Source: a virus. From it: a stretch of DNA of 64,000 nucleotides. The position numbers were made by a program, and so were the translations under genes. The stretch lies in the IMG/VR virus record IMGVR_UViG_3300009512_000010, positions 1 through 64,000 of that record. The stretch is one strand, 5' to 3'. The notes beneath the pieces are model-generated. The model was given only the letters and a program-made list of their open reading frames with translations, did no database searches and was not told the origin of the DNA. Every line of letters starts with the position of its first letter. Within the stretch, counting starts at the first letter, position 1. Shown here one piece after another: positions 1 to 64,000 of the stretch.

Positions 1-2700
1 AAATGGGTTAATGTTCATGAATTCGGTAGCTTGTGGTTGATCAATATAGTTTTGGTTTGTGTGATTAAGGTAAACGCTATCACCTTTAAGAATTACACCT
101 GTAGATAGATCACTATCGTAAAGCATTCTTACGTTTGCTTCTGAGAACCAAGGGCGCATTAGTTTAGCTTCTGGATCAATAGATGCTCTATAGTCTGCCG
201 ATTGGAAGGATCTTGCTTGATCAGCAAAGTTATCTACAAAGAAACCTGATTTAGTTCTGTTGTTTCCAGTTGCGTCTAGAACATTAAACGAATTGGTTTC
301 CAATTCAAGAAGGCTCAATGCTGTAGATTCTTCTAGTCTATCGATACGTTCTTCGATCTTACCGATGTCACGCATAGTAAAACGTTTGGCTCTAATAGTA
401 GTGGATGTTACATCTGCGTCATTGATTGTGAATGGGTTCATGTTCACGTGGAACATATCCAAAGCATTTGTAGGAATTGGTGGCAACATTGGGTTTACAC
501 TAGGTTCACCTTCAATTGCAGTAACATTACTTTCCCTATCAATAACAACACGTACTTTTTTACCCAAGTAGTATTCTGCATCACATGAGATCAAGCTTGT
601 GTTCTTAGGCATCTCGTTAATACGAGCACCAGAACCAAAGTTGCCAGATGAGTTAACTGTTGAACGGAAATCTAGAACATTTCTTAAATTAACTTCTGCA
701 CCGTTTGATTGAGTGTATGATGGAATATCACCATAATCAATCTGTCCAGTGTAAGAGTTAACAGCAAAGAAATCGCCAGATGCGCCGTGTGTGAAGTGCT
801 TATATCTCACAAACACATCAGCCGATTGAGTAACTCCAGCTTTCTTAACCATCCTACCATTTAGATAAGCAAAGTCACGTTGACCATTATCCAAGTCATA
901 AGATGTTGTTAAATCCGCACCATCTGAATCTGCAAGAGTAATTCTCTCAATGCTACTAATATCAGCTTTTGTGAAGTTTAGATTTCCAGATGCATCTGGA
1001 GTAATAGTCTCTGTAACTTCTGTTATGCTCTTGGTTCTAACAGTACCAGCAGATTTATTAACATATGTTAAGACCTCATAAGTACCATCTGGAATGTTAC
1101 CACCAATTGTACTAGCTGTACCACCAGCACCACTGAATGTAATGTTTGTGTTGACATCTGAGTCTGCATGTGCCGCAATCCAAGCACTAGTATCCGCAAA
1201 GGTTTCTCCTGTTGCAGTTAGTGTAAGTGTACCAGACTGACCAGAAACAACCGCACTACGTTTACGCTGTGTAGTTAGTGTGATGTCTGTAATAACCTTT
1301 GGACGATCTTCTGGTAATGGGAATAATAGACTTGTAGCCGCTTCGTCTTTAAACGCCGCTAGGGAGTTTTCAAGCACTAGTGTCATGTAGTCTGTAGAAC
1401 CAGTACCAAGCGACTTAATGTTGTTTTTGTTCTTGTTAGCATTGATCTTAATGTCAAACAGGTAAACTCTAAAGTTTGCGCCATCTTCTTCAACAGATCT
1501 TACACGTGCTGTACCGATAAGAGTTCCTGTACCTGCTGTGTTAGGGTATAGGTTTACCAGTGCAAATGTGTCAATGTTTGGCAGACCTTTGTTTCCAGAA
1601 CAAATAACATACTGACCGTATGCCGCCGCAACAACGTTATTGTTTTCTGTGATCGTTGTTCTAGGTTTTGAAACTGGAATTGATAGAGGAGAGTTAATAA
1701 CTGCCCTATAACCATCTACATATGCAACACCCGGAGTAATGTCGAAGTCTAGCTTAGTATCATCAGTTTCATTGGTGTCAAAACTTACTGTAAATCTCTT
1801 GGCAATGTAGTTGCCTGATTCTTCTTTAGTACGAAGAGCCATCCTATCTTCGATTGTATTATAGTTGTCTGTTGGTTCGACTTGCGCCACAATTATACCA
1901 TCAGTAATCTTACAGATATAGATAAAGTTCTCATCTGATGCAACATTAGCCTGATCAGTAATAGTTAATCTAATACGGTATCTGTCAGCACCTGGGGCAG
2001 ACACGTTAGGTGTAGCACCTGAGTTATCATATAATGCTGTAGTGTCTGATACTGTAACAATATCTTGAGTAACTTTAAAACCAATAATAGCATTTGCTGT
2101 CGGTGTATACTTAGAGACGATTAGTGACTGTTCTGCCGCAAATACAAATCTATCGTTAGCAAAGAAGTCACCTGCGTGGATAGAAACTCTAGTACCTTGA
2201 CCAACACATGGGTTAGCAACAGTGTTTGTTGCTTGAACAGTAAGTGTTTCACCACCACCCGATAGAGTATCACCTGCTGATACACGTACTGGTGAAGATC
2301 CACTAGTTCCACCTGACGTGCTTACATATCTTACGTAGATTGTAGCTGGTTCAGATTCTGATACTCGTGCAACTGCCTCATGAACCTGTACGATGATAGA
2401 GTTACCTGTTGAAGTAAACTGCACACCAACAATTGAATTGGTTGGAAGTTCTCCATCAAGTTTAATAAACTCATATCCGTTGTTACAAGTTGTTCCGCCC
2501 GGATTGACTGCCGCACCTTCTTTGAAGATGTTTCTACCCATTCGAGAAATCTCTCGTTGGGTAATAGTTTGCATTTGAGTCAACTCACGAGCTTGTAGAG
2601 CACGACCATTGTTAAAGAGAATTCTGTGATAATTGTCACTATCAGCAAAGTCGTCTTTGTATGTTGACGCAAAAAGGTCTTTTGTAAAGTCTCTAGTCAT
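1..2700 (-). CDS. DUF4815-like virion structural protein, 3' end beyond the window
   Basis: The minus frame opens at the ATG at 2698-2700 and stays open to base 1, so at least 900 codons are present and the C-terminus lies outside. The N-terminus reads MTRDFTKDLFASTYKDDFAD and then ILFNNGRALQARELTQMQT. That second stretch is the hallmark I know from DUF4815 structural proteins of marine T4-like phages. The rest is Thr/Ser/Gly-rich beta-type sequence, as in baseplate-peripheral or fibre-anchoring proteins. It follows gp8 by 16 bases at the end of the baseplate operon, so a role at the baseplate rim or fibre attachment is inferred. The exact role is unknown to me. Confidence 0.75.
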   Translation of the reverse strand, partial: MTRDFTKDLFASTYKDDFADSDNYHRILFNNGRALQARELTQMQTITQREISRMGRNIFKEGAAVNPGGTTCNNGYEFIKLDGELPTNSIVGVQFTSTGNSIIVQVHEAVARVSESEPATIYVRYVSTSGGTSGSSPVRVSAGDTLSGGGETLTVQATNTVANPCVGQGTRVSIHAGDFFANDRFVFAAEQSLIVSKYTPTANAIIGFKVTQDIVTVSDTTALYDNSGATPNVSAPGADRYRIRLTITDQANVASDENFIYICKITDGIIVAQVEPTDNYNTIEDRMALRTKEESGNYIAKRFTVSFDTNETDDTKLDFDITPGVAYVDGYRAVINSPLSIPVSKPRTTITENNNVVAAAYGQYVICSGNKGLPNIDTFALVNLYPNTAGTGTLIGTARVRSVEEDGANFRVYLFDIKINANKNKNNIKSLGTGSTDYMTLVLENSLAAFKDEAATSLLFPLPEDRPKVITDITLTTQRKRSAVVSGQSGTLTLTATGETFADTSAWIAAHADSDVNTNITFSGAGGTASTIGGNIPDGTYEVLTYVNKSAGTVRTKSITEVTETITPDASGNLNFTKADISSIERITLADSDGADLTTSYDLDNGQRDFAYLNGRMVKKAGVTQSADVFVRYKHFTHGASGDFFAVNSYTGQIDYGDIPSYTQSNGAEVNLRNVLDFRSTVNSSGNFGSGARINEMPKNTSLISCDAEYYLGKKVRVVIDRESNVTAIEGEPSVNPMLPPIPTNALDMFHVNMNPFTINDADVTSTTIRAKRFTMRDIGKIEERIDRLEESTALSLLELETNSFNVLDATGNNRTKSGFFVDNFADQARSFQSADYRASIDPEAKLMRPWFSEANVRMLYDSDLSTGVILKGDSVYLNHTNQNYIDQPQATEFMNINPF

Positions 2701-2716
2701 GTTTTTTTACACCAAT

Positions 2717-4084
2717 TTAAAGTTGAATAACGATTTTAATATCTTCAGTTTGTTCTGCCGATCTAGTAACAGCCGCTCTATTATCTATATACAAAATATC
2801 ACCACTTAATGGGTTTAAATCCCCATTGATAAATGCATTTGTATCACCATCAGCGTTTGCTAATGCAAGAACACCAGAACCAGAACCATCTGTCTCTGAG
2901 ATAGATTCAGCTTCTTCAAACTGAATGAAGCCTGTTGTCTCGTTTTGATGATAGTAGAGGTTATCTGAGTCTACCTTATCGATATATGCTTGAGCACCAC
3001 TTGTGGAACCAAGGATAGTTTTATCTGGACTGAATGCCGATGAGATTGTAGATAGGTTTAGTCTATTAAGAGCATTGCCTGTGTTATCTGTTAGCTTTGC
3101 ACCAGCATGTGTTAGAGGATTTTTGATTAGAGCAACTTGACGGAAATCGTTTCCTACAATGAAGTCACCCTCTTCAATACCTTCTGGTTTTGTGTTGAAC
3201 ATGATTGCTCGTGTTCTTAGATCGTCTCTTGGATCTGCACCCACACCTAATTTAGGACCAAAGATTGGCCTAACAGATGCGCCTGTGCCACCACCACCCG
3301 ATAAGGTAATGCTTGCATACGTGTAGCCCGCACCAAACACAAGTGTTCCAGATGAGTCACGTGCGTCCAATTTAGATACTGCACCACCAGATACCGTGAC
3401 ATCAGCTTTAGCCAATGTGCCACCGTTACCTACGATTGTTGCAGTCGGCGTTGATGTGTAACCTGTCCCACCAGCAGTTACTGTATAACCAACGATTTCT
3501 CCTGCTACTGCCGCATCTTGAATACCCTTTTGCTCAACAATAGATGCTGGGCTATCACTGTCTGTTGAAACAATGAAGGTAACAGGAAGGAAGTTAGCAG
3601 AGAGGAATTTAGATGCTGTTAAAGCACCGATAGAGAATAAGAATTTCCAGACATAACCATCTGCCGTTTTAAATGCGTTTGTGGATGTGCCTGTAGGTTT
3701 AACCGTAGAGTTAACCACATTGCCAGCGGCATTACGACCAGCTTGTAAACAAATGTATACGTGGTTCTCGTCAGTAAAGACATAATATGCAGAGACAGGA
3801 TGTCCTTCGACATTGTCATTAAAACTTGAGTACGTTGCACCCGATGACCAATCTGTGCGTGGAACAACCAAAGACTTATCGGCAACTGCTTTGACAGACT
3901 GCAATGAAAGTCCCAAGTTACGAGTATCTCGTTGTGCGTTCTTAGGTGTGGGTGCGGTATCTGTACCGTCCCATGTCTCCGAACGACCTAAGCCAATGTA
4001 ATAGTCATTTGCCGCACTATCAATATCAGTAATGATATTAGTTAATAGTTGCTTTTTGAGTGTGTCTGTAATAATCGCTGTCAT
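2717..4084 (-). CDS. 8: Baseplate wedge protein, T4 gp8 family
   Basis: 455 aa against 334 in T4. The T4 gp8 landmarks appear in order: GLGRSETW (T4 TFGRSEPW), VVPRTDW (VIPRRDW), DGYVWKFLFSI (DGYVWKYLFEI), FRQVALIKNPL (FRQISIITNPL) and a C-terminus ILYIDNR...EQTEDIKI matching MIYMENR...DQTEEINI. The extra length is a Gly-rich insert around residues 200-280, probably a beta domain on the wedge surface. gp8 joins gp10/gp7/gp6/gp53/gp25 to build a wedge. AAGGA lies before the ATG, and the gene sits between two other virion genes in the late operon. Confidence 0.9.
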   Translation of the reverse strand: MTAIITDTLKKQLLTNIITDIDSAANDYYIGLGRSETWDGTDTAPTPKNAQRDTRNLGLSLQSVKAVADKSLVVPRTDWSSGATYSSFNDNVEGHPVSAYYVFTDENHVYICLQAGRNAAGNVVNSTVKPTGTSTNAFKTADGYVWKFLFSIGALTASKFLSANFLPVTFIVSTDSDSPASIVEQKGIQDAAVAGEIVGYTVTAGGTGYTSTPTATIVGNGGTLAKADVTVSGGAVSKLDARDSSGTLVFGAGYTYASITLSGGGGTGASVRPIFGPKLGVGADPRDDLRTRAIMFNTKPEGIEEGDFIVGNDFRQVALIKNPLTHAGAKLTDNTGNALNRLNLSTISSAFSPDKTILGSTSGAQAYIDKVDSDNLYYHQNETTGFIQFEEAESISETDGSGSGVLALANADGDTNAFINGDLNPLSGDILYIDNRAAVTRSAEQTEDIKIVIQL

Positions 4085-4095
4085 TTTCTATGTCC

Positions 4096-5088
4096 TTAAG
4101 AAGCAACTGTTTTAGAGGCTAAGTGCCAGTTTGCACCATCCCACATCATGAAACCAGCTTCATGTGCCGCAAATGCTACTGTTGATGGGTTACCTGTACC
4201 GACTAAGCTTGTTACCGTTACTGTAGCAGTACCTATTCCCCTATTCACAAAGTATTTAGTCTCGCCAGTAATCGTCCCATCTGCCATCGTAATAGCAAGT
4301 GCAGAAGACGCATTGAAGATTGTTAGAGGAATTGTTAGGTTTACTGCGCCATCGCCTGTTAAAAAGTGTTCACGATGCACAATTTTGTTATTGATATTAA
4401 CTGCACCAGTACCCTTAGAAGCTAGAATAAGAGATACGTTAGTGTCATCCCCATCTGCCGAAATTGAGGGGCTGTTGCCTGTTGCGGAGTTCGTAACCAA
4501 GATCTGGTTCACTGCCGATGCAGTAGCTGTTACTTTGATCAACTCAGCACCGTTGGTGTCGTTGATACTAGTACCAATCTTACCTGTGTTGATAAGAGGA
4601 GATGTTAATGTCTTAGCCGCCAATGTCTGAGTAGCCGCCGCAAATACGAAAGTATCATTAGTGCCAAGTACAGGCAATGTGATGTTGCGATCAGCCGCTA
4701 GTTCACTTGCTACAACCATATACTTATGGTCTGAAGACAAGTCGTTGATTTGTGGTGTAGTGATAATAGGTGTAGTCAATGTCTTATTAGTCATTGTCTG
4801 TGTAGCGGTATTGGAGATCAATTCAGTACCGACTATAGGAAGAGATAGTGTAATATCACCAGATGGATTGCCAGCCGCCAAAGTTGTCTCATGCTGATCA
4901 ACATTAGTGCCTTCAAAGACAATGCCCTGATCGGTCATAGTGATGCCTGCGCTCAACTCACCTGAGTCGCCACCAAGCATCTCATAAACTTCTGCGAAGT
5001 TCTGATTAATTTTAAGACCAGCTACTCTGAGAGTATCGCCAGTTCCGTCATTAGCATTAGTGCCTCTGTCTATGTTCTGTCTTGCCAT
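4096..5088 (-). CDS. Virion structural protein with GTGDTLR fibre-type N-terminus
   Basis: 330 aa. The N-terminus (RGTNANDGTGDTLRVAGLKI, then NQNFAEVYEML) is a module I recognise from many marine T4-like tail, fibre or fibritin-like proteins, where it probably anchors a trimer. The middle repeats short Thr-rich units (TMTNKTLTTPII, TLAAKTLTSPLI) typical of beta-stranded fibre shafts. A late promoter TATAAATA lies 30 bases upstream. The position inside the baseplate operon suggests a fibre or whisker attached to the baseplate; the specific role is inferred. Confidence 0.65.
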   Translation of the reverse strand: MARQNIDRGTNANDGTGDTLRVAGLKINQNFAEVYEMLGGDSGELSAGITMTDQGIVFEGTNVDQHETTLAAGNPSGDITLSLPIVGTELISNTATQTMTNKTLTTPIITTPQINDLSSDHKYMVVASELAADRNITLPVLGTNDTFVFAAATQTLAAKTLTSPLINTGKIGTSINDTNGAELIKVTATASAVNQILVTNSATGNSPSISADGDDTNVSLILASKGTGAVNINNKIVHREHFLTGDGAVNLTIPLTIFNASSALAITMADGTITGETKYFVNRGIGTATVTVTSLVGTGNPSTVAFAAHEAGFMMWDGANWHLASKTVAS

Positions 5089-5119
5089 TGGTTGATCTCT
5101 ATTCTAAATCTGTTATCTT

Positions 5120-5127
5120 TATTTATA
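5120..5127 (-). promoter_or_regulatory. T4-type late promoter
   Basis: TATAAATA on the minus strand, in the gap between the genes ending at 5132 and starting at 5088. It matches the T4 late -10 element recognised by gp55 with gp33 and the sliding clamp. Confidence 0.75.
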
Positions 5128-5131
5128 AGGC

Positions 5132-6079
5132 TTATGCGGAGTCACTGTCGTACCAAGGGAAATTAACTTCATCAAATGTGTCTAAATCTGTAGACATTCT
5201 TGGTGTACGGTAATCAATCCCAGCACTATCTTCATCAAACGTTGGTGACTGTGTTCCAGCCCACTCTTCAATCGTATCATAGTTTCTATCAAGCTGTTCA
5301 AGTGTGATATTTTCATAATCTTGTAGTTTGCGTAGTAGATCCACACGTGTATCAGTTGGAACAATTCCTGTTGCTTCAAGTTGAGCACCAAAGATTGCTG
5401 TAGCAATACCTTCAACGACTGGATCTGTGTTTGCAACCAAGTCCACTGTAGGCATAACTAGGAGATCTTGTATGTTCTCAGAAACGATTTGTACTTCACC
5501 ACCGATATACATGCCAGCAGGATGCACAAATAGTTTATATGCTTCTTTCCACTCACTAATAGGAATAGGAGCCTTGACAAGCAGTGCATACTTCTGATAT
5601 AGTTTATCATCAATAAGATACTTGAGCGATTCGGATCCAATAGTTGAAGTGCTTTCACCAACATTAAAGATATTTTCCTTAGTGTAAACAACGTCAGGCG
5701 AAATACCAAAGAAAGTTCTAAAGAACTGTTCAATAGAGTATAGTGTACCCTTAGATCTATATAGTGTGTTAGAATACTTAGCCGCCGCACGTTTGTTTTG
5801 GAAGCCCTCAAAATATTGTTGCCCAAGTAATAGCTCGTCTTCGATAAACGATAGGTTAGTTAGATCTGTTGCGGTGATATCTCTACTAACAAATAGATCA
5901 CTTACTAACTTAGAAGGTGAGACATCACTGTCTTCAAATTGGTAGTATGCTTCAAGGAAAGATACTAGTTTAGGATACTCTTCTATAAAGTAACTGGGCA
6001 GAACTTCTTTTACAGAATTGTGATCCTGTAGGGAAAGCTCCCTTCTATTATTATCTTTTAATGTTTTATCTTTTGACAT
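5132..6079 (-). CDS. Conserved baseplate-associated structural protein
   Basis: 315 aa, directly downstream of gene 6 by 9 bases. The N-terminal third (LPSYFIEEYPKLVSFLEAYY, then LYRSKGTLYSIEQFFRTFFG) resembles a conserved structural protein that sits next to gp6 in marine T4-like phages. No enzymatic motif is visible. In T4 this neighbourhood holds gp7, but I cannot align this much shorter protein to gp7, so I give no gene symbol. A baseplate wedge or periphery role is inferred from position. Confidence 0.6.
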   Translation of the reverse strand: MSKDKTLKDNNRRELSLQDHNSVKEVLPSYFIEEYPKLVSFLEAYYQFEDSDVSPSKLVSDLFVSRDITATDLTNLSFIEDELLLGQQYFEGFQNKRAAAKYSNTLYRSKGTLYSIEQFFRTFFGISPDVVYTKENIFNVGESTSTIGSESLKYLIDDKLYQKYALLVKAPIPISEWKEAYKLFVHPAGMYIGGEVQIVSENIQDLLVMPTVDLVANTDPVVEGIATAIFGAQLEATGIVPTDTRVDLLRKLQDYENITLEQLDRNYDTIEEWAGTQSPTFDEDSAGIDYRTPRMSTDLDTFDEVNFPWYDSDSA

Positions 6080-6088
6080 GCGTGTTTA

Positions 6089-7912
6089 TTATGTGGTAGA
6101 TACCACAACTCCTGTAGCAAATGATGGACCTGAGTCATATTCAAGAATGTCATTTCTTAGTGGACTAATGGCAGATTGATTGGCAGGAACAACACTTACC
6201 TTGATGAATTGATTTCCGCCAATAACAGAATTGACGTTAAGACCAACGATGCTAACAATCCCTGTTGCGGAATTGTATGAACCAATGTTATCCGATTGCA
6301 CAATCTTACTGCCTAATGCAACGATTTGAAGTTTATTGGATCCTAGTTTGTTTTGTATATTACATGTCGTACCATTAAAGTTAAATGGCGTTGATTTGAC
6401 AATGATGTCTTTATCATCAGCCTCTGCAATTCCAACAGGGTATCTCAGTGTGTGATCCTGTAGCGTATTTGTTGTCGGAGTAAATCTACGTTGCAACTTG
6501 ATGTTAGCACGTGATGATAGAACAGCCGTGTCAACCTCATCAACATCGTTCAATAGATTTGATCTACGGAATGATTGGTTGAACTTTCCGATATTTTCAG
6601 TAAAATACCTATCAATTTCTACCTGTACGTTATCCTGTACGGTTGTCAACGACAATGCGCCAAGCTTAGGGTTGAATTGGAAGAAGATCTCTGTCTCAAC
6701 GAATGTGGTAACTGGATCTTCAAACTTCGTATCAAATCCCACAACCGCAAGTTGCTTAGTTAGATCTACAATAGAGTTTTTTGTTGTTGCAATAGTTTCT
6801 GCTGTTACGTCTGCGTTAAACACGATTGATAAGAACACTGTACCAAATTCTGGTTTAAGAGCATCTTCACCACCAAAGGCTTGAATGTCTTTAATGATTG
6901 TACCAAAATTGCTCAACACAAGGGTAGAGTAATCGACTGCCGTAACCATACGGTTCTGTGTGGCATATTGGAATGGGGCATTCTTACGAATAGAAGCCAT
7001 TGTTTCTGCTTCTGCACCACCAAGAGAGTTGACTACAGTGACTGGTGTTACATCATAGTTTGTACCAAGAACAGATATTCTATTGTTAGCAGTCCAAGCC
7101 GTAGCTCCGTTAGCTTTAGATCCGTTAACTTGCAAGTATTCGATTACAATCTTATTACCTGCAACAGGTGCTTTACCAAGAGTTACGCCATCACCAAAGG
7201 TAATCTCGTAGAAACCATTAGGGGCTTCCTTCATAATATAGAGTTTGGTATTCTCATTGATCGTAGAAGCTTTAGAGATGTTGATATAGTTTGCAAATGT
7301 AGTATCAGTTGATGATTCATATACCTTTACTATGGCAGTTTCCATATCAATGTTCTTGTCTGGAATGACATAAACATCATCCACACTGTCTGGTCCTACA
7401 AAGAAAGTTTTGGTGTGACTATGACCCTCAAGGAGATCAATATTTAAAGATGATGATGGGGTCTTATATGCATAGTACCCAAATCCATTGTCAGTAGCAG
7501 TAACAGTTTCTCTAGTTTGGAATGTGTATGTCACATCATCAACAGTAGCCGTAAACTTAGTACCAGTTGGTAGAGATAGTGTTGAAGGTCTTCCTGATAA
7601 GTCGCCAGTGTTTGTCGTTAGTGTTACAGTACCTCTAGATGCAGTCTTCGACTTAGGGATATATCCAATACCTTCTGCAAGAGACACCAAAGAACTGCGA
7701 AGTTGTGCAGTAGACAAATATGATTCGTTTAATGCGAAGTTGGCAATAAGTGCATTGTAATGGGTATTAGTGGCTAATACGTCCAGAATATTGGACAAGC
7801 CAGATCCTTCAAAGTTATAGTCAGAAAACTCTGCATGTCTTTCAAAGTTTGTCTTTAGGTTGTTCTTGATCGTATCGAAGTCAAGCTCTGTTGATTTAAT
7901 TGTGGTAGCCAT
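6089..7912 (-). CDS. 6: Baseplate wedge subunit, T4 gp6 family
   Basis: 607 aa (T4 gp6 660). Features of the gp6/baseplate J-like family are clear: N-terminal FDTIKNNLKTNFERHAEF..NFEGSGLSNILDVLA, then LNESYLSTAQLRSSLVSLAE, and a central domain with FQTRETVTAT and YEITFGDGVTLGKAP. gp6 forms the continuous inner ring of the baseplate and drives its sheath-triggering rearrangement. It follows gp25 with a one-base gap, the same 25-6 neighbourhood seen across contractile injection systems. Confidence 0.92.
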   Translation of the reverse strand: MATTIKSTELDFDTIKNNLKTNFERHAEFSDYNFEGSGLSNILDVLATNTHYNALIANFALNESYLSTAQLRSSLVSLAEGIGYIPKSKTASRGTVTLTTNTGDLSGRPSTLSLPTGTKFTATVDDVTYTFQTRETVTATDNGFGYYAYKTPSSSLNIDLLEGHSHTKTFFVGPDSVDDVYVIPDKNIDMETAIVKVYESSTDTTFANYINISKASTINENTKLYIMKEAPNGFYEITFGDGVTLGKAPVAGNKIVIEYLQVNGSKANGATAWTANNRISVLGTNYDVTPVTVVNSLGGAEAETMASIRKNAPFQYATQNRMVTAVDYSTLVLSNFGTIIKDIQAFGGEDALKPEFGTVFLSIVFNADVTAETIATTKNSIVDLTKQLAVVGFDTKFEDPVTTFVETEIFFQFNPKLGALSLTTVQDNVQVEIDRYFTENIGKFNQSFRRSNLLNDVDEVDTAVLSSRANIKLQRRFTPTTNTLQDHTLRYPVGIAEADDKDIIVKSTPFNFNGTTCNIQNKLGSNKLQIVALGSKIVQSDNIGSYNSATGIVSIVGLNVNSVIGGNQFIKVSVVPANQSAISPLRNDILEYDSGPSFATGVVVSTT

Positions 7913-7913
7913 A

Positions 7914-8354
7914 TTATCTTAACCTCGTAACGAATGTATTGAGTGTAACAGTTTCTTCTGTATTAACTACCTTAAAAGTAATTGAAACAGAAAGCGAATT
8001 TCTATCTGGTTGCAGATTTACATTAATGTCAAGAACTTCAGCACGTGGTTCGTAGATATAAAGTGAACTTTCTATCTGTTCTCTTGCTTCATCAGCAATA
8101 GACTCATCAGCCAATTCGAAGAACAAGGACGTAAGGTCTGCACCGAAGTCCTGATCAAAAGGCTTTTCTAGTCTTCCTGTAGCAACAATGTTCTTAACAC
8201 TTTGTTTAACCGCCGCCGAATCATTCTTTTTATAGATATCGCCTGATGGTCTTTTAGCAAAAGTCAAGTCTATATCTGAATACGATCTTGTGCGAGAAGT
8301 AAGAATACTTTCCACATTCGGATCTTTATCTTCTATTGATAGTACACGTGCCAT
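7914..8354 (-). CDS. 25: Baseplate wedge protein, T4 gp25 family
   Basis: 146 aa (T4 gp25 132). The gp25/W family signature is present: YSDIDLTF, then AVKQSVKNIVATGRLEKPFD, then DFGADLTSLFFELAD. The family sits beside gp6 and primes sheath assembly. It was once called a lysozyme, but the domain is structural. A late promoter lies 24 bases upstream, so this gene is probably the first of a gp25-gp6-gp8 transcription unit. Confidence 0.92.
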   Translation of the reverse strand: MARVLSIEDKDPNVESILTSRTRSYSDIDLTFAKRPSGDIYKKNDSAAVKQSVKNIVATGRLEKPFDQDFGADLTSLFFELADESIADEAREQIESSLYIYEPRAEVLDINVNLQPDRNSLSVSITFKVVNTEETVTLNTFVTRLR

Positions 8355-8378
8355 TGATTATCCTTGAACTTATGCTTT

Positions 8379-8386
8379 TATTTATA
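8379..8386 (-). promoter_or_regulatory. T4-type late promoter for gp25 onward
   Basis: TATAAATA on the minus strand, between the stop of the spike gene (8393) and the gp25 start (8354). Confidence 0.75.
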
Positions 8387-8392
8387 ACAGTT

Positions 8393-10696
8393 TTACTGAG
8401 GACCTGTGGATGGTGGTGCGATTTCCACTAAACTATCTGATGCCTGTAATGCGTTATTGTATTTGGTTTCAACAACTCCATCATATGTCGCCGTTTCGCC
8501 CACGTAATTTGGAAGTTCGATAATGATTTGAACATTCAGAGATCCATCAGGAGCAAAGGTGTCATAGTCTAGGGTAAGTTTATCGAATTTGCCAATTTCT
8601 GCTAGAGCGCATGCAAGTTCATATGTGGCGTCAAGATCAGAACCTTTGGAGTCGTGCAGTTCGTATACAACTGCCCTACCCTTGCTTCTCAGATCCAGTA
8701 TGCCATCAGGAGTAAGTTCTTCAGTTTCCAATCCATTCGGACCTTCTCTACCATATATTTCCTTAGCATAGAACCCTTCAATAACCTTAAGCCTGTGGTT
8801 TGCAAATTGACCATCCACCCCATTAACAAAGTCTGTTAGTGTAGCGTGTTCAATATAATTATGACCAATTGCCTTTTTATCAGCCAAGCTCAGGTGTTTA
8901 AATGCACCAGCATCGTTGGCATTAATGAACCTAGCAAAGCGTATCTTTTTAATCAGTTTAGTACCTGTACCAATGTGAGTCTTATTGTCCATTGGACCGT
9001 GCCCACCGATAGCGTTTTTAAACACCTTCTTCTTTCGTTTTACACGGAAAGTCTTAGCGGCGGATGAAGAATTTCTTCTAGGAACCCAACCATTTAGGTC
9101 ATCGTCTAGATCAGCATCTCCAAAGCCCGCAAATGGCGGTGGTGGTGCTGACGCTGGATCATATGCAGTAAATGGTGGTGGTGTTGACTCCCCTTCTGGT
9201 GCCGAAATAGTAGTAGATCCTCCACCAGTAGTAGTGGTATTAGTGGTAGTGGTAGTGTTGCCAGAAGTGGTAGTAGTAGTAACATCTGTGTCTTCAGCCT
9301 CTGCAACAGTAACCGTGTTGCCTAAATTAGGACTACTTTGATCCTGTTGAGGTGATGTGGAAGCGTTACCCACAGTTACTGTTCCTCTTTGACAATTGCC
9401 ACCAGCGTTTCTAATTCTACCAAATCCATTAGGTGGTGATGTAGAAGCAAAGCTTGGGTTCAACGTACCAGCACCAACTTGTTTCGCCGTGAAATCTGGA
9501 TTAGCGAGATTGATAGGATCTCTTAACTTGGATCTAACATCACCTTCTTCAAGCACACGTGTACGAAGTGAGGTCTTTAGGAAGTCATCAATATCAACCT
9601 TAACTTTCTTAACACCTAGTTCTGATTTTTCAAGGACAGATTTTAGGATACCAGATGGTGCTGTATATACAGGTGGCTGTTCTGTGTCATCTGCCGTATA
9701 TCCTGCCGCCGAACCTGTGTTACCAGCCGAACCCGGATCAGTATCTGGATCCGAATAGTTCTGAGAGTTTGTTACGTCTGCCGTAATAGATCGAACTGCC
9801 GTACCCTGTAGATCTCCCCAAAATGCAGGTGCTGTTACACCTTCACTGAAGTGCGCACCTTGACCGTGAATTCTCATTTCAAGACCACCGATAGTACCAC
9901 CGTCACCCCAAACATACATTTCTGTTGCTTGCAAATTCATCTTAGGTGATGATTGGATTATACGTGTAGCGGCAGTCAACTCTAGCTTGTCAGAAGCCGC
10001 AATGATATGGCTTCCTTCAGTCGCTTGCTTGTTGTTGCCTTTAATAGCTGTAGTGACATTTCCAAGGTGGGTATTTACTGTACTGCCAACAACCGTATTA
10101 GATGAGTTGCCTGACACAGTCTTACCCTCGTTACCAAATACCTTAGTTCTGGAATGCCCTTGGATAGTCTCTGTTTTGTCATTCTTAGCAGTGAGGTCAA
10201 AACTGTTGCAGTTAACATTAAAGTCGCCCTTGACATTCAAGTTCAAGTCGCCCTCATATGTGAGTGTGCCGTTACCCTCTACTATCACCTTTTGGTCACC
10301 GTGAGTAACTTCAACCTTGTTACTTGTTGCTAAAACAACTACTGTTCCGTCTGGAAGTAATTCAACACCAGCACCACTGTTGTGCTTAATAAGAATACGC
10401 TCACCGCCCGGAGTATCATTGAATTCGAATACGTGACCGCTGACTGTTTCTTTAACATCAGAATGTGGATATACCGTTGAAATTACTGGTGGGAGTTCGA
10501 TATCAGCACCCAACCGTAATCTATGGGTCTTGCCAGAACGTATGGCCTCGTTTACACCTGATTGATTTTCGTATGTTTTCCTTGGGAATTGCTTACTAGG
10601 ATCTCCAAATGCGTCATATGACATACCTTGGGTTTGCGTAAAGCCTGTGCCAAAGCGTTCTTCTCTATCCTTTAGATCGTCTCTTTCCGTTGTCAT
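8393..10696 (-). CDS. Beta-helical central spike protein (gp5 C-terminal type) with extra C-terminal domain
   Basis: 767 aa. Residues about 50-290 form short repeated beta units (GDLNLNVKGDFNVN, HSRTKVFGNEGKTVSG, NSSNTVVGSTVNTHLG) like the T4 gp5/VgrG triple-stranded needle. VYPHSDVKETVSGHVFEFND precedes the helix as in VgrG/gp5 spikes. A Pro/Thr-rich linker with a TTTTT run (about 460-540) leads to a C-terminal domain of about 220 aa that I cannot assign. The start overlaps the amidase stop by ATGA. It is the membrane-piercing part of a hub that in T4 is fused to gp5; here it is a separate gene. Confidence 0.75.
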   Translation of the reverse strand: MTTERDDLKDREERFGTGFTQTQGMSYDAFGDPSKQFPRKTYENQSGVNEAIRSGKTHRLRLGADIELPPVISTVYPHSDVKETVSGHVFEFNDTPGGERILIKHNSGAGVELLPDGTVVVLATSNKVEVTHGDQKVIVEGNGTLTYEGDLNLNVKGDFNVNCNSFDLTAKNDKTETIQGHSRTKVFGNEGKTVSGNSSNTVVGSTVNTHLGNVTTAIKGNNKQATEGSHIIAASDKLELTAATRIIQSSPKMNLQATEMYVWGDGGTIGGLEMRIHGQGAHFSEGVTAPAFWGDLQGTAVRSITADVTNSQNYSDPDTDPGSAGNTGSAAGYTADDTEQPPVYTAPSGILKSVLEKSELGVKKVKVDIDDFLKTSLRTRVLEEGDVRSKLRDPINLANPDFTAKQVGAGTLNPSFASTSPPNGFGRIRNAGGNCQRGTVTVGNASTSPQQDQSSPNLGNTVTVAEAEDTDVTTTTTSGNTTTTTNTTTTGGGSTTISAPEGESTPPPFTAYDPASAPPPPFAGFGDADLDDDLNGWVPRRNSSSAAKTFRVKRKKKVFKNAIGGHGPMDNKTHIGTGTKLIKKIRFARFINANDAGAFKHLSLADKKAIGHNYIEHATLTDFVNGVDGQFANHRLKVIEGFYAKEIYGREGPNGLETEELTPDGILDLRSKGRAVVYELHDSKGSDLDATYELACALAEIGKFDKLTLDYDTFAPDGSLNVQIIIELPNYVGETATYDGVVETKYNNALQASDSLVEIAPPSTGPQ

Positions 10697-12168
10697 ACTG
10701 GTATTCCTGCATTAATCTGTGCTGTTGTAAGTGGACCCGATGATTTGGGGTTTGTTATCAAGTTTGTTTTACCAAAGGTTGCTCTAACATATTCTGGTAC
10801 GTCAAACCCAGGATCTACTTTACCTGCATCTGATGTGTCATTGTGTCCTAACGCCTGACCATCAGGCCATGCCTCATAGAACGACCTTACAAACATTCTA
10901 AATGTATTCATAGATGCAGGTGACAAGCTTTGTGCACTAATGTATCTATTGGGATTTGGCGTTCCACTTGGGCAGTTGTACCCCCCTGCCATAGAGACGC
11001 CGATTGAACGTCTGTTGTGACCATATGCGCCTGAGTGTGCACCCTGTCTATCCAATGGTCTTCCCCTTTGGAGTCTTCCATCCCTGCGTATAATGTAGTG
11101 GTATCCGCACCCAGACCAGCCACGATCTAAATGCCAAGAATGCACTTCGTCCGAACCGATATCTTGGTTAGTGTATGTGCCTGTCCAGTGGGCAACAAAC
11201 TGTGTAATTTCCCTATTAGTGTTTCTGAACTCTGCGATTAACTCTTCGGGAGAGTCAACGTAAGAAAACTGACCAGTGGTTATTGGTGTATTAGAACCTT
11301 CCCATGTAGCATTGTTCGATCCAATCTCAAAGCAGTCGGTTGTCTTCTGCCCCACAACAGGACTGGCACCATTACTTATGTTAGCACTTGGTGATAGGTC
11401 AAGGTTGTTGACCGTTTGTTCTATCTCTCCGAATGGTAAAGTCGATTGTGCAGAGATAAGAGCAATTGCTGTAGCTTTATCACCCCTCTCAATCAGACTT
11501 GCAATGATATCGATATCGATGTCAGTACCGATTAGTAGACCTTGAGTTATCAAATCAAAACTCTTGTCCGCTTTCCTAATCAAATTGCTTAGGAGACCAC
11601 CGCCAACACTACCCATAAGATCCTTGAAGCTACCTTCAAATGCCTTAGTAACATCCGCAATACCAGTTGAAATGCCAAGCCCTCCCGAAATGGATGCTGT
11701 TATTTTACTAATACCCTCTTGCCCATCTAGTGTAGCAACGGATTTTAACACTGAACTAATATCTTCTGCGGTCTTGCCTGTCACATTCGTGAGTGCTCTT
11801 GAGATAGCTTCGGGTGCGCCAGAACTAATTATAAGATCCAATTCACCGTTGGCAATTGTTTCTCCAATCGCACTACTGATATTGCTAGTTGTAGATGATA
11901 TGTCACCAATGAGTTCGTTTGATAATCCAGGAACTTGGCCTGTGATCTCTACAATTGAATCCAAAGCACTCACGTTGTCAAGGATATTGTCTCCACCACT
12001 AAGGGGAAGGATACCCGACACCGCTTCACCAACCTTAGTTAGTGATGTCTCTAGTTTACAAGATGTTGCGCCTACAATCTGAGACTTTTTCTCAAGTATC
12101 GCATCAAGATTACTGTTCTTTAAAATGCCAGATAGTTGACTATTAAGATTGTTGATATTAATTGCCAT
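10693..12168 (-). CDS. Tail-associated N-acetylmuramoyl-L-alanine amidase (amidase_2/PGRP fold)
   Basis: 491 aa from the ATG at 12168, chosen because TTGGAGG precedes it; a longer frame from 12195 lacks a ribosome site. Residues 1 to about 280 are Ser/Ile/Gly-rich and structural. The C-terminal domain has the amidase_2 layout: FVAHWTGTY (first zinc His), GCGYHYIIRRDGRLQRGRP, then LGHNDTSDAGKVDPGFDV, whose His, Lys and Asp match the AmpD-type zinc and catalytic residues. It would cleave the peptide from MurNAc during entry. It sits between gp5 and the spike gene, so it is probably part of the needle or hub. Confidence 0.85.
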   Translation of the reverse strand: MAININNLNSQLSGILKNSNLDAILEKKSQIVGATSCKLETSLTKVGEAVSGILPLSGGDNILDNVSALDSIVEITGQVPGLSNELIGDISSTTSNISSAIGETIANGELDLIISSGAPEAISRALTNVTGKTAEDISSVLKSVATLDGQEGISKITASISGGLGISTGIADVTKAFEGSFKDLMGSVGGGLLSNLIRKADKSFDLITQGLLIGTDIDIDIIASLIERGDKATAIALISAQSTLPFGEIEQTVNNLDLSPSANISNGASPVVGQKTTDCFEIGSNNATWEGSNTPITTGQFSYVDSPEELIAEFRNTNREITQFVAHWTGTYTNQDIGSDEVHSWHLDRGWSGCGYHYIIRRDGRLQRGRPLDRQGAHSGAYGHNRRSIGVSMAGGYNCPSGTPNPNRYISAQSLSPASMNTFRMFVRSFYEAWPDGQALGHNDTSDAGKVDPGFDVPEYVRATFGKTNLITNPKSSGPLTTAQINAGIPV

Positions 12169-13024
12169 TATAAGCCTCCAATACTGCTTTAGCATGTGCT
12201 ACACGCTGTGCCTTATGTGCATACCTTGCATTAGGTGCTTCGTACTTGTCGCAGAAGAACTCTGTTGCAGTTGTGATATTTGTCATTTCTCTAAATTGGG
12301 AATACCCATAGTATCCCGGATTTATTGTAGAAAACTCATACAATAAAAATGCTAGTTGAGTTTCCAATTCACCAATCTGCAATCCACGTTCTTCAGAGAA
12401 GTCCTCTAACAACTGTAGTCTTCCAGCCGCTGGATTCCACTGAGCAATACCAAAAGAGTCCTCTCCTGTAAATCCAGATGTGACACCCGGATCTAGGTTA
12501 GATTCTTGAATAAGATTTCCTATTATAGCAGATGCCTGTATTGGTGTAAAGCCATTAGTTACAAAGAAGTTAAACGATTTTTCCGAATTAGATCCACCAA
12601 CCGCACTCCTAGTATCAATTGTATTATTTGATACGACAGGGCTACCCACTGGTGTGGCACCAGTAGAAGAGTTTCTACCAACATGCTGATCAATCGGATC
12701 CCCTTGTTCAAATCGTGGCATCGATCCCATGATGACTGGTACTTGACTTTGTTCTCCATCCATAAACATACCAAATACCTGAGCACCCGGAAGTAAACCC
12801 ACAGATCTACCAATTCCAGACATACCACCCTCAGTGGTTGGAATAAGGACTTGCGCCCATGGCAGTGAGCTTTCTGGAACTTCATTAACATCTTCGTTAT
12901 GAATTCCAAATATCCTAACTCTAACTCTAGCAACTCTTAATGGATCTTGCACATCGATTACAACACCAATGAACCACCTATGAATATCTCCGTAGAAATT
13001 GGATTGAATGGGTGTGAAACTCAT
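12158..13024 (-). CDS. 5: Baseplate hub gp5-like protein: OB domain plus tail lysozyme
   Basis: 288 aa. The N-terminus (FYGDIHRWFIGVVIDVQDP, RVRIFGIH, LPWAQVLIP, GMSGIGRSVGLLPGAQVFG) is the gp5/VgrG OB fold that binds gp27. Residues about 150-285 are a phage tail lysozyme domain: FFVTNGFTPIQASAIIGNLI, then QESNLDP with the probable catalytic Glu, then FGIAQWNPAAGR. Unlike T4 gp5 the beta-helix is missing and is encoded downstream as its own gene. The start overlaps the gp27-like gene by ATGA, fitting stoichiometric hub assembly. Confidence 0.85.
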   Translation of the reverse strand: MSFTPIQSNFYGDIHRWFIGVVIDVQDPLRVARVRVRIFGIHNEDVNEVPESSLPWAQVLIPTTEGGMSGIGRSVGLLPGAQVFGMFMDGEQSQVPVIMGSMPRFEQGDPIDQHVGRNSSTGATPVGSPVVSNNTIDTRSAVGGSNSEKSFNFFVTNGFTPIQASAIIGNLIQESNLDPGVTSGFTGEDSFGIAQWNPAAGRLQLLEDFSEERGLQIGELETQLAFLLYEFSTINPGYYGYSQFREMTNITTATEFFCDKYEAPNARYAHKAQRVAHAKAVLEAYNGN

Positions 13025-14259
13025 AATTTAGAAACTCCTAGTGTTACTTTGTGCTTCTCGTCAAAGAAGCTATGCCGTATGGATGATATGATAAACTCAC
13101 CAGACTTTTGATCATCAAGAACTGTCTCTTCACCTTCCATAGCAGTAACTTCCAATTCGATTTTACCGCCGATTGTTGGAGTATCAAGTTGCATGAACAG
13201 AGTACCAGTGACTGTCATAACAGCCGTGTTATTGCCCATTGCTTTGATAACAGCTTTTCGTCTGATCTTAGACTTTAGATTATCAACTTCTTCGTCATAT
13301 CCATACCCATCCATTCTAACCGATGAAGGTGCTGTAATGCCAAAGACGAAGTTTGACTCATATTCAGTAATTTTCTTACCCCCAACCTCAAATTCCGTAT
13401 CGATTAGTTGAGTGTCAGGTAACATTTCAGTTATCTTAAATTCTGGATTACTAATTCTGTTTCCGAATACAGTATCTAGCACATCATATCTGGCACCAAC
13501 CGAACCACTTGAGATATTGACTAAAGTATCGTTCCTACTGCTATATTCAATGTTTTCTATTGTGAATAGGTTTTTATCAGGATCGGCACTTGCCGCAATA
13601 GCACTCGATTTAACAAATGGTCTATTGAACAGTGGTTCTGCATCTAGAATATCTTCTAGACTTGTCATAAAGACATCATCACTCTTGATAGATCCAAACA
13701 AGAAGTATGGAAATCCTTTATTGGTTGTCAAACCGTTTAGCACCCAATTTAGAGTTACGACTGGTGTTATATATGGTGTAACAATGGACAGAGATCTCTG
13801 AACAGGATCTATGTTCATCATAGTGGTGTCTAAACTCACACCCAACTCACCATCAAGAACTCTCGTAACGATCTGTTCTGGTGTACCCTCATACGCTTTA
13901 CTAATCACTTGAAGATGGCTTCTGAATACATGCTCAGTCATTAAAGAAAATACATATGTCATAGTGGTGTCGTTCACTACTGTAACGGAAGCTGTTTCAT
14001 ACATGATAAAACGCTTCTTAATGCTCTTCTCTTGGACGTGGTTTAATACTTCTATTTCAAGTATCTCTGTACCAGTGAACTGCGAACTAGCAAACAAGTT
14101 GGCGTTGTCAACAATAAGTATCTTACCAGAAATCCCAATGCTTTTTATATTCTCAACAAGTATCAGTTCACCAATAACAGTAGAGACATCAATCTCTTGA
14201 TCACCCTTTATAATAATTGCTTTTTGATATTGATATTGACTTGCCGTTGTGTCAGACAT
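13021..14259 (-). CDS. Baseplate hub protein, probable T4 gp27 counterpart
   Basis: 412 aa (T4 gp27 391). It lies immediately upstream of the gp5-like gene, the partner of gp27 in the (gp27)3(gp5)3 hub. The sequence looks like a tube-type hub: IDVSTVIGELILVENIKSIG, GKILIVDNANLF, FSLMTEHVFRSHLQVISKAY. Sequence similarity to gp27 is not obvious by eye, so the call rests on size, position and beta-rich character. It could equally be annotated as a generic hub or tail protein. Confidence 0.6.
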   Translation of the reverse strand: MSDTTASQYQYQKAIIIKGDQEIDVSTVIGELILVENIKSIGISGKILIVDNANLFASSQFTGTEILEIEVLNHVQEKSIKKRFIMYETASVTVVNDTTMTYVFSLMTEHVFRSHLQVISKAYEGTPEQIVTRVLDGELGVSLDTTMMNIDPVQRSLSIVTPYITPVVTLNWVLNGLTTNKGFPYFLFGSIKSDDVFMTSLEDILDAEPLFNRPFVKSSAIAASADPDKNLFTIENIEYSSRNDTLVNISSGSVGARYDVLDTVFGNRISNPEFKITEMLPDTQLIDTEFEVGGKKITEYESNFVFGITAPSSVRMDGYGYDEEVDNLKSKIRRKAVIKAMGNNTAVMTVTGTLFMQLDTPTIGGKIELEVTAMEGEETVLDDQKSGEFIISSIRHSFFDEKHKVTLGVSKL

Positions 14260-14985
14260 TTAAGTTTCCTTTAACTTAGAACTAAACTGTGAGGCAACTC
14301 TTTGAACTATTTTAGGATTAAGAACAATAATGTTAGACAGATTGTCGTTGAAGTCAATCATTCTTTGTATATGGGTCTTGGCTGTGAGGCCACCCAAGTC
14401 TGGATTATGAGGATTGATATCGGCATACTCTAACTCAGCATTCTCATAGTGATGAACTGAATCATATTGTGTGCTTTCACCAGTGATGATACATGTTTGA
14501 ATGTCACCGCCTGTGCCAACTGTAAGGGTCTCGCCTACGTTGAAGTTATCATTTGTTTTGATAACAATAGTACCAAGATTAAGGTTTACTTCCACAACAG
14601 GTCCTGTAGAACCCGACTGAGAACCTGTAACGATCTGCCCCTTTTTAAAGTTAGTCGTACCTATATCAGTTGTTGTCGTAACAACTCTATGGGGATAGTT
14701 CTCCAAAGCTGTGTGATATAGCTCGTTAGATCCTAAAGGCCAACCACTTTCTTTCAAAGAATTATTACATAGGAAGAAAGTCCAATAGTATTGGGTTGTT
14801 CCATAGAGTTTGTACGATAGAGTGTCGGGTCTTTCGCCTTGCATAATTGTATACTTTTCATATATCGTAGTATTGCCCACCGATTCTTCTGACAGAATTG
14901 CGGCTTTACCAAAGTTTTGAAACTTGACAAACGGCTCATTCGAACCAAACTTGTATATCGTATCTGGAAAATTCTTAAAAAACAT
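14260..14985 (-). CDS. 53: Baseplate wedge subunit, T4 gp53 family
   Basis: 241 aa (T4 196). The diagnostic block reads GERPDTLSYKLYGTTQYYWT followed by FFLCNN, against T4 SPRPEELANAIYGNPQLYWVLLMCN, then ESGWPLGSNEL. The C-terminus (VLNPKIVQRVASQF) is helical like gp53. An insert around residues 110-180 accounts for the extra length. gp53 clamps wedges together around the hub. It overlaps or abuts neighbours in the gp48-gp53-gp27-gp5 operon. Confidence 0.85.
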   Translation of the reverse strand: MFFKNFPDTIYKFGSNEPFVKFQNFGKAAILSEESVGNTTIYEKYTIMQGERPDTLSYKLYGTTQYYWTFFLCNNSLKESGWPLGSNELYHTALENYPHRVVTTTTDIGTTNFKKGQIVTGSQSGSTGPVVEVNLNLGTIVIKTNDNFNVGETLTVGTGGDIQTCIITGESTQYDSVHHYENAELEYADINPHNPDLGGLTAKTHIQRMIDFNDNLSNIIVLNPKIVQRVASQFSSKLKET

Positions 14986-14989
14986 CTAT

Positions 14990-15973
14990 CTATCTCCCCA
15001 TCTGTGCTATGTCTTGTTTATTGAGAGGACGGATCTCTGTAAACGATAGGGTAATCTGAGCATCAGTAAAGCCACCATCATCATAAAAACCTTGTCCTGC
15101 ACTATTATAAGTGACCTGACAGTTCGTGAGGTATGAAGTCAAGATTTTAGTAAATACACTTTTACCTTTATATTTCATGGTAATGTCAAAAGGATCTGGA
15201 AACTTATATCCGACTGCAATTTGACCAACACCAATCTCATCTGGATACATTGCCACTCTAAATTTCTTAATGATTTCTTTGATACGCTCTACTTCCTCTG
15301 CACTATTAGGCACTAGCTTGAAAGTGAATGAGTGGGATCTAGAAGAAACGCTTTGAAACAGTGTACGACTGTTGGGGTTTAGAGCAACACGTGTAGCAGA
15401 TGATACACCCTGTGCGGCCTGTGTGTTTAACCTACTTGCAACTTTTAGTGCCGCTAACGATCCACCAGATCCACCAGCAGTACCAACAATAGCATCAATA
15501 AAGCCCTTTGCTTCATTACCCATTGAGCTTGCGGCTGAAGCGATCATGCCAGATCCATTCGACATTCCAGCTTCTACTCCTGCGCCAATGGCACCTAGAT
15601 CTGCATTTTGATATCCAATGGTATCATTGAAGTTTTGTGCTGATGGCATTCTAAGCTGAATCGACCAATCACCCAATTTTCCCTGATCCATACGTTTGAT
15701 ACTTAGGTTTGGTTCTCTTGGTTGAACGTTTAGTGCCGCTTCTAATGCTTCTGAGGCTACATTATTCGCCACATCCGCCGCACTGTTTCCCTCTTGCCCT
15801 TCTGCGACATCTGCCGAAACTTCTGCAACAGTCCTTGCGATATCCGCAGAATTACTAACAAACTTTGATATATCCAATGGTGCAATTTCTCGTGGTCTGA
15901 AAGAAATGATTGCAGGATATTCTCCCTTATTGTCAATGGGGAATTCATAGACCTGTTTAAGTTGTTGTGGCAT
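14990..15973 (-). CDS. 48: Baseplate tail-tube cap, T4 gp48 family
   Basis: 327 aa (T4 gp48 364). NPNSRTLFQSVSSRSHSFTF followed by KLVPNSAEEVERIKEIIKKF and the C-terminal LTNCQVTYNSAG / QITLSFTEIRPLNKQDI match the gp48/gp54 tube-initiator fold. The Ala-rich middle (about 60-190) is probably flexible. gp48 sits on the hub and nucleates the tail tube. As the first gene after a late promoter at 16008-16015, it heads the minus-strand baseplate operon. Confidence 0.8.
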   Translation of the reverse strand: MPQQLKQVYEFPIDNKGEYPAIISFRPREIAPLDISKFVSNSADIARTVAEVSADVAEGQEGNSAADVANNVASEALEAALNVQPREPNLSIKRMDQGKLGDWSIQLRMPSAQNFNDTIGYQNADLGAIGAGVEAGMSNGSGMIASAASSMGNEAKGFIDAIVGTAGGSGGSLAALKVASRLNTQAAQGVSSATRVALNPNSRTLFQSVSSRSHSFTFKLVPNSAEEVERIKEIIKKFRVAMYPDEIGVGQIAVGYKFPDPFDITMKYKGKSVFTKILTSYLTNCQVTYNSAGQGFYDDGGFTDAQITLSFTEIRPLNKQDIAQMGR

Positions 15974-15984
15974 GTTTAAACCTT

Positions 15985-15992
15985 AATAAATA
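15985..15992 (+). promoter_or_regulatory. Late-promoter-like box for gp4
   Basis: AATAAATA on the plus strand, one base from the TATAAATA consensus, 32 bases before the gp4 start and back to back with the minus-strand late promoter. Confidence 0.4.
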
Positions 15993-16007
15993 GAAGTGCA
16001 TCGGTAT

Positions 16008-16015
16008 TATTTATA
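16008..16015 (-). promoter_or_regulatory. T4-type late promoter for the gp48-gp8 operon
   Basis: A perfect TATAAATA on the minus strand, 35 bases upstream of gp48 in the divergent gp48/gp4 intergenic region. Confidence 0.75.
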
Positions 16016-16024
16016 AGGCAAATC

Positions 16025-16543
16025 ATGGCGCATAGTGGAAAATTTAAACCTAAAAACATAACAAAGTACAAGGGAGACTACACAAAGATCACTTATAGGT
16101 CTGGTTGGGAACTAAGATGCTTTAAGTGGTGTGACGATAGTCCTATGGTGAAGTATTGGTCAAGTGAAGAAGTGGTCATTCCCTACATGTATGATGTGGA
16201 TAAACGCATGCATAGATACTTCATGGATCTCAAGATCACATGGAAGGATGGATCTGTGGATCTTATTGAGATCAAACCAGACAAAGAGACAAGACCACCA
16301 GAATATAAGGGTAAGAAGACCAAGCGTTATATCAATGAGAGTTTGACTTACATCAAGAACCAAAACAAATGGACAACTGCCCGAAGCTACGCCAAGGATA
16401 GGGATTGGGGTTTCCAGATCTGGACTGAGCACACATTAGAAAAGATGGGTCTTATGCCTAAAAAGACCAAGCCACTTAAGTCGGCTAAGGTTGCGTTTAA
16501 ACCATTAAAACCGTTGAAGGTCAAAAAGCGGACTAAAAAGTAG
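16025..16543 (+). CDS. 4: Head completion protein/nuclease-fold, T4 gp4 family
   Basis: 172 aa (T4 gp4 150). The family pattern is clear: SGKFKPKNITKYKGDYTKIT, YRSGWELRCFKWCDDSPMV, WSSEEVVIPY, then KDGSVDLIEIKP and NKWTTARSYAKDRDWGFQIW TEH in sequence. D...EIK is the PD-(D/E)XK/TnsA-like signature of this family. gp4 (with gp50/65 in T4) finishes the packaged head before tail joining. The start follows AAGG at a suitable distance. The basic C-terminus (KKRTKK) may contact DNA. Confidence 0.9.
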   Translation: MAHSGKFKPKNITKYKGDYTKITYRSGWELRCFKWCDDSPMVKYWSSEEVVIPYMYDVDKRMHRYFMDLKITWKDGSVDLIEIKPDKETRPPEYKGKKTKRYINESLTYIKNQNKWTTARSYAKDRDWGFQIWTEHTLEKMGLMPKKTKPLKSAKVAFKPLKPLKVKKRTKK

Positions 16544-16551
16544 TATAAATA
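16544..16551 (+). promoter_or_regulatory. T4-type late promoter, unusually close to the next ATG
   Basis: Perfect TATAAATA on the plus strand. The next start codon is only five bases further on, so the transcript may be leaderless. Confidence 0.65.
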
Positions 16552-16556
16552 ACATT

Positions 16557-17150
16557 ATGAACAAAAGCGTATTCGACAGATTAGAGATAGAAGCATTCCG
16601 TGCAGGTATTACTCCACGGACTGATCAAAGCCGTGCATGGTTTCGTAGACGTGCACAAGCAATGCGAAGAGTCAACAGAGAAGGTATTATGCAAGCCGAA
16701 CAGATGCAGTCCACTGGTAGGACAGAGTCTGTTGTGGGAAGCATGTACATGTTTTTCTATGACCCTAAGCACAAAGAGACATTACCATATTATGACCAAT
16801 TTCCTTTAATTTTTGTTCTCGGAGATGCGCCCGGTGGGTTCTTGGGTATGAACCTTCATTACCTACCACCACTATTGCGTCAAAAACTATTAAAAGCCTT
16901 ACTTGATCTAGCGAGTAACGATAAGTACAACAAAAGAACTAAACTGATGTTGTCCTACGATCTGCTCAAAGGATCTTCTAAGTATGCCGCATTCAAACCG
17001 ACAATTAAGCACTATCTAACATCACATGTTAAAACACGTCTAGCTAAAGTTCCAGCCGCCGAATGGGAGATTGCAATATTCTTACCTATGGCACAGTGGA
17101 AGAAAGCAAGTGCAACTCAGGTGTATAGAGACTCAAGGAAAATGATCTAA
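16557..17150 (+). CDS. Conserved T4-like phage protein between gp4 and the tube gene
   Basis: 197 aa, unassigned. It contains MYMFFYDPKHKETLPYYDQF, PLIFVL, and PGGFLGMNLHYLPPLLRQKL, which I recognise as conserved among marine T4-like phages without a secure function. It is basic overall (RRRAQAMRRVNR near the N-terminus). No Shine-Dalgarno is visible, and the late promoter ends five bases before the ATG. The stop shares a base with the next start (TAATG), so the tube protein is translationally coupled. A head or neck role is possible from context; DNA-end protection is another option. Confidence 0.6.
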   Translation: MNKSVFDRLEIEAFRAGITPRTDQSRAWFRRRAQAMRRVNREGIMQAEQMQSTGRTESVVGSMYMFFYDPKHKETLPYYDQFPLIFVLGDAPGGFLGMNLHYLPPLLRQKLLKALLDLASNDKYNKRTKLMLSYDLLKGSSKYAAFKPTIKHYLTSHVKTRLAKVPAAEWEIAIFLPMAQWKKASATQVYRDSRKMI

Positions 17151-17797
17151 TGTTCAATGTGGATGAAATGAAGGCAATGATCTCTAAAAAGGGTGGCTTC
17201 GCACAAGCCAACCAATTCAGAGTAGTACTTCCTGCACCAAGAACTATATCAAGACAGACTGATAGACGTGGTCTCGCTGAAGACATACGTGATATTAACC
17301 TACTATGTAAAGATGTGAACCTACCAGGAAGACAGATCCTAACACAGGAACGTCAGATTGGTATGACTAACCGTAAGGTTGCATATGGGTATGGGTATGA
17401 GGACGTGTCTATGACGTTCCATCTTATGAACGATTATGGCATGAAAAGATACTTTGAAAATTGGCAAGAACAGATAATTGATTTCGAAACAAAAGAGTTA
17501 AAATATAAGAACACATACACTCACGACATTGAAATTATACAATATAGAAAGGGTGTAGCAACTGCATCCAAATCTAGCACAACTAACATTGGTTTTGATA
17601 TCAATGATAATCTAAGATTTGACCTAGACATAACTAAGACGAAGAGGGGCATCGTAGCCCCAGCAGTTGAAGTGTATAAGTGCAAATTGATAAACGCATT
17701 CCCAACAACCTTGAATGCTTTACAACTAAACAATGAGCAAAATGGTTTGCTTGAAATTAATGTCCAATTTTCATATGACGATTGGGTGTCTACTTAA
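17150..17797 (+). CDS. T4 gp19-family tail tube or tube-initiator protein
   Basis: 215 aa. ANQFRVVLPAP near the N-terminus, YGYEDVSMTFHLMNDYGMKR followed by YFENWQEQI, and the C-terminal beta strands (VYKCKLINAFPTTL, INVQFSYDDW) are the gp19 family. The main tube gene usually lies beside gp18. This copy lies with gp4, gp26 and the tape measure near the gp48 gene, so it may be the gp54-type initiator rather than the major tube subunit. The sequence alone does not decide. Confidence 0.75.
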   Translation: MFNVDEMKAMISKKGGFAQANQFRVVLPAPRTISRQTDRRGLAEDIRDINLLCKDVNLPGRQILTQERQIGMTNRKVAYGYGYEDVSMTFHLMNDYGMKRYFENWQEQIIDFETKELKYKNTYTHDIEIIQYRKGVATASKSSTTNIGFDINDNLRFDLDITKTKRGIVAPAVEVYKCKLINAFPTTLNALQLNNEQNGLLEINVQFSYDDWVST

Positions 17798-17811
17798 ACA
17801 ATGGAGTTATT

Positions 17812-18522
17812 ATGGCTTTACCTAAACTAAATGATCAACCAAAATACGACTTGACAATCCCATCTAGTGGTGTTGAGATTCGAATCAGACCATTTTTGGT
17901 CAAAGAAGAAAAGGTTCTCCTACTCGCTATGGAGAGCCAAGATCAGTCGCAGATCCTATCTGCTATTGTTGATACTCTTGAGGCGTGTGTGTTAGGCGAT
18001 ATTGACGCAAATGCTCTAACAACGTTTGATATTGAATACCTATTCACTAAGCTGAGAACTAAATCGGTGGGCGAAAGTGCTAAGATTGAATTGTCATGTA
18101 CAAAGTGTGAAGCACAAAACCCTGTAACGGTTCCAATGGATGATGTTGGCGTTAAAGGTGATATGAATAGTCAAACTGCAAAAGTAGATTTGGGAAGTGG
18201 TATTAGCATCGATCTACAGTGGCCTCGTTATAAGACTATTGCAAACGACAAGACTGTTATTAGTGGTGGTGCAGAAGCTACATTCTCTATGATTAAACAT
18301 TGCATTAGTCATGTATGTACTGATGATGAGCGTATCAAGTTTGATGAGGAAAGCGCAAAGGAAAGAGATGACTTTGTCAACTCTATGACGAGTGAAAACT
18401 TTGGATCTATCAAAACCTTTATCGAAGCTATGCCCACACTGAAACATGACATCGATTTCAACTGTGTTGAATGTGGTCACAAGAACGAGTTTACCTTAGA
18501 GGGTATGCAAGATTTTTTTTAA
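17812..18522 (+). CDS. 26: Baseplate hub assembly protein/tail chaperone, T4 gp26 family
   Basis: 236 aa from the ATG at 17812, chosen because TGGAG precedes it; an in-frame ATG at 17782 overlaps the tube gene and lacks a site. IRPFLVKEEKVLLLAMES and FDIEYLFTKLRTKSVGE match the T4 gp26 baseplate family. Two CxxC pairs (CTKC near 102, CVEC near 222) look like a zinc ribbon. It ends in a run of eight T's followed by TAA; see the frameshift entry. In position it equals the lambda G-type chaperone upstream of the tape measure. Confidence 0.8.
   Translation: MALPKLNDQPKYDLTIPSSGVEIRIRPFLVKEEKVLLLAMESQDQSQILSAIVDTLEACVLGDIDANALTTFDIEYLFTKLRTKSVGESAKIELSCTKCEAQNPVTVPMDDVGVKGDMNSQTAKVDLGSGISIDLQWPRYKTIANDKTVISGGAEATFSMIKHCISHVCTDDERIKFDEESAKERDDFVNSMTSENFGSIKTFIEAMPTLKHDIDFNCVECGHKNEFTLEGMQDFF
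18513..18519 (+). promoter_or_regulatory. Probable -1 ribosomal frameshift site
   Basis: Zero-frame codons at 18511-18522 read GAT TTT TTT TAA. T TTT TTT fits the X XXY YYZ slip pattern, and both tRNAs can re-pair in the -1 frame. The -1 frame then continues for 62 codons with a conserved-looking sequence that has no convincing own start. Confidence 0.6.
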
Positions 18523-18707
18523 TATGTCTATCCCATAATAGTATACTTAATTACTATAAGAACAACTTCGCACTGATGCAACATCACCAGTATAGTTTAG
18601 ATGAGATAGACGGATTGATACCATGGGAAAAGGAAGTGTATATTAGTATGCTTTCGGAATACATAAAAGAACAAGAAGAAGAACGGAAGCGACAGAAAAA
18701 TGGCTGA
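18519..18707 (+). CDS. -1 frame extension of gp26 (gp51-like position)
   Basis: 62 codons after the slip site. LSHNSILNYYKNNFALMQHH then QYSLDEIDGLIPWEKEVYIS and an acidic/basic helix ending EEERKRQKNG. The residues before the internal ATG at 18576 (NSILNYYKNNFAL) look like part of a folded, conserved protein, which argues for frameshift entry over initiation at that ATG. The fusion would be about 298 aa. T4 has gene 51 (hub assembly catalyst) next to 26. The 3' end overlaps the tape-measure start by 8 bases, as in lambda G-T-H. Confidence 0.6.
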   Translation, partial: LICLSHNSILNYYKNNFALMQHHQYSLDEIDGLIPWEKEVYISMLSEYIKEQEEERKRQKNG

Positions 18708-20538
18708 AACCACTCTCAATGATGTAGTCAAAACCCTACAGAAAGGTCAAGCAAAAGATGCTTTGCTGGCTAGAAGCTTTGACACATGGTTCAAGGCTAT
18801 GGAACGTGCACGTCTTGATGCTCTAGAGGAAGCTAGAGAGCGCAAGAAAGCCAGGCCTCTTGAGGTGAAGCAAGAGCGTTCCAAACGACCTAAAGACAAC
18901 GCTAAAGGCGGTTTCATGATCTTGGGTAAACTAATTGGACCTTTGACAGCATTCATTGCTGGCTTCGGCGCATTAGGTGCGGCTCTAGTGGGTTTCAGAG
19001 GATGGGAACTCAAGGCTATTAAGTCTTTGAATAATTTCGGTGGGTTCACTAAGCTGTTGAATCAAAAGTTCATCAATCTGAGAGCTACATTTTTTAGACG
19101 GTTGGGACTAGATCCTACGTTGGGTAAAGCTGTTGAGGGTAAGAGAACTCTTGCCACACCATTAACTACACAGTTGGCTAATGCTATAAGAACTTGGTTC
19201 TCTGCTTTACAACAGAAGTATTATAGGATCTTTGGTCTTGGTGTTGACGGAAAACCTGTCACGGTCAAAGGTGCTGATGGTAAGTTCAGACCACAAAGCA
19301 TTGTGTCTAGACTTGGCGTGAGAATAAACAGCCTCTTTAGACCTATAACTCGGCTATCGACTGCTATTGGTGGTTGGTTCACAGGAGCAGGAGCAAAGGT
19401 TATGACCTTTGTTAGGACTTTCCTTGGTAGAGGTGCTGGATTTCTTAGGCTAATGGGTAAAATACTATGGCCTATTGGTATTCTTATGTCAGCATTTGAT
19501 GGCATGAAAGCATATCAGAGTTCTGAAGAAGCCACAATCTTTGGTAGATTCGGTGATGGTCTTGCGGCAATGGTTGGATCCTTTATTGGTATTCCGTTTG
19601 ATATGATTAAGAATGGCATCCTTTGGATTATCCGTAGTATTACAGGCGCAGAAGTTGATGAGGACGGTAATTATGACACATCGACTGTAAGTGGTAAGAT
19701 ACTACAAGCCGCTACAGACTTTTCATTCACCGAACTGATTGGCAAGTTTGTTAAAGCACCATTCAATGCTATTATAGGTGTTCTCGATTGGATCAAAGAG
19801 AAGTTTGCTATATTCTCTGATGAAGGAGAAGGTGGTGGCATGAGCGGTGTTCTGAAATCTATATTTGATGACGCCCTAGCTCTTATGGGTTTTGATAAGA
19901 GTATGTCTGTAGGACAGATCATTGGTCAGATTGCTGTAGCACCCGCAACTGCCGCTATAAACTGGCTTGCTGGTATATTTGGATTTGAACTACCAGAAGG
20001 CTTTACTCTAAATCCAGTTACTTTGATAACGAAATATGGTAACGATGCATTCAATTGGGTTGCGTCTAAGTTTGGTTTCGAGTTCGCTGATGATGACTTT
20101 AGTATCACTGGTTGGATTAAGAACAAATGGGACAATGCTGTTGCTAAGATGCAAGAAGCATTTGTCGATCTAGGGTTATGGATGTCGATGATCGGACCTA
20201 AACTAAAGGTCATGGCTGTTGAAGCTATTAAGGAATATACAGGTAGTTGGATTGTTAGTGACGATACACTGGAAGAACTTAGGGCAGACGTTCAGCAAAG
20301 ACAAGATAATGCCGACAGGCTAAAAGAAGAACTGAGAGCACAAAGAGCACTCCTAACCGTAGTGCCAGACGCATTGCCACAAGATGGTAGTGGTAACACT
20401 GTTGTATTCTCAGCCCCAAGCGGTGGTGTGGATAACTCCACCTCAATTAATAATGAAATTAGACTAGATGCAAATCCTGGCGCTGACGCTTGGGTTGAAG
20501 AACAAATGTTACTACGTAGGCGTATGACAGCATTTTAG
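18700..20538 (+). CDS. Tape-measure-like/baseplate hub protein (T4 gp29 position)
   Basis: 612 aa, close to T4 gp29 (590). A charged helical N-terminus (about 1-70, RARLDALEEARERKKARPLE) is followed by a Gly/Ala hydrophobic segment (about 73-105) and repeated amphipathic stretches with Trp-Ile (GVLDWIKEKF, AAINWLAGIFGFE, DAFNWVASKFGFE), then a C-terminal coiled region (LRADVQQRQDNADRLKEELR). This is the usual architecture of tape measures. It directly follows the gp26/frameshift chaperone, the diagnostic location. Sequence identity to gp29 was not demonstrated. Confidence 0.7.
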   Translation: MAETTLNDVVKTLQKGQAKDALLARSFDTWFKAMERARLDALEEARERKKARPLEVKQERSKRPKDNAKGGFMILGKLIGPLTAFIAGFGALGAALVGFRGWELKAIKSLNNFGGFTKLLNQKFINLRATFFRRLGLDPTLGKAVEGKRTLATPLTTQLANAIRTWFSALQQKYYRIFGLGVDGKPVTVKGADGKFRPQSIVSRLGVRINSLFRPITRLSTAIGGWFTGAGAKVMTFVRTFLGRGAGFLRLMGKILWPIGILMSAFDGMKAYQSSEEATIFGRFGDGLAAMVGSFIGIPFDMIKNGILWIIRSITGAEVDEDGNYDTSTVSGKILQAATDFSFTELIGKFVKAPFNAIIGVLDWIKEKFAIFSDEGEGGGMSGVLKSIFDDALALMGFDKSMSVGQIIGQIAVAPATAAINWLAGIFGFELPEGFTLNPVTLITKYGNDAFNWVASKFGFEFADDDFSITGWIKNKWDNAVAKMQEAFVDLGLWMSMIGPKLKVMAVEAIKEYTGSWIVSDDTLEELRADVQQRQDNADRLKEELRAQRALLTVVPDALPQDGSGNTVVFSAPSGGVDNSTSINNEIRLDANPGADAWVEEQMLLRRRMTAF

Positions 20539-20553
20539 ATTAGAGGAAATGAA

Positions 20554-20748
20554 ATGTATGTAATGATAACACTATTGATGCTTCACGGTCAGTTTTCTGT
20601 ACAGGCACCTAACATAACATTCACTACTTTGAATGATTGTATGAGAGCAAAGACTCTACAGAATAAGATATTAGATCTTACCAGACCAGATGCTGATGCT
20701 ACACATATAACCAAATGTGTTAAGATGGTTAAGGACTTGCAAGCGTAA
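20554..20748 (+). CDS. Small hypothetical protein, last gene of the plus-strand late block
   Basis: 64 aa with AGAGGA before the ATG. The first 18 residues are hydrophobic (MYVMITLLMLHGQFSVQA), like a short signal or membrane anchor, and two Cys (30 and 56) could pair in the periplasm. A terminator hairpin overlaps its stop region. Function unknown. Confidence 0.55.
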   Translation: MYVMITLLMLHGQFSVQAPNITFTTLNDCMRAKTLQNKILDLTRPDADATHITKCVKMVKDLQA

Positions 20749-20774
20749 AGGCAGAGGTTTCCCCCTGCCTTTTG
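20748..20774. terminator. Bidirectional terminator between convergent blocks
   Basis: AAGGCAG (20748-20754) pairs with CTGCCTT (20765-20771), extended by G-C pairs, followed by T's on the plus strand and flanked by A's so that it also works for gp32 transcription from the other side. A 12-base unit TTGCCGATGTTA is then duplicated at 20772-20783 and 20785-20796, the second copy supplying the gp32 stop. Confidence 0.75.
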
Positions 20775-20793
20775 CCGATGTTACTTGCCGATG

Positions 20794-21708
20794 TTATTCT
20801 TCTGCGGTTAGACGAGAGAAGTAAGACAGTGTGTCTTCTTCGCCAACAGTAGAACTTTCCATTGCCTCTGCCGTGACAGGCGCAAACTCTCGTGCAGGTG
20901 GAGCATCATTAAACGATGGTGCTGGTGCTGTACGTGAAAGGTCTTCGGTTGCCTGTGTGGTCATAGTCGATTGACCAGTAACCTTCTCAAAACGAGCTTT
21001 CAACTCTGCATATGACTTAAAGTTCTTTGGATCGTTGAACTCATTCAAGTCGTGCATCTTGTTATAGATGACTTCCAACTCAGCATCGTTGCTTGACAAT
21101 GCACTCTGAGGAGAGAACTCAGACTTATCGTAGTTGCGATAGCCTTCGACTTGGCGGATCTTCAGTTTGAAGTCTGCACCTTCCCAGAAGTTAAATGGAT
21201 CTACAGGCTTCTCGTCTGCAAATTCTGGTTGCATGGCATCAATGATCTTATCATAGATCTTCTTACCGAACTGATACAACATTACCTTACCTTCGTTGGC
21301 AGGGTTCGCAGGATCTGATACGATCAATGCATTAACAACATAGTGCAAACGGCGTTTCTGTTTACGAGCAAGTGTCTTGCCCTCTTCAGTACCATTGTTC
21401 CATAGTGTTGAGTTGTATTCGGATACAGGATCCTGTTCGTTAAGAGTAGTCAAAGACTTCTCAATATACCAACCACCTGGGCCTTGAAAGCCGTGATCAA
21501 AGTAACGAACCCATGGTAGGGCTTGTCCTTCTGCCGCAGGTAGGAAGCGTAGAACGGCATAACCGTTACCCATCTTATCCACCGTTGGTTTCCATAGGCG
21601 GTCATCGCCATAGCTCTTCTTACCAGTAGCACCACCACCTGCGGCATCTGCCGCCGCTAGTAGATCACCGATTTGATTGCGTTTAGTTTTTAGATTTGCA
21701 AAAGACAT
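20794..21708 (-). CDS. 32: Single-stranded DNA-binding protein, T4 gp32 family
   Basis: 304 aa (T4 301). The gp32 order is kept: basic N-terminal LAST-type peptide (FANLKTKRNQIGDLL), core with RLWKPTVDKMGNGYAVLRFL, WVRYFDHGFQGPGGWYIEKS, VVNALIVSDPANPANEGKV, LYQFGKKIYDKI and FNFWEGADFKLKI, then an acidic C-tail (VGEEDTLSYFSRLTAEE) that in T4 recruits partners. The protein has no cysteine at all, so the T4 zinc site (His64, Cys77, Cys87, Cys90) is absent. A consensus sigma70 promoter precedes it. Confidence 0.93.
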   Translation of the reverse strand: MSFANLKTKRNQIGDLLAAADAAGGGATGKKSYGDDRLWKPTVDKMGNGYAVLRFLPAAEGQALPWVRYFDHGFQGPGGWYIEKSLTTLNEQDPVSEYNSTLWNNGTEEGKTLARKQKRRLHYVVNALIVSDPANPANEGKVMLYQFGKKIYDKIIDAMQPEFADEKPVDPFNFWEGADFKLKIRQVEGYRNYDKSEFSPQSALSSNDAELEVIYNKMHDLNEFNDPKNFKSYAELKARFEKVTGQSTMTTQATEDLSRTAPAPSFNDAPPAREFAPVTAEAMESSTVGEEDTLSYFSRLTAEE

Positions 21709-21761
21709 TTATATGTTCCTCGTATTTGCTGAATTATGATTGTATTATTGTGTACTGAATT

Positions 21762-21790
21762 ATTATACTATAGATTCGATGTGGTGTCAA
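21762..21790 (-). promoter_or_regulatory. sigma70 promoter for gp32
   Basis: TTGACA (21785-21790), 17-base spacer containing CGAATC, TATAAT (21762-21767), minus strand. A perfect consensus for a protein needed in large amounts. Confidence 0.8.
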
Positions 21791-21793
21791 CCA

Positions 21794-22027
21794 TCAATCA
21801 TCGAACAATAGTACATTTTGTCTAGGGAGATAGTTCAACTTCATAGCTTCCCCCTCTAACTTCTCAACGATAACGTTGTTAAGAAACTTCTTTACATCCT
21901 CTGGTTCAATGTTTGTATCTTCACAGACATCGATGACTGCATCCATATAGGATAGGTTCTTGTCATATGCGGATGCTTCAACCATGCTTGAGAACTTGCT
22001 CTTATTTAGAAACTCTGTTTCACTCAT
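21794..22027 (-). CDS. 33: Late promoter coactivator, probable T4 gp33 homologue
   Basis: 77 aa (T4 112). It is located next to gp32 as in T4 (32-59-33). The helical body SSMVEASAYDKNLSYMDAVI followed by CEDTNIEPEDVKKFLNNVIV is gp33-like, and the acidic hydrophobic C-terminus (NVLLFDD) resembles the tail by which gp33 and gp55 hold the sliding clamp. gp33 links RNA polymerase to the clamp at TATAAATA promoters, which are abundant in this window. The start overlaps the stop of the upstream gene. Confidence 0.7.
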   Translation of the reverse strand: MSETEFLNKSKFSSMVEASAYDKNLSYMDAVIDVCEDTNIEPEDVKKFLNNVIVEKLEGEAMKLNYLPRQNVLLFDD

Positions 22028-23133
22028 TTACTCATTGCCCTTAAGATGATTGTATCCCTATTTAGTCTTCCGTTTGGAGCGGTAGTATTGGTAGTTAGTG
22101 CACTCCACGCCTTACCAATTTGATTTGGCGTTTTGCTTAAGGCAACAGGGAGAACATCATTTGGTTTACGGAGTGTGATCTGCCTTGATAGATCTGCATC
22201 CCAACCCTTAAGTGATGTTCCTTTAACTTCAAACCCTGTTGCCTTATGGCTTACGTATTCGATCAGTTTCTTTGACTTGATGTTAAAGCAATACAATCTC
22301 ATCGCACCCACGATTGACATGGGGTGGATTGATTTGAGTTTGTACTCTTTGTTTTCAGAACAAATCTGTATCTTAACGACTTGCTTGTCCGCACTCTTAA
22401 CACGTATTTTGCGTGGTGTGCGTGTAGCTTTCTTAGCCGCCACATACTTATCAGCATCATCAATGATACTCTGAACGAATGCGAGATACTTCTTCCATAC
22501 ACTCAGTGGTTGACTAGAGTATGCCTCAACAAGATCGGGAGTTTTCTTGCTGATTAGCTCAGTCAGTTCATTACGTAATGGTGTGTAGAAAGAAACCACT
22601 GCACTCGCTGTTGATTGTGGAAAGGCATCTTTAAGCAAATCAACATATACAGTGTGAGTGGACTTTTCTGTCCATTCATCAAGAGTGATTTCAATGCCCC
22701 CAATGAAGTCCGAAGTCTTCTCTTGGATAATCTCAGCGGGTGTTTTACGTGGTTTAGATACCACTTCCTCTGTCTTGGCATACAGGTACTTATTACCCAT
22801 CTCCTCAAGGTAAGCAAAGAAAGTGTCCAAAGCGGACTTTGCATTCCAATTGTCTGGAAATGCCTTGCCCTTCTGTTCCCACAAGATAGTAGAAGCAATG
22901 AAGTGCTTAGGCGTGAAAGCCCACTCTGGTGCGGCAAGGTAAACTCTTTGTTTATCCTTGTCGAATGTCTGCTTGATGTAAGTCTTAATGAAAGACGCAA
23001 CGTCCTTCTTATCGACTTCCATACGGATGTAGTCGTTGAAATGGGTAAAGTTTGTGTCAGGTGCCGCACCAATACCTGTACGAGCACGTGCTCTTGGTAA
23101 TGATTTAGTCTTCTTCATTTTTTTGATAGCCAT
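22024..23133 (-). CDS. Hypothetical protein coupled to gp33
   Basis: 369 aa, function not recognised. It has a basic N-terminus (MAIKKMKKTKSLPRARAR), a mixed alpha/beta body and no P-loop or metal motif I can see. The last four bases overlap the gp33 start (ATGA). T4 has the helicase loader gp59 between 32 and 33 (217 aa); I see no convincing similarity, so that is only a positional thought. A promoter lies 30 bases upstream. Confidence 0.5.
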   Translation of the reverse strand: MAIKKMKKTKSLPRARARTGIGAAPDTNFTHFNDYIRMEVDKKDVASFIKTYIKQTFDKDKQRVYLAAPEWAFTPKHFIASTILWEQKGKAFPDNWNAKSALDTFFAYLEEMGNKYLYAKTEEVVSKPRKTPAEIIQEKTSDFIGGIEITLDEWTEKSTHTVYVDLLKDAFPQSTASAVVSFYTPLRNELTELISKKTPDLVEAYSSQPLSVWKKYLAFVQSIIDDADKYVAAKKATRTPRKIRVKSADKQVVKIQICSENKEYKLKSIHPMSIVGAMRLYCFNIKSKKLIEYVSHKATGFEVKGTSLKGWDADLSRQITLRKPNDVLPVALSKTPNQIGKAWSALTTNTTAPNGRLNRDTIILRAMSK

Positions 23134-23162
23134 AACGAATCTCCTTCAAGTAGTTACATAAT

Positions 23163-23191
23163 ACATTAACCTAGCACAAAACTGTTGTCAA
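23163..23191 (-). promoter_or_regulatory. sigma70-like promoter
   Basis: TTGACA (23186-23191), 17-base spacer, TAATGT (23163-23168), minus strand, upstream of the 369-aa gene and gp33. Confidence 0.6.
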
Positions 23192-23194
23192 CCC

Positions 23195-23434
23195 CTATTC
23201 AACATCTTTTTTAGATACCTTCTGTTGGTTCCAAGGATGTAGAACTAACTCGTCGTTAGCATCCCAATGATGTTTAACAAACCCCTCGTCACATAGATAC
23301 TCAACGGTGGTGCTCACTATATCGTCACGTTTATCTGCCCACCAATGTTTATGGATCATCCATCCGCACCATGCACTAGCTACCCCGAAGAGAAATCCCA
23401 AAACATCTTGATCAATGTAAAACTGCAATCGCAT
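23195..23434 (-). CDS. Small single-span membrane protein
   Basis: 79 aa. Residues about 10-30 (DVLGFLFGVASAWCGWMIHK) are a probable membrane segment, followed by a charged, His/Trp-containing soluble part. No family recognised. It belongs to the run of early small genes on the minus strand. Confidence 0.5.
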   Translation of the reverse strand: MRLQFYIDQDVLGFLFGVASAWCGWMIHKHWWADKRDDIVSTTVEYLCDEGFVKHHWDANDELVLHPWNQQKVSKKDVE

Positions 23435-23455
23435 TCTCCCTCTGTAAACAACTAT

Positions 23456-23707
23456 TTAGGTGTCTATCTCAACGTCTTTTCTGAAGTGATATATTCCATG
23501 GGGTAAGTCCCACGCTTGCATTAGTTTACGATACATGTCGGATGTAAACCCAATAGCCATGAAGTTATTGTTTTGCTCATCCCACTGCCTAAGAAAGACA
23601 TCCCCCTGAGCATCAACGATCAGTTGAACATCCTCATAGGTCTCGGTTGTGTCGAGTATAGTGACTAACGTTTCGTTGAAATGCTCGTCTTCCTCAATGG
23701 TAATCAT
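23456..23707 (-). CDS. Hypothetical early protein
   Basis: 83 aa from the ATG at 23707; the longer frame starts with TTG inside the upstream gene. Acidic (ITIEEDEHFNETLVTILDTT), no motif recognised. It begins three bases before the stop of the 96-aa gene ends, suggesting coupling. Confidence 0.5.
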   Translation of the reverse strand: MITIEEDEHFNETLVTILDTTETYEDVQLIVDAQGDVFLRQWDEQNNNFMAIGFTSDMYRKLMQAWDLPHGIYHFRKDVEIDT

Positions 23708-23709
23708 TC

Positions 23710-24000
23710 TTAGTAATCGCCCCAATCATTATCAAGACCTGTAGTGGCACGATAAGCTTCGCCATAATGCTCTTCGGCATACTTAGATGAATCCGTCCAG
23801 TAATTGACGTTCTCGCCTTGGACAGGCTCACGGATCTCTCCTGATATCTTAGAACGATTAATGCCTTTGACATCTTCCAAAGACTGTTTAGATTTACGCT
23901 TTAGCGTATTCATGCGATTATTACGCTGTAGCGTATTTCGTTCAGCGATTTCTTTAATCATAGCCAAACGGTCAGCTTTTTGATTTGGTGTCATTGTCAT
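23710..24000 (-). CDS. Hypothetical basic early protein
   Basis: 96 aa. The N-terminal half is very basic and repetitive (AERNTLQRNNRMNTLKRKSK) with NTLQR/NTLKR encoded by two near-identical DNA palindromes; the C-terminal half is acidic and ends DNDWGDY. It could bind nucleic acid; no family recognised. Confidence 0.5.
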   Translation of the reverse strand: MTMTPNQKADRLAMIKEIAERNTLQRNNRMNTLKRKSKQSLEDVKGINRSKISGEIREPVQGENVNYWTDSSKYAEEHYGEAYRATTGLDNDWGDY

Positions 24001-24003
24001 AAG

Positions 24004-24123
24004 TTACAATCCTTCTCTTACAAATTCTTCAAAAGTTTTAGGGAATACATCTTGTGTAGTATCCAGATAGATTTCATATCTCTGACCATCTTCTGTTAAA
24101 GGTGAATTTTCATCATAAGTCAT
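24004..24123 (-). CDS. Small hypothetical protein (39 aa)
   Basis: An intact frame MTYDENSPLTEDGQRYEIYL... ending EFVREGL, with AAGGAA nine bases before the ATG and its own perfect promoter at 24150-24178. Acidic; function unknown. Confidence 0.5.
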   Translation of the reverse strand: MTYDENSPLTEDGQRYEIYLDTTQDVFPKTFEEFVREGL

Positions 24124-24149
24124 AATATATTCCTTCGATTTAGTAGTTT

Positions 24150-24178
24150 ATTATAGCACAGTATCAAAAGGCTGTCAA
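24150..24178 (-). promoter_or_regulatory. sigma70 promoter (perfect consensus)
   Basis: TTGACA (24173-24178), 17 bases, TATAAT (24150-24155), minus strand. It overlaps the last codons of the 63-aa gene upstream. Confidence 0.75.
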
Positions 24179-24366
24179 GATCTTTGATCAGCCCCATCCA
24201 ACCAAATTTGGTATTCACGTTCAACCTCGGCTTCCATGACAACCATGTTAGCGGCAAGTTCCCTCTTGAATTCGATAAGCTCTCTGATCGATTTGAAATC
24301 TGGTTTAGATATGTCAAGGATATCTTCCAACTTGTCGATGACCATTTGTGTATCAAGAATATCCAT
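24175..24366 (-). CDS. Small helical hypothetical protein
   Basis: 63 aa, almost entirely helical and charged (IRELIEFKRELAANMVVMEA EVERE in order), possibly a coiled coil. The start shares its A with the stop of the 24366-24710 gene, so it is translationally coupled. Its 3' end overlaps the next promoter. Confidence 0.5.
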   Translation of the reverse strand: MDILDTQMVIDKLEDILDISKPDFKSIRELIEFKRELAANMVVMEAEVEREYQIWLDGADQRS

Positions 24367-24710
24367 TATGCCGCTTCCTTTTCAAAGTTCATTTCTATTT
24401 TCTCAAACCCCATCATGGCGCAGATAAACCACTCGCCATTGAGTTCGAAGATATCGCCAACAGAACTACTATGAGTACGGTCACCGATGACATCAACAGT
24501 GGGTTGATTATTCCAAAGGTTAGTCCACTCAAAAGCTTTTTCAAGATCACTAGTATATACAGTATAAGCAAGGTCGTAGAATTCAAAATTAGAAGTGTCA
24601 AATTTTCCCATACTAGCTTTACACTTAACTTCAAAAGCGGGAACCTTTTCGTTAGCATTAACGGCGTTGTATTGCTCGTTGGTCAGTTGAATTTGATAAA
24701 TGTTGATCAT
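24366..24710 (-). CDS. Hypothetical early protein
   Basis: 114 aa from the ATG at 24710 (MINIYQIQLTNEQYNAVN). The open frame extends further only because it reads back through the promoter. Mixed alpha/beta with WTNLWNNQP and FELNGEWFICAMMGFEKI. No family recognised. It is expressed from the promoter at 24742-24770. Confidence 0.5.
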   Translation of the reverse strand: MINIYQIQLTNEQYNAVNANEKVPAFEVKCKASMGKFDTSNFEFYDLAYTVYTSDLEKAFEWTNLWNNQPTVDVIGDRTHSSSVGDIFELNGEWFICAMMGFEKIEMNFEKEAA

Positions 24711-24741
24711 TTGATTTTCACTTTCTGTTTGGTATACATAA

Positions 24742-24770
24742 TCTATAGCAAATTGATTCGGGGGTGTCAA
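24742..24770 (-). promoter_or_regulatory. sigma70 promoter with CGAATC spacer
   Basis: TTGACA (24765-24770), 17-base spacer CCCCCGAATCAATTTGC, TATAGA (24742-24747), minus strand. Confidence 0.75.
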
Positions 24771-24997
24771 CCCACTATTTTAAAAGGAACCTGAGTTTCT
24801 AACCACTTTACGGCATCTGTTGCGCAAGTGAATACTTCTTCGTCACCTTCTAAAGTAACGGCATCTTCAAAAGAACCTACCCAACCGACACATGCGACAT
24901 GCTCTACAAAACAGTTTTTTGTGGCATTGGTAGACTTAAAGAAGTTAGGGAACTGTGTCTCTTCGAACTTCATCATAGTGTCAAATACGTTTGTCAT
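24767..24997 (-). CDS. Hypothetical early protein
   Basis: 76 aa, acidic, with three Cys (NCFVEHVACVGWVGSFEDAV, then CATDAVKWLE). No family recognised. It is preceded by the AGAAACAAAGAAAG leader shared with other early genes and by the promoter at 25029-25057. Confidence 0.5.
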   Translation of the reverse strand: MTNVFDTMMKFEETQFPNFFKSTNATKNCFVEHVACVGWVGSFEDAVTLEGDEEVFTCATDAVKWLETQVPFKIVG

Positions 24998-25028
24998 TGG
25001 ATGTCTCTTTCTTTGTTTCTATACATTC

Positions 25029-25057
25029 TTTATAGGTGATTCGAATGATATTGTCAA
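25029..25057 (-). promoter_or_regulatory. sigma70 promoter with CGAATC spacer
   Basis: TTGACA (25052-25057), 17-base spacer with TTCGAATCA, TATAAA (25029-25034), minus strand; divergent from the plus-strand promoter at 25093. Confidence 0.75.
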
Positions 25058-25092
25058 CAGCTAATATAGCTAATATTCATATATTTTATGGG

Positions 25093-25121
25093 TTGACAGA
25101 ATCAGAGAATCTATGTATAAT
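25093..25121 (+). promoter_or_regulatory. sigma70 promoter of the plus-strand cassette
   Basis: TTGACA (25093-25098), 17-base spacer with two GAATC sites, TATAAT (25116-25121). A perfect consensus, 72 bases upstream of the radical SAM gene and the only convincing plus-strand early promoter in the window. Confidence 0.85.
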
Positions 25122-25193
25122 AAAGGATCAGCTTCGAACACAGGGAAAGGATATATTAATTGTCTATATACTCTGTAATGAAATGGAATACGT

Positions 25194-26096
25194 ATGTACT
25201 ATGAACTAGATCCTTCAATGAACGAGTTTAAGACTCTTTCTATACAGACCACGTATAAGTGTCAACAGACATGCTCCAACTGCTATTTGGGTACGATGCT
25301 GAATAATGATAGTATACCAGACGTAGACCTTATTAAATTTGAAGACGCAATTTCAAGGTTGCCCAACAGAACTGATATTAGGTTTATTGGTGCCGAACCT
25401 ACAATGAACCCCAACCTAGTTAAATTGATTGGTATAGTAAGACGTAATGGGCACCGTCCATCATTACTTACCAATGGACTAAAGCTACGCCGTGAACCTT
25501 ATGCCCAAGAGTTAAAGAATTCTGGTTTAAACCTTCTAGGCATCTCTATGAATGGTGGACTAGATAATGATGTATATATGGACTTTGATAATGGCAAGTA
25601 TGCCAAGTCAAAGATGATTGCCCTTGAAAACATATTTAAAGTAAAAATGTTACCCCATATCAACGTAATCCTAGATCCAAGTAACGTACACATCGTAAAA
25701 CCATTGATCGACTATATTGTTGATATGGCTTTAAAGCATAATGTTAAGTTTAGTCCTACCAAGTTTCCTGTGATGATCCGACTAAAGTCTATAGGTAAGA
25801 TGGGTTTCTATAAGGATAGTCACACCTTCTCTATACACGAACTCAAAGATATTGTTACTGACTTGCATGGGGATGATATTAACTTCATAGATACTATAGA
25901 TGGTCACCTAGAGAAACGATCTCTCACATATAAGTTTCCTACTAGGGCTGGTATTATGTTAGGAAAGATCACTGATTGGACTGTGGATGATGATGGCATA
26001 CCAGACTCAGGCTCCACTAGACGTGGTATCTTAACAGATGATTATAAAGTCGCTCCATTCTTCGAGTATTACGATAAGGCACATAAAGAGACATGA
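25194..26096 (+). CDS. Radical SAM enzyme
   Basis: 300 aa. The 4Fe-4S/SAM motif Cx3Cx2C is at residues 23, 27 and 30 (KCQQTCSNCYLG). RFIGAEPTMNP follows at about 63-73 (the GGEP-like SAM-binding strand) and SLLTNGLKLR at about 90-100, so a TIM-barrel core is complete. The C-terminus has no Cys cluster, so no SPASM domain is seen. GGAA lies before the ATG. The next gene, a 2OG hydroxylase, starts within its stop codon (ATGA). Substrate unknown; peptide or nucleotide modification both possible. Confidence 0.88.
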   Translation: MYYELDPSMNEFKTLSIQTTYKCQQTCSNCYLGTMLNNDSIPDVDLIKFEDAISRLPNRTDIRFIGAEPTMNPNLVKLIGIVRRNGHRPSLLTNGLKLRREPYAQELKNSGLNLLGISMNGGLDNDVYMDFDNGKYAKSKMIALENIFKVKMLPHINVILDPSNVHIVKPLIDYIVDMALKHNVKFSPTKFPVMIRLKSIGKMGFYKDSHTFSIHELKDIVTDLHGDDINFIDTIDGHLEKRSLTYKFPTRAGIMLGKITDWTVDDDGIPDSGSTRRGILTDDYKVAPFFEYYDKAHKET

Positions 26097-26848
26097 AACA
26101 CTTTGAACGAACATGGCATCTAAAGATAGATACCAATATCATTAAAAAGATAATAGACGCTAATAGTGATAAGTTCGTGTGTCCGTTTTCCAACACTGAT
26201 AGCTATCTAAACATCTATAAGAATAGAGAGTGTGCGGTTCAGTTTTTTAATCTTCAAGAGTGTGATTATGACAGAGAGCCTAACAGAGACGGTACAAAGT
26301 ATATTAGATACTTAACAAGCGTAGAGCATAAGTTGGGTAATAAGGATACTGTGGAGTTTCTCAAGACTAACAAGGATAAATTTCAAGTTGAAACAAACGA
26401 AGAAAACTTTGTTATACCATCAAAAGATCCTGATGTAAGGAAGTTCCTAATAGATCTGAATTCTATGTGGGCATTTGATGGAAGCCAAAGACCCAAGGGT
26501 AATATCTGTAGAGCACGAATCGTAAGACTTCCGTCTGGTGGTACAATGCCTTATCACAGAGATGAGACTGCCTCTAAGAACATTCGAGTTATATGTCCTA
26601 TCGTCACACATCCAGATGTGAAGAATGCCTTTCGAGATGTTGATGGTGAAAAGTTATATGAATTCCCAGCAACTGGTCATTTCTATACGTTTGAAGAGGA
26701 CAAGATAGAGCATGCGGTCTTCAACAACTCAGAGATTGATAGGTACGCTTTAATCTTTACAGTAGTTGATGTCACTGACCTAAAGGAATGGGACAGAGCA
26801 TATAAAAAAAATGATATGTTTTGGAAGGCTTGGTCTCGTGGAATCTAA
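26093..26848 (+). CDS. 2OG-Fe(II) oxygenase, aspartyl/asparaginyl beta-hydroxylase-like
   Basis: 251 aa. RIVRLPSGGTMPYHRDE gives the iron ligands His155 and Asp157; EHAVFNNSEIDRYALIF gives His217 and the 2-oxoglutarate Arg227. Spacing and the LPSGG..PxHxD context match the Asp/Asn beta-hydroxylase family. It would hydroxylate a protein, peptide or amino-acid side chain. Coupled to the radical SAM gene upstream and overlapping the acetyltransferase gene downstream. Confidence 0.82.
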   Translation: MKHFERTWHLKIDTNIIKKIIDANSDKFVCPFSNTDSYLNIYKNRECAVQFFNLQECDYDREPNRDGTKYIRYLTSVEHKLGNKDTVEFLKTNKDKFQVETNEENFVIPSKDPDVRKFLIDLNSMWAFDGSQRPKGNICRARIVRLPSGGTMPYHRDETASKNIRVICPIVTHPDVKNAFRDVDGEKLYEFPATGHFYTFEEDKIEHAVFNNSEIDRYALIFTVVDVTDLKEWDRAYKKNDMFWKAWSRGI

Positions 26849-27329
26849 ACTAATCACAGATAAGACAATAGCCAAGCACATCTTTACTCAGGGAAATCTA
26901 ACTGAAGATAAGAATAGCGAGAACTACACTTTAGCAGAGTTTGAAAAGGGTTGGAAATCTTGGACAGCATTCTTTGTATTGTATGATGGACATGATACAG
27001 TAGCCTTTTGTGGAGTTCGTAAGTTTGGTGACAGATATGTACGAGTCTTCGATAGGTACTTTGTGTTCCCCGAATATAGAAGACTTGGATTAAACAATGC
27101 CGAACACTCTATGCAAATGATAAAACAACAGCTAAACTTCACAGATGGGCGGACACCATTCTTTTCTATAGAGAGTAGTCGAAGTGCGGTTATACGTGCA
27201 GTACGTAAGTTTAATACTGTTATAGATAATAGAGACCACTTCCAAGTTCTGGATGGTCTATATAACACAGCAGGTAGTAGCATGCAACATATTGCTATAA
27301 AAAAACCACACACAACTATCAACTTATAG
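26838..27329 (+). CDS. GNAT-family N-acetyltransferase-like protein
   Basis: 163 aa from a GTG at 26838, preceded by GGAAGG at nine bases; an ATG at 26811 in the same frame has no ribosome site. VRVFDRYFVFPEYRRLGLNN gives the GNAT motif A region (R-x-x-G-L), with FFVLYDGHDTVAFCGVRKFG before it. Cys/Arg-rich phage-type GNATs of this kind are common in marine viruses. Substrate unknown; in this cassette it may act on the same molecule as the hydroxylases. Confidence 0.65.
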   Translation: MESKLITDKTIAKHIFTQGNLTEDKNSENYTLAEFEKGWKSWTAFFVLYDGHDTVAFCGVRKFGDRYVRVFDRYFVFPEYRRLGLNNAEHSMQMIKQQLNFTDGRTPFFSIESSRSAVIRAVRKFNTVIDNRDHFQVLDGLYNTAGSSMQHIAIKKPHTTINL

Positions 27330-27341
27330 GAGGATAGAAAT

Positions 27342-27647
27342 ATGCCTTTTACCGAAGTAAGCAAATTTACTAAAGCAGACACCACTTGGGACAACACAAA
27401 TCAAGCTTTTGATGAACTCAAGACGGATATTATGGTGAGCGAAACATTTATCGAGTCTAAAACGGCGGCAGATGCTAACGTATTATCTGAGATTGTCAGT
27501 CTGAATGAAGAGGGTACTGAGCTAATCATCACTAAGACTTGGGATGAAGAAGCATCTTATACTGCATATATGGCTTCAGTATCGAGTCACCTCGCAGATA
27601 TACAATCCAATTTAGAAGCTTATGGGTGGACTGAGACTGATGAGTAG
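27342..27647 (+). CDS. Small acidic protein of the modification cassette
   Basis: 101 aa with the strongest ribosome site of the cassette (AGGAGG). Acidic, no Cys. EIVSLNEEGTELIITKTWDE followed by EASYTAYMASV resembles a small dimeric alpha-beta barrel (monooxygenase-like) subunit. It is the only protein in the cassette without an obvious catalytic motif, so it may be the modified substrate, a carrier or a small oxygenase subunit. Stop and next start overlap (ATGAGTAG). Confidence 0.6.
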   Translation: MPFTEVSKFTKADTTWDNTNQAFDELKTDIMVSETFIESKTAADANVLSEIVSLNEEGTELIITKTWDEEASYTAYMASVSSHLADIQSNLEAYGWTETDE

Positions 27648-28203
27648 CTTTAAAAGGCTTAACTTAGACCCATATCCTAATTTGTTATCAGAACTAAATG
27701 AACTAGATTTAAAATTCAAATCGAATCAAATTTGTTTAAACACTACTGTGGATAAGCCTGATGATTATCTCTTAGGTTGCGGATCTCTATATTATGATTG
27801 GAGTACCGCTAAACGAAATGATAAGAACGAACTTATTAGTGTAGATGTTTGGGATAACCCCCTAACAGAATCAGACTTTACGGAGTTCTGTTCAGTATTT
27901 TCTGGAACTACATTTGAAAGATTGTACAGAGACATCTCTTCTCAGTATGAGGTGGGTCGTGTTCGTATAATGAACCTAGCCCCTGGAAGAGTTATGACAT
28001 GGCATCTTGATGATAGCCCTCGTTTACATTATCCATTTAAAACTCAAGAGGGTTGTTCTATGGTAATTGATAATGAAGTAATGCATTTAGATCAAGACGT
28101 GTGGTGGTGGACAGATACCACAAAGCATCATACAGCGTTTAATGCAAGTGGAGAAAGTAGATACCACATAGTTGCGGCTCTACTCAAACCTACCATCAGT
28201 TAA
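27640..28203 (+). CDS. 2OG-Fe(II) oxygenase, second aspartyl-hydroxylase-like copy
   Basis: 187 aa from the ATG at 27640, which overlaps the upstream stop. MNLAPGRVMTWHLDDSPRLH gives His112/Asp114; TKHHTAFNASGESRYHIV gives the distal His154 and Arg164, ten residues apart exactly as in the first copy. It is a paralogue in mechanism but only weakly alike in sequence. The last gene of the plus-strand cassette, it overlaps the convergent sulfotransferase-like gene by 24 bases. Confidence 0.8.
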   Translation: MSSFKRLNLDPYPNLLSELNELDLKFKSNQICLNTTVDKPDDYLLGCGSLYYDWSTAKRNDKNELISVDVWDNPLTESDFTEFCSVFSGTTFERLYRDISSQYEVGRVRIMNLAPGRVMTWHLDDSPRLHYPFKTQEGCSMVIDNEVMHLDQDVWWWTDTTKHHTAFNASGESRYHIVAALLKPTIS

Positions 28204-28986
28204 TGATGTGATACGTTCTCTTACTTGATCGTAGTTGGTGATTAGAGAACTGTAGTCATTATCAAGCTTTATAGGTGTGCTTGATGGCACATCCTCTTTC
28301 CACTCATCACTACCAGCAATATTAGAAATGCACTCATCGATTTTACATTGATCGTCTAGGTCTTCGTAATAAACAACTCTGATATCCTTAACAGTGTTAC
28401 GAAGGTTATAGAGGGTTCCTACCTTATCCATGAATGGCTTAATCTGATTTAATGTTTCTTTATTGATCGTCACTGGTTGTGCAGATTTATTTTTATACAA
28501 CTCTTCGTGACCCACTGTCATGTGAAACATTTTAATCTGAGTTGCAAATAGCGTACTGCAAACGAGTTCTGTTACATCATTTCGAAGTGTGAGTACTATA
28601 TCATAGTCTCGAAAGAAGTCTAGCGTTTCGTCTATAGCATCTGCTATGTTATACGTCCCTTTAATATAATACTCATTACCACTCTGTCGTGCTTGAGCAA
28701 GTAACTTCAGCTTACTCAACACACTTGTCTTATTATCCTTATAGACGTGTGGGTAGATATAATGAATGTCCATAGACTTATCAGTCATTATAGGATGCAT
28801 CTCCATCAAATACTTTTCACCTGTCTTATGGTCTGTCATTGTCTTGTTCTGTAGGGTGTGCAGAAAGGGTTCGCTATGACCAACCAAAGGCAAAAGCTTA
28901 GTGTGCTTCATGACAAAGGGTTTTAGCGATTCGTATAATATGGTACTTCTAGTTCTTGGTGGGCAGATAAAAAAAGGTTTTTTCAC
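28180..28986 (-). CDS. Sulfotransferase-like P-loop protein
   Basis: 268 aa. FFICPPRTRSTILYESL at residues 5-21 is the 5'-phosphosulfate-binding loop type (PPRSGST in PAPS sulfotransferases). DIVLTLRNDVTELVCSTLFA at about 133-152 matches the 3'-phosphate-binding RxP..xxxS region. It lies against the 2OG/radical SAM cassette on the opposite strand and is coupled by ATGA to a third oxygenase. It may sulfate a hydroxyl made by these enzymes; that link is inference. Confidence 0.7.
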   Translation of the reverse strand: MKKPFFICPPRTRSTILYESLKPFVMKHTKLLPLVGHSEPFLHTLQNKTMTDHKTGEKYLMEMHPIMTDKSMDIHYIYPHVYKDNKTSVLSKLKLLAQARQSGNEYYIKGTYNIADAIDETLDFFRDYDIVLTLRNDVTELVCSTLFATQIKMFHMTVGHEELYKNKSAQPVTINKETLNQIKPFMDKVGTLYNLRNTVKDIRVVYYEDLDDQCKIDECISNIAGSDEWKEDVPSSTPIKLDNDYSSLITNYDQVRERITSLTDGRFE

Positions 28987-29534
28987 GGACAGAGTGGTCC
29001 TTTACGCTCATGAAATGCCAATACACTAGGTCTAATGATTAAAGCTATTCTAGGTCTAGTAATACCCACAACCCTATGAGGAGTTTTTACATTAATCCTA
29101 AACCATGAGTTGGGAACTTCTTGGATCGTCTTAATCAAAGTACGTCCTTCGATGTCAATACCCTCACCCTCTATACTACCACCCTCTATAGGATCATCAT
29201 CCAATTCGCTATAGAATTCAGTCTTAACATCGTCACCACCTGTATCAGTCAAATAAAGATACTTGTCTGAACTCGTTCCCCAATCATAATGAATAGGTAG
29301 ATCCCCAGTAACTACCTGCCACCTAACAGCAACTTTATATGGGAAGTGTGATTGATATTGCTCAAACAACTCATCAGAAACGTCATAGACAGAAAAGATA
29401 CTTTCTTTTTCTGGATCTATATTACCTGTTTGAGATCTTTCATACGTCCATTTAATAGCATCTAAGGCCAAGATGTCATTAGGATTCGGTGGCGGTAAGA
29501 ATTCGATGTCAGAATGATAACGGTCATCGCCCAT
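28983..29534 (-). CDS. 2OG-Fe(II) oxygenase-like protein, third copy
   Basis: 183 aa. VVTGDLPIHYDWGTSSDKYL gives His82/Asp84; INVKTPHRVVGITRPRIALI gives the distal His153 and candidate 2OG-binding Arg160 or Arg162. An acidic insert (about 95-130) separates the motifs. It runs into the sulfotransferase-like gene (ATGA overlap), suggesting coordinate expression. Confidence 0.72.
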   Translation of the reverse strand: MGDDRYHSDIEFLPPPNPNDILALDAIKWTYERSQTGNIDPEKESIFSVYDVSDELFEQYQSHFPYKVAVRWQVVTGDLPIHYDWGTSSDKYLYLTDTGGDDVKTEFYSELDDDPIEGGSIEGEGIDIEGRTLIKTIQEVPNSWFRINVKTPHRVVGITRPRIALIIRPSVLAFHERKGPLCP

Positions 29535-29539
29535 ATCAC

Positions 29540-29803
29540 TTATCCTTTATAAATTTTTGTGATCACATTCTCGAACTGTTCTACCTTATCTAGGCGATTA
29601 GGCCAAAGGATATAATCCTTCTCAGGGTTCTTCTTTAGATTGTTTAAGAGTGGAATGACTGCGTTATACAGACTATCCAATCGTTCTTGTACGGTCTCTG
29701 CTTCGTTAGCGGCCTCTACAGCCTTAGCCACAGCCTTCTGAGAATACTCTAGCTCGTCCTCAGTAACGGCAGTAAAGCCAAAGTCAAATATATCATCCGT
29801 CAT
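29540..29803 (-). CDS. Conserved hypothetical protein of marine T4-like phages
   Basis: 87 aa, helical, acidic N-terminus (MTDDIFDFGFTAVTEDELEY) and RLDSLYNAVIPLLNNLKKNP followed by YILWPNR. I recognise this as widespread in T4-like marine phages but know no function. It directly abuts the next upstream gene (1 base). Confidence 0.55.
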   Translation of the reverse strand: MTDDIFDFGFTAVTEDELEYSQKAVAKAVEAANEAETVQERLDSLYNAVIPLLNNLKKNPEKDYILWPNRLDKVEQFENVITKIYKG

Positions 29804-30427
29804 TTAGTCTCTCCATGGAATTAGTTTACCTTTATTATATGTAGCAAACTGCGTACCCTCAAATGATACTTCTCCGAAGCCAAATCTCTTAGCCATGGAA
29901 TGCCTCTGTTTTGTACCAATCTCCATTGATGAAGTCGTGTACGTTAGCCAATCCTTACATGCTCTAGGGTATACAACAACGGTATCTCCGTCTATGCCCT
30001 CAACACCACACCACTCACCCTTCACAGCCAGACCACGAAGGTGTTTAAACGCCTCGAATAACAGCCTTGTCTTATCAGTCTTAGGTAATTCTGTTTGATG
30101 ATATGGACTTTTCCATTTCCATCCTATCTCTACCATACGACTTTTGTTATCATAACGAATGGTTTCCATAACCTTCTTCATATGCTCCTTAACATACTCA
30201 GGATCTTCGTTATTCATTACGTTGTCGTACATAGAAATATAAAGGTATTGGTCTTTACTCTCATACACCGTAATAAATTTTTCAAAGGTTGCACTCAGAT
30301 TACCACGCTTTGCCTCAAAGGTTTCGAATTGGCTCTCTGGAAATGCAGAAATAGGCACCTCTTGCGAGATACCTAGTTCCTTTAGATATATGTAGTATAG
30401 CTTAGTGTACTTAAGTGAGGTACTCAT
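29804..30427 (-). CDS. Hypothetical protein
   Basis: 207 aa from the ATG at 30427 (MSTSLKYTKLYYIYLKELGI); the open frame further upstream is antisense-like and overlaps the HAD gene. Contains GWKWKSPYHQTELPKTDKTR and FKHLRGLAVKGEWCGVEGID. No motif recognised. Overlaps the HAD gene by 17 bases. Confidence 0.5.
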   Translation of the reverse strand: MSTSLKYTKLYYIYLKELGISQEVPISAFPESQFETFEAKRGNLSATFEKFITVYESKDQYLYISMYDNVMNNEDPEYVKEHMKKVMETIRYDNKSRMVEIGWKWKSPYHQTELPKTDKTRLLFEAFKHLRGLAVKGEWCGVEGIDGDTVVVYPRACKDWLTYTTSSMEIGTKQRHSMAKRFGFGEVSFEGTQFATYNKGKLIPWRD

Positions 30428-30989
30428 AGATCTCTTTCCAAGTCTTGGCGACAAAGACATCCTCAACAGTGCCACGGTTAAAGCCGTGATCAACCATGAT
30501 ACAATCAAGACCAAGCTTTTTACCAAGCTCAACGTTCTCAGGTTTGTCTTCAATCCAAACCATACCGCTATCACGATACTGTTCAAGAGCTTCATCTTTA
30601 TCAGCACCTGTATCTAGGCACACAACATCTTCAAAGACAGTGGCACCAAACAAGGCTTCTAGGTTAGCGACACGTGCTTTCTTAGCACTAACGCTTAAGC
30701 TCAAACTAGTAATGGCACGAAAGACAAAACCGTGATCTTCATGAAGCTTCTTAACATATTTAATAGCATCACGTAGTGGCGGCATGTACTGAATATCAGC
30801 ACTTTCGTTGAACATTCGTACAGTCTTCTTACACTCCGCTTTAGGAATACCGAAGACCTTTTCCATCTCATAAGTAGCGTCTGGATACATCTCCATGACG
30901 TAACCCTGACGTAACATCCATTGGCAATATTTGTTGACCCAATCAAGCAGAACGCCATCACAGTCAGTTAGAATCACTTTTTCATTCAT
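30411..30989 (-). CDS. HAD-superfamily phosphatase
   Basis: 192 aa from the ATG at 30989. Motif I is VILTDCDGVLLDW (nucleophile and acid Asp at about 8 and 10), motif II lies near AITSLSL, and motif IV is MVWIEDKPENVELGKKLGL. Probably a small-molecule or nucleotide phosphatase; T4 has a related 3'-phosphatase domain in PseT. It follows the promoter at 31016-31044 and heads a small operon. Confidence 0.8.
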   Translation of the reverse strand: MNEKVILTDCDGVLLDWVNKYCQWMLRQGYVMEMYPDATYEMEKVFGIPKAECKKTVRMFNESADIQYMPPLRDAIKYVKKLHEDHGFVFRAITSLSLSVSAKKARVANLEALFGATVFEDVVCLDTGADKDEALEQYRDSGMVWIEDKPENVELGKKLGLDCIMVDHGFNRGTVEDVFVAKTWKEIYEYLT

Positions 30990-31015
30990 ATTATATACTC
31001 TCTTATTACTCAATC

Positions 31016-31044
31016 ATAATAGCACTATGGCACTATCTTGTCAA
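31016..31044 (-). promoter_or_regulatory. sigma70 promoter
   Basis: TTGACA (31039-31044), 17-base spacer, TATTAT (31016-31021), minus strand, upstream of the HAD gene. Confidence 0.7.
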
Positions 31045-31442
31045 TACTTAATAAACTTATCTGGGCTTTTAAAATTCTTTTTTCGCATAATCGTTTTCAT
31101 AACAACATCAAACTCATCGTTACGTCTATCATATGTCACTGCGACAGGAATATTCAGATCCTTTTGCATGTCTTTAAGAACAGCTTCAGCACCTACAACG
31201 CCCTTTAGAGACTTACCTTGCTTTGCATAAACCTTCTTGATGAACTCTGCTAACTCTTTAAGAGTGATACAAGGTGTGTTACGCTCATCACTCATACGAT
31301 CACCGAAGTGACGTGTAAAGTTAAAGTCGATGTTATACTTCTTAAACAGTTGATCAACAACCTTCTCGAATGTTTTAATCTGTTTCATACCAATCAAGTC
31401 GCATGAAGATGCTTCTTGTAGATGTTCTTTAAATGTTAGCAT
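31041..31442 (-). CDS. Putative capsid-internal protein with targeting peptide
   Basis: 133 aa from the ATG at 31442. The N-terminus MLTFKEHLQEASS is very like the T4 capsid-targeting peptide of internal proteins (MKTYQEFI-EA) with an LxE cleavage site (LQE|A). The body (KYNIDFNFTRHFGDRMSDER, KELAEFIKKVYAKQGKSLKG) is conserved in marine T4-like phages, function unknown. GGAATGG precedes the start, one base after the stop of the kinase gene. Confidence 0.55.
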   Translation of the reverse strand: MLTFKEHLQEASSCDLIGMKQIKTFEKVVDQLFKKYNIDFNFTRHFGDRMSDERNTPCITLKELAEFIKKVYAKQGKSLKGVVGAEAVLKDMQKDLNIPVAVTYDRRNDEFDVVMKTIMRKKNFKSPDKFIKY

Positions 31443-31443
31443 A

Positions 31444-32364
31444 TTACCATTCCACTCCCTTTGGTACATATTGTGAGATCTTCATACGGATCTCTTTATC
31501 CAACTTGGCTACAGGGATGGGTTTAGCCCCTTTACGTTTGACATAGAAGTATTCGGCATTCTTTAGGTACTGACCACCCTTGGTGCTACCCTTCATACCA
31601 ACCTTACTACCACTCTTATCAGACTTCATGAGTTCGCTGTCTACACCAACCTTATTGAATGCAAACACGATGTCTCCGTCCATATATTTTTTTAGACGAG
31701 TGCCCATACTCACGATGTCGTTCATAGTAGAGGATGCGCCACGGTGTGTGTTGACTAGAATATCAGTAGGAACTACACGGTCTCTCTTCTTGTTCTGTGT
31801 CTTAGCAACTTCGATATCATTAACAACCCACACGATGTGGATACTTTTTTTATCATAGCCCAATGCAGATACTTGACGTGTGATGTTATCCAACTTCTGT
31901 AGATCTTTTAGTGTCACATCAAATATGATGTTAGGCTTGCGCTCAGGTGCAGAGGAGAATACAGACTTAAAAAACGCCGCTTGCTTCTTATCAGGAAGTT
32001 TCAGCGTGTCTCCAATGATAGAGTGAAGCTTACCCACGTTCTTAGCACTCTTTAGATTAGCTCCGATCTTAGACAAGTCATCGCCTGTCTCAGCTTTAAT
32101 CTTAGCAATAATCTTAGGTGCTTTAGAAGCGGCTAGTTTCAATGCATCAACATCAAAGACTTTGCCTTCAAGTCCTACGAGATTGTCTTTGACAAACCCC
32201 TTACCCGATCCCGCTCCGCCCGCCATAATAACAACGTTACCAAACTTAGGATAGGCTCTACCACCAAACGTAATAAGCTTTTCAAGGAGAATATCAAAGT
32301 GGGCTTCGATATACTCCTCGTCTAGCACTTGGGTGTCTGCCATAAAATTTCTAAAATTCTTCAA
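31444..32364 (-). CDS. P-loop kinase-like protein (zeta/polynucleotide kinase type)
   Basis: 306 aa from a TTG at 32364, chosen because TGGAG precedes it and a late promoter lies 30 bases upstream. The N-terminus MKNFRNFMADT resembles a capsid-targeting peptide without a clear cleavage site. Walker A is VVIMAGGAGSGKGFVKDNL. IIFDVTLKDLQKLD and SIHIVWVVNDIEVAKTQNKK R follow as in zeta-toxin and AAA-type kinases. The basic C-terminus ends VPKGVEW. Substrate unknown; a late, possibly packaged kinase is inferred. Confidence 0.7.
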   Translation of the reverse strand: MKNFRNFMADTQVLDEEYIEAHFDILLEKLITFGGRAYPKFGNVVIMAGGAGSGKGFVKDNLVGLEGKVFDVDALKLAASKAPKIIAKIKAETGDDLSKIGANLKSAKNVGKLHSIIGDTLKLPDKKQAAFFKSVFSSAPERKPNIIFDVTLKDLQKLDNITRQVSALGYDKKSIHIVWVVNDIEVAKTQNKKRDRVVPTDILVNTHRGASSTMNDIVSMGTRLKKYMDGDIVFAFNKVGVDSELMKSDKSGSKVGMKGSTKGGQYLKNAEYFYVKRKGAKPIPVAKLDKEIRMKISQYVPKGVEW

Positions 32365-32393
32365 CTCTAATCTCCATAGATGCTTTTCACATC

Positions 32394-32401
32394 TATTTAT
32401 A
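32394..32401 (-). promoter_or_regulatory. T4-type late promoter for the kinase gene
   Basis: TATAAATA on the minus strand overlapping the stop region of the 136-aa gene. Confidence 0.7.
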
Positions 32402-32807
32402 CAACTTGGTAAGGCTTGTTCCACTTACCAACATTGATATCTAAATAATAAGCAATGTGGAAGTAGTCAGTCATCATATCACTCTCGTCAAACCAACCAG
32501 TACCTTTCATAGCTCCGATCAACTCACCGAAGAATTTACCGATAACACCTTCGCCTTCGTCAGCACGGTAAGGATTAACTTGGTAATAACCGTCTGTGAT
32601 CTCATAGGCTTGTTCGCCACGCCACTCAGCCTTTTCAGCATTAGACTTGTTAGCCGCACCGATAAAGTCTAGAGCACCTTCTTTAAGGTTAACAACTAGG
32701 CTAGAGTGATGACGAATAGCGATAGTGCCTTTAACGCCGTACTTCTTAAGAACAGCTTTGATTGAAGGAGCTAATGCTTTTTTGTCTTCTTGTGAAATGT
32801 AGGCCAT
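32397..32807 (-). CDS. Conserved phage hypothetical protein
   Basis: 136 aa. MAYISQEDKKALAPSIKAVL then KKYGVKGTIAIRHHSSLVVN and a C-terminal FHIAYYLDINVGKWNKPY. This protein type is common in large phages; the function is unknown to me. Its leader contains AGAAACAAAGAAAGCGAGA and a promoter with CGAATC in the spacer. Confidence 0.6.
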   Translation of the reverse strand: MAYISQEDKKALAPSIKAVLKKYGVKGTIAIRHHSSLVVNLKEGALDFIGAANKSNAEKAEWRGEQAYEITDGYYQVNPYRADEGEGVIGKFFGELIGAMKGTGWFDESDMMTDYFHIAYYLDINVGKWNKPYQVV

Positions 32808-32830
32808 GATGTATCTCGCTTTCTTTGTTT

Positions 32831-33004
32831 CTATACCATCTTTGTATTTGATTCGGATTGGTTTGTCAACCCTCTTATTTCAATAAATAAATCTTTTGGC
32901 ATAACACCAAGACCAACAGAAGTTCTGGTCTGGCAGTAATGAGCGTAATCTTTACACTCACTAGCTGATGGAAGTTCGTAGGCGGAAGGAAAAAAATCTA
33001 ACAT
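32831..33004 (-). CDS. Small hypothetical protein (57 aa)
   Basis: MLDFFPSAYELPSASECKDY then AHYCQTRTSVGLGV, ending GLTNQSESNTKMV. The start is coupled to the upstream stop (TAATATG). Its last 15 codons are the next promoter read as protein. Confidence 0.5.
   Translation of the reverse strand: MLDFFPSAYELPSASECKDYAHYCQTRTSVGLGVMPKDLFIEIRGLTNQSESNTKMV
32841..32869 (-). promoter_or_regulatory. sigma70 promoter with CGAATC spacer
   Basis: TTGACA (32864-32869), 17-base spacer AACCAATCCGAATCAAA, TACAAA (32841-32846), minus strand. Confidence 0.75.
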
Positions 33005-33005
33005 A

Positions 33006-33395
33006 TTAAGATCCTGTTACTAATTCAAATGAACCGTCTGCTTGTCTATCGAAACCTTCCACATATCTGTGGTGGTTGTCTTGCTCAATAGCAGACTGTG
33101 TGATCAAGTATTCGGCGGCTTTCCAAAACTCTTTGACAGTGTTGCCCATGACATAGGCTTTGTAAACGATCTTCTCATGAGTGTTGTTCATCATCTGCTC
33201 AACTGTAGCACCTTTAGCAATAACTTCATAAGTGATCTTCTGTTGACCGTCACCCTTTTGGGCAGAACCTTCCCACTCACCTTCATACATCACTTGATCA
33301 AGGCTAGTGAACTCGGTGTCACAAGACCAGATTGAGTTGTAGTTCAGAGCATCTTGGTGGAAACCGAAGTATTTGCTTTGTTCATCGTAGGTCAT
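33006..33395 (-). CDS. Hypothetical early protein
   Basis: 129 aa, acidic, with KYFGFHQDALNYNSIWSCDT and YLITQSAIEQDNHHRYVEGF. No family recognised. Same leader and promoter class as the 136-aa gene. Confidence 0.5.
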   Translation of the reverse strand: MTYDEQSKYFGFHQDALNYNSIWSCDTEFTSLDQVMYEGEWEGSAQKGDGQQKITYEVIAKGATVEQMMNNTHEKIVYKAYVMGNTVKEFWKAAEYLITQSAIEQDNHHRYVEGFDRQADGSFELVTGS

Positions 33396-33427
33396 GTAAG
33401 TCTCACTTTCTTTGTTTCTATACTATT

Positions 33428-33456
33428 TTAATAGCACACCGATTCGGGGTTGTCAA
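33428..33456 (-). promoter_or_regulatory. sigma70 promoter with CGAATC spacer
   Basis: TTGACA (33451-33456), 17-base spacer ACCCCGAATCGGTGTGC, TATTAA (33428-33433), minus strand. Confidence 0.75.
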
Positions 33457-33459
33457 GCA

Positions 33460-33621
33460 CTAAATTGCAAGTATTAGATTCATTTCATCAACGATATCTT
33501 GGTATTTGGCAATCTTCTTCTCAATTGCATACTTCTTCATTCTTACTGATGAAGTGTTACCGTAAAACGTAGTTAGATATTTTTCTAACTTTTTGATTTC
33601 ATTTTCATACTGTTCTAGCAT
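33460..33621 (-). CDS. Small helical protein (53 aa)
   Basis: MLEQYENEIKKLEKYLTTFY then GNTSSVRMKKYAIEKKIAKY, with GAGGAG before the ATG. A charged coiled-coil-like protein, function unknown. Confidence 0.5.
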   Translation of the reverse strand: MLEQYENEIKKLEKYLTTFYGNTSSVRMKKYAIEKKIAKYQDIVDEMNLILAI

Positions 33622-33635
33622 TTCAATCTCCTCTA

Positions 33636-33818
33636 CTAATCTACATAAGAATTAGTTATTTTATCCCATCCCCAAGCAACAAACTTGCCCATCTCTTCGC
33701 CTTCTTTAATGCCCACATTAAAAGCACACTCTTTAAAAGCAGAAGTGATCTCTAAATCAGGATACATATCGATTATCTGACACGCTTGATTATAGGCATT
33801 TTCAAAATTAGTATTCAT
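33636..33818 (-). CDS. Small hypothetical protein (60 aa)
   Basis: MNTNFENAYNQACQIIDMYP then a region with two Cys (KECAFNVGIKEGEEMGKFVA). AAGGAG precedes the start. Function unknown. Confidence 0.5.
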   Translation of the reverse strand: MNTNFENAYNQACQIIDMYPDLEITSAFKECAFNVGIKEGEEMGKFVAWGWDKITNSYVD

Positions 33819-33834
33819 AAAAATCTCCTTGTTT

Positions 33835-34155
33835 CTACATTACACTCATAGCTGATTCGGATCGACTTGTCAACCCCTTTATTGCCATCTGCGCAACTTC
33901 TTCGAATTCGACATTGGCAATCATATCCTCAAGACGATCTTGGATCTCGACTAACTCGTCAAACGATTTGTCCATATCAAAGACAGCATCATTACAAGCA
34001 CCTGTGAGTTCTTCAATCTGCTTTTCGGTATCCCAATCAAAATCACCGCTTAGGGCATTTGATAGAGCACGTTCAGCATCACGCTTATTTGCTTTAAGAG
34101 CATTAGACGCTATGATGATATCTTCAAGAGTTTCTTTGATTAACTGGATAGACAT
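33835..34155 (-). CDS. Helical hypothetical protein
   Basis: 106 aa, long amphipathic helices (KETLEDIIIASNALKANKRD, FDELVEIQDRLEDMIANVEF). The C-terminus GLTSRSESAMSVM is the overlapping promoter read as protein, so the functional part probably ends near residue 92. Confidence 0.5.
   Translation of the reverse strand: MSIQLIKETLEDIIIASNALKANKRDAERALSNALSGDFDWDTEKQIEELTGACNDAVFDMDKSFDELVEIQDRLEDMIANVEFEEVAQMAIKGLTSRSESAMSVM
33845..33873 (-). promoter_or_regulatory. sigma70 promoter with CGAATC spacer
   Basis: TTGACA (33868-33873), 17-base spacer AGTCGATCCGAATCAGC, TATGAG (33845-33850), minus strand, inside the 3' end of the 106-aa gene. Confidence 0.7.
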
Positions 34156-34184
34156 TGCGAATCCTTTCTGAGATTACCCTTATA

Positions 34185-34213
34185 GTAATAGCGAATGATT
34201 CGTCCTATGTCAA
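34185..34213 (-). promoter_or_regulatory. sigma70 promoter with CGAATC spacer
   Basis: TTGACA (34208-34213), 17-base spacer TAGGACGAATCATTCGC, TATTAC (34185-34190), minus strand. Confidence 0.7.
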
Positions 34214-34216
34214 GCA

Positions 34217-35296
34217 CTATTTTCCGATATATTCGTGTGAGTAACACACTCTATCTGCGTGTTTGAAATGACTATCAGCAAATCCACCATAACTAGGTTT
34301 ATCTGGGTTTGCCATTGATCCTGTCTTATAATCCTGTCTGGATATACCATTCTTGGATGTAGCTCTCCATTTTTCGCTACGGTTACGATACTCTCCCAAT
34401 CTAGGGTGAGCCGTTTTTGTAAAATATCTTTTACCTTCGGCTAAATGAATATCGCCCAAAGCATCAGTCAACCTAGCACCTATGCCCAATCCTTGATACT
34501 CTGGTAATACCACTGTGCGATGACCTCGCCAAGCTTTCTTTAAACTACCAGAAGGCATGCTTAAGCTAGAAAGAAATCCGACAAGTCTGCCGTTCCATGT
34601 TGCGATCCAACAAGATGCACCTTTGTGGATGTGGTAGTCGAGATAGTGATGGTCGCTGAAGGTCGTCCAGATGTCTCTGGTACAAGGCTTGATTTCCAAA
34701 ACGATATCTGGCCTTTGATACCCCCTTGTGGTCAGCTTACCTGTTTGAGTATCGAATACCCAATCAGGTTGCAACCACTCAATGATGTCATAGTGACAAG
34801 AGGAGAATACGATGTTCTTTAGATTATTTCTTTTAACATAACGTGAGATAGCATTAGAGCAACTCTTAGCGACATCTCTATCAATAACAGATGTGAACTC
34901 ATCCACAACAATATTACTGCCTAGTTGCCTAGCTAACCTAGCTCGGAACTGTTCTCCATTAGAAAGAACATGATAGGGACGCATCCAAGAGGGAATACTG
35001 TTAAACCCAACAGCACCTAAACGATCTTGAACATCATCAATATCCTTGAAATGAGAAGCGATAGATTTGTTATCAAACCAATAAGGATCCTGTTCAGAAC
35101 CAAATTCTTTAAGTAGAGTGGTCTTACCAGATCCCGAAGGTCCTACAATAAGACCAATACCAAAGTCTTTGAGCGTTGTCTCACGATCAATTGAATTGAT
35201 TTCATGTGGATGAAACGTAGATGTCCCATCAAACTCATAGTCAAAGATCCGACTGATCTCATCCGTGATACCATCACGCTCTACTGTTACTTCCAT
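34217..35296 (-). CDS. ABC-type ATPase fused to a GNAT acetyltransferase domain
   Basis: 359 aa. The ATPase half is complete: Walker A GPSGSGKTT (52-60), signature LSNGEQFRARLA (111-122), Walker B IVVDEFTSVID (129-139), switch His in FSSCHYDII. No membrane segment is present, so this is not a transporter. The C-terminal half is a GNAT: CWIATWNGRLVGFLSSL and RTVVLPEYQGLGIGARLTDA (motif A). Mom-like DNA-base modification enzymes are GNATs, and the adjacent, overlapping gene is an NPPY methyltransferase, so a role in DNA modification is a reasonable inference, not proven. Confidence 0.82.
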   Translation of the reverse strand: MEVTVERDGITDEISRIFDYEFDGTSTFHPHEINSIDRETTLKDFGIGLIVGPSGSGKTTLLKEFGSEQDPYWFDNKSIASHFKDIDDVQDRLGAVGFNSIPSWMRPYHVLSNGEQFRARLARQLGSNIVVDEFTSVIDRDVAKSCSNAISRYVKRNNLKNIVFSSCHYDIIEWLQPDWVFDTQTGKLTTRGYQRPDIVLEIKPCTRDIWTTFSDHHYLDYHIHKGASCWIATWNGRLVGFLSSLSMPSGSLKKAWRGHRTVVLPEYQGLGIGARLTDALGDIHLAEGKRYFTKTAHPRLGEYRNRSEKWRATSKNGISRQDYKTGSMANPDKPSYGGFADSHFKHADRVCYSHEYIGK

Positions 35297-35816
35297 TTCG
35301 CTTTCCTTTCATCTTTGGGTTGTTAGCCCAATATATAGTGTTGGGTGGTAGGATCCCATGCATGAACCAAGCATTACCAAAGTGTGGTGCGCCACCACCT
35401 GTGAAGTCTACTCTGTTATTATACACCAGTGTAGACATTCCATAGTCCATGAACATCTGTCCACGTTTACCACCTTGGAACGATGCTACAGGTAGGAATA
35501 ACGCAAATGGTTTGCCTAACGAATAGCAATGCTCAATAAACTTATCCTTCAGACTGTATGGTGGATTAGTTATAATACCGTCATATACATCATCAGGTTG
35601 ACACCCAAAGAAATCTTTTCCCTGACTGCCTACCATATTATAACCGAATTTGTGCATTCCGTCAAGTATATTCGAAGAGATCCCCGAAGTAGCTTCGTAG
35701 TATGTCTTATCCTTATCTAGATATTCCAACAAAGGAATGATTTGATCTGATGGCGTGTAGCACTCATCACTTTCAGCATTCCGACTAGTTCGTTTAATCA
35801 TTTCAAGATTTGACAT
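35274..35816 (-). CDS. N6-adenine DNA methyltransferase-like protein (NPPY)
   Basis: 180 aa. DECYTPSDQIIPLLEYL near the N-terminus, a degenerate SAM-binding motif (YYEATSGISSNILDGM, about 39-54) and the catalytic NPPY at 84-87 (GIITNPPYSLKDKFI), then FALFLPVASFQGGKRGQMF. Typical of small phage adenine methylases without a target-recognition domain. It overlaps the ABC-GNAT fusion by 23 bases. The weak motif I leaves open that it binds a different cofactor or acts as a specificity partner. Confidence 0.75.
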   Translation of the reverse strand: MSNLEMIKRTSRNAESDECYTPSDQIIPLLEYLDKDKTYYEATSGISSNILDGMHKFGYNMVGSQGKDFFGCQPDDVYDGIITNPPYSLKDKFIEHCYSLGKPFALFLPVASFQGGKRGQMFMDYGMSTLVYNNRVDFTGGGAPHFGNAWFMHGILPPNTIYWANNPKMKGKRNGSNSRA

Positions 35817-35827
35817 TCTGTTCCACC

Positions 35828-35956
35828 TTAGTCATTTCTTTCATCCCGCCCCTTCTTAATTTCAAGGTACCTAGTCACCACTAAGTATGCGGCACCTATG
35901 TATGCAACTGATACCAACGGTACACTCAACAGTAGTCCAAGCAATTCTTTAGTCAT
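35828..35956 (-). CDS. Small membrane protein (42 aa)
   Basis: MTKELLGLLLSVPLVSVAYI then GAAYLVVTRYLEIKKGRDER: one hydrophobic span and a basic tail. The start shares a base with the upstream stop (TAATG). Function unknown. Confidence 0.5.
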   Translation of the reverse strand: MTKELLGLLLSVPLVSVAYIGAAYLVVTRYLEIKKGRDERND

Positions 35957-36648
35957 TACATAAACTCCTCAAGGCTGTTACCCAAAGTAATCGAATGGGA
36001 ATTAACACAGTATCTGCGCATCTCAGTCATATTCAACCTCAACTCCAGTCTACGCTTTCCTAATTGAAGATATGTTCTACCGTACTTAGGATCTATCAAT
36101 GGTATGTCTACGTTTCGAGTTCCACGAAGCACCATCTCATCAATTAAATTGGGATTATGACGTTGTATTACTTTCAATAAGCAATACCAAACCTGACCAT
36201 CCTCTTTATCACGTATAGCACACAGCACGTGAAGATTGTTGGTCTTACTAACTTTTCTGATAAACGGTTCTATGAACATCTCATTTAGACCTTCATAGTC
36301 ACCCTTCTTTAACTGTACATAAAAATTATCTTGGCTTGATTGTAAGTTTTGAAGAATACTGGCTTCACTTGTTATGCTTTGTAGATTATTGCAACTGATA
36401 CCTTTAACATCAATATCAAGCCTTGGCGTTACGACATCAACAACGTTATTGCCTGCGCCACACCACTTAGCATTCTCTATACTATCCGATACAGCATACT
36501 CCCAAGTCTCCTTACCGATGTTAACAGTTCTAGACTTGTTTTGGTAAGGGGCATAGTAATCATTCATCTCTTTAGCAAACTTTTCATTAAAGTCTGAGCC
36601 TATAAGAGCATCATGCTTATCTATCGAAATTGGCTCATAGTATATCAT
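35956..36648 (-). CDS. Putative PD-(D/E)XK-type nuclease-like protein
   Basis: 230 aa from the ATG at 36648 (AGGAAAT before it); the longer frame runs through tRNA-Trp. VVDVVTPRLDIDVKGISCNN has a D-x(n)-D-x-K core reminiscent of restriction/homing nucleases, with VWYCLLKVIQRHNPNL as a following strand and helix. No known family recognised. Position beside tRNA genes and the methyltransferase pair is suggestive of a homing or restriction role; low certainty. Confidence 0.5.
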   Translation of the reverse strand: MIYYEPISIDKHDALIGSDFNEKFAKEMNDYYAPYQNKSRTVNIGKETWEYAVSDSIENAKWCGAGNNVVDVVTPRLDIDVKGISCNNLQSITSEASILQNLQSSQDNFYVQLKKGDYEGLNEMFIEPFIRKVSKTNNLHVLCAIRDKEDGQVWYCLLKVIQRHNPNLIDEMVLRGTRNVDIPLIDPKYGRTYLQLGKRRLELRLNMTEMRRYCVNSHSITLGNSLEEFM

Positions 36649-36659
36649 ATATTTCCTAT

Positions 36660-36733
36660 TGGCAAAGGTGGAAGGAGTTGAACCCTCGCTTGCGGATTTG
36701 GAATCCGCCGTGCTACCATAACACTTCACCCCT
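36660..36733 (-). tRNA. tRNA-Trp (CCA anticodon)
   Basis: 74 nt including an encoded CCA. Acceptor AGGGGTG pairs with CACCTTT; anticodon stem GCGGA/TCCGC with loop TTCCAAA, anticodon CCA; T arm GAGGG TTCAACT CCTTC. Eight bases separate it from tRNA-Arg. Confidence 0.92.
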
Positions 36734-36740
36734 ACGCATT

Positions 36741-36818
36741 TGGTGTTTCCTGTAGGACTCGAACCTACGGCCTAGTCATTAGAAGTGACTTGCTCTAATC
36801 CAGCTGAGCTAAGGAAAC
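36741..36818 (-). tRNA. tRNA-Arg (TCT anticodon)
   Basis: 78 nt including an encoded CCA. Acceptor GTTTCCT/AGGAAAC, D arm with AGCTCAGCTGGATTAGAGC, anticodon stem AGTCA/TGACT with loop CTTCTAA (anticodon TCT), T arm with GGTTCGAGTCC. It reads AGA/AGG, codons that this A+T-rich genome uses often. Confidence 0.93.
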
Positions 36819-36824
36819 TAACTC

Positions 36825-37322
36825 TTATTTCACAAACTCTGTCGTGTAAGTAATACCATCAATTTTCCAATTAATGATTGAGTAACTATACTCTGTACGC
36901 TCAACGGTACGATAATAAGTTACGTAATCACAACGGTTCTCAGTTCGGTATCCTGTAATACCTTGACCGGGTTTTGGTTTAGCACCTTTGTCAGCACCCA
37001 CAAGACCACCAAAGATAGCTCCTGCGGCGGCACCCTTATCGTCGCCTGTGACACCTTTACCAACAAGACCACCAAGGATCATACCAAGTAAGGCTCCCTC
37101 TGCGGCATTGCCTTGTTTATGGACTGTACCATATACTGGAACATTTACATTCACACACTCTTTTTTAGTGTATGGTTCACTGTCCTGTACTACTGAATAG
37201 TAGTCCATCACTGTGCCCTTAATAGGTGTTGAATTCTCAGCACTAGCCTTTGTTGCCACAACAGCAGTTAGTAGCATAGCCGCACCAATGATCGTGTTAG
37301 TAATTAACTTATCTTTATTCAT
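36825..37322 (-). CDS. Secreted glycine-zipper envelope protein
   Basis: 165 aa. Signal peptide MNKDKLITNTIIGAAMLLTA followed by VVATKASA|E. Residues about 75-115 form a glycine zipper (GALLGMILGGLVGKGVTG, then GAAAGAIFGGLVGADKGA) as in the bacterial 17-kDa antigen/SlyB-type outer-membrane proteins. Two Cys pairs flank it. Probably exported to the host envelope; possible roles are envelope stress, superinfection exclusion or lysis. It looks host-derived. Confidence 0.7.
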   Translation of the reverse strand: MNKDKLITNTIIGAAMLLTAVVATKASAENSTPIKGTVMDYYSVVQDSEPYTKKECVNVNVPVYGTVHKQGNAAEGALLGMILGGLVGKGVTGDDKGAAAGAIFGGLVGADKGAKPKPGQGITGYRTENRCDYVTYYRTVERTEYSYSIINWKIDGITYTTEFVK

Positions 37323-37464
37323 CTTTTTCTCCTATCCAAACGTTTATTGTTACCATTCTCTCATTATGGTTCTGAAAAACTGCCCATTCGAGATCTGCTC
37401 CGCTTAATGCATTTCGTAAGACTTCCATCTTAGGCGTCTTAGGAATTGTTTGTTTCGGCATCAT
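37315..37464 (-). CDS. Small hypothetical protein (49 aa)
   Basis: MMPKQTIPKTPKMEVLRNAL then WAVFQNHNERMVTINVWIGE. AAGGAG precedes the start; its stop overlaps the start of the glycine-zipper gene by 8 bases. Confidence 0.5.
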   Translation of the reverse strand: MMPKQTIPKTPKMEVLRNALSGADLEWAVFQNHNERMVTINVWIGEKDE

Positions 37465-37485
37465 GCGATTCTCCTTGTTAAAGTT

Positions 37486-37514
37486 ATGATAACATCGTTT
37501 GTATTCTAAGTCAA
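37486..37514 (-). promoter_or_regulatory. sigma70-like promoter for the envelope-protein/tRNA unit
   Basis: TTGACT (37509-37514), 17-base spacer, TATCAT (37486-37491), minus strand. Confidence 0.6.
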
Positions 37515-37530
37515 GGTTTAAATTTATCTC

Positions 37531-37875
37531 TTAGGTTCTTCGTATATCTAATAGAGCACCTTCCACTCTTGATGGATACTCTCCAAGATATGTTCCTGCC
37601 ATAAGCATGTCCTTAGTTAGAAACTTCTTGTGTTGATGCTCTACGGTGTCCCACACCTTTAGCAACTTCTTAGCCAACCTATCAAACATAACGTCTTCTA
37701 GGATGGGATCGTCATCTATATAGTAAGCATACGCCGCCATCAAATACCAAGGAACAAGCATGTTATCGTTGTTATCAATGGTATCCATCATGATCTTTGT
37801 AATTTTGGCTATACTTCTACTTTTCTTCTTTTGGTTTGGGGATTGTGTGTTTTGACCAGTCATCGCAAGGGTCAT
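37531..37875 (-). CDS. Conserved phage protein, DNA-ligase-N-terminal-like motif
   Basis: 114 aa (or 110 from a second ATG at 37863). MLVPWYLMAAYAYYIDDDPI then LEDVMFDRLAKKLLKVWDTV resembles the YY..D.P.....YD.L motif of the NAD-ligase Ia domain, and I have seen similar proteins in marine T4-like phages. No ligase core follows, so the name would mislead. Late and early promoters are stacked upstream. Confidence 0.55.
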   Translation of the reverse strand: MTLAMTGQNTQSPNQKKKSRSIAKITKIMMDTIDNNDNMLVPWYLMAAYAYYIDDDPILEDVMFDRLAKKLLKVWDTVEHQHKKFLTKDMLMAGTYLGEYPSRVEGALLDIRRT

Positions 37876-37912
37876 CCTTCTCGTTGTCGAAGGAAGTTGA
37901 ATTAATCATCAT
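37817..37912 (-). CDS. Possible 31-aa overlapping minigene
   Basis: Frame MMINSTSFDNEKDDPCDDWS ... PKPKEEK with AGAAGGA upstream, overlapping the first 59 bases of the 114-aa gene in another frame. It may be a leader peptide coupling the two. Confidence 0.3.
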   Translation of the reverse strand: MMINSTSFDNEKDDPCDDWSKHTIPKPKEEK

Positions 37913-37939
37913 GATGGTGTCCTTCTATACTCGGTTTAT

Positions 37940-37975
37940 TATTTATATAATAACAAACTACAATATAGATGTCAA
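37940..37975 (-). promoter_or_regulatory. Stacked early and late promoters
   Basis: TTGACA (37970-37975), 17-base spacer and TATTAT (37947-37952) form a sigma70 promoter. TATAAATA (37940-37947) overlaps its downstream edge as a late promoter. Both are on the minus strand. Confidence 0.65.
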
Positions 37976-37980
37976 TAGCC

Positions 37981-38580
37981 TTATGGCGTTACAATTGTAA
38001 CATTCTGTGGGCATTCCATCTTAGTATTAGAATGTTTATGGAATAGTCTGAACTCCGTGTCAGGGAACTCTTTAAACAACTGAGGCCAAATTCCTCGCCA
38101 GTTGTTAGCCAGTCTGTTGGTGTTCTGTTGACCACGATCTGATTCTAGATAGAAATCAGTAGAGCTTGTCATGTCAAAGTCGAAGATAGAGTTAAAGCCA
38201 AACATGTTACACACCTTTGGTTTCCATCTACTGACGCCATAGTGTGTTGCTACGTGACCACAGTTGAAATCGGTTGCATTACGTGCGTATGGTGGCACAT
38301 CAAGGTAGAAGCCACGGATCTGTGATGCATGTCTTAGATAGAAAGAAGAGTTCTGTTCCATGTGGATCTTAGGTCTGTTGCCAAGGATCCAATGACCAGG
38401 AACTTGTACACTACCATCTTGGATTGCTCTCATCATTTTAAAGTCAACCATTATAGTCGCAAATACATTATCGATAGCCATGGGTGGTAGATTGCACGTT
38501 AGTCTAATACCCTTTTGGTCATCTCTAAAGTACCCTGCACTTTGACCATTACCAATAATGTTTACAATATCTTCGCTCAT
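37981..38580 (-). CDS. Glycosyltransferase-29-like hypothetical protein
   Basis: 199 aa. NIIGNGQSAGYFRDDQKGIR at the N-terminus resembles the nucleotide-sugar-binding start of sialyltransferase-like (GT29) and related proteins; CNMFGFNSIFDFDM and ATHYGVSRWKPK follow. Final gene of the glycosyltransferase cluster, coupled to the one upstream. Assignment is tentative. Confidence 0.5.
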   Translation of the reverse strand: MSEDIVNIIGNGQSAGYFRDDQKGIRLTCNLPPMAIDNVFATIMVDFKMMRAIQDGSVQVPGHWILGNRPKIHMEQNSSFYLRHASQIRGFYLDVPPYARNATDFNCGHVATHYGVSRWKPKVCNMFGFNSIFDFDMTSSTDFYLESDRGQQNTNRLANNWRGIWPQLFKEFPDTEFRLFHKHSNTKMECPQNVTIVTP

Positions 38581-39209
38581 TACTTCATCATCTCTTTAAT
38601 TACTTCTTTACCCTTACCGCCTGTCCAATGCACGATAGCCGCATCGTCAAACCCTGGGTACTTATCTTGTATATCTAGGCGTAGGAAATTGTACCTTGCT
38701 GGCAAATGATTGATATGGGTAATCTCTCTGATGGGATCCCCACCAAGCATCCAATTCAACACTTCCTGATCACCAACTTCATTCGTTAGACCATCTTTGA
38801 TGTATCTAGCCCATTCAGATAGAATAGGTGGAATACCTTCAAACCCCACAACACCACTGTTGTACCAAGTACCACGATCACCACGTCTTGTAGTCCATGG
38901 ACGATCTACTGCCATAGTCAACTTCTGAGATGAAATGTGATTAAAGATACCGTCTAGGTTCTTCTTAACTTCGCAATCGCTGTCGATCCACACAACCTGA
39001 TCTGCAATAGCGGAAGCATCCATCATAGCGGCAGGTTTCTTAAACCAACCCTGTAGATCCTGTCTGAAGGTGTCAAACTCATAGACTGCTAGTTGCGCAT
39101 CTGGATTGTGTAGGGTAAAGTTTTCTTCGAACCACGGCAACATCCAATCAGTCTTTTTATCAGCCCCTGTGATATAGAGTTTGTTAAACTGCTTCTTAGA
39201 TAATGCCAT
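38580..39209 (-). CDS. Glycosyltransferase, GT8-like
   Basis: 209 aa from the ATG at 39209 (GGAGAAG before it). VVWIDSDCEVKKNLDGIF supplies the DxD metal/nucleotide-sugar motif, GTWYNSGVVGFEGIP and HLPARYNFLRLD follow, and IVHWTGGKGK gives the C-terminal His motif of GT-A retaining enzymes. It overlaps the GT25-like gene upstream. Confidence 0.75.
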   Translation of the reverse strand: MALSKKQFNKLYITGADKKTDWMLPWFEENFTLHNPDAQLAVYEFDTFRQDLQGWFKKPAAMMDASAIADQVVWIDSDCEVKKNLDGIFNHISSQKLTMAVDRPWTTRRGDRGTWYNSGVVGFEGIPPILSEWARYIKDGLTNEVGDQEVLNWMLGGDPIREITHINHLPARYNFLRLDIQDKYPGFDDAAIVHWTGGKGKEVIKEMMK

Positions 39210-39837
39210 AGTCTTCTCCATAATTATGTTTGGCTAGACAGCCTGTCTCATTCTGAATAGTAGTAAAACTATCGTCACAGTCTACAGGCCATGGATAGTA
39301 CTCTTCTAGCCATGGGAATAGTCTGTTGTTAAGATATATATCTGTGGGTTGTGCATTGAATACCGCTTCGGCAATGATAGCTTCAGCACCCCTTGGAGTG
39401 ACTGCATATGCGTGTGCTCCGGGTAAGTATTGTTTTGAAACCAATTTACCAAGACCTAGATTGGGCATAATGTATTTACCATAGGATGGTTTACCGATGT
39501 TTACCAACCCATTGAATGGCATCTTGGGGATAGCCGCCTTGACAACCGCATCGTGCTCGAAGATAATGATTGATTCATTTAGTTCCACACACTTCTTCCA
39601 CAATAGGAAGTGTGACATGAATGCCGACACAACTCTATCATATCTTGAATACTTCTCAAGGAAGTTCTTAACAGGGATGCCGTGCTTTTCTGCCAAAGAA
39701 AACACACTCTGTTCTGGTGTGATAGCGTCAAACACCTCTATACTATCATCATTATGCCGTTTAAACGACTTTATGCAACGATCAGACATCTCCACACTCT
39801 GTGGATTATCTTTTATTGTGATAACAAATGCTCTCAT
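39196..39837 (-). CDS. Glycosyltransferase family 25 (LPS-type)
   Basis: 213 aa. MRAFVITIKDNPQSVEMSDR, then SHFLLWKKCVELNESIIIFE HDAVV and GAHAYAVTPRGAEAII are the GT25 landmarks. Similar in layout to the next gene, so the pair probably arose by duplication. Coupled by ATGA to the upstream copy. Confidence 0.8.
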   Translation of the reverse strand: MRAFVITIKDNPQSVEMSDRCIKSFKRHNDDSIEVFDAITPEQSVFSLAEKHGIPVKNFLEKYSRYDRVVSAFMSHFLLWKKCVELNESIIIFEHDAVVKAAIPKMPFNGLVNIGKPSYGKYIMPNLGLGKLVSKQYLPGAHAYAVTPRGAEAIIAEAVFNAQPTDIYLNNRLFPWLEEYYPWPVDCDDSFTTIQNETGCLAKHNYGEDYGII

Positions 39838-40529
39838 AGTGTAGTCGTACTCCTAGTACGTTGTATCGTGGTATAATACTTCTTAGTCACACCGATATTC
39901 TTAATAATCTGTCTGCACATTATAGCATCATTAGGCCATAGGCCATACTGATAACATGCTCTCAACAGATCATCTGCCCCATCTGGTGTTAGTATATATG
40001 CACTGTTTCCAGCGATACCTTGAGGCACACCCCAACCATCTATATGAGGAACTGGTTGCACCACTTCTTTTCTATTCTGTATTACATCATGAAACTGTTG
40101 CGATTTGCGTGTTGCTCCTAGTGGAGAATTAACACCTATGATATTATACCCTTTGTTTAGGTAATTGTCAACATTAAGATTGGTGGTAAATATCGCATCG
40201 TGTTCGAATATCAACATAGGTGCTTTGTTTCTAGAACATCTGTCCCACAACCTAAAGTGGCTCATAGAGCATGCTACACGTGCATGTCTATTGGCTGTCT
40301 GATATGCCACCTTCCTCAGTCCAGAAGCCATATCGTGGATCTCTCCATCCCAAGGCCAATTCCACTGAAGCTTGTATGCCTTAACCCACTCTTCAACATC
40401 GTCTGGCGTAGTGGCCTCGAAGGTCTTTATCTTAAATTTGTTATCAAACTTAGCAGAGGATGCAATGCAATTTGCGGCGGCAGTTTCGCTTACTTCGTTA
40501 CCCTTAATGGTTATAACGTGTGCTTCCAT
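39834..40529 (-). CDS. Glycosyltransferase family 25, second copy
   Basis: 231 aa. MEAHVITIKGNEVSETAAAN, SMSHFRLWDRCSRNKAPMLI FEHDAIF and GNSAYILTPDGADDLLRACY parallel the neighbouring GT25. The middle differs, so the acceptor probably differs. One-base stop/start overlap with the upstream GT. Confidence 0.78.
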   Translation of the reverse strand: MEAHVITIKGNEVSETAAANCIASSAKFDNKFKIKTFEATTPDDVEEWVKAYKLQWNWPWDGEIHDMASGLRKVAYQTANRHARVACSMSHFRLWDRCSRNKAPMLIFEHDAIFTTNLNVDNYLNKGYNIIGVNSPLGATRKSQQFHDVIQNRKEVVQPVPHIDGWGVPQGIAGNSAYILTPDGADDLLRACYQYGLWPNDAIMCRQIIKNIGVTKKYYTTIQRTRSTTTL

Positions 40530-41209
40530 TATAAAATACCTTTATCAACCAATGCCTGATAGTTCTTGATCTTCTCTTGCTTCGGTCCTGATGGTGTAAT
40601 CTTTGTACGTACATGGATCATACCAGCGTATTGTGGATACTCTAGGTAGTTGTCATAGCACCACTTTGGATGTAGGAACTGATCGTCGGAGATCTTAACA
40701 CCTGTTTTGAAAGCAAGTGTGTGAAAGATACCCTCGTCTTCCCATTGATACGGTTTATTGTATGCGTTCATCCAACTCTCATTACCACCAAGTCCACCAC
40801 GTAGTTTCTGTCGCAATGCTCTATCCATCTTGTAGATAGCACCACCCCAATAAGGAGCATTCATGGATCCTTGGAATGAGTTTTGTCTTACAAGCTTAGT
40901 GTGTAGATTCTGTTGAATAGGGTTGTATAGACCAACCCCCACTTCGTCAAAGATGTCCTTATCCATATTCTTTGGAACAAACATATCAATGTCTACCATC
41001 AGGACGTTGTCATAATCGTCATACTCTTCGTCTATCATGTAAACTTTTTGACAAGGTGCTGTTAGATGATCACGGAATGGCATGCCCAAGACAAGCGAAT
41101 AGTCCGCACCCACCTGTACTGCATACTCTTGAATGTTCTTTTGACTTTTCTTGTCAAGTTCTCCCATGTTGTCAAACTTGTCGAAGTGTTGTAGGATTAT
41201 ATTACGCAT
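40529..41209 (-). CDS. Glycosyltransferase, GT8-like with DxD
   Basis: 226 aa. DNVLMVDIDMFVPKNMDKDI carries DID as the metal motif; the body has NAPYWGGAIYKMDRALRQKL and EDEGIFHTLAFKTG. Overlaps the methyltransferase gene by 8 bases. Confidence 0.7.
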   Translation of the reverse strand: MRNIILQHFDKFDNMGELDKKSQKNIQEYAVQVGADYSLVLGMPFRDHLTAPCQKVYMIDEEYDDYDNVLMVDIDMFVPKNMDKDIFDEVGVGLYNPIQQNLHTKLVRQNSFQGSMNAPYWGGAIYKMDRALRQKLRGGLGGNESWMNAYNKPYQWEDEGIFHTLAFKTGVKISDDQFLHPKWCYDNYLEYPQYAGMIHVRTKITPSGPKQEKIKNYQALVDKGIL

Positions 41210-41771
41210 CTCGTTTTAGCACCGTAAAGCCTACATTAACTATGCCACGTTCAATGATATTCCATTGACTATTGTTATTACAGAAACGCTCTAGGCAAGC
41301 TTGGAGTTCTGGTACTGAGTTGGTGTCATGTGCTACGATATACTTCTTAGCAAGTCCAGAGTGTAGATCCAACTCTTTCGTCATATGATAAGCTTTGTGG
41401 ATACTATCGATCAACAACATATCTACCTGTTGACCTACTGCACCTAGACCAGAACTATCAACTTCTTTCATAACAAGTTTAATGCCGTTCTCTCGTGCAT
41501 AGTGTTCCGCATGGGGTTGACAGAATTTGCGATAGCGGCTCATGTCGATATCCACACCTTCTACATAATCAAATCCACTTAGAAGTGCATTGGCTAGTGT
41601 GCCGCCTTGGTGCGTACCCAACTCACGATAGGAAGAACATTCAGATGCATAGAACTTGATTGCATCATGTTGACCACAATAATCATCACCATGCGCACCT
41701 TCTTGACCGCTACGGATCTCATCATAAAATTCTACCAAGTTCTTTACGTGGCCTAGTTCAACGTTAATCAT
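41202..41771 (-). CDS. Class I SAM-dependent methyltransferase of the sugar cluster
   Basis: 189 aa. Motif I YRELGTHQGGTLANALLSG, EGVDIDMSRYRKF (acidic loop), then VDMLLIDSIHKAYHMTKELD and KKYIVAHDTNSVPE, as in the Methyltransf_24/cephalosporin-hydroxylase-like fold. Lies among glycosyltransferases, so a sugar O-methyltransferase is likely. GAAGAGGA precedes the ATG. Confidence 0.72.
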   Translation of the reverse strand: MINVELGHVKNLVEFYDEIRSGQEGAHGDDYCGQHDAIKFYASECSSYRELGTHQGGTLANALLSGFDYVEGVDIDMSRYRKFCQPHAEHYARENGIKLVMKEVDSSGLGAVGQQVDMLLIDSIHKAYHMTKELDLHSGLAKKYIVAHDTNSVPELQACLERFCNNNSQWNIIERGIVNVGFTVLKRDA

Positions 41772-41812
41772 ATTAATTCCTCTTCAAAGTATTCGATGTT
41801 ATCTATACTCAT
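41768..41812 (-). CDS. Possible 14-aa coupling minigene
   Basis: MSIDNIEYFEEELI begins in the stop of the upstream glycosyltransferase (ATGA) and ends in the start of the methyltransferase (ATGA). It would carry ribosomes across an otherwise 37-base gap. Confidence 0.35.
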   Translation of the reverse strand: MSIDNIEYFEEELI

Positions 41813-42597
41813 AGGTTCCACCCCTCAACAGGTTTGTTAGCAATATCTTTCATAGTCCACAGGGTAAAATCGCCTTTACCTCGTATCTGTACATGTACAA
41901 ACTTAGTATCTTTTGTTCTTAAATCATTGATAGGTCTCGGATCCTGTGTCTCTGGAACGTAGTTCACTGAGCTATTCCAAGTATAGTCTAGCAACCCCCA
42001 ATTAACACCACACATCATTACATTCAAATAGTTCTGATCAAGTGTATAAAATCTAGGAAATCTACTAGCTCCATTTATGTAATTAGTAACCGATAACTCA
42101 AAGTTACCGACAAGAGTACGAAACTTCTTTCGTCCTTCTTTAGAATATAGCACGACACCAGAATTAAATACTCTTACTCTACCGTCTTCGGTTCTAGGTA
42201 CAGATGCGCCATATGTGCGTTTAGCCCATTCTGCCCACTCATTATCTCGTGCACCAGTAATACCACCAACATTGTATTTGGCTCTTGCTTCTGGTTGGTT
42301 CCATTCTTCGGCAATCAATACATCACGATCATTCATCTCATCAAAGATATTATCGGTAAGCCCATCAATAGGAATGATATCGCAATCTGCAAATAGGATG
42401 TTGTCATACTTATCAAACTCAGGATCAATCACTGGACGAAATGCGCCATAGTATGGATTGCTCTTAATCCACCCCTGATTATCATCAAAGATATATTCAG
42501 CACCAATTCTTTCAGCATAATCTTTCATAAGAAGAACACCAGCCGCCACACCAGTGGTTACCTTACCCTCATAGTACTGATATATTAGATTAGACAA
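41809..42597 (-). CDS. Glycosyltransferase, GT8-like
   Basis: 262 aa. DKYDNILFADCDIIPIDGLT gives the DCD metal motif, RVRVFNSGVVLYSKEGRKKF and FYTLDQNYLNVMMCGVNWGL follow, and TKFVHVQIRGKGD is the C-terminal His region. Overlaps the upstream paralogue by 8 bases. Confidence 0.75.
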   Translation of the reverse strand: MSNLIYQYYEGKVTTGVAAGVLLMKDYAERIGAEYIFDDNQGWIKSNPYYGAFRPVIDPEFDKYDNILFADCDIIPIDGLTDNIFDEMNDRDVLIAEEWNQPEARAKYNVGGITGARDNEWAEWAKRTYGASVPRTEDGRVRVFNSGVVLYSKEGRKKFRTLVGNFELSVTNYINGASRFPRFYTLDQNYLNVMMCGVNWGLLDYTWNSSVNYVPETQDPRPINDLRTKDTKFVHVQIRGKGDFTLWTMKDIANKPVEGWNL

Positions 42598-43375
42598 TTT
42601 TCTTCAACTCCTCTACGTTCTCGCCCCTATCAGGTAGTTTATCTTTAAGGAAGAAGTGAATGAAGTGTGCGTCTTTCAGAAGTTCATTAGGAATAGCAGT
42701 GTACAATGCATTAAACTTATAGTCTAAATGCTTTACCTTCATACCAGTCATATTAATGAATGTGTTAAGTAACGTCTGATCCGTAGACCATTTCCATGTG
42801 CCCTTACCATCAACGAATGCTTTAAACATAGGTTGGGTGATCCACTCTTTGGGTGACATACCATTTAATTGTTTTGAGAACGATTTATTCATAACCATCA
42901 TACCCATGTTCATAAACGCACCACCATTAGGATGATTGAAGTCGAAGTCCATACCAGACTGACCGTCAAGAGAACCATACTGCATTCTAGAATAGTTACG
43001 GATCTTATTAGCGTATTGGGGAGTTACAGGCATCTCACGTTCATAGACACCACCAAAGTCATGATCATCTAACTCGTCAAACACATTAGGGGAGTTCTCA
43101 CGAATGTAGATGTCACTGTCGATGATAGCGATCTGATCATACTCAGGGAAATACTCAAAGGCATTCTCTTTCTCAAAGATAGGTAGATACCCCAAACGAG
43201 AAGCACCCTCACTACGATTGGTAGTAAAGGGATCTGGTTTGATAAACAGTTTAGGTGATGTCAGTAGAACATAATCGGCGTTAATGCTATCGGCATATGC
43301 CTTTACACTCTCGGTACACCAATTGTATAGGTTGGACGATTGCCCAACATAGACTTGATAGATCAATCTTTTCAT
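42590..43375 (-). CDS. Glycosyltransferase, GT8-like, first gene of the cluster
   Basis: 261 aa. YDQIAIIDSDIYIRENSPNV gives DSD, GGAFMNMGMMVMNKSFSKQL and WSTDQTLLNTFINMTGMKVK follow, and AHFIHFFLKDK supplies the C-terminal His. Clearly related to the neighbours, showing local expansion. No promoter recognised directly upstream, so it is probably read through from the EF-hand gene. Confidence 0.75.
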   Translation of the reverse strand: MKRLIYQVYVGQSSNLYNWCTESVKAYADSINADYVLLTSPKLFIKPDPFTTNRSEGASRLGYLPIFEKENAFEYFPEYDQIAIIDSDIYIRENSPNVFDELDDHDFGGVYEREMPVTPQYANKIRNYSRMQYGSLDGQSGMDFDFNHPNGGAFMNMGMMVMNKSFSKQLNGMSPKEWITQPMFKAFVDGKGTWKWSTDQTLLNTFINMTGMKVKHLDYKFNALYTAIPNELLKDAHFIHFFLKDKLPDRGENVEELKKIV

Positions 43376-43389
43376 AACAAACTTTCATA

Positions 43390-43758
43390 TTACTTCTTAG
43401 CGGCATTAGACTTGATAGCGGCGGCACCAAAGAATGCCGCAATTATTCCTGCAACTGCAATGAAGTACACACCAGCCATATCACCAAGGATCTTGGCGGC
43501 ACTGTCTACTCCAAACACAACTGCTAGGATAACCGCAAATGGATAGCCTAACATTCCCACGAGACAGAACCATGCCATGGCTCTTTGGGCGTCTTCCTTC
43601 TTGTCTTCATTCTCAAGACGGATTAGACGCTCTTGTCGTGCTATTTCTGCATCAGTAATGATACCGTCATTATTAGTATCAGCACTATTAAGATCTGAGT
43701 CGACACACAGCACCTTCGGGGTTACGCCGAACGAATTCGGCTTTTCTTCTATTGCCAT
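43390..43758 (-). CDS. EF-hand membrane protein
   Basis: 122 aa. Residues about 27-38 (DTNNDGIITDAE) are a canonical 12-residue Ca2+-binding EF loop with Asp1, Asn3, Asp5, Ile7, Thr9 and Glu12. A charged linker follows, then two membrane spans (about 60-83 and 92-118, with FGAAAIKSNAAKK at the end). GGAGAAG precedes the ATG. Phage function unknown; a calcium-responsive holin or envelope modulator is possible. Confidence 0.72.
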   Translation of the reverse strand: MAIEEKPNSFGVTPKVLCVDSDLNSADTNNDGIITDAEIARQERLIRLENEDKKEDAQRAMAWFCLVGMLGYPFAVILAVVFGVDSAAKILGDMAGVYFIAVAGIIAAFFGAAAIKSNAAKK

Positions 43759-43924
43759 TGGCTTCTCCTATAATAGCTTTAGCAATATCACAGGCTCTCG
43801 TCTTACGAGTACACTGCTTTACAAAAGCTGTTAAACTATCTATATCACTTTTAAATGACTTTTTGTTCTTAAACATAATATCGTCAAATTCTGAGCGTAG
43901 GTTCAAGATGGAGAATATGTTCAT
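43688..43924 (-). CDS. Hypothetical protein overlapping the EF-hand gene
   Basis: 78 aa from the ATG at 43924 (GGAAG upstream). MNIFSILNLRSEFDDIMFKN, then a basic C-terminus GNRRKAEFVRRNPEGAVCRL. Its last 71 bases overlap the EF-hand gene in another frame. Confidence 0.45.
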   Translation of the reverse strand: MNIFSILNLRSEFDDIMFKNKKSFKSDIDSLTAFVKQCTRKTRACDIAKAIIGEANGNRRKAEFVRRNPEGAVCRLRS

Positions 43925-43992
43925 TTTCGTAGCTTCCAATCAGTCCAGTTGTTGATAGAATAAAATTTAGAGAAGACAAACGAGTAGTTCAT
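43921..43992 (-). CDS. Possible 23-aa minigene
   Basis: MNYSFVFSKFYSINNWTDWK LRK, with GGGAAG directly before the ATG and a stop overlapping the next start (ATGA). It fills the gap after the exonuclease gene. Confidence 0.3.
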   Translation of the reverse strand: MNYSFVFSKFYSINNWTDWKLRK

Positions 43993-44020
43993 CTTCCCAT
44001 TACGCTTACGTTCCCACTGT

Positions 44021-44707
44021 TTAGCTGAGTGGGTTTTTAGCTTTATCCGCCCAATAGAGATCAACCGTTTCAAGTAACTTGGGAACCCAAGTGTCACGGT
44101 GCTCTTTATATACAACAGGTTCATGTCCATCTACATCCATTATTGTTACAAGGTTTGTAATGGGCATTCCTGTACGCTCTTCCCACATAATAGCATATGC
44201 GGCTTCCTGTGCAAAGTAGCTTGTTACCCATTCACGTTTCTTAGGTCTTTTACTTGTTTTGAAATCAATTATACTAGGTACTCCGTCAAAGTATCCAATA
44301 CAGTCAACTCGTCCTGCCACACCAAGGTGTTTAGAATAGAGTGGAGCTTCTTGAATAAAGATGTCGCCAATACGCTCATCTAAGATGGGCATAAGGTTCA
44401 TCCAACTTTGTATCACATCATGTGTATATTTAGTAGGATCGATAGTTTCATTATCTAGGTACTTCTCCACAATATCGTGCACTGCCGTGCCTCGTGTGGA
44501 AGCCCGATGGGAAACCTTATTGGCTTCCTCATCTCCTACTTTTCTTCGCCATGCGGCAATGGAGTCTCGACTGAGGATTGATAAGACAGTGGTGATACTA
44601 GGATATCGATTACCTTCTGGATCGATATACGTTCTACCAGTTGACTTGGTTTCTGCCAATAGGTCTTCATACCCTAAGTCCAATGGTGTGTGGTTGAACT
44701 TTCTCAT
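44021..44707 (-). CDS. RecB/Cas4-like PD-(D/E)XK exonuclease
   Basis: 228 aa. TRGTAVHDIVEKYLD gives the conserved His, GVAGRVDCIGYFDGVPSIID FKTSKRP gives the D...D-x-K catalytic core, and SYFAQEAAYAIMWEERTG is the QxxxY helix. The complete signature of PDDEXK_1 exonucleases found in T4-like marine phages, used in recombination or host DNA degradation. It overlaps a 52-aa gene and follows PhoH. Confidence 0.85.
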   Translation of the reverse strand: MRKFNHTPLDLGYEDLLAETKSTGRTYIDPEGNRYPSITTVLSILSRDSIAAWRRKVGDEEANKVSHRASTRGTAVHDIVEKYLDNETIDPTKYTHDVIQSWMNLMPILDERIGDIFIQEAPLYSKHLGVAGRVDCIGYFDGVPSIIDFKTSKRPKKREWVTSYFAQEAAYAIMWEERTGMPITNLVTIMDVDGHEPVVYKEHRDTWVPKLLETVDLYWADKAKNPLS

Positions 44708-44825
44708 TCTCTAAATCCTTCACTTTCTTTTCAGTGGGCTTAATTCGAAGGTCTTTCTCTAAAGCCTTAACCTTGTTTCGTCCCATTTTCTTATTTCTTG
44801 GATCATATCTGGCGAATTTAGCCAT
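44667..44825 (-). CDS. Small basic protein (52 aa)
   Basis: MAKFARYDPRNKKMGRNKVK ALEKDLRIKP, strongly basic. Its start shares bases with the PhoH stop (TAATG), and its end overlaps the exonuclease gene by 41 bases. Possibly nucleic-acid binding. Confidence 0.5.
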   Translation of the reverse strand: MAKFARYDPRNKKMGRNKVKALEKDLRIKPTEKKVKDLENEKVQPHTIGLRV

Positions 44826-45520
44826 TACCTTACTCCGTTCATCTCCTTGGTCATAATATAATCTCGTACAATCCCTGATCGTACAATGTCTTTCCAGTCA
44901 AAGTTTACAGTCGTGAAGTCTTTCATCTGCTCCAATAGGTTTAAGAAAGGGGGCAGTCCATTCTTCTCGTCCTCAAAGCGGAAATCCGACTGATGAAAGT
45001 CTCCGCAAAAGATAATCTTACAGTTGTTGCCGATACGAGTGATAACTGAATCTAGCTCGTGAAAGGTCAAGTTCTGCATTTCGTCAACGACAATGATTGT
45101 GTCGTTTAGTGTGATACCACGAATAAAAGACGTACTCTCAAAAGAAACACTGTTAGACGCTTGTAACTTCATCCATGCTTGGTTGTCTTGAAACAACTCA
45201 GTCAGGATCCCCAAATAGGGTGCGGCATAGGCTTGCTTCTTTTCGTCTTCATTTCCTGGTAGGAACCCAATGTCCCTTGTAGGAACAATAGATCTGATTA
45301 CCGTTAGTTTATCATATTCTGTCTCTTTGTCAAGCACTTCTTCAAGACCTAAAGAAATTGCTAGGAACGTTTTACCTGTACCAGCAGATCCAGACAGGAC
45401 AAGGTTATCGCCCTCTTCCCATGCTTCACACGCCAGTGCTTGGTTTTCGGTAATCGGTTCAAATTCAGCCATATTATCTAAACGTAGGATCATGCTCTTA
45501 GTCGTTTGTTTACGGCTCAT
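44825..45520 (-). CDS. phoH: PhoH-like ATPase
   Basis: 231 aa. Walker A LSGSAGTGKTFLAISLG (about 43-59), LTVIRSIVPTRDIGFLPGNE, Walker B DTIIVVDEMQNLTFHELDSV, and IIFCGDFHQSD. The PhoH family is a near-universal marker of marine myoviruses, with suspected roles in RNA metabolism or phosphate stress. It overlaps the upstream 77-aa gene by ATGA. Confidence 0.92.
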   Translation of the reverse strand: MSRKQTTKSMILRLDNMAEFEPITENQALACEAWEEGDNLVLSGSAGTGKTFLAISLGLEEVLDKETEYDKLTVIRSIVPTRDIGFLPGNEDEKKQAYAAPYLGILTELFQDNQAWMKLQASNSVSFESTSFIRGITLNDTIIVVDEMQNLTFHELDSVITRIGNNCKIIFCGDFHQSDFRFEDEKNGLPPFLNLLEQMKDFTTVNFDWKDIVRSGIVRDYIMTKEMNGVR

Positions 45521-45750
45521 ATTTTCATTTTGCTTTCTCGACCTGCGTGTTTGTGCATTGATTTAGTCAAGTCTTTCCACCCATCAGAGGTCTTGGCAAT
45601 AGAACCACCAACTGAAGATAGGATCTTGGGTGTAGATAAAACTTGGGTGTAGAGGGGGTTTTCAGATAGATACTCTGTAAGCTGAGACCAAGACATTACT
45701 GTGTCCCACTCTTCATCACTACTGGTATCTCGTATTGTATATACTGGCAT
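45517..45750 (-). CDS. FmdB-related small protein lacking zinc cysteines
   Basis: 77 aa. MPVYTIRDTSSDEEWDTVMS WSQLTEYLSENP and VLSTPKILSSVGG match the small FmdB-like proteins of marine T4-like phages, but there is no CxxC, so no zinc ribbon can form. Coupled to phoH. Confidence 0.55.
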   Translation of the reverse strand: MPVYTIRDTSSDEEWDTVMSWSQLTEYLSENPLYTQVLSTPKILSSVGGSIAKTSDGWKDLTKSMHKHAGRESKMKI

Positions 45751-45777
45751 GCTATGCTTCCATTATGTGTTACGCTT

Positions 45778-46347
45778 TTATATAGCTACGTTATATCGGA
45801 ACCAATCGGGTACGACAGAGTTAGTCCAGACCATAGAGAAACGCTCTTGCTTGGTTTGATAGAACTTACGGTATGATCCAATAGGATCTGACTTGTCAAT
45901 ACACTCTGGTGATGCACCCATAGCAAGTTCAAACGGTGTTACAATATTGCTATAGCATGTCATAGTAGGAGCACGTTTGAGCAAATCACGTAACTTAGTA
46001 TCAGTCATATGCACTTTACCATAACGTTTTGTATACTCGTCACATAGCGCAATGAAGTGTTTATAATGCCAATTGTAATTGGAGTTAGTTTTCATAGTCC
46101 ATACAGTACAGGGATGGCCTGTGTGTACAGCCTTATATAACGCTTGCTCCATGACAGGGTTTTTGAGTTCCCAATACTTTGACATAGTCTTGCCTGATTG
46201 TGATGGACGTTTGGTTAACTTACCGTCTAACATACGGTGTGCAGTCGATAGCATCTGACCACTCTCTAGGATCATCTTGACTACATGTTTGTCGCACTGC
46301 ATTTGTGCTGATTTGATTGGGCACTTATCTAATATAAAGATATTCAT
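45778..46347 (-). CDS. Conserved phage protein (MNIFxLD...CDKHVVKM family)
   Basis: 189 aa from the ATG at 46347 (GGAGAG upstream). MNIFILDKCPIKSAQMQCDK HVVKMILESGQMLSTAHR and HPCTVWTMKTNSNYNWHYKH F are typical of a protein found in many large phages. The conserved Cys/His/Asp suggest a metal or catalytic site. I know no experimentally shown function. Confidence 0.6.
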   Translation of the reverse strand: MNIFILDKCPIKSAQMQCDKHVVKMILESGQMLSTAHRMLDGKLTKRPSQSGKTMSKYWELKNPVMEQALYKAVHTGHPCTVWTMKTNSNYNWHYKHFIALCDEYTKRYGKVHMTDTKLRDLLKRAPTMTCYSNIVTPFELAMGASPECIDKSDPIGSYRKFYQTKQERFSMVWTNSVVPDWFRYNVAI

Positions 46348-46381
46348 GGTACTCTCCACCTTTGCTTAACAATGTTACTTT

Positions 46382-46410
46382 ATTATACACACGTTAGGCA
46401 AAGGTGTCAA
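46382..46410 (-). promoter_or_regulatory. sigma70 promoter (perfect consensus)
   Basis: TTGACA (46405-46410), 17-base spacer, TATAAT (46382-46387), minus strand, for the 189-aa gene and phoH operon. Confidence 0.8.
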
Positions 46411-46423
46411 GTGATTCGTTTTC

Positions 46424-46597
46424 CTAATTAAACTTAGCGTGTTCCGATACTACATCTGCGATATGTTGATCGATGAACTCTTTCTTTAACATGATTTTAT
46501 GAACTAGATCGGTTCTACCCTTCTTCTCTAGTTTTTTTCCATATGTTGTAAGCTCACGACTGTCTCTTTTGAGACGTTCAATTTGTGCTGATATCAT
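46424..46597 (-). CDS. Small basic helical protein (57 aa)
   Basis: MISAQIERLKRDSRELTTYG KKLEKKGRTDL, basic coiled-coil-like. The ribosome site is weak (AAGGA at a long distance). Lies between a terminator and the next promoter. Confidence 0.4.
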   Translation of the reverse strand: MISAQIERLKRDSRELTTYGKKLEKKGRTDLVHKIMLKKEFIDQHIADVVSEHAKFN

Positions 46598-46622
46598 ATT
46601 AGTAAGTTTTCCTTAAAGTAAA

Positions 46623-46652
46623 AAAGGTCAACCCACAAGTGAGACGACCTTT
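46623..46652 (-). terminator. Intrinsic terminator after the DUF6433-like gene
   Basis: On the minus strand AAAGGTC (46646-46652) pairs with GACCTTT (46623-46629) across a 16-base loop, ending in five T's. It ends the 48126-46680 transcription unit. Confidence 0.6.
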
Positions 46653-46679
46653 GTTATAGTTGTTATGGATGGATATTCA

Positions 46680-47105
46680 TTAGCCAGATGCATCCCTGAG
46701 TAGACCAGGAAATGCTTCGTAAACTACCTTGCGGGTCAAACCTTTTACTGCACGTTTTTGGTTAACCATATTGATCACGTGTTTGGCGTCCTCTGGATGA
46801 ATTGACTCCAGAATTTCTACAAACAAGTTCTCTCTACGGATAGGGGGCATGTTGTCCCCAGGACCACCTTTAATGAAGTTAACAAACTTCTTGTGCTGTC
46901 GGTGAAGGTTGGATGGTTCGGAACCATTTTTGTTGGGCGTATATGGTGGTGCGCCCACAGGCAAATTCCACACAATAGTGCTGTCCATAGTTCCTCGAAT
47001 GATGTCCTTTAAAGGCCAAGATTCGTTCTTCTTAAGGATCTCGACACGATCCTCTTTAGTTGATGCTTTGACTAGGTCTTCAAGCACCTCATATACTAGT
47101 GTCAT
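46680..47105 (-). CDS. Conserved protein, DUF6433-like
   Basis: 141 aa. ILKKNESWPLKDIIRGTMDS TIVWNLP, NLHRQHKKFVNFIKGG, RRENLFVEILESIHPEDAKH and GLTRKVVYEAFPGLL are conserved in marine T4-like phages, always close to replication genes. No catalytic motif. The start shares a base with the RNase H stop (TAATG). Confidence 0.6.
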   Translation of the reverse strand: MTLVYEVLEDLVKASTKEDRVEILKKNESWPLKDIIRGTMDSTIVWNLPVGAPPYTPNKNGSEPSNLHRQHKKFVNFIKGGPGDNMPPIRRENLFVEILESIHPEDAKHVINMVNQKRAVKGLTRKVVYEAFPGLLRDASG

Positions 47106-47950
47106 TAAATAAACTCTCCTACACTTTCAATTAATAATCTACATCTGTTAGTCAAGAGATAGTTAAGAACCTTGGTGTTATTTGCCGTAGGATCTTGGCT
47201 ATCGTAGTTATTTATAATATCTTGTTTGACAACTTCTGGACATTCCTTCAAGTCGATCAACTTTCTGTTACGATGTATATTACGAAGCACTTCATCTCCC
47301 AATGCAGATGGATCTTCCATGAGCATTGCCTTCTTCTTGGCAGTCAGCGTATTCTGCCTACGCTCATCTACAAAGACATTATCATCAGACAGTACGTTAG
47401 GCACACCATCAGACGAGTCTCCCTTGAGGATGTGATCAGCTAGGAATAGTCGTGGATTTGGCTCCACTAGGAACTTTTTAGTAACCGTCGAATACTGCTT
47501 AACGTTCTTCATCGTCTGCAACTGCAAAAAGTCTTTATCTCCTGAGACGATCATGACAGGCTCGTGCTTGCCAAACTCTTGAGTTTCGTAACACAACTGA
47601 GCAATCGCATCATCGGCTTCACAGCCCTCTTGATGTATGACCTTGTATGGAAAGTTGTCACGAATGTCATCACGAACAAGATCTGAACAACGGTACACTT
47701 CATTCCAATCAACCTTGCTCTCATTACGAGTTTTCTTACGCTTGGCCTTATATTGTGGAAAGATCTCTCTACGAAAGTTATTCGTACCATTATCAGCAAC
47801 AACACAGATTTCTCCATATTCTCGCTGAAACCTTCCACGATATATGCGGATTTGGTTAAGGATCATGTGCCGCATCGAATCCTCATCAGGCAACATCTTT
47901 GAGGCTAGAAACGTACTAATCGCAACAGCATTATAATCAATTAATATCAT
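47105..47950 (-). CDS. rnh: RNase H/5'-3' exonuclease, T4 Rnh (FEN) family
   Basis: 281 aa (T4 305). MILIDYNAVAIS with the N-terminal Asp, VVADNGTNNFRREIFPQYKA KRK (helical arch), HQEGCEADDAIAQLCYETQE (acidic cluster), VSGDKDFLQL and SSDGVPNV (H3TH) give all FEN metal ligands. It removes RNA primers at the replication fork together with gp32. A TATAAATA at 47209-47216 inside the gene may add late transcription of the next gene. Confidence 0.88.
   Translation of the reverse strand: MILIDYNAVAISTFLASKMLPDEDSMRHMILNQIRIYRGRFQREYGEICVVADNGTNNFRREIFPQYKAKRKKTRNESKVDWNEVYRCSDLVRDDIRDNFPYKVIHQEGCEADDAIAQLCYETQEFGKHEPVMIVSGDKDFLQLQTMKNVKQYSTVTKKFLVEPNPRLFLADHILKGDSSDGVPNVLSDDNVFVDERRQNTLTAKKKAMLMEDPSALGDEVLRNIHRNRKLIDLKECPEVVKQDIINNYDSQDPTANNTKVLNYLLTNRCRLLIESVGEFI
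47209..47216 (-). promoter_or_regulatory. Possible intragenic late promoter
   Basis: TATAAATA on the minus strand inside rnh, about 100 bases upstream of the 141-aa gene. It may be fortuitous. Confidence 0.3.
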
Positions 47951-48126
47951 ATGAACTCTTCCATTCCCACATCACGGTGATCAATAACGAAACTCTCTAA
48001 CAGATTCGTACTGTTAGCTTCAGTAACCCAAGTCATAGCTTGCTTATCTGTATAGAAGTAAGCTTCCTTGGTAACGTCATTATATAGCTTATACTTAGCC
48101 ACAAACATTTTTTGTTTTAGTCCCAT
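47947..48126 (-). CDS. Small hypothetical protein (59 aa)
   Basis: MGLKQKMFVAKYKLYNDVTK EAYFYTDKQAMTWVT, with TAGGAG before the ATG and an ATGA overlap into rnh. First gene behind the promoter at 48156-48184. Function unknown. Confidence 0.6.
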   Translation of the reverse strand: MGLKQKMFVAKYKLYNDVTKEAYFYTDKQAMTWVTEANSTNLLESFVIDHRDVGMEEFI

Positions 48127-48155
48127 TCGAATCGCTCCTATTTGTTATCATAACT

Positions 48156-48184
48156 AATATAGCATGTAGCAAATGGGGTGTCAA
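48156..48184 (-). promoter_or_regulatory. sigma70 promoter of the rnh operon
   Basis: TTGACA (48179-48184), 17-base spacer, TATATT (48156-48161), minus strand. Confidence 0.7.
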
Positions 48185-48186
48185 GA

Positions 48187-48417
48187 CTAATCGTAACCTA
48201 GACGTGCCACCTTAGAGATCTCTTTGGCCTCTTCTTCTAGTCTATCAGACCAAGCAAGCTCAAAGCCTATGAGCCTATAACAGTATTCGTGGTTCCCCCA
48301 CATGCGTTTAAGGTAACTGTCATAGATCTTTTTGATCTCATCTAAGTCATTTCCCTTGGGGATCAGGTGACCCTTGACCGCCCAATGTAGTTCATTGGCG
48401 AATTTAACGTCCACCAT
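48187..48417 (-). CDS. Hypothetical protein
   Basis: 76 aa. MVDVKFANELHWAVKGHLIP and YDSYLKRMWGNHEYCYRLIG. No family recognised. It overlaps the GIY-YIG-like gene by 14 bases. Confidence 0.5.
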   Translation of the reverse strand: MVDVKFANELHWAVKGHLIPKGNDLDEIKKIYDSYLKRMWGNHEYCYRLIGFELAWSDRLEEEAKEISKVARLGYD

Positions 48418-48844
48418 TGATCATTTCCGGGGCTAAATGAGAAACGTGCTTTGAATGGCACTTTAACCCTATGAATTCATTGTAATAATTAGGGTCAAAA
48501 AGTACGTTTTTCTCGAATTGTTCTTTAGCTTCCATATAAGACATTTCCCCCTTACTGACACACAAACGCACGATAGAACGTCTAAAACGATCTCCACTAT
48601 GTTCGGTCAGTATTTGTTTGATTGCTTCGTTGGATCCATAGTAATCCATCCAGTCGGATTCTTTTACTATCACACGTTTACGGCTCTTTCCCTTAAGTGG
48701 TGGCAACCGTCTAGTAGACCAAAAGTTCTTCTTTCCGATATACTTCATACCGTTAGCGGTATCAAGGATCTCATACACAAAACCCACCCACGATGATAAC
48801 TCATCAGGGGTGGGCTTAAATTCTTTATCTTCTAATAACCACAT
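48404..48844 (-). CDS. GIY-YIG-like endonuclease fold protein
   Basis: 146 aa. WVGFVYEILDTANGMKYIGK K is a degenerate GIY..YIG strand pair, NFWSTRRLPPLKGKSRKRVI followed by KESDWMDYYGSNEAI and FRRSIVRLCVSKGEMSYMEA KEQ continue as in phage Seg/homing-type relatives, with Arg and Glu in place. It may be a repair or mobility nuclease. Widespread in marine T4-like phages. Confidence 0.65.
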   Translation of the reverse strand: MWLLEDKEFKPTPDELSSWVGFVYEILDTANGMKYIGKKNFWSTRRLPPLKGKSRKRVIVKESDWMDYYGSNEAIKQILTEHSGDRFRRSIVRLCVSKGEMSYMEAKEQFEKNVLFDPNYYNEFIGLKCHSKHVSHLAPEMINGGR

Positions 48845-48870
48845 AATTCACCTTTTCATTACGGTGTTAT

Positions 48871-49020
48871 TTAGTCATCTTCTAACTCTTCATATCCTTC
48901 TTCTTCCATAATGATTGGATAGCCACACATAGGACAGTGGCAAGGAACTTCTCCTGAGATTACTTCTATCAAAGTTTCCTCTTCACAGATCGTACATTCG
49001 TGTTTGATTGGTTTCGCCAT
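48871..49020 (-). CDS. Small zinc-ribbon protein (49 aa)
   Basis: MAKPIKHECTICEEETLIEV, then CHCPMCGYP: two Cys pairs forming a zinc ribbon, with an acidic tail. It starts directly at the nrdA stop (TAAATG) with GAGG upstream. In T4-like phages a glutaredoxin often follows nrd genes; this is a ribbon instead. Function unknown. Confidence 0.6.
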   Translation of the reverse strand: MAKPIKHECTICEEETLIEVISGEVPCHCPMCGYPIIMEEEGYEELEDD

Positions 49021-50673
49021 TTACGCCTCACATGCCGCACAGTTCATGATATCTCGTACCAATTCCTGAGCTGGGTTAGCTGATCGTTGGTAATAGAACG
49101 TCTTGACGCCCAACTTCCAACCTTCGATAATCAAAGCATTGACATCTTTTGCTGGTACATCGGGATGGATCAGAATGTTCAAGCTCTGTGCCTGATCGAT
49201 ATACTTCTGTCGAGCACCTGCTTGCTGTACAATGACCAATGGTGCAATCTCTGAGAATGTCTTAAAGACAGCTTTCTCTTCATCAGACAAGAAGTCTAGT
49301 TGTTGTACGGATCCACCGTGCTTCAGAATGTCCAACCAAGTCTTATCATCATTCTTACCATGCTTTGTCAGAACATCATCAAGATATGGGTTGCGGTATG
49401 TAAACTTACCTTTAGCCAAGTCTTTGGTGAAGTAGTTAGAAGCCAATGGTTCGATAGAAGGTGACACTTGACCTAAGATGAAAGACGAACTTGTTGTCGG
49501 AGCAATTGCACATGTAGTCAGGTTGCGCATACCATAACCAAGCATACCTTCTGGTTCACCATATTCAATAGCAAGTTCTTTAGATGCCGCCCAAGAACGG
49601 TCTTGAATGAACTTAGAGATCTCAACAGTTAGGATGTGTGCATCAAACGACTCAAATGGGATCATCTTAGACTGTAGGTACGAATGCCAACCAAGTTGAC
49701 CTAGACCCAAAGCTCTCCAACGTCGAGCAAACTTGTTAGACGAACCCATGAATGGAACATCATCAGTCTTCTCAATGTATTCTTCCATGACAGCATCAAG
49801 GAACCAAATCATTGTCTCAACAGCGTCTGTCTCTTTCCACTCATCATACTTCAGTACGTTCATAGATGCTAGGTTGCACACAAACGATTCATCTTCTGAA
49901 GATGGTAGTGCAATCTCTGAACATAAGTTAGATGCCCAAATCTTGATACCCTGATCACGCAATGCTTTTGGTGCGGCATTATTAATCGTATCTTTAAAGA
50001 ACAAATAAGGATAGCCACTCTCACGGCGTTTGCGTAGGATACGTGCCCAAACAGTACGCTTGTCCTGATCACCGTCGATCATAGACTGCATCCACTCATC
50101 ACCAATACAAACACCAAGGCTTAGATTGATGATAGAGGATCCCTCTTCACGTGCATCTAGGAACTCCATGATGTCAGGAGATTCAACATCAAGATATGCC
50201 GCCATGGATCCACGACGAACATTACCCTGTGCCACAACATCAACTGTTGTTTCCCATAGGTTCATAAAGTGTACAGGACCATCGGCTGTACCACCACTCT
50301 TAATAGGAGCACCTCGGTGACGTAGTGCACCAAAGTATGCAGATGTGCCTGCACCCATCTTAGTCTGCATACCAACTTCTGCAACCTTAGCTAAGATCGA
50401 TGGCATGTTGTCCTCTACCTTAACCCCATTGCATGAGATTGGTAGTCCTTTACTTGTAGCATAGTTTGCCCACACAGGAGAAGACAATGAATAGAAGCCA
50501 CGACTCATATAGTCGTAGAACTTATCAGCCCATCCTGTGCCTTCCAAGCCAAGAGATTTCTCCCCAGCTTGTGCAATATTTCTTGTTCTTTCTTCAACGG
50601 TCATATTACCGTCGATGTATCCACGGCTCAAAAACTTCCGTGAATCATCATTTGCCCATTCGAAACCCATCAT
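49021..50673 (-). CDS. nrdA: Class I ribonucleotide reductase large subunit
   Basis: 550 aa from the ATG at 50673 (AGAGGA upstream). Reductase landmarks: PISCNG (first redox Cys), NLCSEIALPSS (N-x-C-x-E radical site), VCNLASMN, MRNLTTCAIAPTTSSSFILG and the C-terminal redox pair NCAACEA. The N-terminal ATP-cone of E. coli/T4 NrdA is missing: the protein begins at about where the catalytic domain begins. So dATP feedback inhibition should be absent, as in other marine phages. Operon with nrdB. Confidence 0.93.
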   Translation of the reverse strand: MMGFEWANDDSRKFLSRGYIDGNMTVEERTRNIAQAGEKSLGLEGTGWADKFYDYMSRGFYSLSSPVWANYATSKGLPISCNGVKVEDNMPSILAKVAEVGMQTKMGAGTSAYFGALRHRGAPIKSGGTADGPVHFMNLWETTVDVVAQGNVRRGSMAAYLDVESPDIMEFLDAREEGSSIINLSLGVCIGDEWMQSMIDGDQDKRTVWARILRKRRESGYPYLFFKDTINNAAPKALRDQGIKIWASNLCSEIALPSSEDESFVCNLASMNVLKYDEWKETDAVETMIWFLDAVMEEYIEKTDDVPFMGSSNKFARRWRALGLGQLGWHSYLQSKMIPFESFDAHILTVEISKFIQDRSWAASKELAIEYGEPEGMLGYGMRNLTTCAIAPTTSSSFILGQVSPSIEPLASNYFTKDLAKGKFTYRNPYLDDVLTKHGKNDDKTWLDILKHGGSVQQLDFLSDEEKAVFKTFSEIAPLVIVQQAGARQKYIDQAQSLNILIHPDVPAKDVNALIIEGWKLGVKTFYYQRSANPAQELVRDIMNCAACEA

Positions 50674-50680
50674 ATATCCT

Positions 50681-51652
50681 CTAAAATAAATCGTCTGCGG
50701 AGATGCCTTTACCCTTTGCATACTCAACAGGTCTCTTCTGAAAGAAGTCTGTCATGTTTGCGCCAAATAGTTCTTCATCAAACCAGAACGTTTGCTTAAT
50801 GTGATCATCGTCATAAACGATTTCACTGCTATCTATGCCAATTGAATCCATGCTATCTGACATGCGTTTCGCAATGAAAGACTTTAGGATATCAGCACTT
50901 AGACCATCGGCGGTGTGTCCGTCCATAATCCACTCAATAACTTTACTCTCAGCCTTCAAAGACTCAATGCACTCATGCTTGATACGCTCTTCTAGCTCTT
51001 CGTCAAACAGTTCTGGATACTCTTCACGCAATGTCTGGATCAGCTTGATGCCAACTTGAGCATGCAACATCTCTTCGTTACGTGTGTATTGTACTTGTTG
51101 TGCACAGTCCTTCATTACCGCTTTGTTGCGATTCATGTGCATGATAATGTAGAACTGTGAGAACAAACTAACATTTTCCACAAACAATGTAAAGAGGATA
51201 ATTGAGTAGATGTACTGCTTTCGGTCATCAGCATATACTTTTTTATTGTATTTACGTAGGTAATCTACACGACCCTTTACGACCTCTACATTGAGGTTCT
51301 CTTCGAATACATGGGTGAGGTGTAGAACATCTAAGATCTTTTCATAAGCCATGTTGTGAATGACTTCTGAGTTCGCCATAGCGTAACCTAGATCTTTAAT
51401 TGATGGGTGTGGTAGGTTGTTACCTACGTCTGCCCAAAATGATTTAACCGCAATTTCAATCTGTCCAATAGCGGACATTGTTTTGACAACAACTTGTTGT
51501 TCTGCTGGGGTTAAATCATTTTTGAATTGGGAATAGTCTGAGCGGAAATTGAATTCTTCGGGTGTCCAAAAGCCTTTCCAAATCGCCTCAATGAACTGTT
51601 TAGTCCAAGGGTATTGATCAGGCTTTCGTGAGATTTGTTCTTCGAACAACAT
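50681..51652 (-). CDS. nrdB: Class I ribonucleotide reductase small subunit
   Basis: 323 aa from the ATG at 51652 (GGAG at nine bases). Di-iron ligands: FWADVGNN, SEVIHNMAYEKI (Glu, His and the radical Tyr in ExxHxxxY spacing), LFVENVSLFSQF and NEEMLHAQVG. The Tyr is retained, so the class Ia tyrosyl-radical cofactor is expected. Ends ISADDLF, an acidic tail that docks on NrdA. Promoter at 51707-51735. Confidence 0.93.
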   Translation of the reverse strand: MLFEEQISRKPDQYPWTKQFIEAIWKGFWTPEEFNFRSDYSQFKNDLTPAEQQVVVKTMSAIGQIEIAVKSFWADVGNNLPHPSIKDLGYAMANSEVIHNMAYEKILDVLHLTHVFEENLNVEVVKGRVDYLRKYNKKVYADDRKQYIYSIILFTLFVENVSLFSQFYIIMHMNRNKAVMKDCAQQVQYTRNEEMLHAQVGIKLIQTLREEYPELFDEELEERIKHECIESLKAESKVIEWIMDGHTADGLSADILKSFIAKRMSDSMDSIGIDSSEIVYDDDHIKQTFWFDEELFGANMTDFFQKRPVEYAKGKGISADDLF

Positions 51653-51706
51653 AAACGGCGTCTCCATAGAAAATGGGATGAGAGAATACTCACCCCAGTT
51701 GGTAGT

Positions 51707-51735
51707 AGTATATAGCATGTTGGGTAGTTTGTAAA
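51707..51735 (-). promoter_or_regulatory. sigma70-like promoter of nrdBA
   Basis: TTTACA (51730-51735), 17-base spacer, TATACT (51707-51712), minus strand. Confidence 0.55.
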
Positions 51736-51742
51736 TAGCTAA

Positions 51743-51774
51743 ATGTAGTAGATAATCAAATTAATGTACTACAT
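51743..51774. repeat. Perfect 8-base inverted repeat upstream of the nrd promoter
   Basis: ATGTAGTA (51743-51750) and TACTACAT (51767-51774) flank a 16-base loop, seven bases upstream of the -35 box and just after the o-spanin stop. No T-run, so an operator is as likely as a terminator. Confidence 0.45.
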
Positions 51775-51780
51775 GTGACA

Positions 51781-52173
51781 CTAAGGCTCAGATGGTGTTA
51801 GAGCTTCTTCATAGTAGCCTACAACAGCCTGTGTGTCTTTGATATATCGGCGTAGATCCCCAATACCCAAGGCAAGGTTTTCATATCCTTTAGGTGTAAT
51901 AGCAAAGAAGACTGGTTGTCCAGTATCGTTTTGAACTCTCTCTAGGAATTCCTCAACGTTATCTCCGTTAACCACATACCAATCCACAGGTGGCATTGAT
52001 ACACCTTTGGGACGTGCTTGGATAGGCACCGATTGCTCCACAAACTCTGTCTGTGTAATGATTTTTGGTTCGATTAGTCGAGACGCCGCACCACAGTTAA
52101 TCAGCAGTAGCGGTGCTGTCAACAGGAGGAGATGTCTCAGTTTCAATTCTTTTAATAAGTTTAGCGACTGCAT
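51781..52173 (-). CDS. Outer-membrane lipoprotein, probable o-spanin
   Basis: 130 aa from the ATG at 52173 (AAAGGG upstream). LLLLTAPLLLINC|GAASRLIE is a lipoprotein signal with the lipobox Cys. Then PRAR-type Pro/Gln-rich segment and a globular tail VDWYVVNGDNVEEFLERV, FFAITPKGYENLALGIGDLR. It overlaps the i-spanin gene in another frame, the classic Rz/Rz1 arrangement. The tail is longer than in Rz1. It would fuse inner and outer membranes at lysis. Confidence 0.72.
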   Translation of the reverse strand: MQSLNLLKELKLRHLLLLTAPLLLINCGAASRLIEPKIITQTEFVEQSVPIQARPKGVSMPPVDWYVVNGDNVEEFLERVQNDTGQPVFFAITPKGYENLALGIGDLRRYIKDTQAVVGYYEEALTPSEP

Positions 52174-52501
52174 TGTCAACCCTTTCTTCCAAACCCTGTG
52201 GGTTTGTTATAGCTTCCATAGTTAAATCAATCTTCGAGAACTTGTTTCTCAAAGCGTCCAAGTGCACCTGTGAGTTCTGTAGTGCTTTAGATAGGTTTGC
52301 GTTCAATTCTTCATTACGTTCCGCATTCTCTGTCATCGTTTTGATGGTGTTAGCTTGTGTGACCGTAACGGCCTCTAGCTTCACATTGTTCTCACGAAGA
52401 GTATTCATAGTTTCTTGGCTCCATAGGTAGTATTTGTAACCACCATATCCAGCCGATCCCATAATCCCTACGACTATAAGAAATAGATATACTTTAATCA
52501 T
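52097..52501 (-). CDS. Probable i-spanin
   Basis: 134 aa. One N-terminal membrane anchor (VYLFLIVVGIMGSAGYGGYK) followed by a periplasmic coiled coil (about 30-110, ENAERNEELNANLSKALQNS). Type II inner-membrane protein overlapping the lipoprotein gene, as in Rz/Rz1. The endolysin and a definite holin are not adjacent. Confidence 0.72.
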   Translation of the reverse strand: MIKVYLFLIVVGIMGSAGYGGYKYYLWSQETMNTLRENNVKLEAVTVTQANTIKTMTENAERNEELNANLSKALQNSQVHLDALRNKFSKIDLTMEAITNPQGLEERVDNAVAKLIKRIETETSPPVDSTATAD

Positions 52502-52670
52502 AACTCAATCCTTCCACAAACTTCCTAAACCGCTTTAGCAGTACAGGTTGTTTCTTCTTTGAATGTCTTTTGTCAGTTACATTGATCTCTTTAGGCTTAG
52601 GCAATGCATTCGGTGCCATGTCCACGCCACCATGAGCGATAGAGTTAGTCGGTGCATCTTCTTTAATCAT
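52494..52670 (-). CDS. Small basic protein before the spanins (58 aa)
   Basis: MIKEDAPTNSIAHGGVDMAP then a Lys/Arg-rich tail (RHSKKKQPVLLKRFRKFVEG). Start overlaps the upstream stop (ATGA), and its stop overlaps the i-spanin start. PTNS..G-G..MAP-type N-termini recur in T4-like structural neighbours. Confidence 0.5.
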   Translation of the reverse strand: MIKEDAPTNSIAHGGVDMAPNALPKPKEINVTDKRHSKKKQPVLLKRFRKFVEGLSYD

Positions 52671-53227
52671 CTGATTAGTTCCCCTGCCGTTATATAGATA
52701 TTCTTACCTGTTCGCATATGAGTTACCTCATAGATGTCTAATCCTAGAACTTCGCCAACAGGGAATGTATCTTCTTTAATTCGTACTTGATCTCTTTTGA
52801 TAACAACTTCATCACAAGTTTCGTTGATTACCTTGCTTCCGTTCACCCTAAACACTCCGGGAGACAGTTGCTTGTTTTCCAAAACAAACCACTCACTGGA
52901 CTCTGCTACCATATCAACTGGATCTATCCCACTCTCTTTGAGGATCTTGTCAAAGCAGGTTACTCCATACTTCTCCTTTAAAAGGAATAGTGCGGCGGCA
53001 TATGAGCCAAATCGTTTTCCGGGCAAAAGCCTCTTGATGTTGAACACGAGCTTGTGAAAAGCATTATAAACATTCTTGTCTTCTGGTGTGACTGCTTTCT
53101 TTATAACTTTCCCCGAACCGTCAATAAGACCTGCTTCGAATGCACCTGTGTTTTCCCAAGGCGTGGTTAGTAGCCTCAGAAAGCGCAAGGTGTATACTAG
53201 ATCTCCTGCTCTGGATAGAATGCCCAT
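52667..53227 (-). CDS. Conserved phage protein of the late block
   Basis: 186 aa. TPWENTGAFEAGLIDGSGKV IKKAVTPEDKNVY, FHKLVFNIKRLLPGKRFGSY AAALFLLKEKYG are conserved in marine T4-like phages; the function is unknown to me. One-base gap to the upstream gene suggests one late transcript. Confidence 0.55.
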   Translation of the reverse strand: MGILSRAGDLVYTLRFLRLLTTPWENTGAFEAGLIDGSGKVIKKAVTPEDKNVYNAFHKLVFNIKRLLPGKRFGSYAAALFLLKEKYGVTCFDKILKESGIDPVDMVAESSEWFVLENKQLSPGVFRVNGSKVINETCDEVVIKRDQVRIKEDTFPVGEVLGLDIYEVTHMRTGKNIYITAGELIR

Positions 53228-53590
53228 TTAGATGTTCCTCAACCTTTCGACCACTTGTGGATCCATAGGCGTATTTGTTATTTCGTCGTTTTTAATGTAT
53301 CTTAGAAAAACTAAGAATGGTTTTATCACACTCATCTGACTATCTGTCAGTTTAATCTTCAACATATTAACACCCGGTGTGATACCAAACACATTATGAA
53401 TGACTATCAAGTGATTGAGTATTAAGCGGTCAGCTAGGTAATCTGTTTCGATATACCTATTCACCAACCGCTTAATATACTTAAGTCGTTTTAAGTCCTC
53501 TATGAATTCCTCATGATCTGAACCAAGTGGATTGTAGTAATGCTTGGCGGCATATAGTGGGATGTTATCCTCAGTTAATTGCATTTCCAT
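53228..53590 (-). CDS. Conserved phage protein of the late block
   Basis: 120 aa from the ATG at 53590. LYAAKHYYNPLGSDHEEFIE, LKYIKRLVNRYIE, LADRLILNHLIVIHNVFGIT match a small protein found next to structural genes in marine T4-like phages. No known function. Confidence 0.55.
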   Translation of the reverse strand: MEMQLTEDNIPLYAAKHYYNPLGSDHEEFIEDLKRLKYIKRLVNRYIETDYLADRLILNHLIVIHNVFGITPGVNMLKIKLTDSQMSVIKPFLVFLRYIKNDEITNTPMDPQVVERLRNI

Positions 53591-53606
53591 AGATTGTTCA
53601 CTTTGA

Positions 53607-53942
53607 TTAGGAGAATTTAATTGCTTTCTTAACACTATCTATCAAAGTTTTTTTACCCTTTCGGCGGTCAAGTTCGATACCATTTTGACGCCCAAGAGCC
53701 TCAAGTTGTACCTTAGTCATACTATCCAAGTCGCCTGCAACAGGAGCTTCAGTCAACATAGAAGGTTCTGGTGTTTGTGGAACTTCCACGATCACTTCGG
53801 GTTCACCGTTCATATGGTTCATGTACTCGTCTACCTGTTCTTGAGTGAAGCGCATAGGCTTCAAGATTTCTCTACGTGCGTGGTGTTTCCAACCACGTAC
53901 TGTTGGAACTGCCTTTGAGCACCATTGTGGGGGTTTAATCAT
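53607..53942 (-). CDS. Protein with C-terminal SAP/HeH-like motif
   Basis: 111 aa. MIKPPQWCSKAVPTVRGWKH then a Pro/Glu linker, and LDSMTKVQLEALGRQNGIEL DRRKGKKTLIDSVKKAI, a helix-extension-helix resembling SAP/HeH DNA-binding domains. Likely a virion or DNA-associated late protein. Confidence 0.6.
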   Translation of the reverse strand: MIKPPQWCSKAVPTVRGWKHHARREILKPMRFTQEQVDEYMNHMNGEPEVIVEVPQTPEPSMLTEAPVAGDLDSMTKVQLEALGRQNGIELDRRKGKKTLIDSVKKAIKFS

Positions 53943-54887
53943 TTACATCCTTCCTTCTGGCTTATCCGCCTTCAAGTCGCCTTGCTTATTGTCGCCTGGA
54001 CGAAGTGGAGCGGCTTTCATTGGGTTATCAATAGCATGTTTATTCTTAGCCATTGCAATTGTAATATCGGCTTTATCTGCTTGCCTGTCTGCCGTGCCCA
54101 TCTTCTCATGGTCATCAACAAACTTCTTTTCTTCACCAGATTGATTATCTTCTGGATCCATAGCTTTAACAGAGTTCTTAGTTTGATCACCACGAACCTT
54201 TTCCATGATACGATTGTATACAGTCCACTTAGTATTTTCTGTTTTGGTTTCTGTTTTGGTTTCTGCTTTAGGATTCATAACAGCCTTCTCAGCACCACCC
54301 TTTTCAACATCAGGGTTCTTTGGGCAATCCTTAGCATGGTTCTCTGTAGATCCATCGCATTCACTACAAGGAGTAGTTTCATCTGCTTCTTCGGTATAAG
54401 CTTTAAGAGACTTACGGCGACCAGATTTCACATGGCGACCCATAGCATCAGCATGCGCTTTATCTTTTGCACGTTGAATTTTAATGGAATCTCCACCCAT
54501 CTTTGGAGCACCTTTGCGACGAGCGGCTTCTTCAAGATCGACCTCTTCTTTGGCAATAGATTTGCCAACAGCCTTACGGCGTTTATGAAGGTACTCATCA
54601 GACGAGTCAGTATCACCATCGTTGTCAAGATCTTTATCTTTACGATCTTTGAACTTCTTCTTAGCGGCTTTAGGATCTGCTTTATCTAGACCTTCGCCAT
54701 CATCGGACTTGTCGTTAGAAGCATCTTCTTCAACTTCTTCCTTCTTGTCCCACGGTGCCTTCTTAAGAGACACCTTGTCTTTTGGTTGAGCATCTTTAGC
54801 GGCTTTAGCCAATGCTCTTTGCTTTAGTGTAGCTTCTTGGACTTCTGCGTATGCATCGCCCAATCTGTTCATTACATCTTTTTCCAT
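53943..54887 (-). CDS. Highly charged late protein, putative prohead core/internal protein
   Basis: 314 aa from the ATG at 54887 (AAGGA upstream). MEKDVMNRLGDAYAEVQEAT starts like a targeting peptide with VQE|A. The rest is Lys/Asp/Glu-rich and low in complexity (KDRKDKDLDNDGDTDSSDEY, calcium-loop-like DxDxDGD). A small CxxC...H...C cluster (CSECDGSTENHAKDC) lies in the middle. Composition fits scaffold or internal core proteins. Confidence 0.5.
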   Translation of the reverse strand: MEKDVMNRLGDAYAEVQEATLKQRALAKAAKDAQPKDKVSLKKAPWDKKEEVEEDASNDKSDDGEGLDKADPKAAKKKFKDRKDKDLDNDGDTDSSDEYLHKRRKAVGKSIAKEEVDLEEAARRKGAPKMGGDSIKIQRAKDKAHADAMGRHVKSGRRKSLKAYTEEADETTPCSECDGSTENHAKDCPKNPDVEKGGAEKAVMNPKAETKTETKTENTKWTVYNRIMEKVRGDQTKNSVKAMDPEDNQSGEEKKFVDDHEKMGTADRQADKADITIAMAKNKHAIDNPMKAAPLRPGDNKQGDLKADKPEGRM

Positions 54888-54900
54888 GTGTGTTTTCCTT

Positions 54901-55176
54901 TTACATCCACAATTGGGCGGCAATTGATCCTGAGATAGCAACAACTGCTACCCAGAATAGTTTGTTAATGAGACCTACAGTTGCGGCATTGTCCGCAACC
55001 GACTTCTCTATATCATCCAGTTTCTGACTGAACTTATTCATTCTATCATAATTTGCAGAGTTCTTCAACTCCATTTGTATCAATTTCTCTTCGGTTCGTG
55101 CGATAGCTATCAGTGCGTCAGATAGTTTATCTATCTTCGCTTCAATTCTATCCAATCTGTGCAAGTCATCTGGCAT
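54901..55176 (-). CDS. XhlA-like coiled-coil tail-anchored protein
   Basis: 91 aa. Heptad-type coil (HRLDRIEAKIDKLSDALIAI ARTEEKL...KLDDIEKSV) followed by one C-terminal span (LFWVAVVAISGSIAAQLWM). This is the haemolysin XhlA/holin-accessory architecture. Directly downstream of a small membrane ORF (TAATATG). A lysis role is inferred. Confidence 0.55.
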   Translation of the reverse strand: MPDDLHRLDRIEAKIDKLSDALIAIARTEEKLIQMELKNSANYDRMNKFSQKLDDIEKSVADNAATVGLINKLFWVAVVAISGSIAAQLWM

Positions 55177-55177
55177 A

Positions 55178-55384
55178 TTAATCCACTTTTCCCATTTTTA
55201 GGTTATTGTTACTACTACTGCTTTGGTCTTCTGGTCTTACGAACCAATTACTTATTTCTTGGTGGTAGGGATTTGCTTTCTTGCATATTGTTATTACTAG
55301 ACCGAACAAGAGTGATGTCACTAGTATCATTGCGATCATACACACCATAGTCTTTATTGGCCTTCGGGGTTCTAAACGGATCAT
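55178..55384 (-). CDS. Small membrane protein overlapping the nucleotidyltransferase gene
   Basis: 68 aa; starts at internal ATGs (55348, 55339) are also possible. MVCMIAMILVTSLLFGLVIT is a membrane span, then a polar tail. 137 bases overlap the upstream gene in a different frame. Its stop is followed by T-ATG of the XhlA-like gene, a coupling used often here. Could be a holin or Rz1-like partner. Confidence 0.45.
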   Translation of the reverse strand: MIRLEPRRPIKTMVCMIAMILVTSLLFGLVITICKKANPYHQEISNWFVRPEDQSSSSNNNLKMGKVD

Positions 55385-56297
55385 TTAGTTTAACCTTTCT
55401 ACCTTGATATTCCGCTTCTGTTATAAAACTTGCAAATGAATATTTGGTATCTGGTTTGGCTACATCTTCCTTAACATGTCCGCACACTTTACCACTAACC
55501 TTCTCCACTGACTCCAACCATTGACGTGTTCGTCCTTTGGCTGTGTCAACAATTAGGTAGTTAGCACCAAGCATTGAGATAGTTCCTACCTCATCGCTTT
55601 CTTTAATAATTACGGAATCTCCGAGCGAAAAGAGATCTCCATTTACAAAAGCTTCACGTTCTTCAGAGACTGACTCTAGTTCTACGTGATGCCTAAACGA
55701 TGCTTCTTCCTTAATGCCCATAGCATTACGAATATCGCTGAATAGCTTTTTCGCATCTGAATTACTTAATGGTTTGGGTACACCCTGTGAAAATGTGGTG
55801 AAGTCATTGGCCTTCGCACTTCCACGTTGTTTGCTAGAACTTTCTAAATCTGGATTTTCGCCAGCCGATACGACTGTGATCTTCTTAAAGTTATAGAAAC
55901 CATGTCTACCCTTGACACCGTTATATTTTTGTAGTAGAATCTCGAATTCGTTTACCCTCTCAGACCCAACAGTCATCACAACAGTCTTAAAACCCTCATC
56001 ATATAGCACAGTTGCTACATCTATAGGTTTCTTAACTTTAGTGTTGACCATGATCTGTCGAGCATGCTTGGGAAACATCTTTCGAGCATACTTAATCTTT
56101 TCTTTGTACAACAAAGGGTTCTTGTTCTTGTCTTGACTTTGTGACAAGTAAACCCTATACGGATTCCTACCCGCTTTAGCCGCTAGTTTATTCAATAGTT
56201 TGTCATGATCAATAGTCGGAGGATTCATTTCACCAAAAGTGAAATAAACAGCTTGCTCCTCTTCGACTAAGAACTGGCTAAATGATGCGAATGCCAT
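55248..56297 (-). CDS. Nucleotidyltransferase-fold putative internal virion protein
   Basis: 349 aa. MAFASFSQFLVEEEQ is a targeting-peptide-like start (LVE|E). YFTFGEMNPPTIDHDKLLNK L matches the FGRFNPPTxGH motif of phage cytidylyl/NMN adenylyltransferase-like proteins, with VVMTVGSERVNEF later. Residues about 225-265 look like a small KOW-type barrel. Residues 286-316 (FASFITEAEYQ, KLNDPFRTPKANK) contain a second targeting-like peptide and a motif known from a separate phage protein, suggesting a fusion. Late promoter upstream at 56371. Confidence 0.65.
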   Translation of the reverse strand: MAFASFSQFLVEEEQAVYFTFGEMNPPTIDHDKLLNKLAAKAGRNPYRVYLSQSQDKNKNPLLYKEKIKYARKMFPKHARQIMVNTKVKKPIDVATVLYDEGFKTVVMTVGSERVNEFEILLQKYNGVKGRHGFYNFKKITVVSAGENPDLESSSKQRGSAKANDFTTFSQGVPKPLSNSDAKKLFSDIRNAMGIKEEASFRHHVELESVSEEREAFVNGDLFSLGDSVIIKESDEVGTISMLGANYLIVDTAKGRTRQWLESVEKVSGKVCGHVKEDVAKPDTKYSFASFITEAEYQGRKVKLNDPFRTPKANKDYGVYDRNDTSDITLVRSSNNNMQESKSLPPRNK

Positions 56298-56302
56298 AAA
56301 GG

Positions 56303-57151
56303 TTACTTCTTTCCACGTTTTCTTGCTATCTCTGCTTTACGCACATCTTTCATCATACGCTTTGCTATATTATTTATACGTGGTCTCATCTTGTCTAAAC
56401 GCTTTTCGATCTCAGCCTTACGTGCTGGAGTCATGTCCTTTTTAGGACCATCCTTAGCAATCTTAAGAGCCATTTGAGTACGAGCCTGTCTTTGGGCACG
56501 TTTCTTCAACTTATCTGTAGAAGCAATCTTATTAGCGGCTTTACGTCTGCCCATTGCCATCTTGGTCTTGTTCTTACGAGCGGAAATACCCCGATCACGG
56601 CGTTGCTTGATATTTAGAACCTCATCCAGTTCTTCATTAGGAAACATCATAGCCGTTGCACGTGCAGTAGCTTCTGGTGTACCCTCTTGGTGTACGTTAG
56701 GATCATAATCCTCATCAAATTTGATATTTGGATACTTTTTACGGAAATCTGCATGATCTTTAGCGGCGGCTTTAGATCTAGCACTAGCATCCTTCTGATC
56801 TTTTTGGTTCTGAGAGTGTGTCTTATTTACAGACCTTGCGAATGCAGTACCCTTCACACCTTTGCGGTGTAACAGACCCTTATGACGAATACCTTCTTCT
56901 ACAGGATTGTCACGCATGCGTGGCTCTCTACGGTTCTCGCCCGGATCTTCGAGACGTAAGTTCTTAGGATCGTTGTTCAAAGGATCATTGTCCTTGTGCC
57001 CAACGTCTTTGCCCTTGACGTTCATCTTCTTAGCCATCAAACGTCGAGCTTTATTACGAGAAGATCTCTTCTCGATTTGCTCAGGTTTACCCTGATAGTT
57101 TTCGTATTCTTTGGCATAGTTTCGTTCTAAGAACAACTTAAACGTTTTCAT
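56303..57151 (-). CDS. Very basic putative internal protein with HNH-like segment
   Basis: 282 aa, rich in Lys and Arg throughout. MKTFKLFLERNY resembles the T4 internal-protein targeting peptide. VGHKDNDPLNNDPKNLRLED (about 50-70) has the H...N...N-L-R pattern of HNH endonucleases. The C-terminal half (KKRAQRQARTQMALKIAKDG) is histone-like. A DNA-bound, possibly injected protein is inferred. Confidence 0.5.
   Translation of the reverse strand: MKTFKLFLERNYAKEYENYQGKPEQIEKRSSRNKARRLMAKKMNVKGKDVGHKDNDPLNNDPKNLRLEDPGENRREPRMRDNPVEEGIRHKGLLHRKGVKGTAFARSVNKTHSQNQKDQKDASARSKAAAKDHADFRKKYPNIKFDEDYDPNVHQEGTPEATARATAMMFPNEELDEVLNIKQRRDRGISARKNKTKMAMGRRKAANKIASTDKLKKRAQRQARTQMALKIAKDGPKKDMTPARKAEIEKRLDKMRPRINNIAKRMMKDVRKAEIARKRGKK
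56371..56378 (-). promoter_or_regulatory. Intragenic T4-type late promoter
   Basis: TATAAATA on the minus strand inside the 282-aa gene, 74 bases before the nucleotidyltransferase-like gene. Confidence 0.5.
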
Positions 57152-57442
57152 TTAACACTTCCACCTTCTAAGCGACATTGCTTTACGAGTTGGTCTACCC
57201 TTCTCGTCTTTCATAGGACCCTTCATTCCACTCATACGAGCACAGAATGATTTGCGGCGTCCAGCATCTTTACTGCCTGCTTTAACTTTGCCTGTAACGG
57301 CTGTTTTGAGTTTACTTCCTGGGTTCTTACGTCTATAGGCGGCGACACCTTTAGGGGTCATACCAGCACCATCTTTGGTTGCTATCTTGTGTCCCTTGGA
57401 ATCTTCCCCACGAGCTTCTCGTATTGCCTTAAACGTTTTCAT
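57152..57442 (-). CDS. Small basic protein, DUF6321-like, with targeting peptide
   Basis: 96 aa from the ATG at 57442. MKTFKAIREARGE has the targeting consensus with IRE|A. GMTPKGVAAYRRKNPGSKLK TAVTGKVKAGSK, then RRKSFCARMSGMKGP and a C-terminal LRRWKC, match the DUF6321 protein of marine T4-like phages. Probably packaged with DNA. Confidence 0.65.
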   Translation of the reverse strand: MKTFKAIREARGEDSKGHKIATKDGAGMTPKGVAAYRRKNPGSKLKTAVTGKVKAGSKDAGRRKSFCARMSGMKGPMKDEKGRPTRKAMSLRRWKC

Positions 57443-57443
57443 G

Positions 57444-58337
57444 TTAACGTTTACTTTTTTGGTAAGCGTTGTACTCTTTACGGCGTTCTGCTTCGGCTTT
57501 CTTTTTTGCTGGAGTATCCTTTGACATGGATCCAGTCTTAACAACACCAGAGTTCTTAATACGATTGATAAGCTTCAAGTTCTCATCAAGAGATTCTTTG
57601 TACATATTCAATTCGTACTTACTGCCCATGTTATAGACTTGTACTTGAATAGCACCCTTGTCACCCTTTAGGCGATAGCTGTTTGTCTTACCATTTCCTG
57701 GTTTACGTGGGCCAGAAGCAACCTTGTCATCAATTTCACTAGGCTTAACGGTAATTCCGTAGTTCTTTTTGGCAGACGCATATGCGTGTTGCATAGCACC
57801 AGAGAAGTCTTTGTGGTAAATTTCGTATGGAGCTTTTTTGGCTTCAGATACTTGACGCAACATAGCTTCAGATAAAGCAGATTCCATTGCAGTTTTCTTA
57901 ACCAAGGCGTGAAACTGATCATCCCCTTTAACCTTATTAACAGCCTTTGACATAATCTTCCTGTGCTCAGGACCATTAAGCATTTGCTTGTATAGCTTAT
58001 CAAACTTCTTCTTTTGTGCAGAAGTCATTTCATCAAGTTCTACAGACTCAACAAATCCTTTGTCGCCCTGCTTCTTGCCATGGTTCATGACCTTTTTGCC
58101 AATAGGGGTAAGATTGCCCTTCTTGTCATACATTGTATTGACAAGCTTCTTTTCGGCGGCAGTGAGTTCTTGTACTACTTCTACCTCTTCTTTAGGCACA
58201 CAGTTAGGAACTTCTTTTCCACCCTTTTTCTTCATACCAACTTGTTTGTGACTATCCCAACAAGGATCGTCATTCTCATTAGTTGCCTTGAATTTAAGGT
58301 TCTCTAATAGCTTATCTTTGAATGTCATTTTAGTCAT
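57444..58337 (-). CDS. Putative prohead core/internal protein
   Basis: 297 aa. MTKMTFKDKLLENLKF contains LLE|N. CWDSHKQVGMKKKGGKEVPN CVPKEE is a motif I know from core/internal proteins of marine T4-like phages. Several VELDE/SLDE-type acidic segments could be maturation cleavage sites. The C-terminus is basic (KKKAEAERRKEYNAYQKSKR). Preceded by a perfect late promoter. Confidence 0.55.
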   Translation of the reverse strand: MTKMTFKDKLLENLKFKATNENDDPCWDSHKQVGMKKKGGKEVPNCVPKEEVEVVQELTAAEKKLVNTMYDKKGNLTPIGKKVMNHGKKQGDKGFVESVELDEMTSAQKKKFDKLYKQMLNGPEHRKIMSKAVNKVKGDDQFHALVKKTAMESALSEAMLRQVSEAKKAPYEIYHKDFSGAMQHAYASAKKNYGITVKPSEIDDKVASGPRKPGNGKTNSYRLKGDKGAIQVQVYNMGSKYELNMYKESLDENLKLINRIKNSGVVKTGSMSKDTPAKKKAEAERRKEYNAYQKSKR

Positions 58338-58373
58338 CTTTCCCAGAAGTTCCCATATCTTACGTTGTTAAGA

Positions 58374-58568
58374 CTATTTATAAGATTTAATTTGGCTATT
58401 TTTTACTGATTCGACAGGCAAAACCTTACGTGCTTTCCGAAGTTTGCGGTACTCTTCGGACAGGTGTACGGTTACACCACTCACTATGTTGTGTGCGGCC
58501 TTCGTCCTGTTTACTACCCCATAGAGTTGCTCTTGAGATGGTATCGAATAAACGGATCCTATTTTCAT
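58374..58568 (-). CDS. Small hypothetical protein (64 aa)
   Basis: MKIGSVYSIPSQEQLYGVVN then a basic EEYRKLRKARKVLPVESVKN. ATGA overlap with the upstream gene. Function unknown. Confidence 0.5.
   Translation of the reverse strand: MKIGSVYSIPSQEQLYGVVNRTKAAHNIVSGVTVHLSEEYRKLRKARKVLPVESVKNSQIKSYK
58375..58382 (-). promoter_or_regulatory. T4-type late promoter
   Basis: TATAAATA on the minus strand, 38 bases before the 297-aa gene. Confidence 0.75.
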
Positions 58569-59440
58569 ACGCTCTTTACCTCAAACAGTTCGTGAAGATC
58601 TTTGACGTTATCAAGGCTGTATCTAGATTTGACGTGCGATTTCAATCTACCCTGACAACGATAACCAGCACCAACAACACGATAGGTCTTATCACCAACC
58701 GTGCGTACTTTACTGCCTGATGCACCTAATCGAAACTCTACGTCCATAGCTCCTTTTAGCTCAGGTATGGGTAGTCTCAGGGGATTTTTGCCAAGATAGA
58801 ACAGACCTGCGCCACCGATCTGAATGTAATAAACATTCTTACGATTGTATGCCTTGGCAATGTTCTTAGTATCGGGAAATGATCGTGTGGCATTCATTTC
58901 TTTTAACAAGCCCGCATTCTTAGCGGCAATCCAAGCTTCTTTAGTCACCGAACCAAATGGTATCGTATATGGCACTTTGCTATGAAGTTCTTTGGGTTCT
59001 TGTTTACGAATGAAATCCACCCAAACCTTGAGTGGAGCATCTTGCACTTTAGCGGCTTTCATAAAGAATGGGATAGCGTCAGCATCAACCGCATCGGGCT
59101 GAACAAGAGTACATGTTTTTTCATTACTGTCTATTCGTATAGACGTACCACCCATCTGTGGAAACATGTCAAGTTTGACCTCAATATTGAATTGCTCACC
59201 TCTGTAAGTTGCTTCAATATCTCCTGCGCCTTGGTTACTGAACCCTGCACCATTAACACTACCAACATCTAATCCATCAATCTTGGCGGATTTCATGATA
59301 TCAAAAACTTTTGTTTCGTAATCTAAGGCTCTTGATCCTGTTGGTTCTTCTAGTGGCGTTGCTAACGCCTCTGCTTCATAGTTCATATTGATCTGCCAAT
59401 GTAGATCATGATGCCTCGTTGATCTGCCTTTATATATCAA
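58565..59440 (-). CDS. Putative PD-(D/E)XK nuclease, late-expressed
   Basis: 291 aa from a TTG at 59440, chosen because AAGGAG lies eight bases before it and a late promoter 27 bases upstream; an internal ATG at 59386 has no site. VFDIMKSAKIDGLDVGSVNG, then GAGDIEATYRGEQFNIEVKL D: Asp in GDIEA and E-V-K form the PD-(D/E)XK core. PYTIPFGSVTKEAWIAAKNA G and YYIQIGGAGLFYLG follow. It may be a packaging, repair or defence nuclease; no family recognised. Confidence 0.6.
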   Translation of the reverse strand: MIYKGRSTRHHDLHWQINMNYEAEALATPLEEPTGSRALDYETKVFDIMKSAKIDGLDVGSVNGAGFSNQGAGDIEATYRGEQFNIEVKLDMFPQMGGTSIRIDSNEKTCTLVQPDAVDADAIPFFMKAAKVQDAPLKVWVDFIRKQEPKELHSKVPYTIPFGSVTKEAWIAAKNAGLLKEMNATRSFPDTKNIAKAYNRKNVYYIQIGGAGLFYLGKNPLRLPIPELKGAMDVEFRLGASGSKVRTVGDKTYRVVGAGYRCQGRLKSHVKSRYSLDNVKDLHELFEVKSV

Positions 59441-59466
59441 CTCACTTCTCCTTGATAAGTTGATAC

Positions 59467-59474
59467 TATTTATA
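59467..59474 (-). promoter_or_regulatory. T4-type late promoter
   Basis: TATAAATA on the minus strand upstream of the PD-(D/E)XK gene. Confidence 0.75.
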
Positions 59475-59478
59475 CCAT

Positions 59479-59661
59479 CTACTTGCGGCGAATAAACACC
59501 TTATTACCGATACTCTCTACATAGAATTGGTATTGTTCGAAATTGTCATCCATAAGATCTACGTTAAGAGTTTTGATAGTAGCTTGCAGAGATACCATCT
59601 CTGCTTCGCTAACATCTTCGGCATATAGATCTGGATCACGTTTGTCCATAATCAGTTTCAT
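59479..59661 (-). CDS. Small acidic protein (60 aa)
   Basis: MKLIMDKRDPDLYAEDVSEA then FYVESIGNKVFIRRK. AGGGGATAGG before the ATG. Function unknown. Confidence 0.5.
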   Translation of the reverse strand: MKLIMDKRDPDLYAEDVSEAEMVSLQATIKTLNVDLMDDNFEQYQFYVESIGNKVFIRRK

Positions 59662-59671
59662 AACCTATCCC

Positions 59672-60646
59672 CTATGAAGCCAGTGCGTATTGCACTGCCT
59701 TCTCTGCCGCTTTCATCTTGCGGTTTTGGTTTGCGCCGAACCACTGGCTGTGGAGACGATTTTCTGCATTACGACCTTGAACGTGGTCTGTAACATAAGT
59801 TACTGAGTTGAATGCTTGCCACCAAGATCCTTCGGCGTAGTTGGCTCCCGGTTGGCTCTCTAACACATCATAGCAGTTCTTTGCTTGACGTGACAGATCA
59901 TCAACTGTCTTCACTGAGGCAACCTTACGCTTAGTGTCAGTGTGTGGGAACACATCGTTGTAGAAGTTGATGAGTTCTTCGGCACCGTAGCGGCGTGATC
60001 CAATGAACTGAGCCATCTCTTTATACTTCTCAAACTTCTCGTGTGCGATACCCAAGTGCTCTTTAGCCTGTTGTGGATCAAAAGCTTTACGGTGTGACAC
60101 CTTCTCAACACGCTTATCGTTAGCGTTAAGAGACATAGTCAATGTGTTGTTGCATACCACACGAACAGGTGTGAAGCGCACATCGATTGACTTACCGTAC
60201 ATGTGTGGATTGGAGAACAGCAAGAATGATTCTACTGTATCATCACCAAAGACATCGAAGCTTTCCTTGACCTTAGCCAAAGCCCATACCTGTTGACCAC
60301 CTTTAAGCGATCCCGCAGTATGCATCTCCATATCTCCTGCGGCAATGTATTCCGCAAAGAATTCAAACGCAGTCTCGTTCTGCACAGGGTTCCAATTCTC
60401 TCCAACATTGGTCAGAACTGAGTTATCAGATGTACGGATCAGGGACTGTTGTCCTGTCTTGATCTGTTGACCGTTAACGTTCACGAATGAATCGTGCTTC
60501 TCGACGTTCCAATCAAGACCCGCTTTTTGCATCATCTGAACAGGAGTGAGTTCGTTAGATACCTGAGTACCCAAGCCATGCCAAGGCGTATCGCCCGCAT
60601 AAGCCATCTGAGCAACACCGTCGATAATTTCTACTTCATGTGACAT
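59672..60646 (-). CDS. DUF932/TIGR03299 phage-plasmid protein
   Basis: 324 aa from the ATG at 60646 (AAGGGA upstream). AYAGDTPWHGLGTQVSNELT, LDWNVEKHDSFVN, LTNVGENWNPVQNETAFEFF, GSLKGGQQVWALAKV, RVVCNNTLTMSLNAND and YVTDHVQGRNAENRLHSQWF are the family's landmarks in order. Widespread in phages and plasmids, early-expressed, function unknown. Promoter with CGAATC spacer upstream. Confidence 0.88.
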   Translation of the reverse strand: MSHEVEIIDGVAQMAYAGDTPWHGLGTQVSNELTPVQMMQKAGLDWNVEKHDSFVNVNGQQIKTGQQSLIRTSDNSVLTNVGENWNPVQNETAFEFFAEYIAAGDMEMHTAGSLKGGQQVWALAKVKESFDVFGDDTVESFLLFSNPHMYGKSIDVRFTPVRVVCNNTLTMSLNANDKRVEKVSHRKAFDPQQAKEHLGIAHEKFEKYKEMAQFIGSRRYGAEELINFYNDVFPHTDTKRKVASVKTVDDLSRQAKNCYDVLESQPGANYAEGSWWQAFNSVTYVTDHVQGRNAENRLHSQWFGANQNRKMKAAEKAVQYALAS

Positions 60647-60684
60647 TGTATTTCCCTTCACTTGTTTTCATAACTAATATAAAC

Positions 60685-60713
60685 AATATAGCATATTGAT
60701 TCGGAGTTGTCAA
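60685..60713 (-). promoter_or_regulatory. sigma70 promoter with CGAATC spacer
   Basis: TTGACA (60708-60713), 17-base spacer ACTCCGAATCAATATGC, TATATT (60685-60690), minus strand. Confidence 0.75.
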
Positions 60714-60716
60714 CCC

Positions 60717-60902
60717 CTAATCGAAGAAGTTTCCTTCAACCCAATCAAAAGCATTAGTGATCCCAACTTGGAACCATGCGCCATCTTTAGATCCTGCAAA
60801 TTTCCACAGGAGTTCTTTGTTGGCGGCTTCCATGGCACGGCTACAAGTTCCGTGCTCTTCAGTAAAGGTTACCCCATATGCGTTGAATGTATAAGTTTCC
60901 AT
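60717..60902 (-). CDS. Small hypothetical protein (61 aa)
   Basis: From the ATG at 60902 (GGAGATAT upstream): METYTFNAYGVTFTEEHGTC then a Trp-rich end (DGAWFQVGITNAFDWVEGNF). Function unknown. Confidence 0.5.
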   Translation of the reverse strand: METYTFNAYGVTFTEEHGTCSRAMEAANKELLWKFAGSKDGAWFQVGITNAFDWVEGNFFD

Positions 60903-60912
60903 AATATATCTC

Positions 60913-61182
60913 CTAAGCGAACATTGGTTGCATGTTTGAGAACACAGCATTGTAGGCATTTACTTCACTGCTATAGTACTCAAAGAATTCGTCATCATCT
61001 TCAAAAGCTACAACAGCTACTTTTCCGTTGAAGAAATCATTTTGACTTGCAACGTATTCTGTCCAACAACGATCCATAGCTTCCATACCCTCAAGAGTAT
61101 CACCACGACCATGGCGTTTCATAGTGTCCCAACCTTCTTGGAAGGATACTTCGTCTTGGTAAAAATTAGGAATTCTAAACAT
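60913..61182 (-). CDS. Hypothetical acidic early protein
   Basis: 89 aa. MFRIPNFYQDEVSFQEGWDT and VAVVAFEDDDEFFEYYSSEV. It follows the AGAAACAAAGAAAGCGAGA leader and the promoter at 61215. Function unknown. Confidence 0.5.
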   Translation of the reverse strand: MFRIPNFYQDEVSFQEGWDTMKRHGRGDTLEGMEAMDRCWTEYVASQNDFFNGKVAVVAFEDDDEFFEYYSSEVNAYNAVFSNMQPMFA

Positions 61183-61214
61183 GTAAGTCTCGCTTTCTTT
61201 GTTTCTATACCATC

Positions 61215-61243
61215 TTTGTACCTGATTCGATATCAGATGTCAA
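61215..61243 (-). promoter_or_regulatory. sigma70 promoter with CGAATC spacer
   Basis: TTGACA (61238-61243), 17-base spacer TCTGATATCGAATCAGG, TACAAA (61215-61220), minus strand. Confidence 0.75.
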
Positions 61244-61250
61244 GCCCTAT

Positions 61251-61634
61251 TTAATTATATTCGACAATTTGTAGAAGTTCTGTTACCAAACGCTTACCGT
61301 AGGCGGTGAACAAGATCCCTTGCTTCCAAACCCAACCTTCTACACACTGACTATTATAGAATGTCTCAGTTTGGGTCATCCAACGTAGAGCACTTTTACG
61401 ATTAGGGGCACCAAGCTTCATGTATGCTTTGATGTCTTGCTCCACCTGTGCAACAGCTTTCAACTCTTGTACACGATCAAACTCAGCATTAGATGCCAAC
61501 TCTTCGCAAAGCTGATCCCAACGAACTTGCTTTTCAGTAGGTGCCATTGAGTTCCAGTTATCCATGATTACACCACGAGGGCGGAAGCCATAGACTTCTT
61601 TGTGAAGATCTGAAAATACGTTATCGTCATACAT
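61251..61634 (-). CDS. Conserved hypothetical early protein
   Basis: 127 aa. DLHKEVYGFRPRGVIMDNWN then helical, and CVEGWVWKQGILFTAYGKRL. The VYGFRPRG start is common in phage early proteins of unknown function. Confidence 0.55.
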   Translation of the reverse strand: MYDDNVFSDLHKEVYGFRPRGVIMDNWNSMAPTEKQVRWDQLCEELASNAEFDRVQELKAVAQVEQDIKAYMKLGAPNRKSALRWMTQTETFYNSQCVEGWVWKQGILFTAYGKRLVTELLQIVEYN

Positions 61635-61661
61635 GATTCTCTCCTATTTGCTTTCATAACT

Positions 61662-61690
61662 AATATGACACAAAGGAGTTTAGCTGTCAA
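61662..61690 (-). promoter_or_regulatory. sigma70 promoter
   Basis: TTGACA (61685-61690), 17-base spacer, CATATT (61662-61667), minus strand, beginning just after the cyclase stop. Confidence 0.6.
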
Positions 61691-61693
61691 GTC

Positions 61694-63727
61694 TTATTTT
61701 GTGGTTGCTCTAAAGATCCCATCCCAATCCTTTGGGAGATCTTGTGTCTTCATATACTCACAACGTTCAATCCAGATGTCATAATAGTCATCCATCTTGC
61801 CTTCGAACTTACCCTTCATATCTTTACAGATGTAGATAGCTTCGTCAAAGTGCTGTGTTGCATAGAAGTTGTGCATAGTGTTGTGATTGAGCATATCCAC
61901 ACCATGTTTGTTAAGGTCAATGTCTAATACTGTATAAATCGTTAACCCTACAGTCTTACCCTTAACGGCAAGATTGTCAAGTTGTAAATAAAAGAAATCA
62001 TTTTGCGTTAGCTCGTAGGTATGGGGTCCCACAATTAATAGAACCCCATACCCTTTGCATGCGCTCTCTAGTCGAGCGGCTGTACTGACACTGTCTCCGA
62101 GGATATCATAGGAGTGTCTGGATGTAGAACCCATCTCTCCAATATAACCAAGGCCAGTATTAATGCCAGCACCCATACCGACTTGCGGTTTACCTTGTTC
62201 CATAAGTTTTTCATTAAATTTCTCCACTGCTTTTAGCATGTTTAGTCCAACCTGTACCGCAGTCTTTGGATGACTGGGATCTGGGATTGGAGCGTTGTGT
62301 ATGTGCATAGTTGCGTCACCGATATATTTGATGATCATTCCGTTGGCATCTAGCACAGGTTGTGTTATTGCATCCATGTAACTGTTCATCACTGTTGTCA
62401 AACCTTTAACATCATCTCCGAACGATTCACCCAATGGGGTGAAACCTCTAAGATCAGAAAATACAATGCTTACTTTTTTCTTCCGACCTTCTTTAATTAG
62501 TTGTGGGTTCTTCTGTAGTAACTCCACAACTTCTGGTGAAGCATATCCACCGAATTGTTTCTTAATTGCTTGTTTCTCTAGGAACTCTCTAACAAACTTA
62601 ATACCATATACTTGCAATGCTATGATCACAAAGACTATGGTAGGTGCTGTCACATCTATTAGCATCTTCTCTGTATTATACATGTACATTGAATATGGTA
62701 TGACAGAACCGATAAGAACACCTGTCGCAATCAGTCCTACTATCATCCATTTGCTTAGTGCAATTAGAGCCAAGCCACCAATCACAATAGCAAGTAGTTC
62801 CGCCATTGGTGCCCAATCGGGACGTTGGATGTTAGTTCCATTAAACATTGTGCCTAGAACTGCCGCTTGGACTTCCCCTGCATATACAGATCCCATAGCA
62901 GTTGGGGTAGGATTGGCTATACCTGCGGCTGTCACGTCAACGATAACAACTGCACCATCAAAGTTTGGTAGATCCGTTATGGACACTCTCTTACTCTTTT
63001 GGCTCCAATCGATCCAGACACGACCTTCACTGTCAGTTGGGATAATACCGAACTGAGGGATCCTCATCTTCTCTATACCGTTGGGCTGTAATTTGATTTG
63101 AAAGCTAATGTCGCCTGCAAGAACACGTAATGTCTCAAGTGCTAGGCTAGGGTATAGTGTACCATCAACCATTGCTACGGTTGGCATACGTCTAACCACA
63201 CCATCTATCTCTGGTTCTGTGCTAATGATCCCTGCACCAACAGAGTTTTGTTCTATGATTGGGACGTTAGCAATTATGCCATCGTATGGAAGAATTGCAT
63301 GCAAATGCTCTGGATTGATAATAGCCGCACCAGGATTGATAGGTTCGTTCTTAGTTTTGTCTGATGGGCGTGAAGCTAGGACTACAGGATAATCGTATAG
63401 AATATCACCCATATATGCATCACCACCTAAACGATCCTCTTCTGGCATCATGATTGTCCAGACCACAAGACCCGCACCCGAATCATATAAACCTTTTATT
63501 ATATCACCATAAACGTTTCTTGGAAAGGGGTATTGACCATATTTGTTTAAAGCTTCTTCATCTATCTCTGCAACATAGATGTTATTATCTACAGGCTCTT
63601 GGTTAATGATCAGTTGATCAAAATAGTTCAGTCTAATGCTTTGTACAAAGTTAGACGGATATACAAACGTATATACTAAAACTGCTAGGGTTAATATTGC
63701 CCACCAAGGACTCAATAGTTTCTTCAT
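61694..63727 (-). CDS. CHASE2-domain class III adenylyl cyclase
   Basis: 677 aa receptor cyclase. TM1 at about 9-25; extracytoplasmic CHASE2 domain about 30-300 (YFDQLIINQEP, YVAEIDEEALNKYGQYPFPR, AGAIISTEPEIDGVVRR-type core); three TM helices about 308-380; cyclase domain about 415-600. Catalytic residues: Asp425 (FSDLRGFT) and Asp471 (KYIGDATM) for metal, Lys467 and Asp541 for adenine recognition, Arg552 (AARLES) for the transition state. The usual Asn of VNxAAR is Ser548. A C-terminal extension of about 75 aa follows. Domain-complete, so not a decayed fragment. The start overlaps the curlin-like stop (TAATG). Confidence 0.9.
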   Translation of the reverse strand: MKKLLSPWWAILTLAVLVYTFVYPSNFVQSIRLNYFDQLIINQEPVDNNIYVAEIDEEALNKYGQYPFPRNVYGDIIKGLYDSGAGLVVWTIMMPEEDRLGGDAYMGDILYDYPVVLASRPSDKTKNEPINPGAAIINPEHLHAILPYDGIIANVPIIEQNSVGAGIISTEPEIDGVVRRMPTVAMVDGTLYPSLALETLRVLAGDISFQIKLQPNGIEKMRIPQFGIIPTDSEGRVWIDWSQKSKRVSITDLPNFDGAVVIVDVTAAGIANPTPTAMGSVYAGEVQAAVLGTMFNGTNIQRPDWAPMAELLAIVIGGLALIALSKWMIVGLIATGVLIGSVIPYSMYMYNTEKMLIDVTAPTIVFVIIALQVYGIKFVREFLEKQAIKKQFGGYASPEVVELLQKNPQLIKEGRKKKVSIVFSDLRGFTPLGESFGDDVKGLTTVMNSYMDAITQPVLDANGMIIKYIGDATMHIHNAPIPDPSHPKTAVQVGLNMLKAVEKFNEKLMEQGKPQVGMGAGINTGLGYIGEMGSTSRHSYDILGDSVSTAARLESACKGYGVLLIVGPHTYELTQNDFFYLQLDNLAVKGKTVGLTIYTVLDIDLNKHGVDMLNHNTMHNFYATQHFDEAIYICKDMKGKFEGKMDDYYDIWIERCEYMKTQDLPKDWDGIFRATTK

Positions 63728-64000
63728 TAGTTACCGTTCTGGTCTATGTTAAGTGCGCAACCAGTATCAAGAAAACAAGTTCCCACAACAGAATATGTCA
63801 TACTGTTAGATCCGTACTGTGTAGAGTTAATATCTGCCATTGCATTACTTCCTGTTTCAATATCTATACTCACAGAATGGTTGCCAGATCCTGTCTGAGA
63901 TATATCGAAATCATGGGGTGAGCCTAACATATCGAGAAATGCGTATTTGGATGATCCTGTCTGTGTCAACAGCACGTCATTATCATCACCACTAACCATG
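63727..64000 (-). CDS. Curlin-repeat-like protein, 5' part beyond the window
   Basis: The frame is open to the window edge; the ATG at 63999 may be internal. Repeats of the Q-x-G-x-x-N type are visible: LLTQTGSSKYAFLD, DISQTGSGNHSVSIDI, STQYGSNSMTYSV, LNIDQNGN. These resemble CsgA/CsgB curlin repeats. A Cys pair (GTCFLDTGCALN) sits in the last unit. Coupled to the cyclase by TAATG. Whether it is secreted cannot be seen here. Confidence 0.6.
   Translation of the reverse strand, partial: MVSGDDNDVLLTQTGSSKYAFLDMLGSPHDFDISQTGSGNHSVSIDIETGSNAMADINSTQYGSNSMTYSVVGTCFLDTGCALNIDQNGN

Follow-up and report, generated by a model that had tools for sequence, protein, structure and literature searches.

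Comparison of gene neighbourhoods showed that, in many marine viruses, the gene for a radical SAM enzyme (rSAM) is tightly linked to those for one 2OG oxygenase and a GNAT-fold protein, the three constituting an operon of overlapping genes, and that the pairing of rSAM with a PF05118-type oxygenase also occurs in some bacteria. Since this trio is intact in dozens of further, likewise uncultivated marine viruses and the rSAM-oxygenase pair is present in a few bacteria, it probably represents a real, uncharacterised biosynthetic pathway and not a random gene collection. The window, i.e., the whole analysed stretch of DNA, covers the initial 64 kb of a viral record of 159,934 bases (ca. 160 kb) originating from an uncultivated marine phage, which is T4-like and has T4-type baseplate genes.

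The genes of the cassette and their promoter are summarized in Table 1. All seven genes, their overlaps and the promoter were located at the positions claimed by a previous sequence-only reading. Neighbouring ORFs mostly overlap by 4 to 38 nt, so that the earlier description of five overlapping plus-strand genes applies to most pairs, but not to GNAT and p101, which are separated by the sole gap (12 nt). Translation probably starts at GTG 26838 for GNAT and at ATG 27640 for OX2, since the N-termini of relatives point to these positions. A further ORF (25036-25209) was rejected as a gene, as it looks non-coding and shows three nonsynonymous and no synonymous differences in comparison to the related locus L002.

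Table 1. Features of the cassette in the window.
Feature	Position	Strand	Evidence
Sigma70-type promoter TTGACA-17-TATAAT	25093-25121	+	perfect match
rSAM (radical SAM enzyme), core gene 1	25194-26096	+	PF04055 1.7e-10; CX3CX2C
OX1 (2OG/Fe(II) oxygenase, Asp/Asn-hydroxylase-like), core gene 2	26093-26848	+	PF05118 3.5e-4; motif alignment
GNAT-fold protein, core gene 3	26838-27329 (longer ORF from ATG 26811)	+	AlphaFold and Foldseek
p101 (101-aa acidic protein)	27342-27647	+	predicted ABM/ferredoxin-like fold
OX2 (2OG/Fe(II) oxygenase)	27640-28203 (longer ORF from 27622)	+	PF05118 2.4e-8
ST (sulfotransferase-like)	28180-28986	-	PPRTRST motif only
OX3 (2OG oxygenase-like)	28983-29534	-	HxD...H...R motif

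In total, 50 viral loci were retrieved by an rSAM profile search and reduced to a non-redundant set of 29 viral rSAMs sharing less than 97% identity. Clustering of all neighbouring ORFs revealed the order rSAM, 2OG oxygenase, GNAT. A 2OG oxygenase is encoded directly downstream of rSAM in 27 of 28 non-redundant viral loci (L066, without downstream sequence, was left out), representing the PF05118-like (Asp-hydroxylase) type in nine and the TauD type in 18 cases. In the exception, L051, GNAT comes first and is followed by a protein with an oxygenase-like motif; this viral island also harbors a desaturase. GNAT, counted within seven genes of rSAM, follows in 23 of 27 loci (L060, a cut contig, was left out). 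Among the loci without a counted GNAT, L034 and L037 carry a homologue on the opposite strand, L075 encodes a protein that resembles GNAT only on visual inspection, and the contig of L035 is short. As a guard against circularity, searches were restarted from GNAT (24 loci) and OX1 (eight loci), and rSAM and an oxygenase were found at every locus with enough upstream sequence. The eight viral relatives of OX1 that were retrieved all adjoin rSAM, and the trio is complete wherever the contig extends far enough, except that a GNAT match is missing at L122. On the rSAM tree, the oxygenase slot switched between the AspH and TauD types at least three times, at least two of these switches being forced by well-supported branches. 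The operon slot can be occupied by either of two unrelated families of oxygenases. The linkage is not absolute, since at L132 TauD and GNAT are encoded but this rSAM is absent from the stretch covered.

The linkage of the trio across lineages supports the sequence-only reading in its proposal of a linked modification or biosynthesis pathway. Co-occurrence of all five plus-strand genes, as also considered there, holds for the core trio, but the five-gene set was found only among close relatives. Independent occurrence, which would speak against a common pathway, was observed for OX2 (alone in L019-L023), whereas linkage of the trio is near universal. Furthermore, the statement that no such set was known from phages was supported: the proteins tried had no match among cultured phages (50,697 records) and plasmid records, and the operon was not found in searches of the open-access literature.

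Within a bacterial genome collection, one match with phage-like patterns was obtained, namely a Bdellovibrionales MAG encoding rSAM, rSAM, TauD, PF05118 and GNAT proteins. The rSAM family was detected by profile search in 6 of 144 genomes of the class to which this MAG belongs. A PF05118-type oxygenase is encoded near the bacterial rSAM at L076, L088, L089, L090, L092, L093 and L094; the exception without oxygenase, L091, lies on a 4.8-kb contig ending 0.8 kb upstream of rSAM. In several Bdellovibrionota loci the operon also encodes a fatty-acid desaturase and the uncharacterised protein cl2, and at L090 the desaturase (PF00487, 2.1e-13) is accompanied by a nearby FeeM-like N-acyl amino acid synthase match below the cut-off (3e-4). 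The GNAT family is present at L076 as the sole bacterial locus, where no desaturase is encoded. No sequence homology was found between the phage GNAT and the bacterial proteins cl2 and cl4, and such a relationship was rejected.

Its Pfam match places rSAM in the radical SAM superfamily, and C23, C27 and C30 are invariant across 25 aligned sequences. No conserved cysteine beyond CX3CX2C was found in the 25-member family alignment, and a SPASM or twitch domain is absent. The closest solved relatives in profile searches are the tetraether lipid synthase Tes (7tol, 1e-20), BlsE (7vob, 5e-10), SkfB (1e-8) and MoaA (1e-7). Tes and BlsE have the radical SAM core in common with the window's rSAM, but the match is confined to this domain and lies far under NCBIfam cut-offs. 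Likewise, rSAM is neither a MoaA (ca. 42 bits vs. cut-offs of 231-325, second Cys cluster absent) nor a viperin (32 bits vs. a cut-off of 180) according to NCBIfam. Prokaryotic viperins (pVip) show similarity in the radical SAM core (PADLOC, 1.5e-11), and we know of no linkage of viperins to a 2OG oxygenase or GNAT; a role in defence was rejected, the similarity to viperin being generic only. The GNAT-fold protein matches Pfam weakly (1.7e-3). Its AlphaFold model (pLDDT 89) yielded 67 PDB matches with E <= 0.001 in Foldseek (e.g., 1tiq, 2e-5), and the matches listed are GNAT-type acetyltransferases, which confirms the GNAT fold. The R/QxxGxG/A acyl-CoA motif reads RRLGLN in the window and is not kept in relatives according to the family alignment.

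Concerning the oxygenases, OX2 exceeds the PF05118 cut-off of 22.6 bits (34.4 bits), while OX1 lies slightly under it (20.9 bits). The HxD, H and R residues of PF05118-type 2OG oxygenases are conserved in both (H155xD157, H207 and R217 in the OX1 family alignment). The closest solved relative of OX1 and OX2 in family-profile searches is the caprazamycin beta-hydroxylase Cpz10 (7v4f, 3e-21), which hydroxylates a nucleoside-antibiotic intermediate (PMC9814697). Cpz10 and L-proline cis-4-hydroxylase (4p7w), which rank best among the solved relatives, share the PF05118-type fold and HxD...H plus Arg with OX1 and OX2, but are remote in sequence and act on nucleoside-antibiotic and free-amino-acid substrates, respectively. 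To our knowledge, neither is paired with this rSAM family. For OX3, no Pfam match was obtained; its previous designation as a third HxD...H oxygenase is supported by H82xD84...H153...R162, kept in a 33%-identical relative (L044), and, weakly, by a profile match to a different family of oxygenases. At the L044 and L045 islands, the gene of the OX3 relative shares an overlap with that of a PF03567 sulfotransferase (6.7e-5, above the cut-off), so that an OX3-sulfotransferase pairing may be recurrent; at L044 both genes adjoin the trio. For ST itself, found only in the window's close clade, the label is at motif level, PPRTRST near the N-terminus resembling a 5'-phosphosulfate-binding loop. Membership of a sulfotransferase family gained no support from Pfam, NCBIfam, PHROGs or PDB, and 'sulfotransferase' is for this reason the weakest label of the cassette.

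The small protein p101 (pI 4.05, no Cys) has the best ribosome site of the cassette (aggagg just 5' of ATG), as reported before. Its AlphaFold model (pLDDT 72, moderate confidence) shows a predicted beta-alpha-beta-beta-alpha-beta topology and is best matched by dimeric ABM/ferredoxin-like proteins, namely PA0709, Rv0793 and two from uncultured marine organisms. Moreover, no p101 was found outside the window's near clade, and the protein is missing from loci with an intact trio (e.g., L032, L036); at L032, another putative oxygenase takes its place. Together with OX2 and ST it accompanies the trio only in the close clade (L001-L003, L005). It is the fastest-diverging, lineage-specific gene of the cassette: relative to L002, dS is 0.16 and dN 0.12, compared with dS of 0.01-0.05 in the flanking genes, a difference pointing to local allele exchange. 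A Pfam match to a minor capsid protein (3.5e-3, below cut-off) was taken as chance. A pathway centred on the 101-aa protein, as originally envisaged, is not sustained by these results. What remains is the weaker observation of a small protein amid the enzymes, as family c4 (acidic, ca. 100 aa) adjoins GNAT in many relatives; c4 was also found without the trio, beside other oxygenase genes. Homology between p101 and c4 has no sequence-profile support, though both are acidic and of about 100 aa.

The promoter was confirmed as a perfect sigma70 site of the cassette's own and is the only perfect plus-strand TTGACA-17-TATAAT in the 64 kb, four others being located on the minus strand. Of the 29 viral loci, 13 have sites matching at least 11 of 12 positions within 2.2 kb upstream of rSAM, six being perfect with 17-nt spacing (window, L032, L040, L060, L063, L067). 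Site density upstream of rSAM is 0.26 vs. 0.10 per strand-kb elsewhere, i.e., 2.5 times background. Strong sigma70-type promoters upstream suggest early expression by the host RNA polymerase.

Based on these results, we propose a phage-borne module that is expressed early and serves to synthesise or tailor a small molecule, perhaps an acylated amino acid- or lipid-like one, and give this reading an even chance. In such a module, a small host metabolite would be functionalised by rSAM at an unactivated carbon and hydroxylated by the oxygenase, and GNAT would acylate an amine. Additional hydroxyl and sulfate groups could be introduced by OX2, OX3 and the sulfotransferase-like enzyme in the window's clade, and the use of the module might, at a guess, lie in altering the host envelope or metabolism. 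The characterised relatives (Cpz10, proline cis-4-hydroxylase, BlsE, Tes) act mostly on small molecules or lipids; however, the nearest relatives are remote, with similarity mainly in the catalytic domains, and the peptide-modifying SkfB is among them. An acylated amino-acid or lipid-like product is favoured on account of the bacterial operons, which include a fatty-acid desaturase and in some cases a FeeM-like acyltransferase, although no sequence homologue of the phage GNAT was found in the desaturase operons. Tentatively, and with some doubt, the module may be a virus-encoded natural-product or modified-lipid pathway of early infection, in which the rSAM-oxygenase-GNAT core is customised by lineage with additional oxygenases and sulfotransferases. 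If true, no earlier secondary-metabolite module of this kind is known to us from phages.

The main rival of small-molecule biosynthesis is post-translational modification of a virion protein (tail fibre), a host protein or a small neighbouring protein by radical modification, hydroxylation and acylation. Modification of virion proteins is kept under consideration because the operon adjoins tail-fibre or other structural-like genes in many relatives, in addition to c4. Moreover, known PF05118 members include protein hydroxylases, an OX2 relative adjoins a putative virion protein in L018-L023, and radical SAM cassettes are described in a hypervariable host-recognition island of pelagimyophages (PMC7029224). 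Nevertheless, protein modification appears unlikely: the window's trio is not next to tail-fibre genes, no phage genes were noticed around the bacterial counterparts, c4 is also present at loci lacking the trio, and the promoters suggest early, not late, expression. It is also quite improbable that a hypervariable mobile island has packed independent tailoring enzymes of different pathways without a common product. This would explain why distant relatives with the trio do not retain OX2, OX3, ST and p101 beside it, why OX2 relatives occur amid unrelated radical SAM genes (L017) or without such a cassette (L019), and why the 160-kb record holds other radical SAM-rich islands, and for the accessory genes it is plausible. 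For the trio it is largely refuted, as the order rSAM-oxygenase-GNAT holds almost universally across deeply diverged lineages and persists when one oxygenase family is exchanged for another.

A RiPP pathway with p101 as precursor, in line with the RiPP-like character initially suggested, would fit the position of p101 between tailoring enzymes, its ribosome site and its fast divergence. It is highly improbable because rSAM is without SPASM/twitch cysteines; for the rSAM system, neither the auxiliary-cluster cysteines nor the precursor peptide of SPASM/twitch RiPP maturases were found. Furthermore, p101 is restricted to the near clade, predicted to be folded and devoid of Cys, and neither a transporter nor a protease was noticed in the cassette. 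As DNA bases are modified by radical SAM enzymes and acyltransferases in some phages, hypermodification of phage DNA via a thymidine derivative was weighed as well. This explanation has very little probability: PF00303 (thymidylate-synthase-like dUMP hydroxymethylase) was not found in the possibly incomplete 160-kb record, and the related genes in bacterial operons sit in a lipid-like context.

Among known systems, ornithine-lipid or N-acyl amino-acid lipid synthesis resembles the cassette by gene mix alone. The ornithine-lipid enzymes OlsB, OlsC and OlsE comprise a GNAT-type acyltransferase, a PF05118 oxygenase and a di-iron desaturase-like enzyme, but, unlike the trio, no radical SAM enzyme. 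Pelagimyophages are similar to the window's phage in being T4-like marine phages with radical SAM gene cassettes; these are located in a host-recognition cluster within a hypervariable tail-fibre island, and genes for stearoyl-CoA desaturase and Asp/Asn beta-hydroxylase are also noted in phages of this type (PMC7029224). The passages considered give no defined rSAM-oxygenase-GNAT operon, bacterial counterpart or function for the cassettes (PMC7029224). The window's trio, unlike them, lies outside such an island. Oxygenases, radical SAM enzymes and sulfotransferases are abundant in marine T4-like phages, where they mostly appear in lists as isolated auxiliary genes. In the present case, rSAM, an oxygenase and GNAT constitute a conserved and defined unit of three enzymes, for which counterparts exist in bacteria, so that the joint product of the three enzymes, encoded by three small genes, is directly testable.

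Relative to neighbouring genes, the gene of the 101-aa acidic protein shows locally raised synonymous and nonsynonymous differences from its counterparts in two loci of the window's close clade (L002 and L005). Relatives of OX2, the PF05118 2OG oxygenase, were also observed in other settings. One of these (L017, 51% identical) adjoins five radical SAM-like genes as well as an SDR-like and a methyltransferase-like gene. Another (L019, 42% identical) is located directly 3' of a putative virion protein gene and is followed by primase- and helicase-like genes; no cassette surrounds it. The same arrangement was observed in L018 and L020-L023. In three Bdellovibrionota loci (L088, L090, L092), genes encoding the radical SAM protein, a desaturase and PF05118 oxygenases are joined in operons, for which we know of no characterised product.

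Positions and gene content of the features described
Feature	Position	Other content
101-aa acidic protein	window 27342-27647 (+)	
Region with the OX2 relative, L017	L017:19-8567	
Region with the OX2 relative, L019	L019:6966-8333	
Very dense cassette, radical SAM 60% identical	L006:353-8452	about seven putative oxygenases, two sulfotransferase-like, two kinase-like, one GNAT
Tandem array of several radical SAM-like genes, whole record (G000), outside window	G000:C1:112000-123000	glycosyltransferase-like, oxygenase-like
Island, whole record, outside window	G000:C1:138000-153000	radical SAM, DegT-like, NodU-like, glycosyltransferase-like, ATP-pyrophosphatase-like

The second of the two regions outside the window adjoins tail-fibre-like genes. 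A gene set resembling this island adjoins the radical SAM, 2OG oxygenase and GNAT trio in three other loci (L040, L041, L043), whereas approximately 115 kb separate the two in the phage record.
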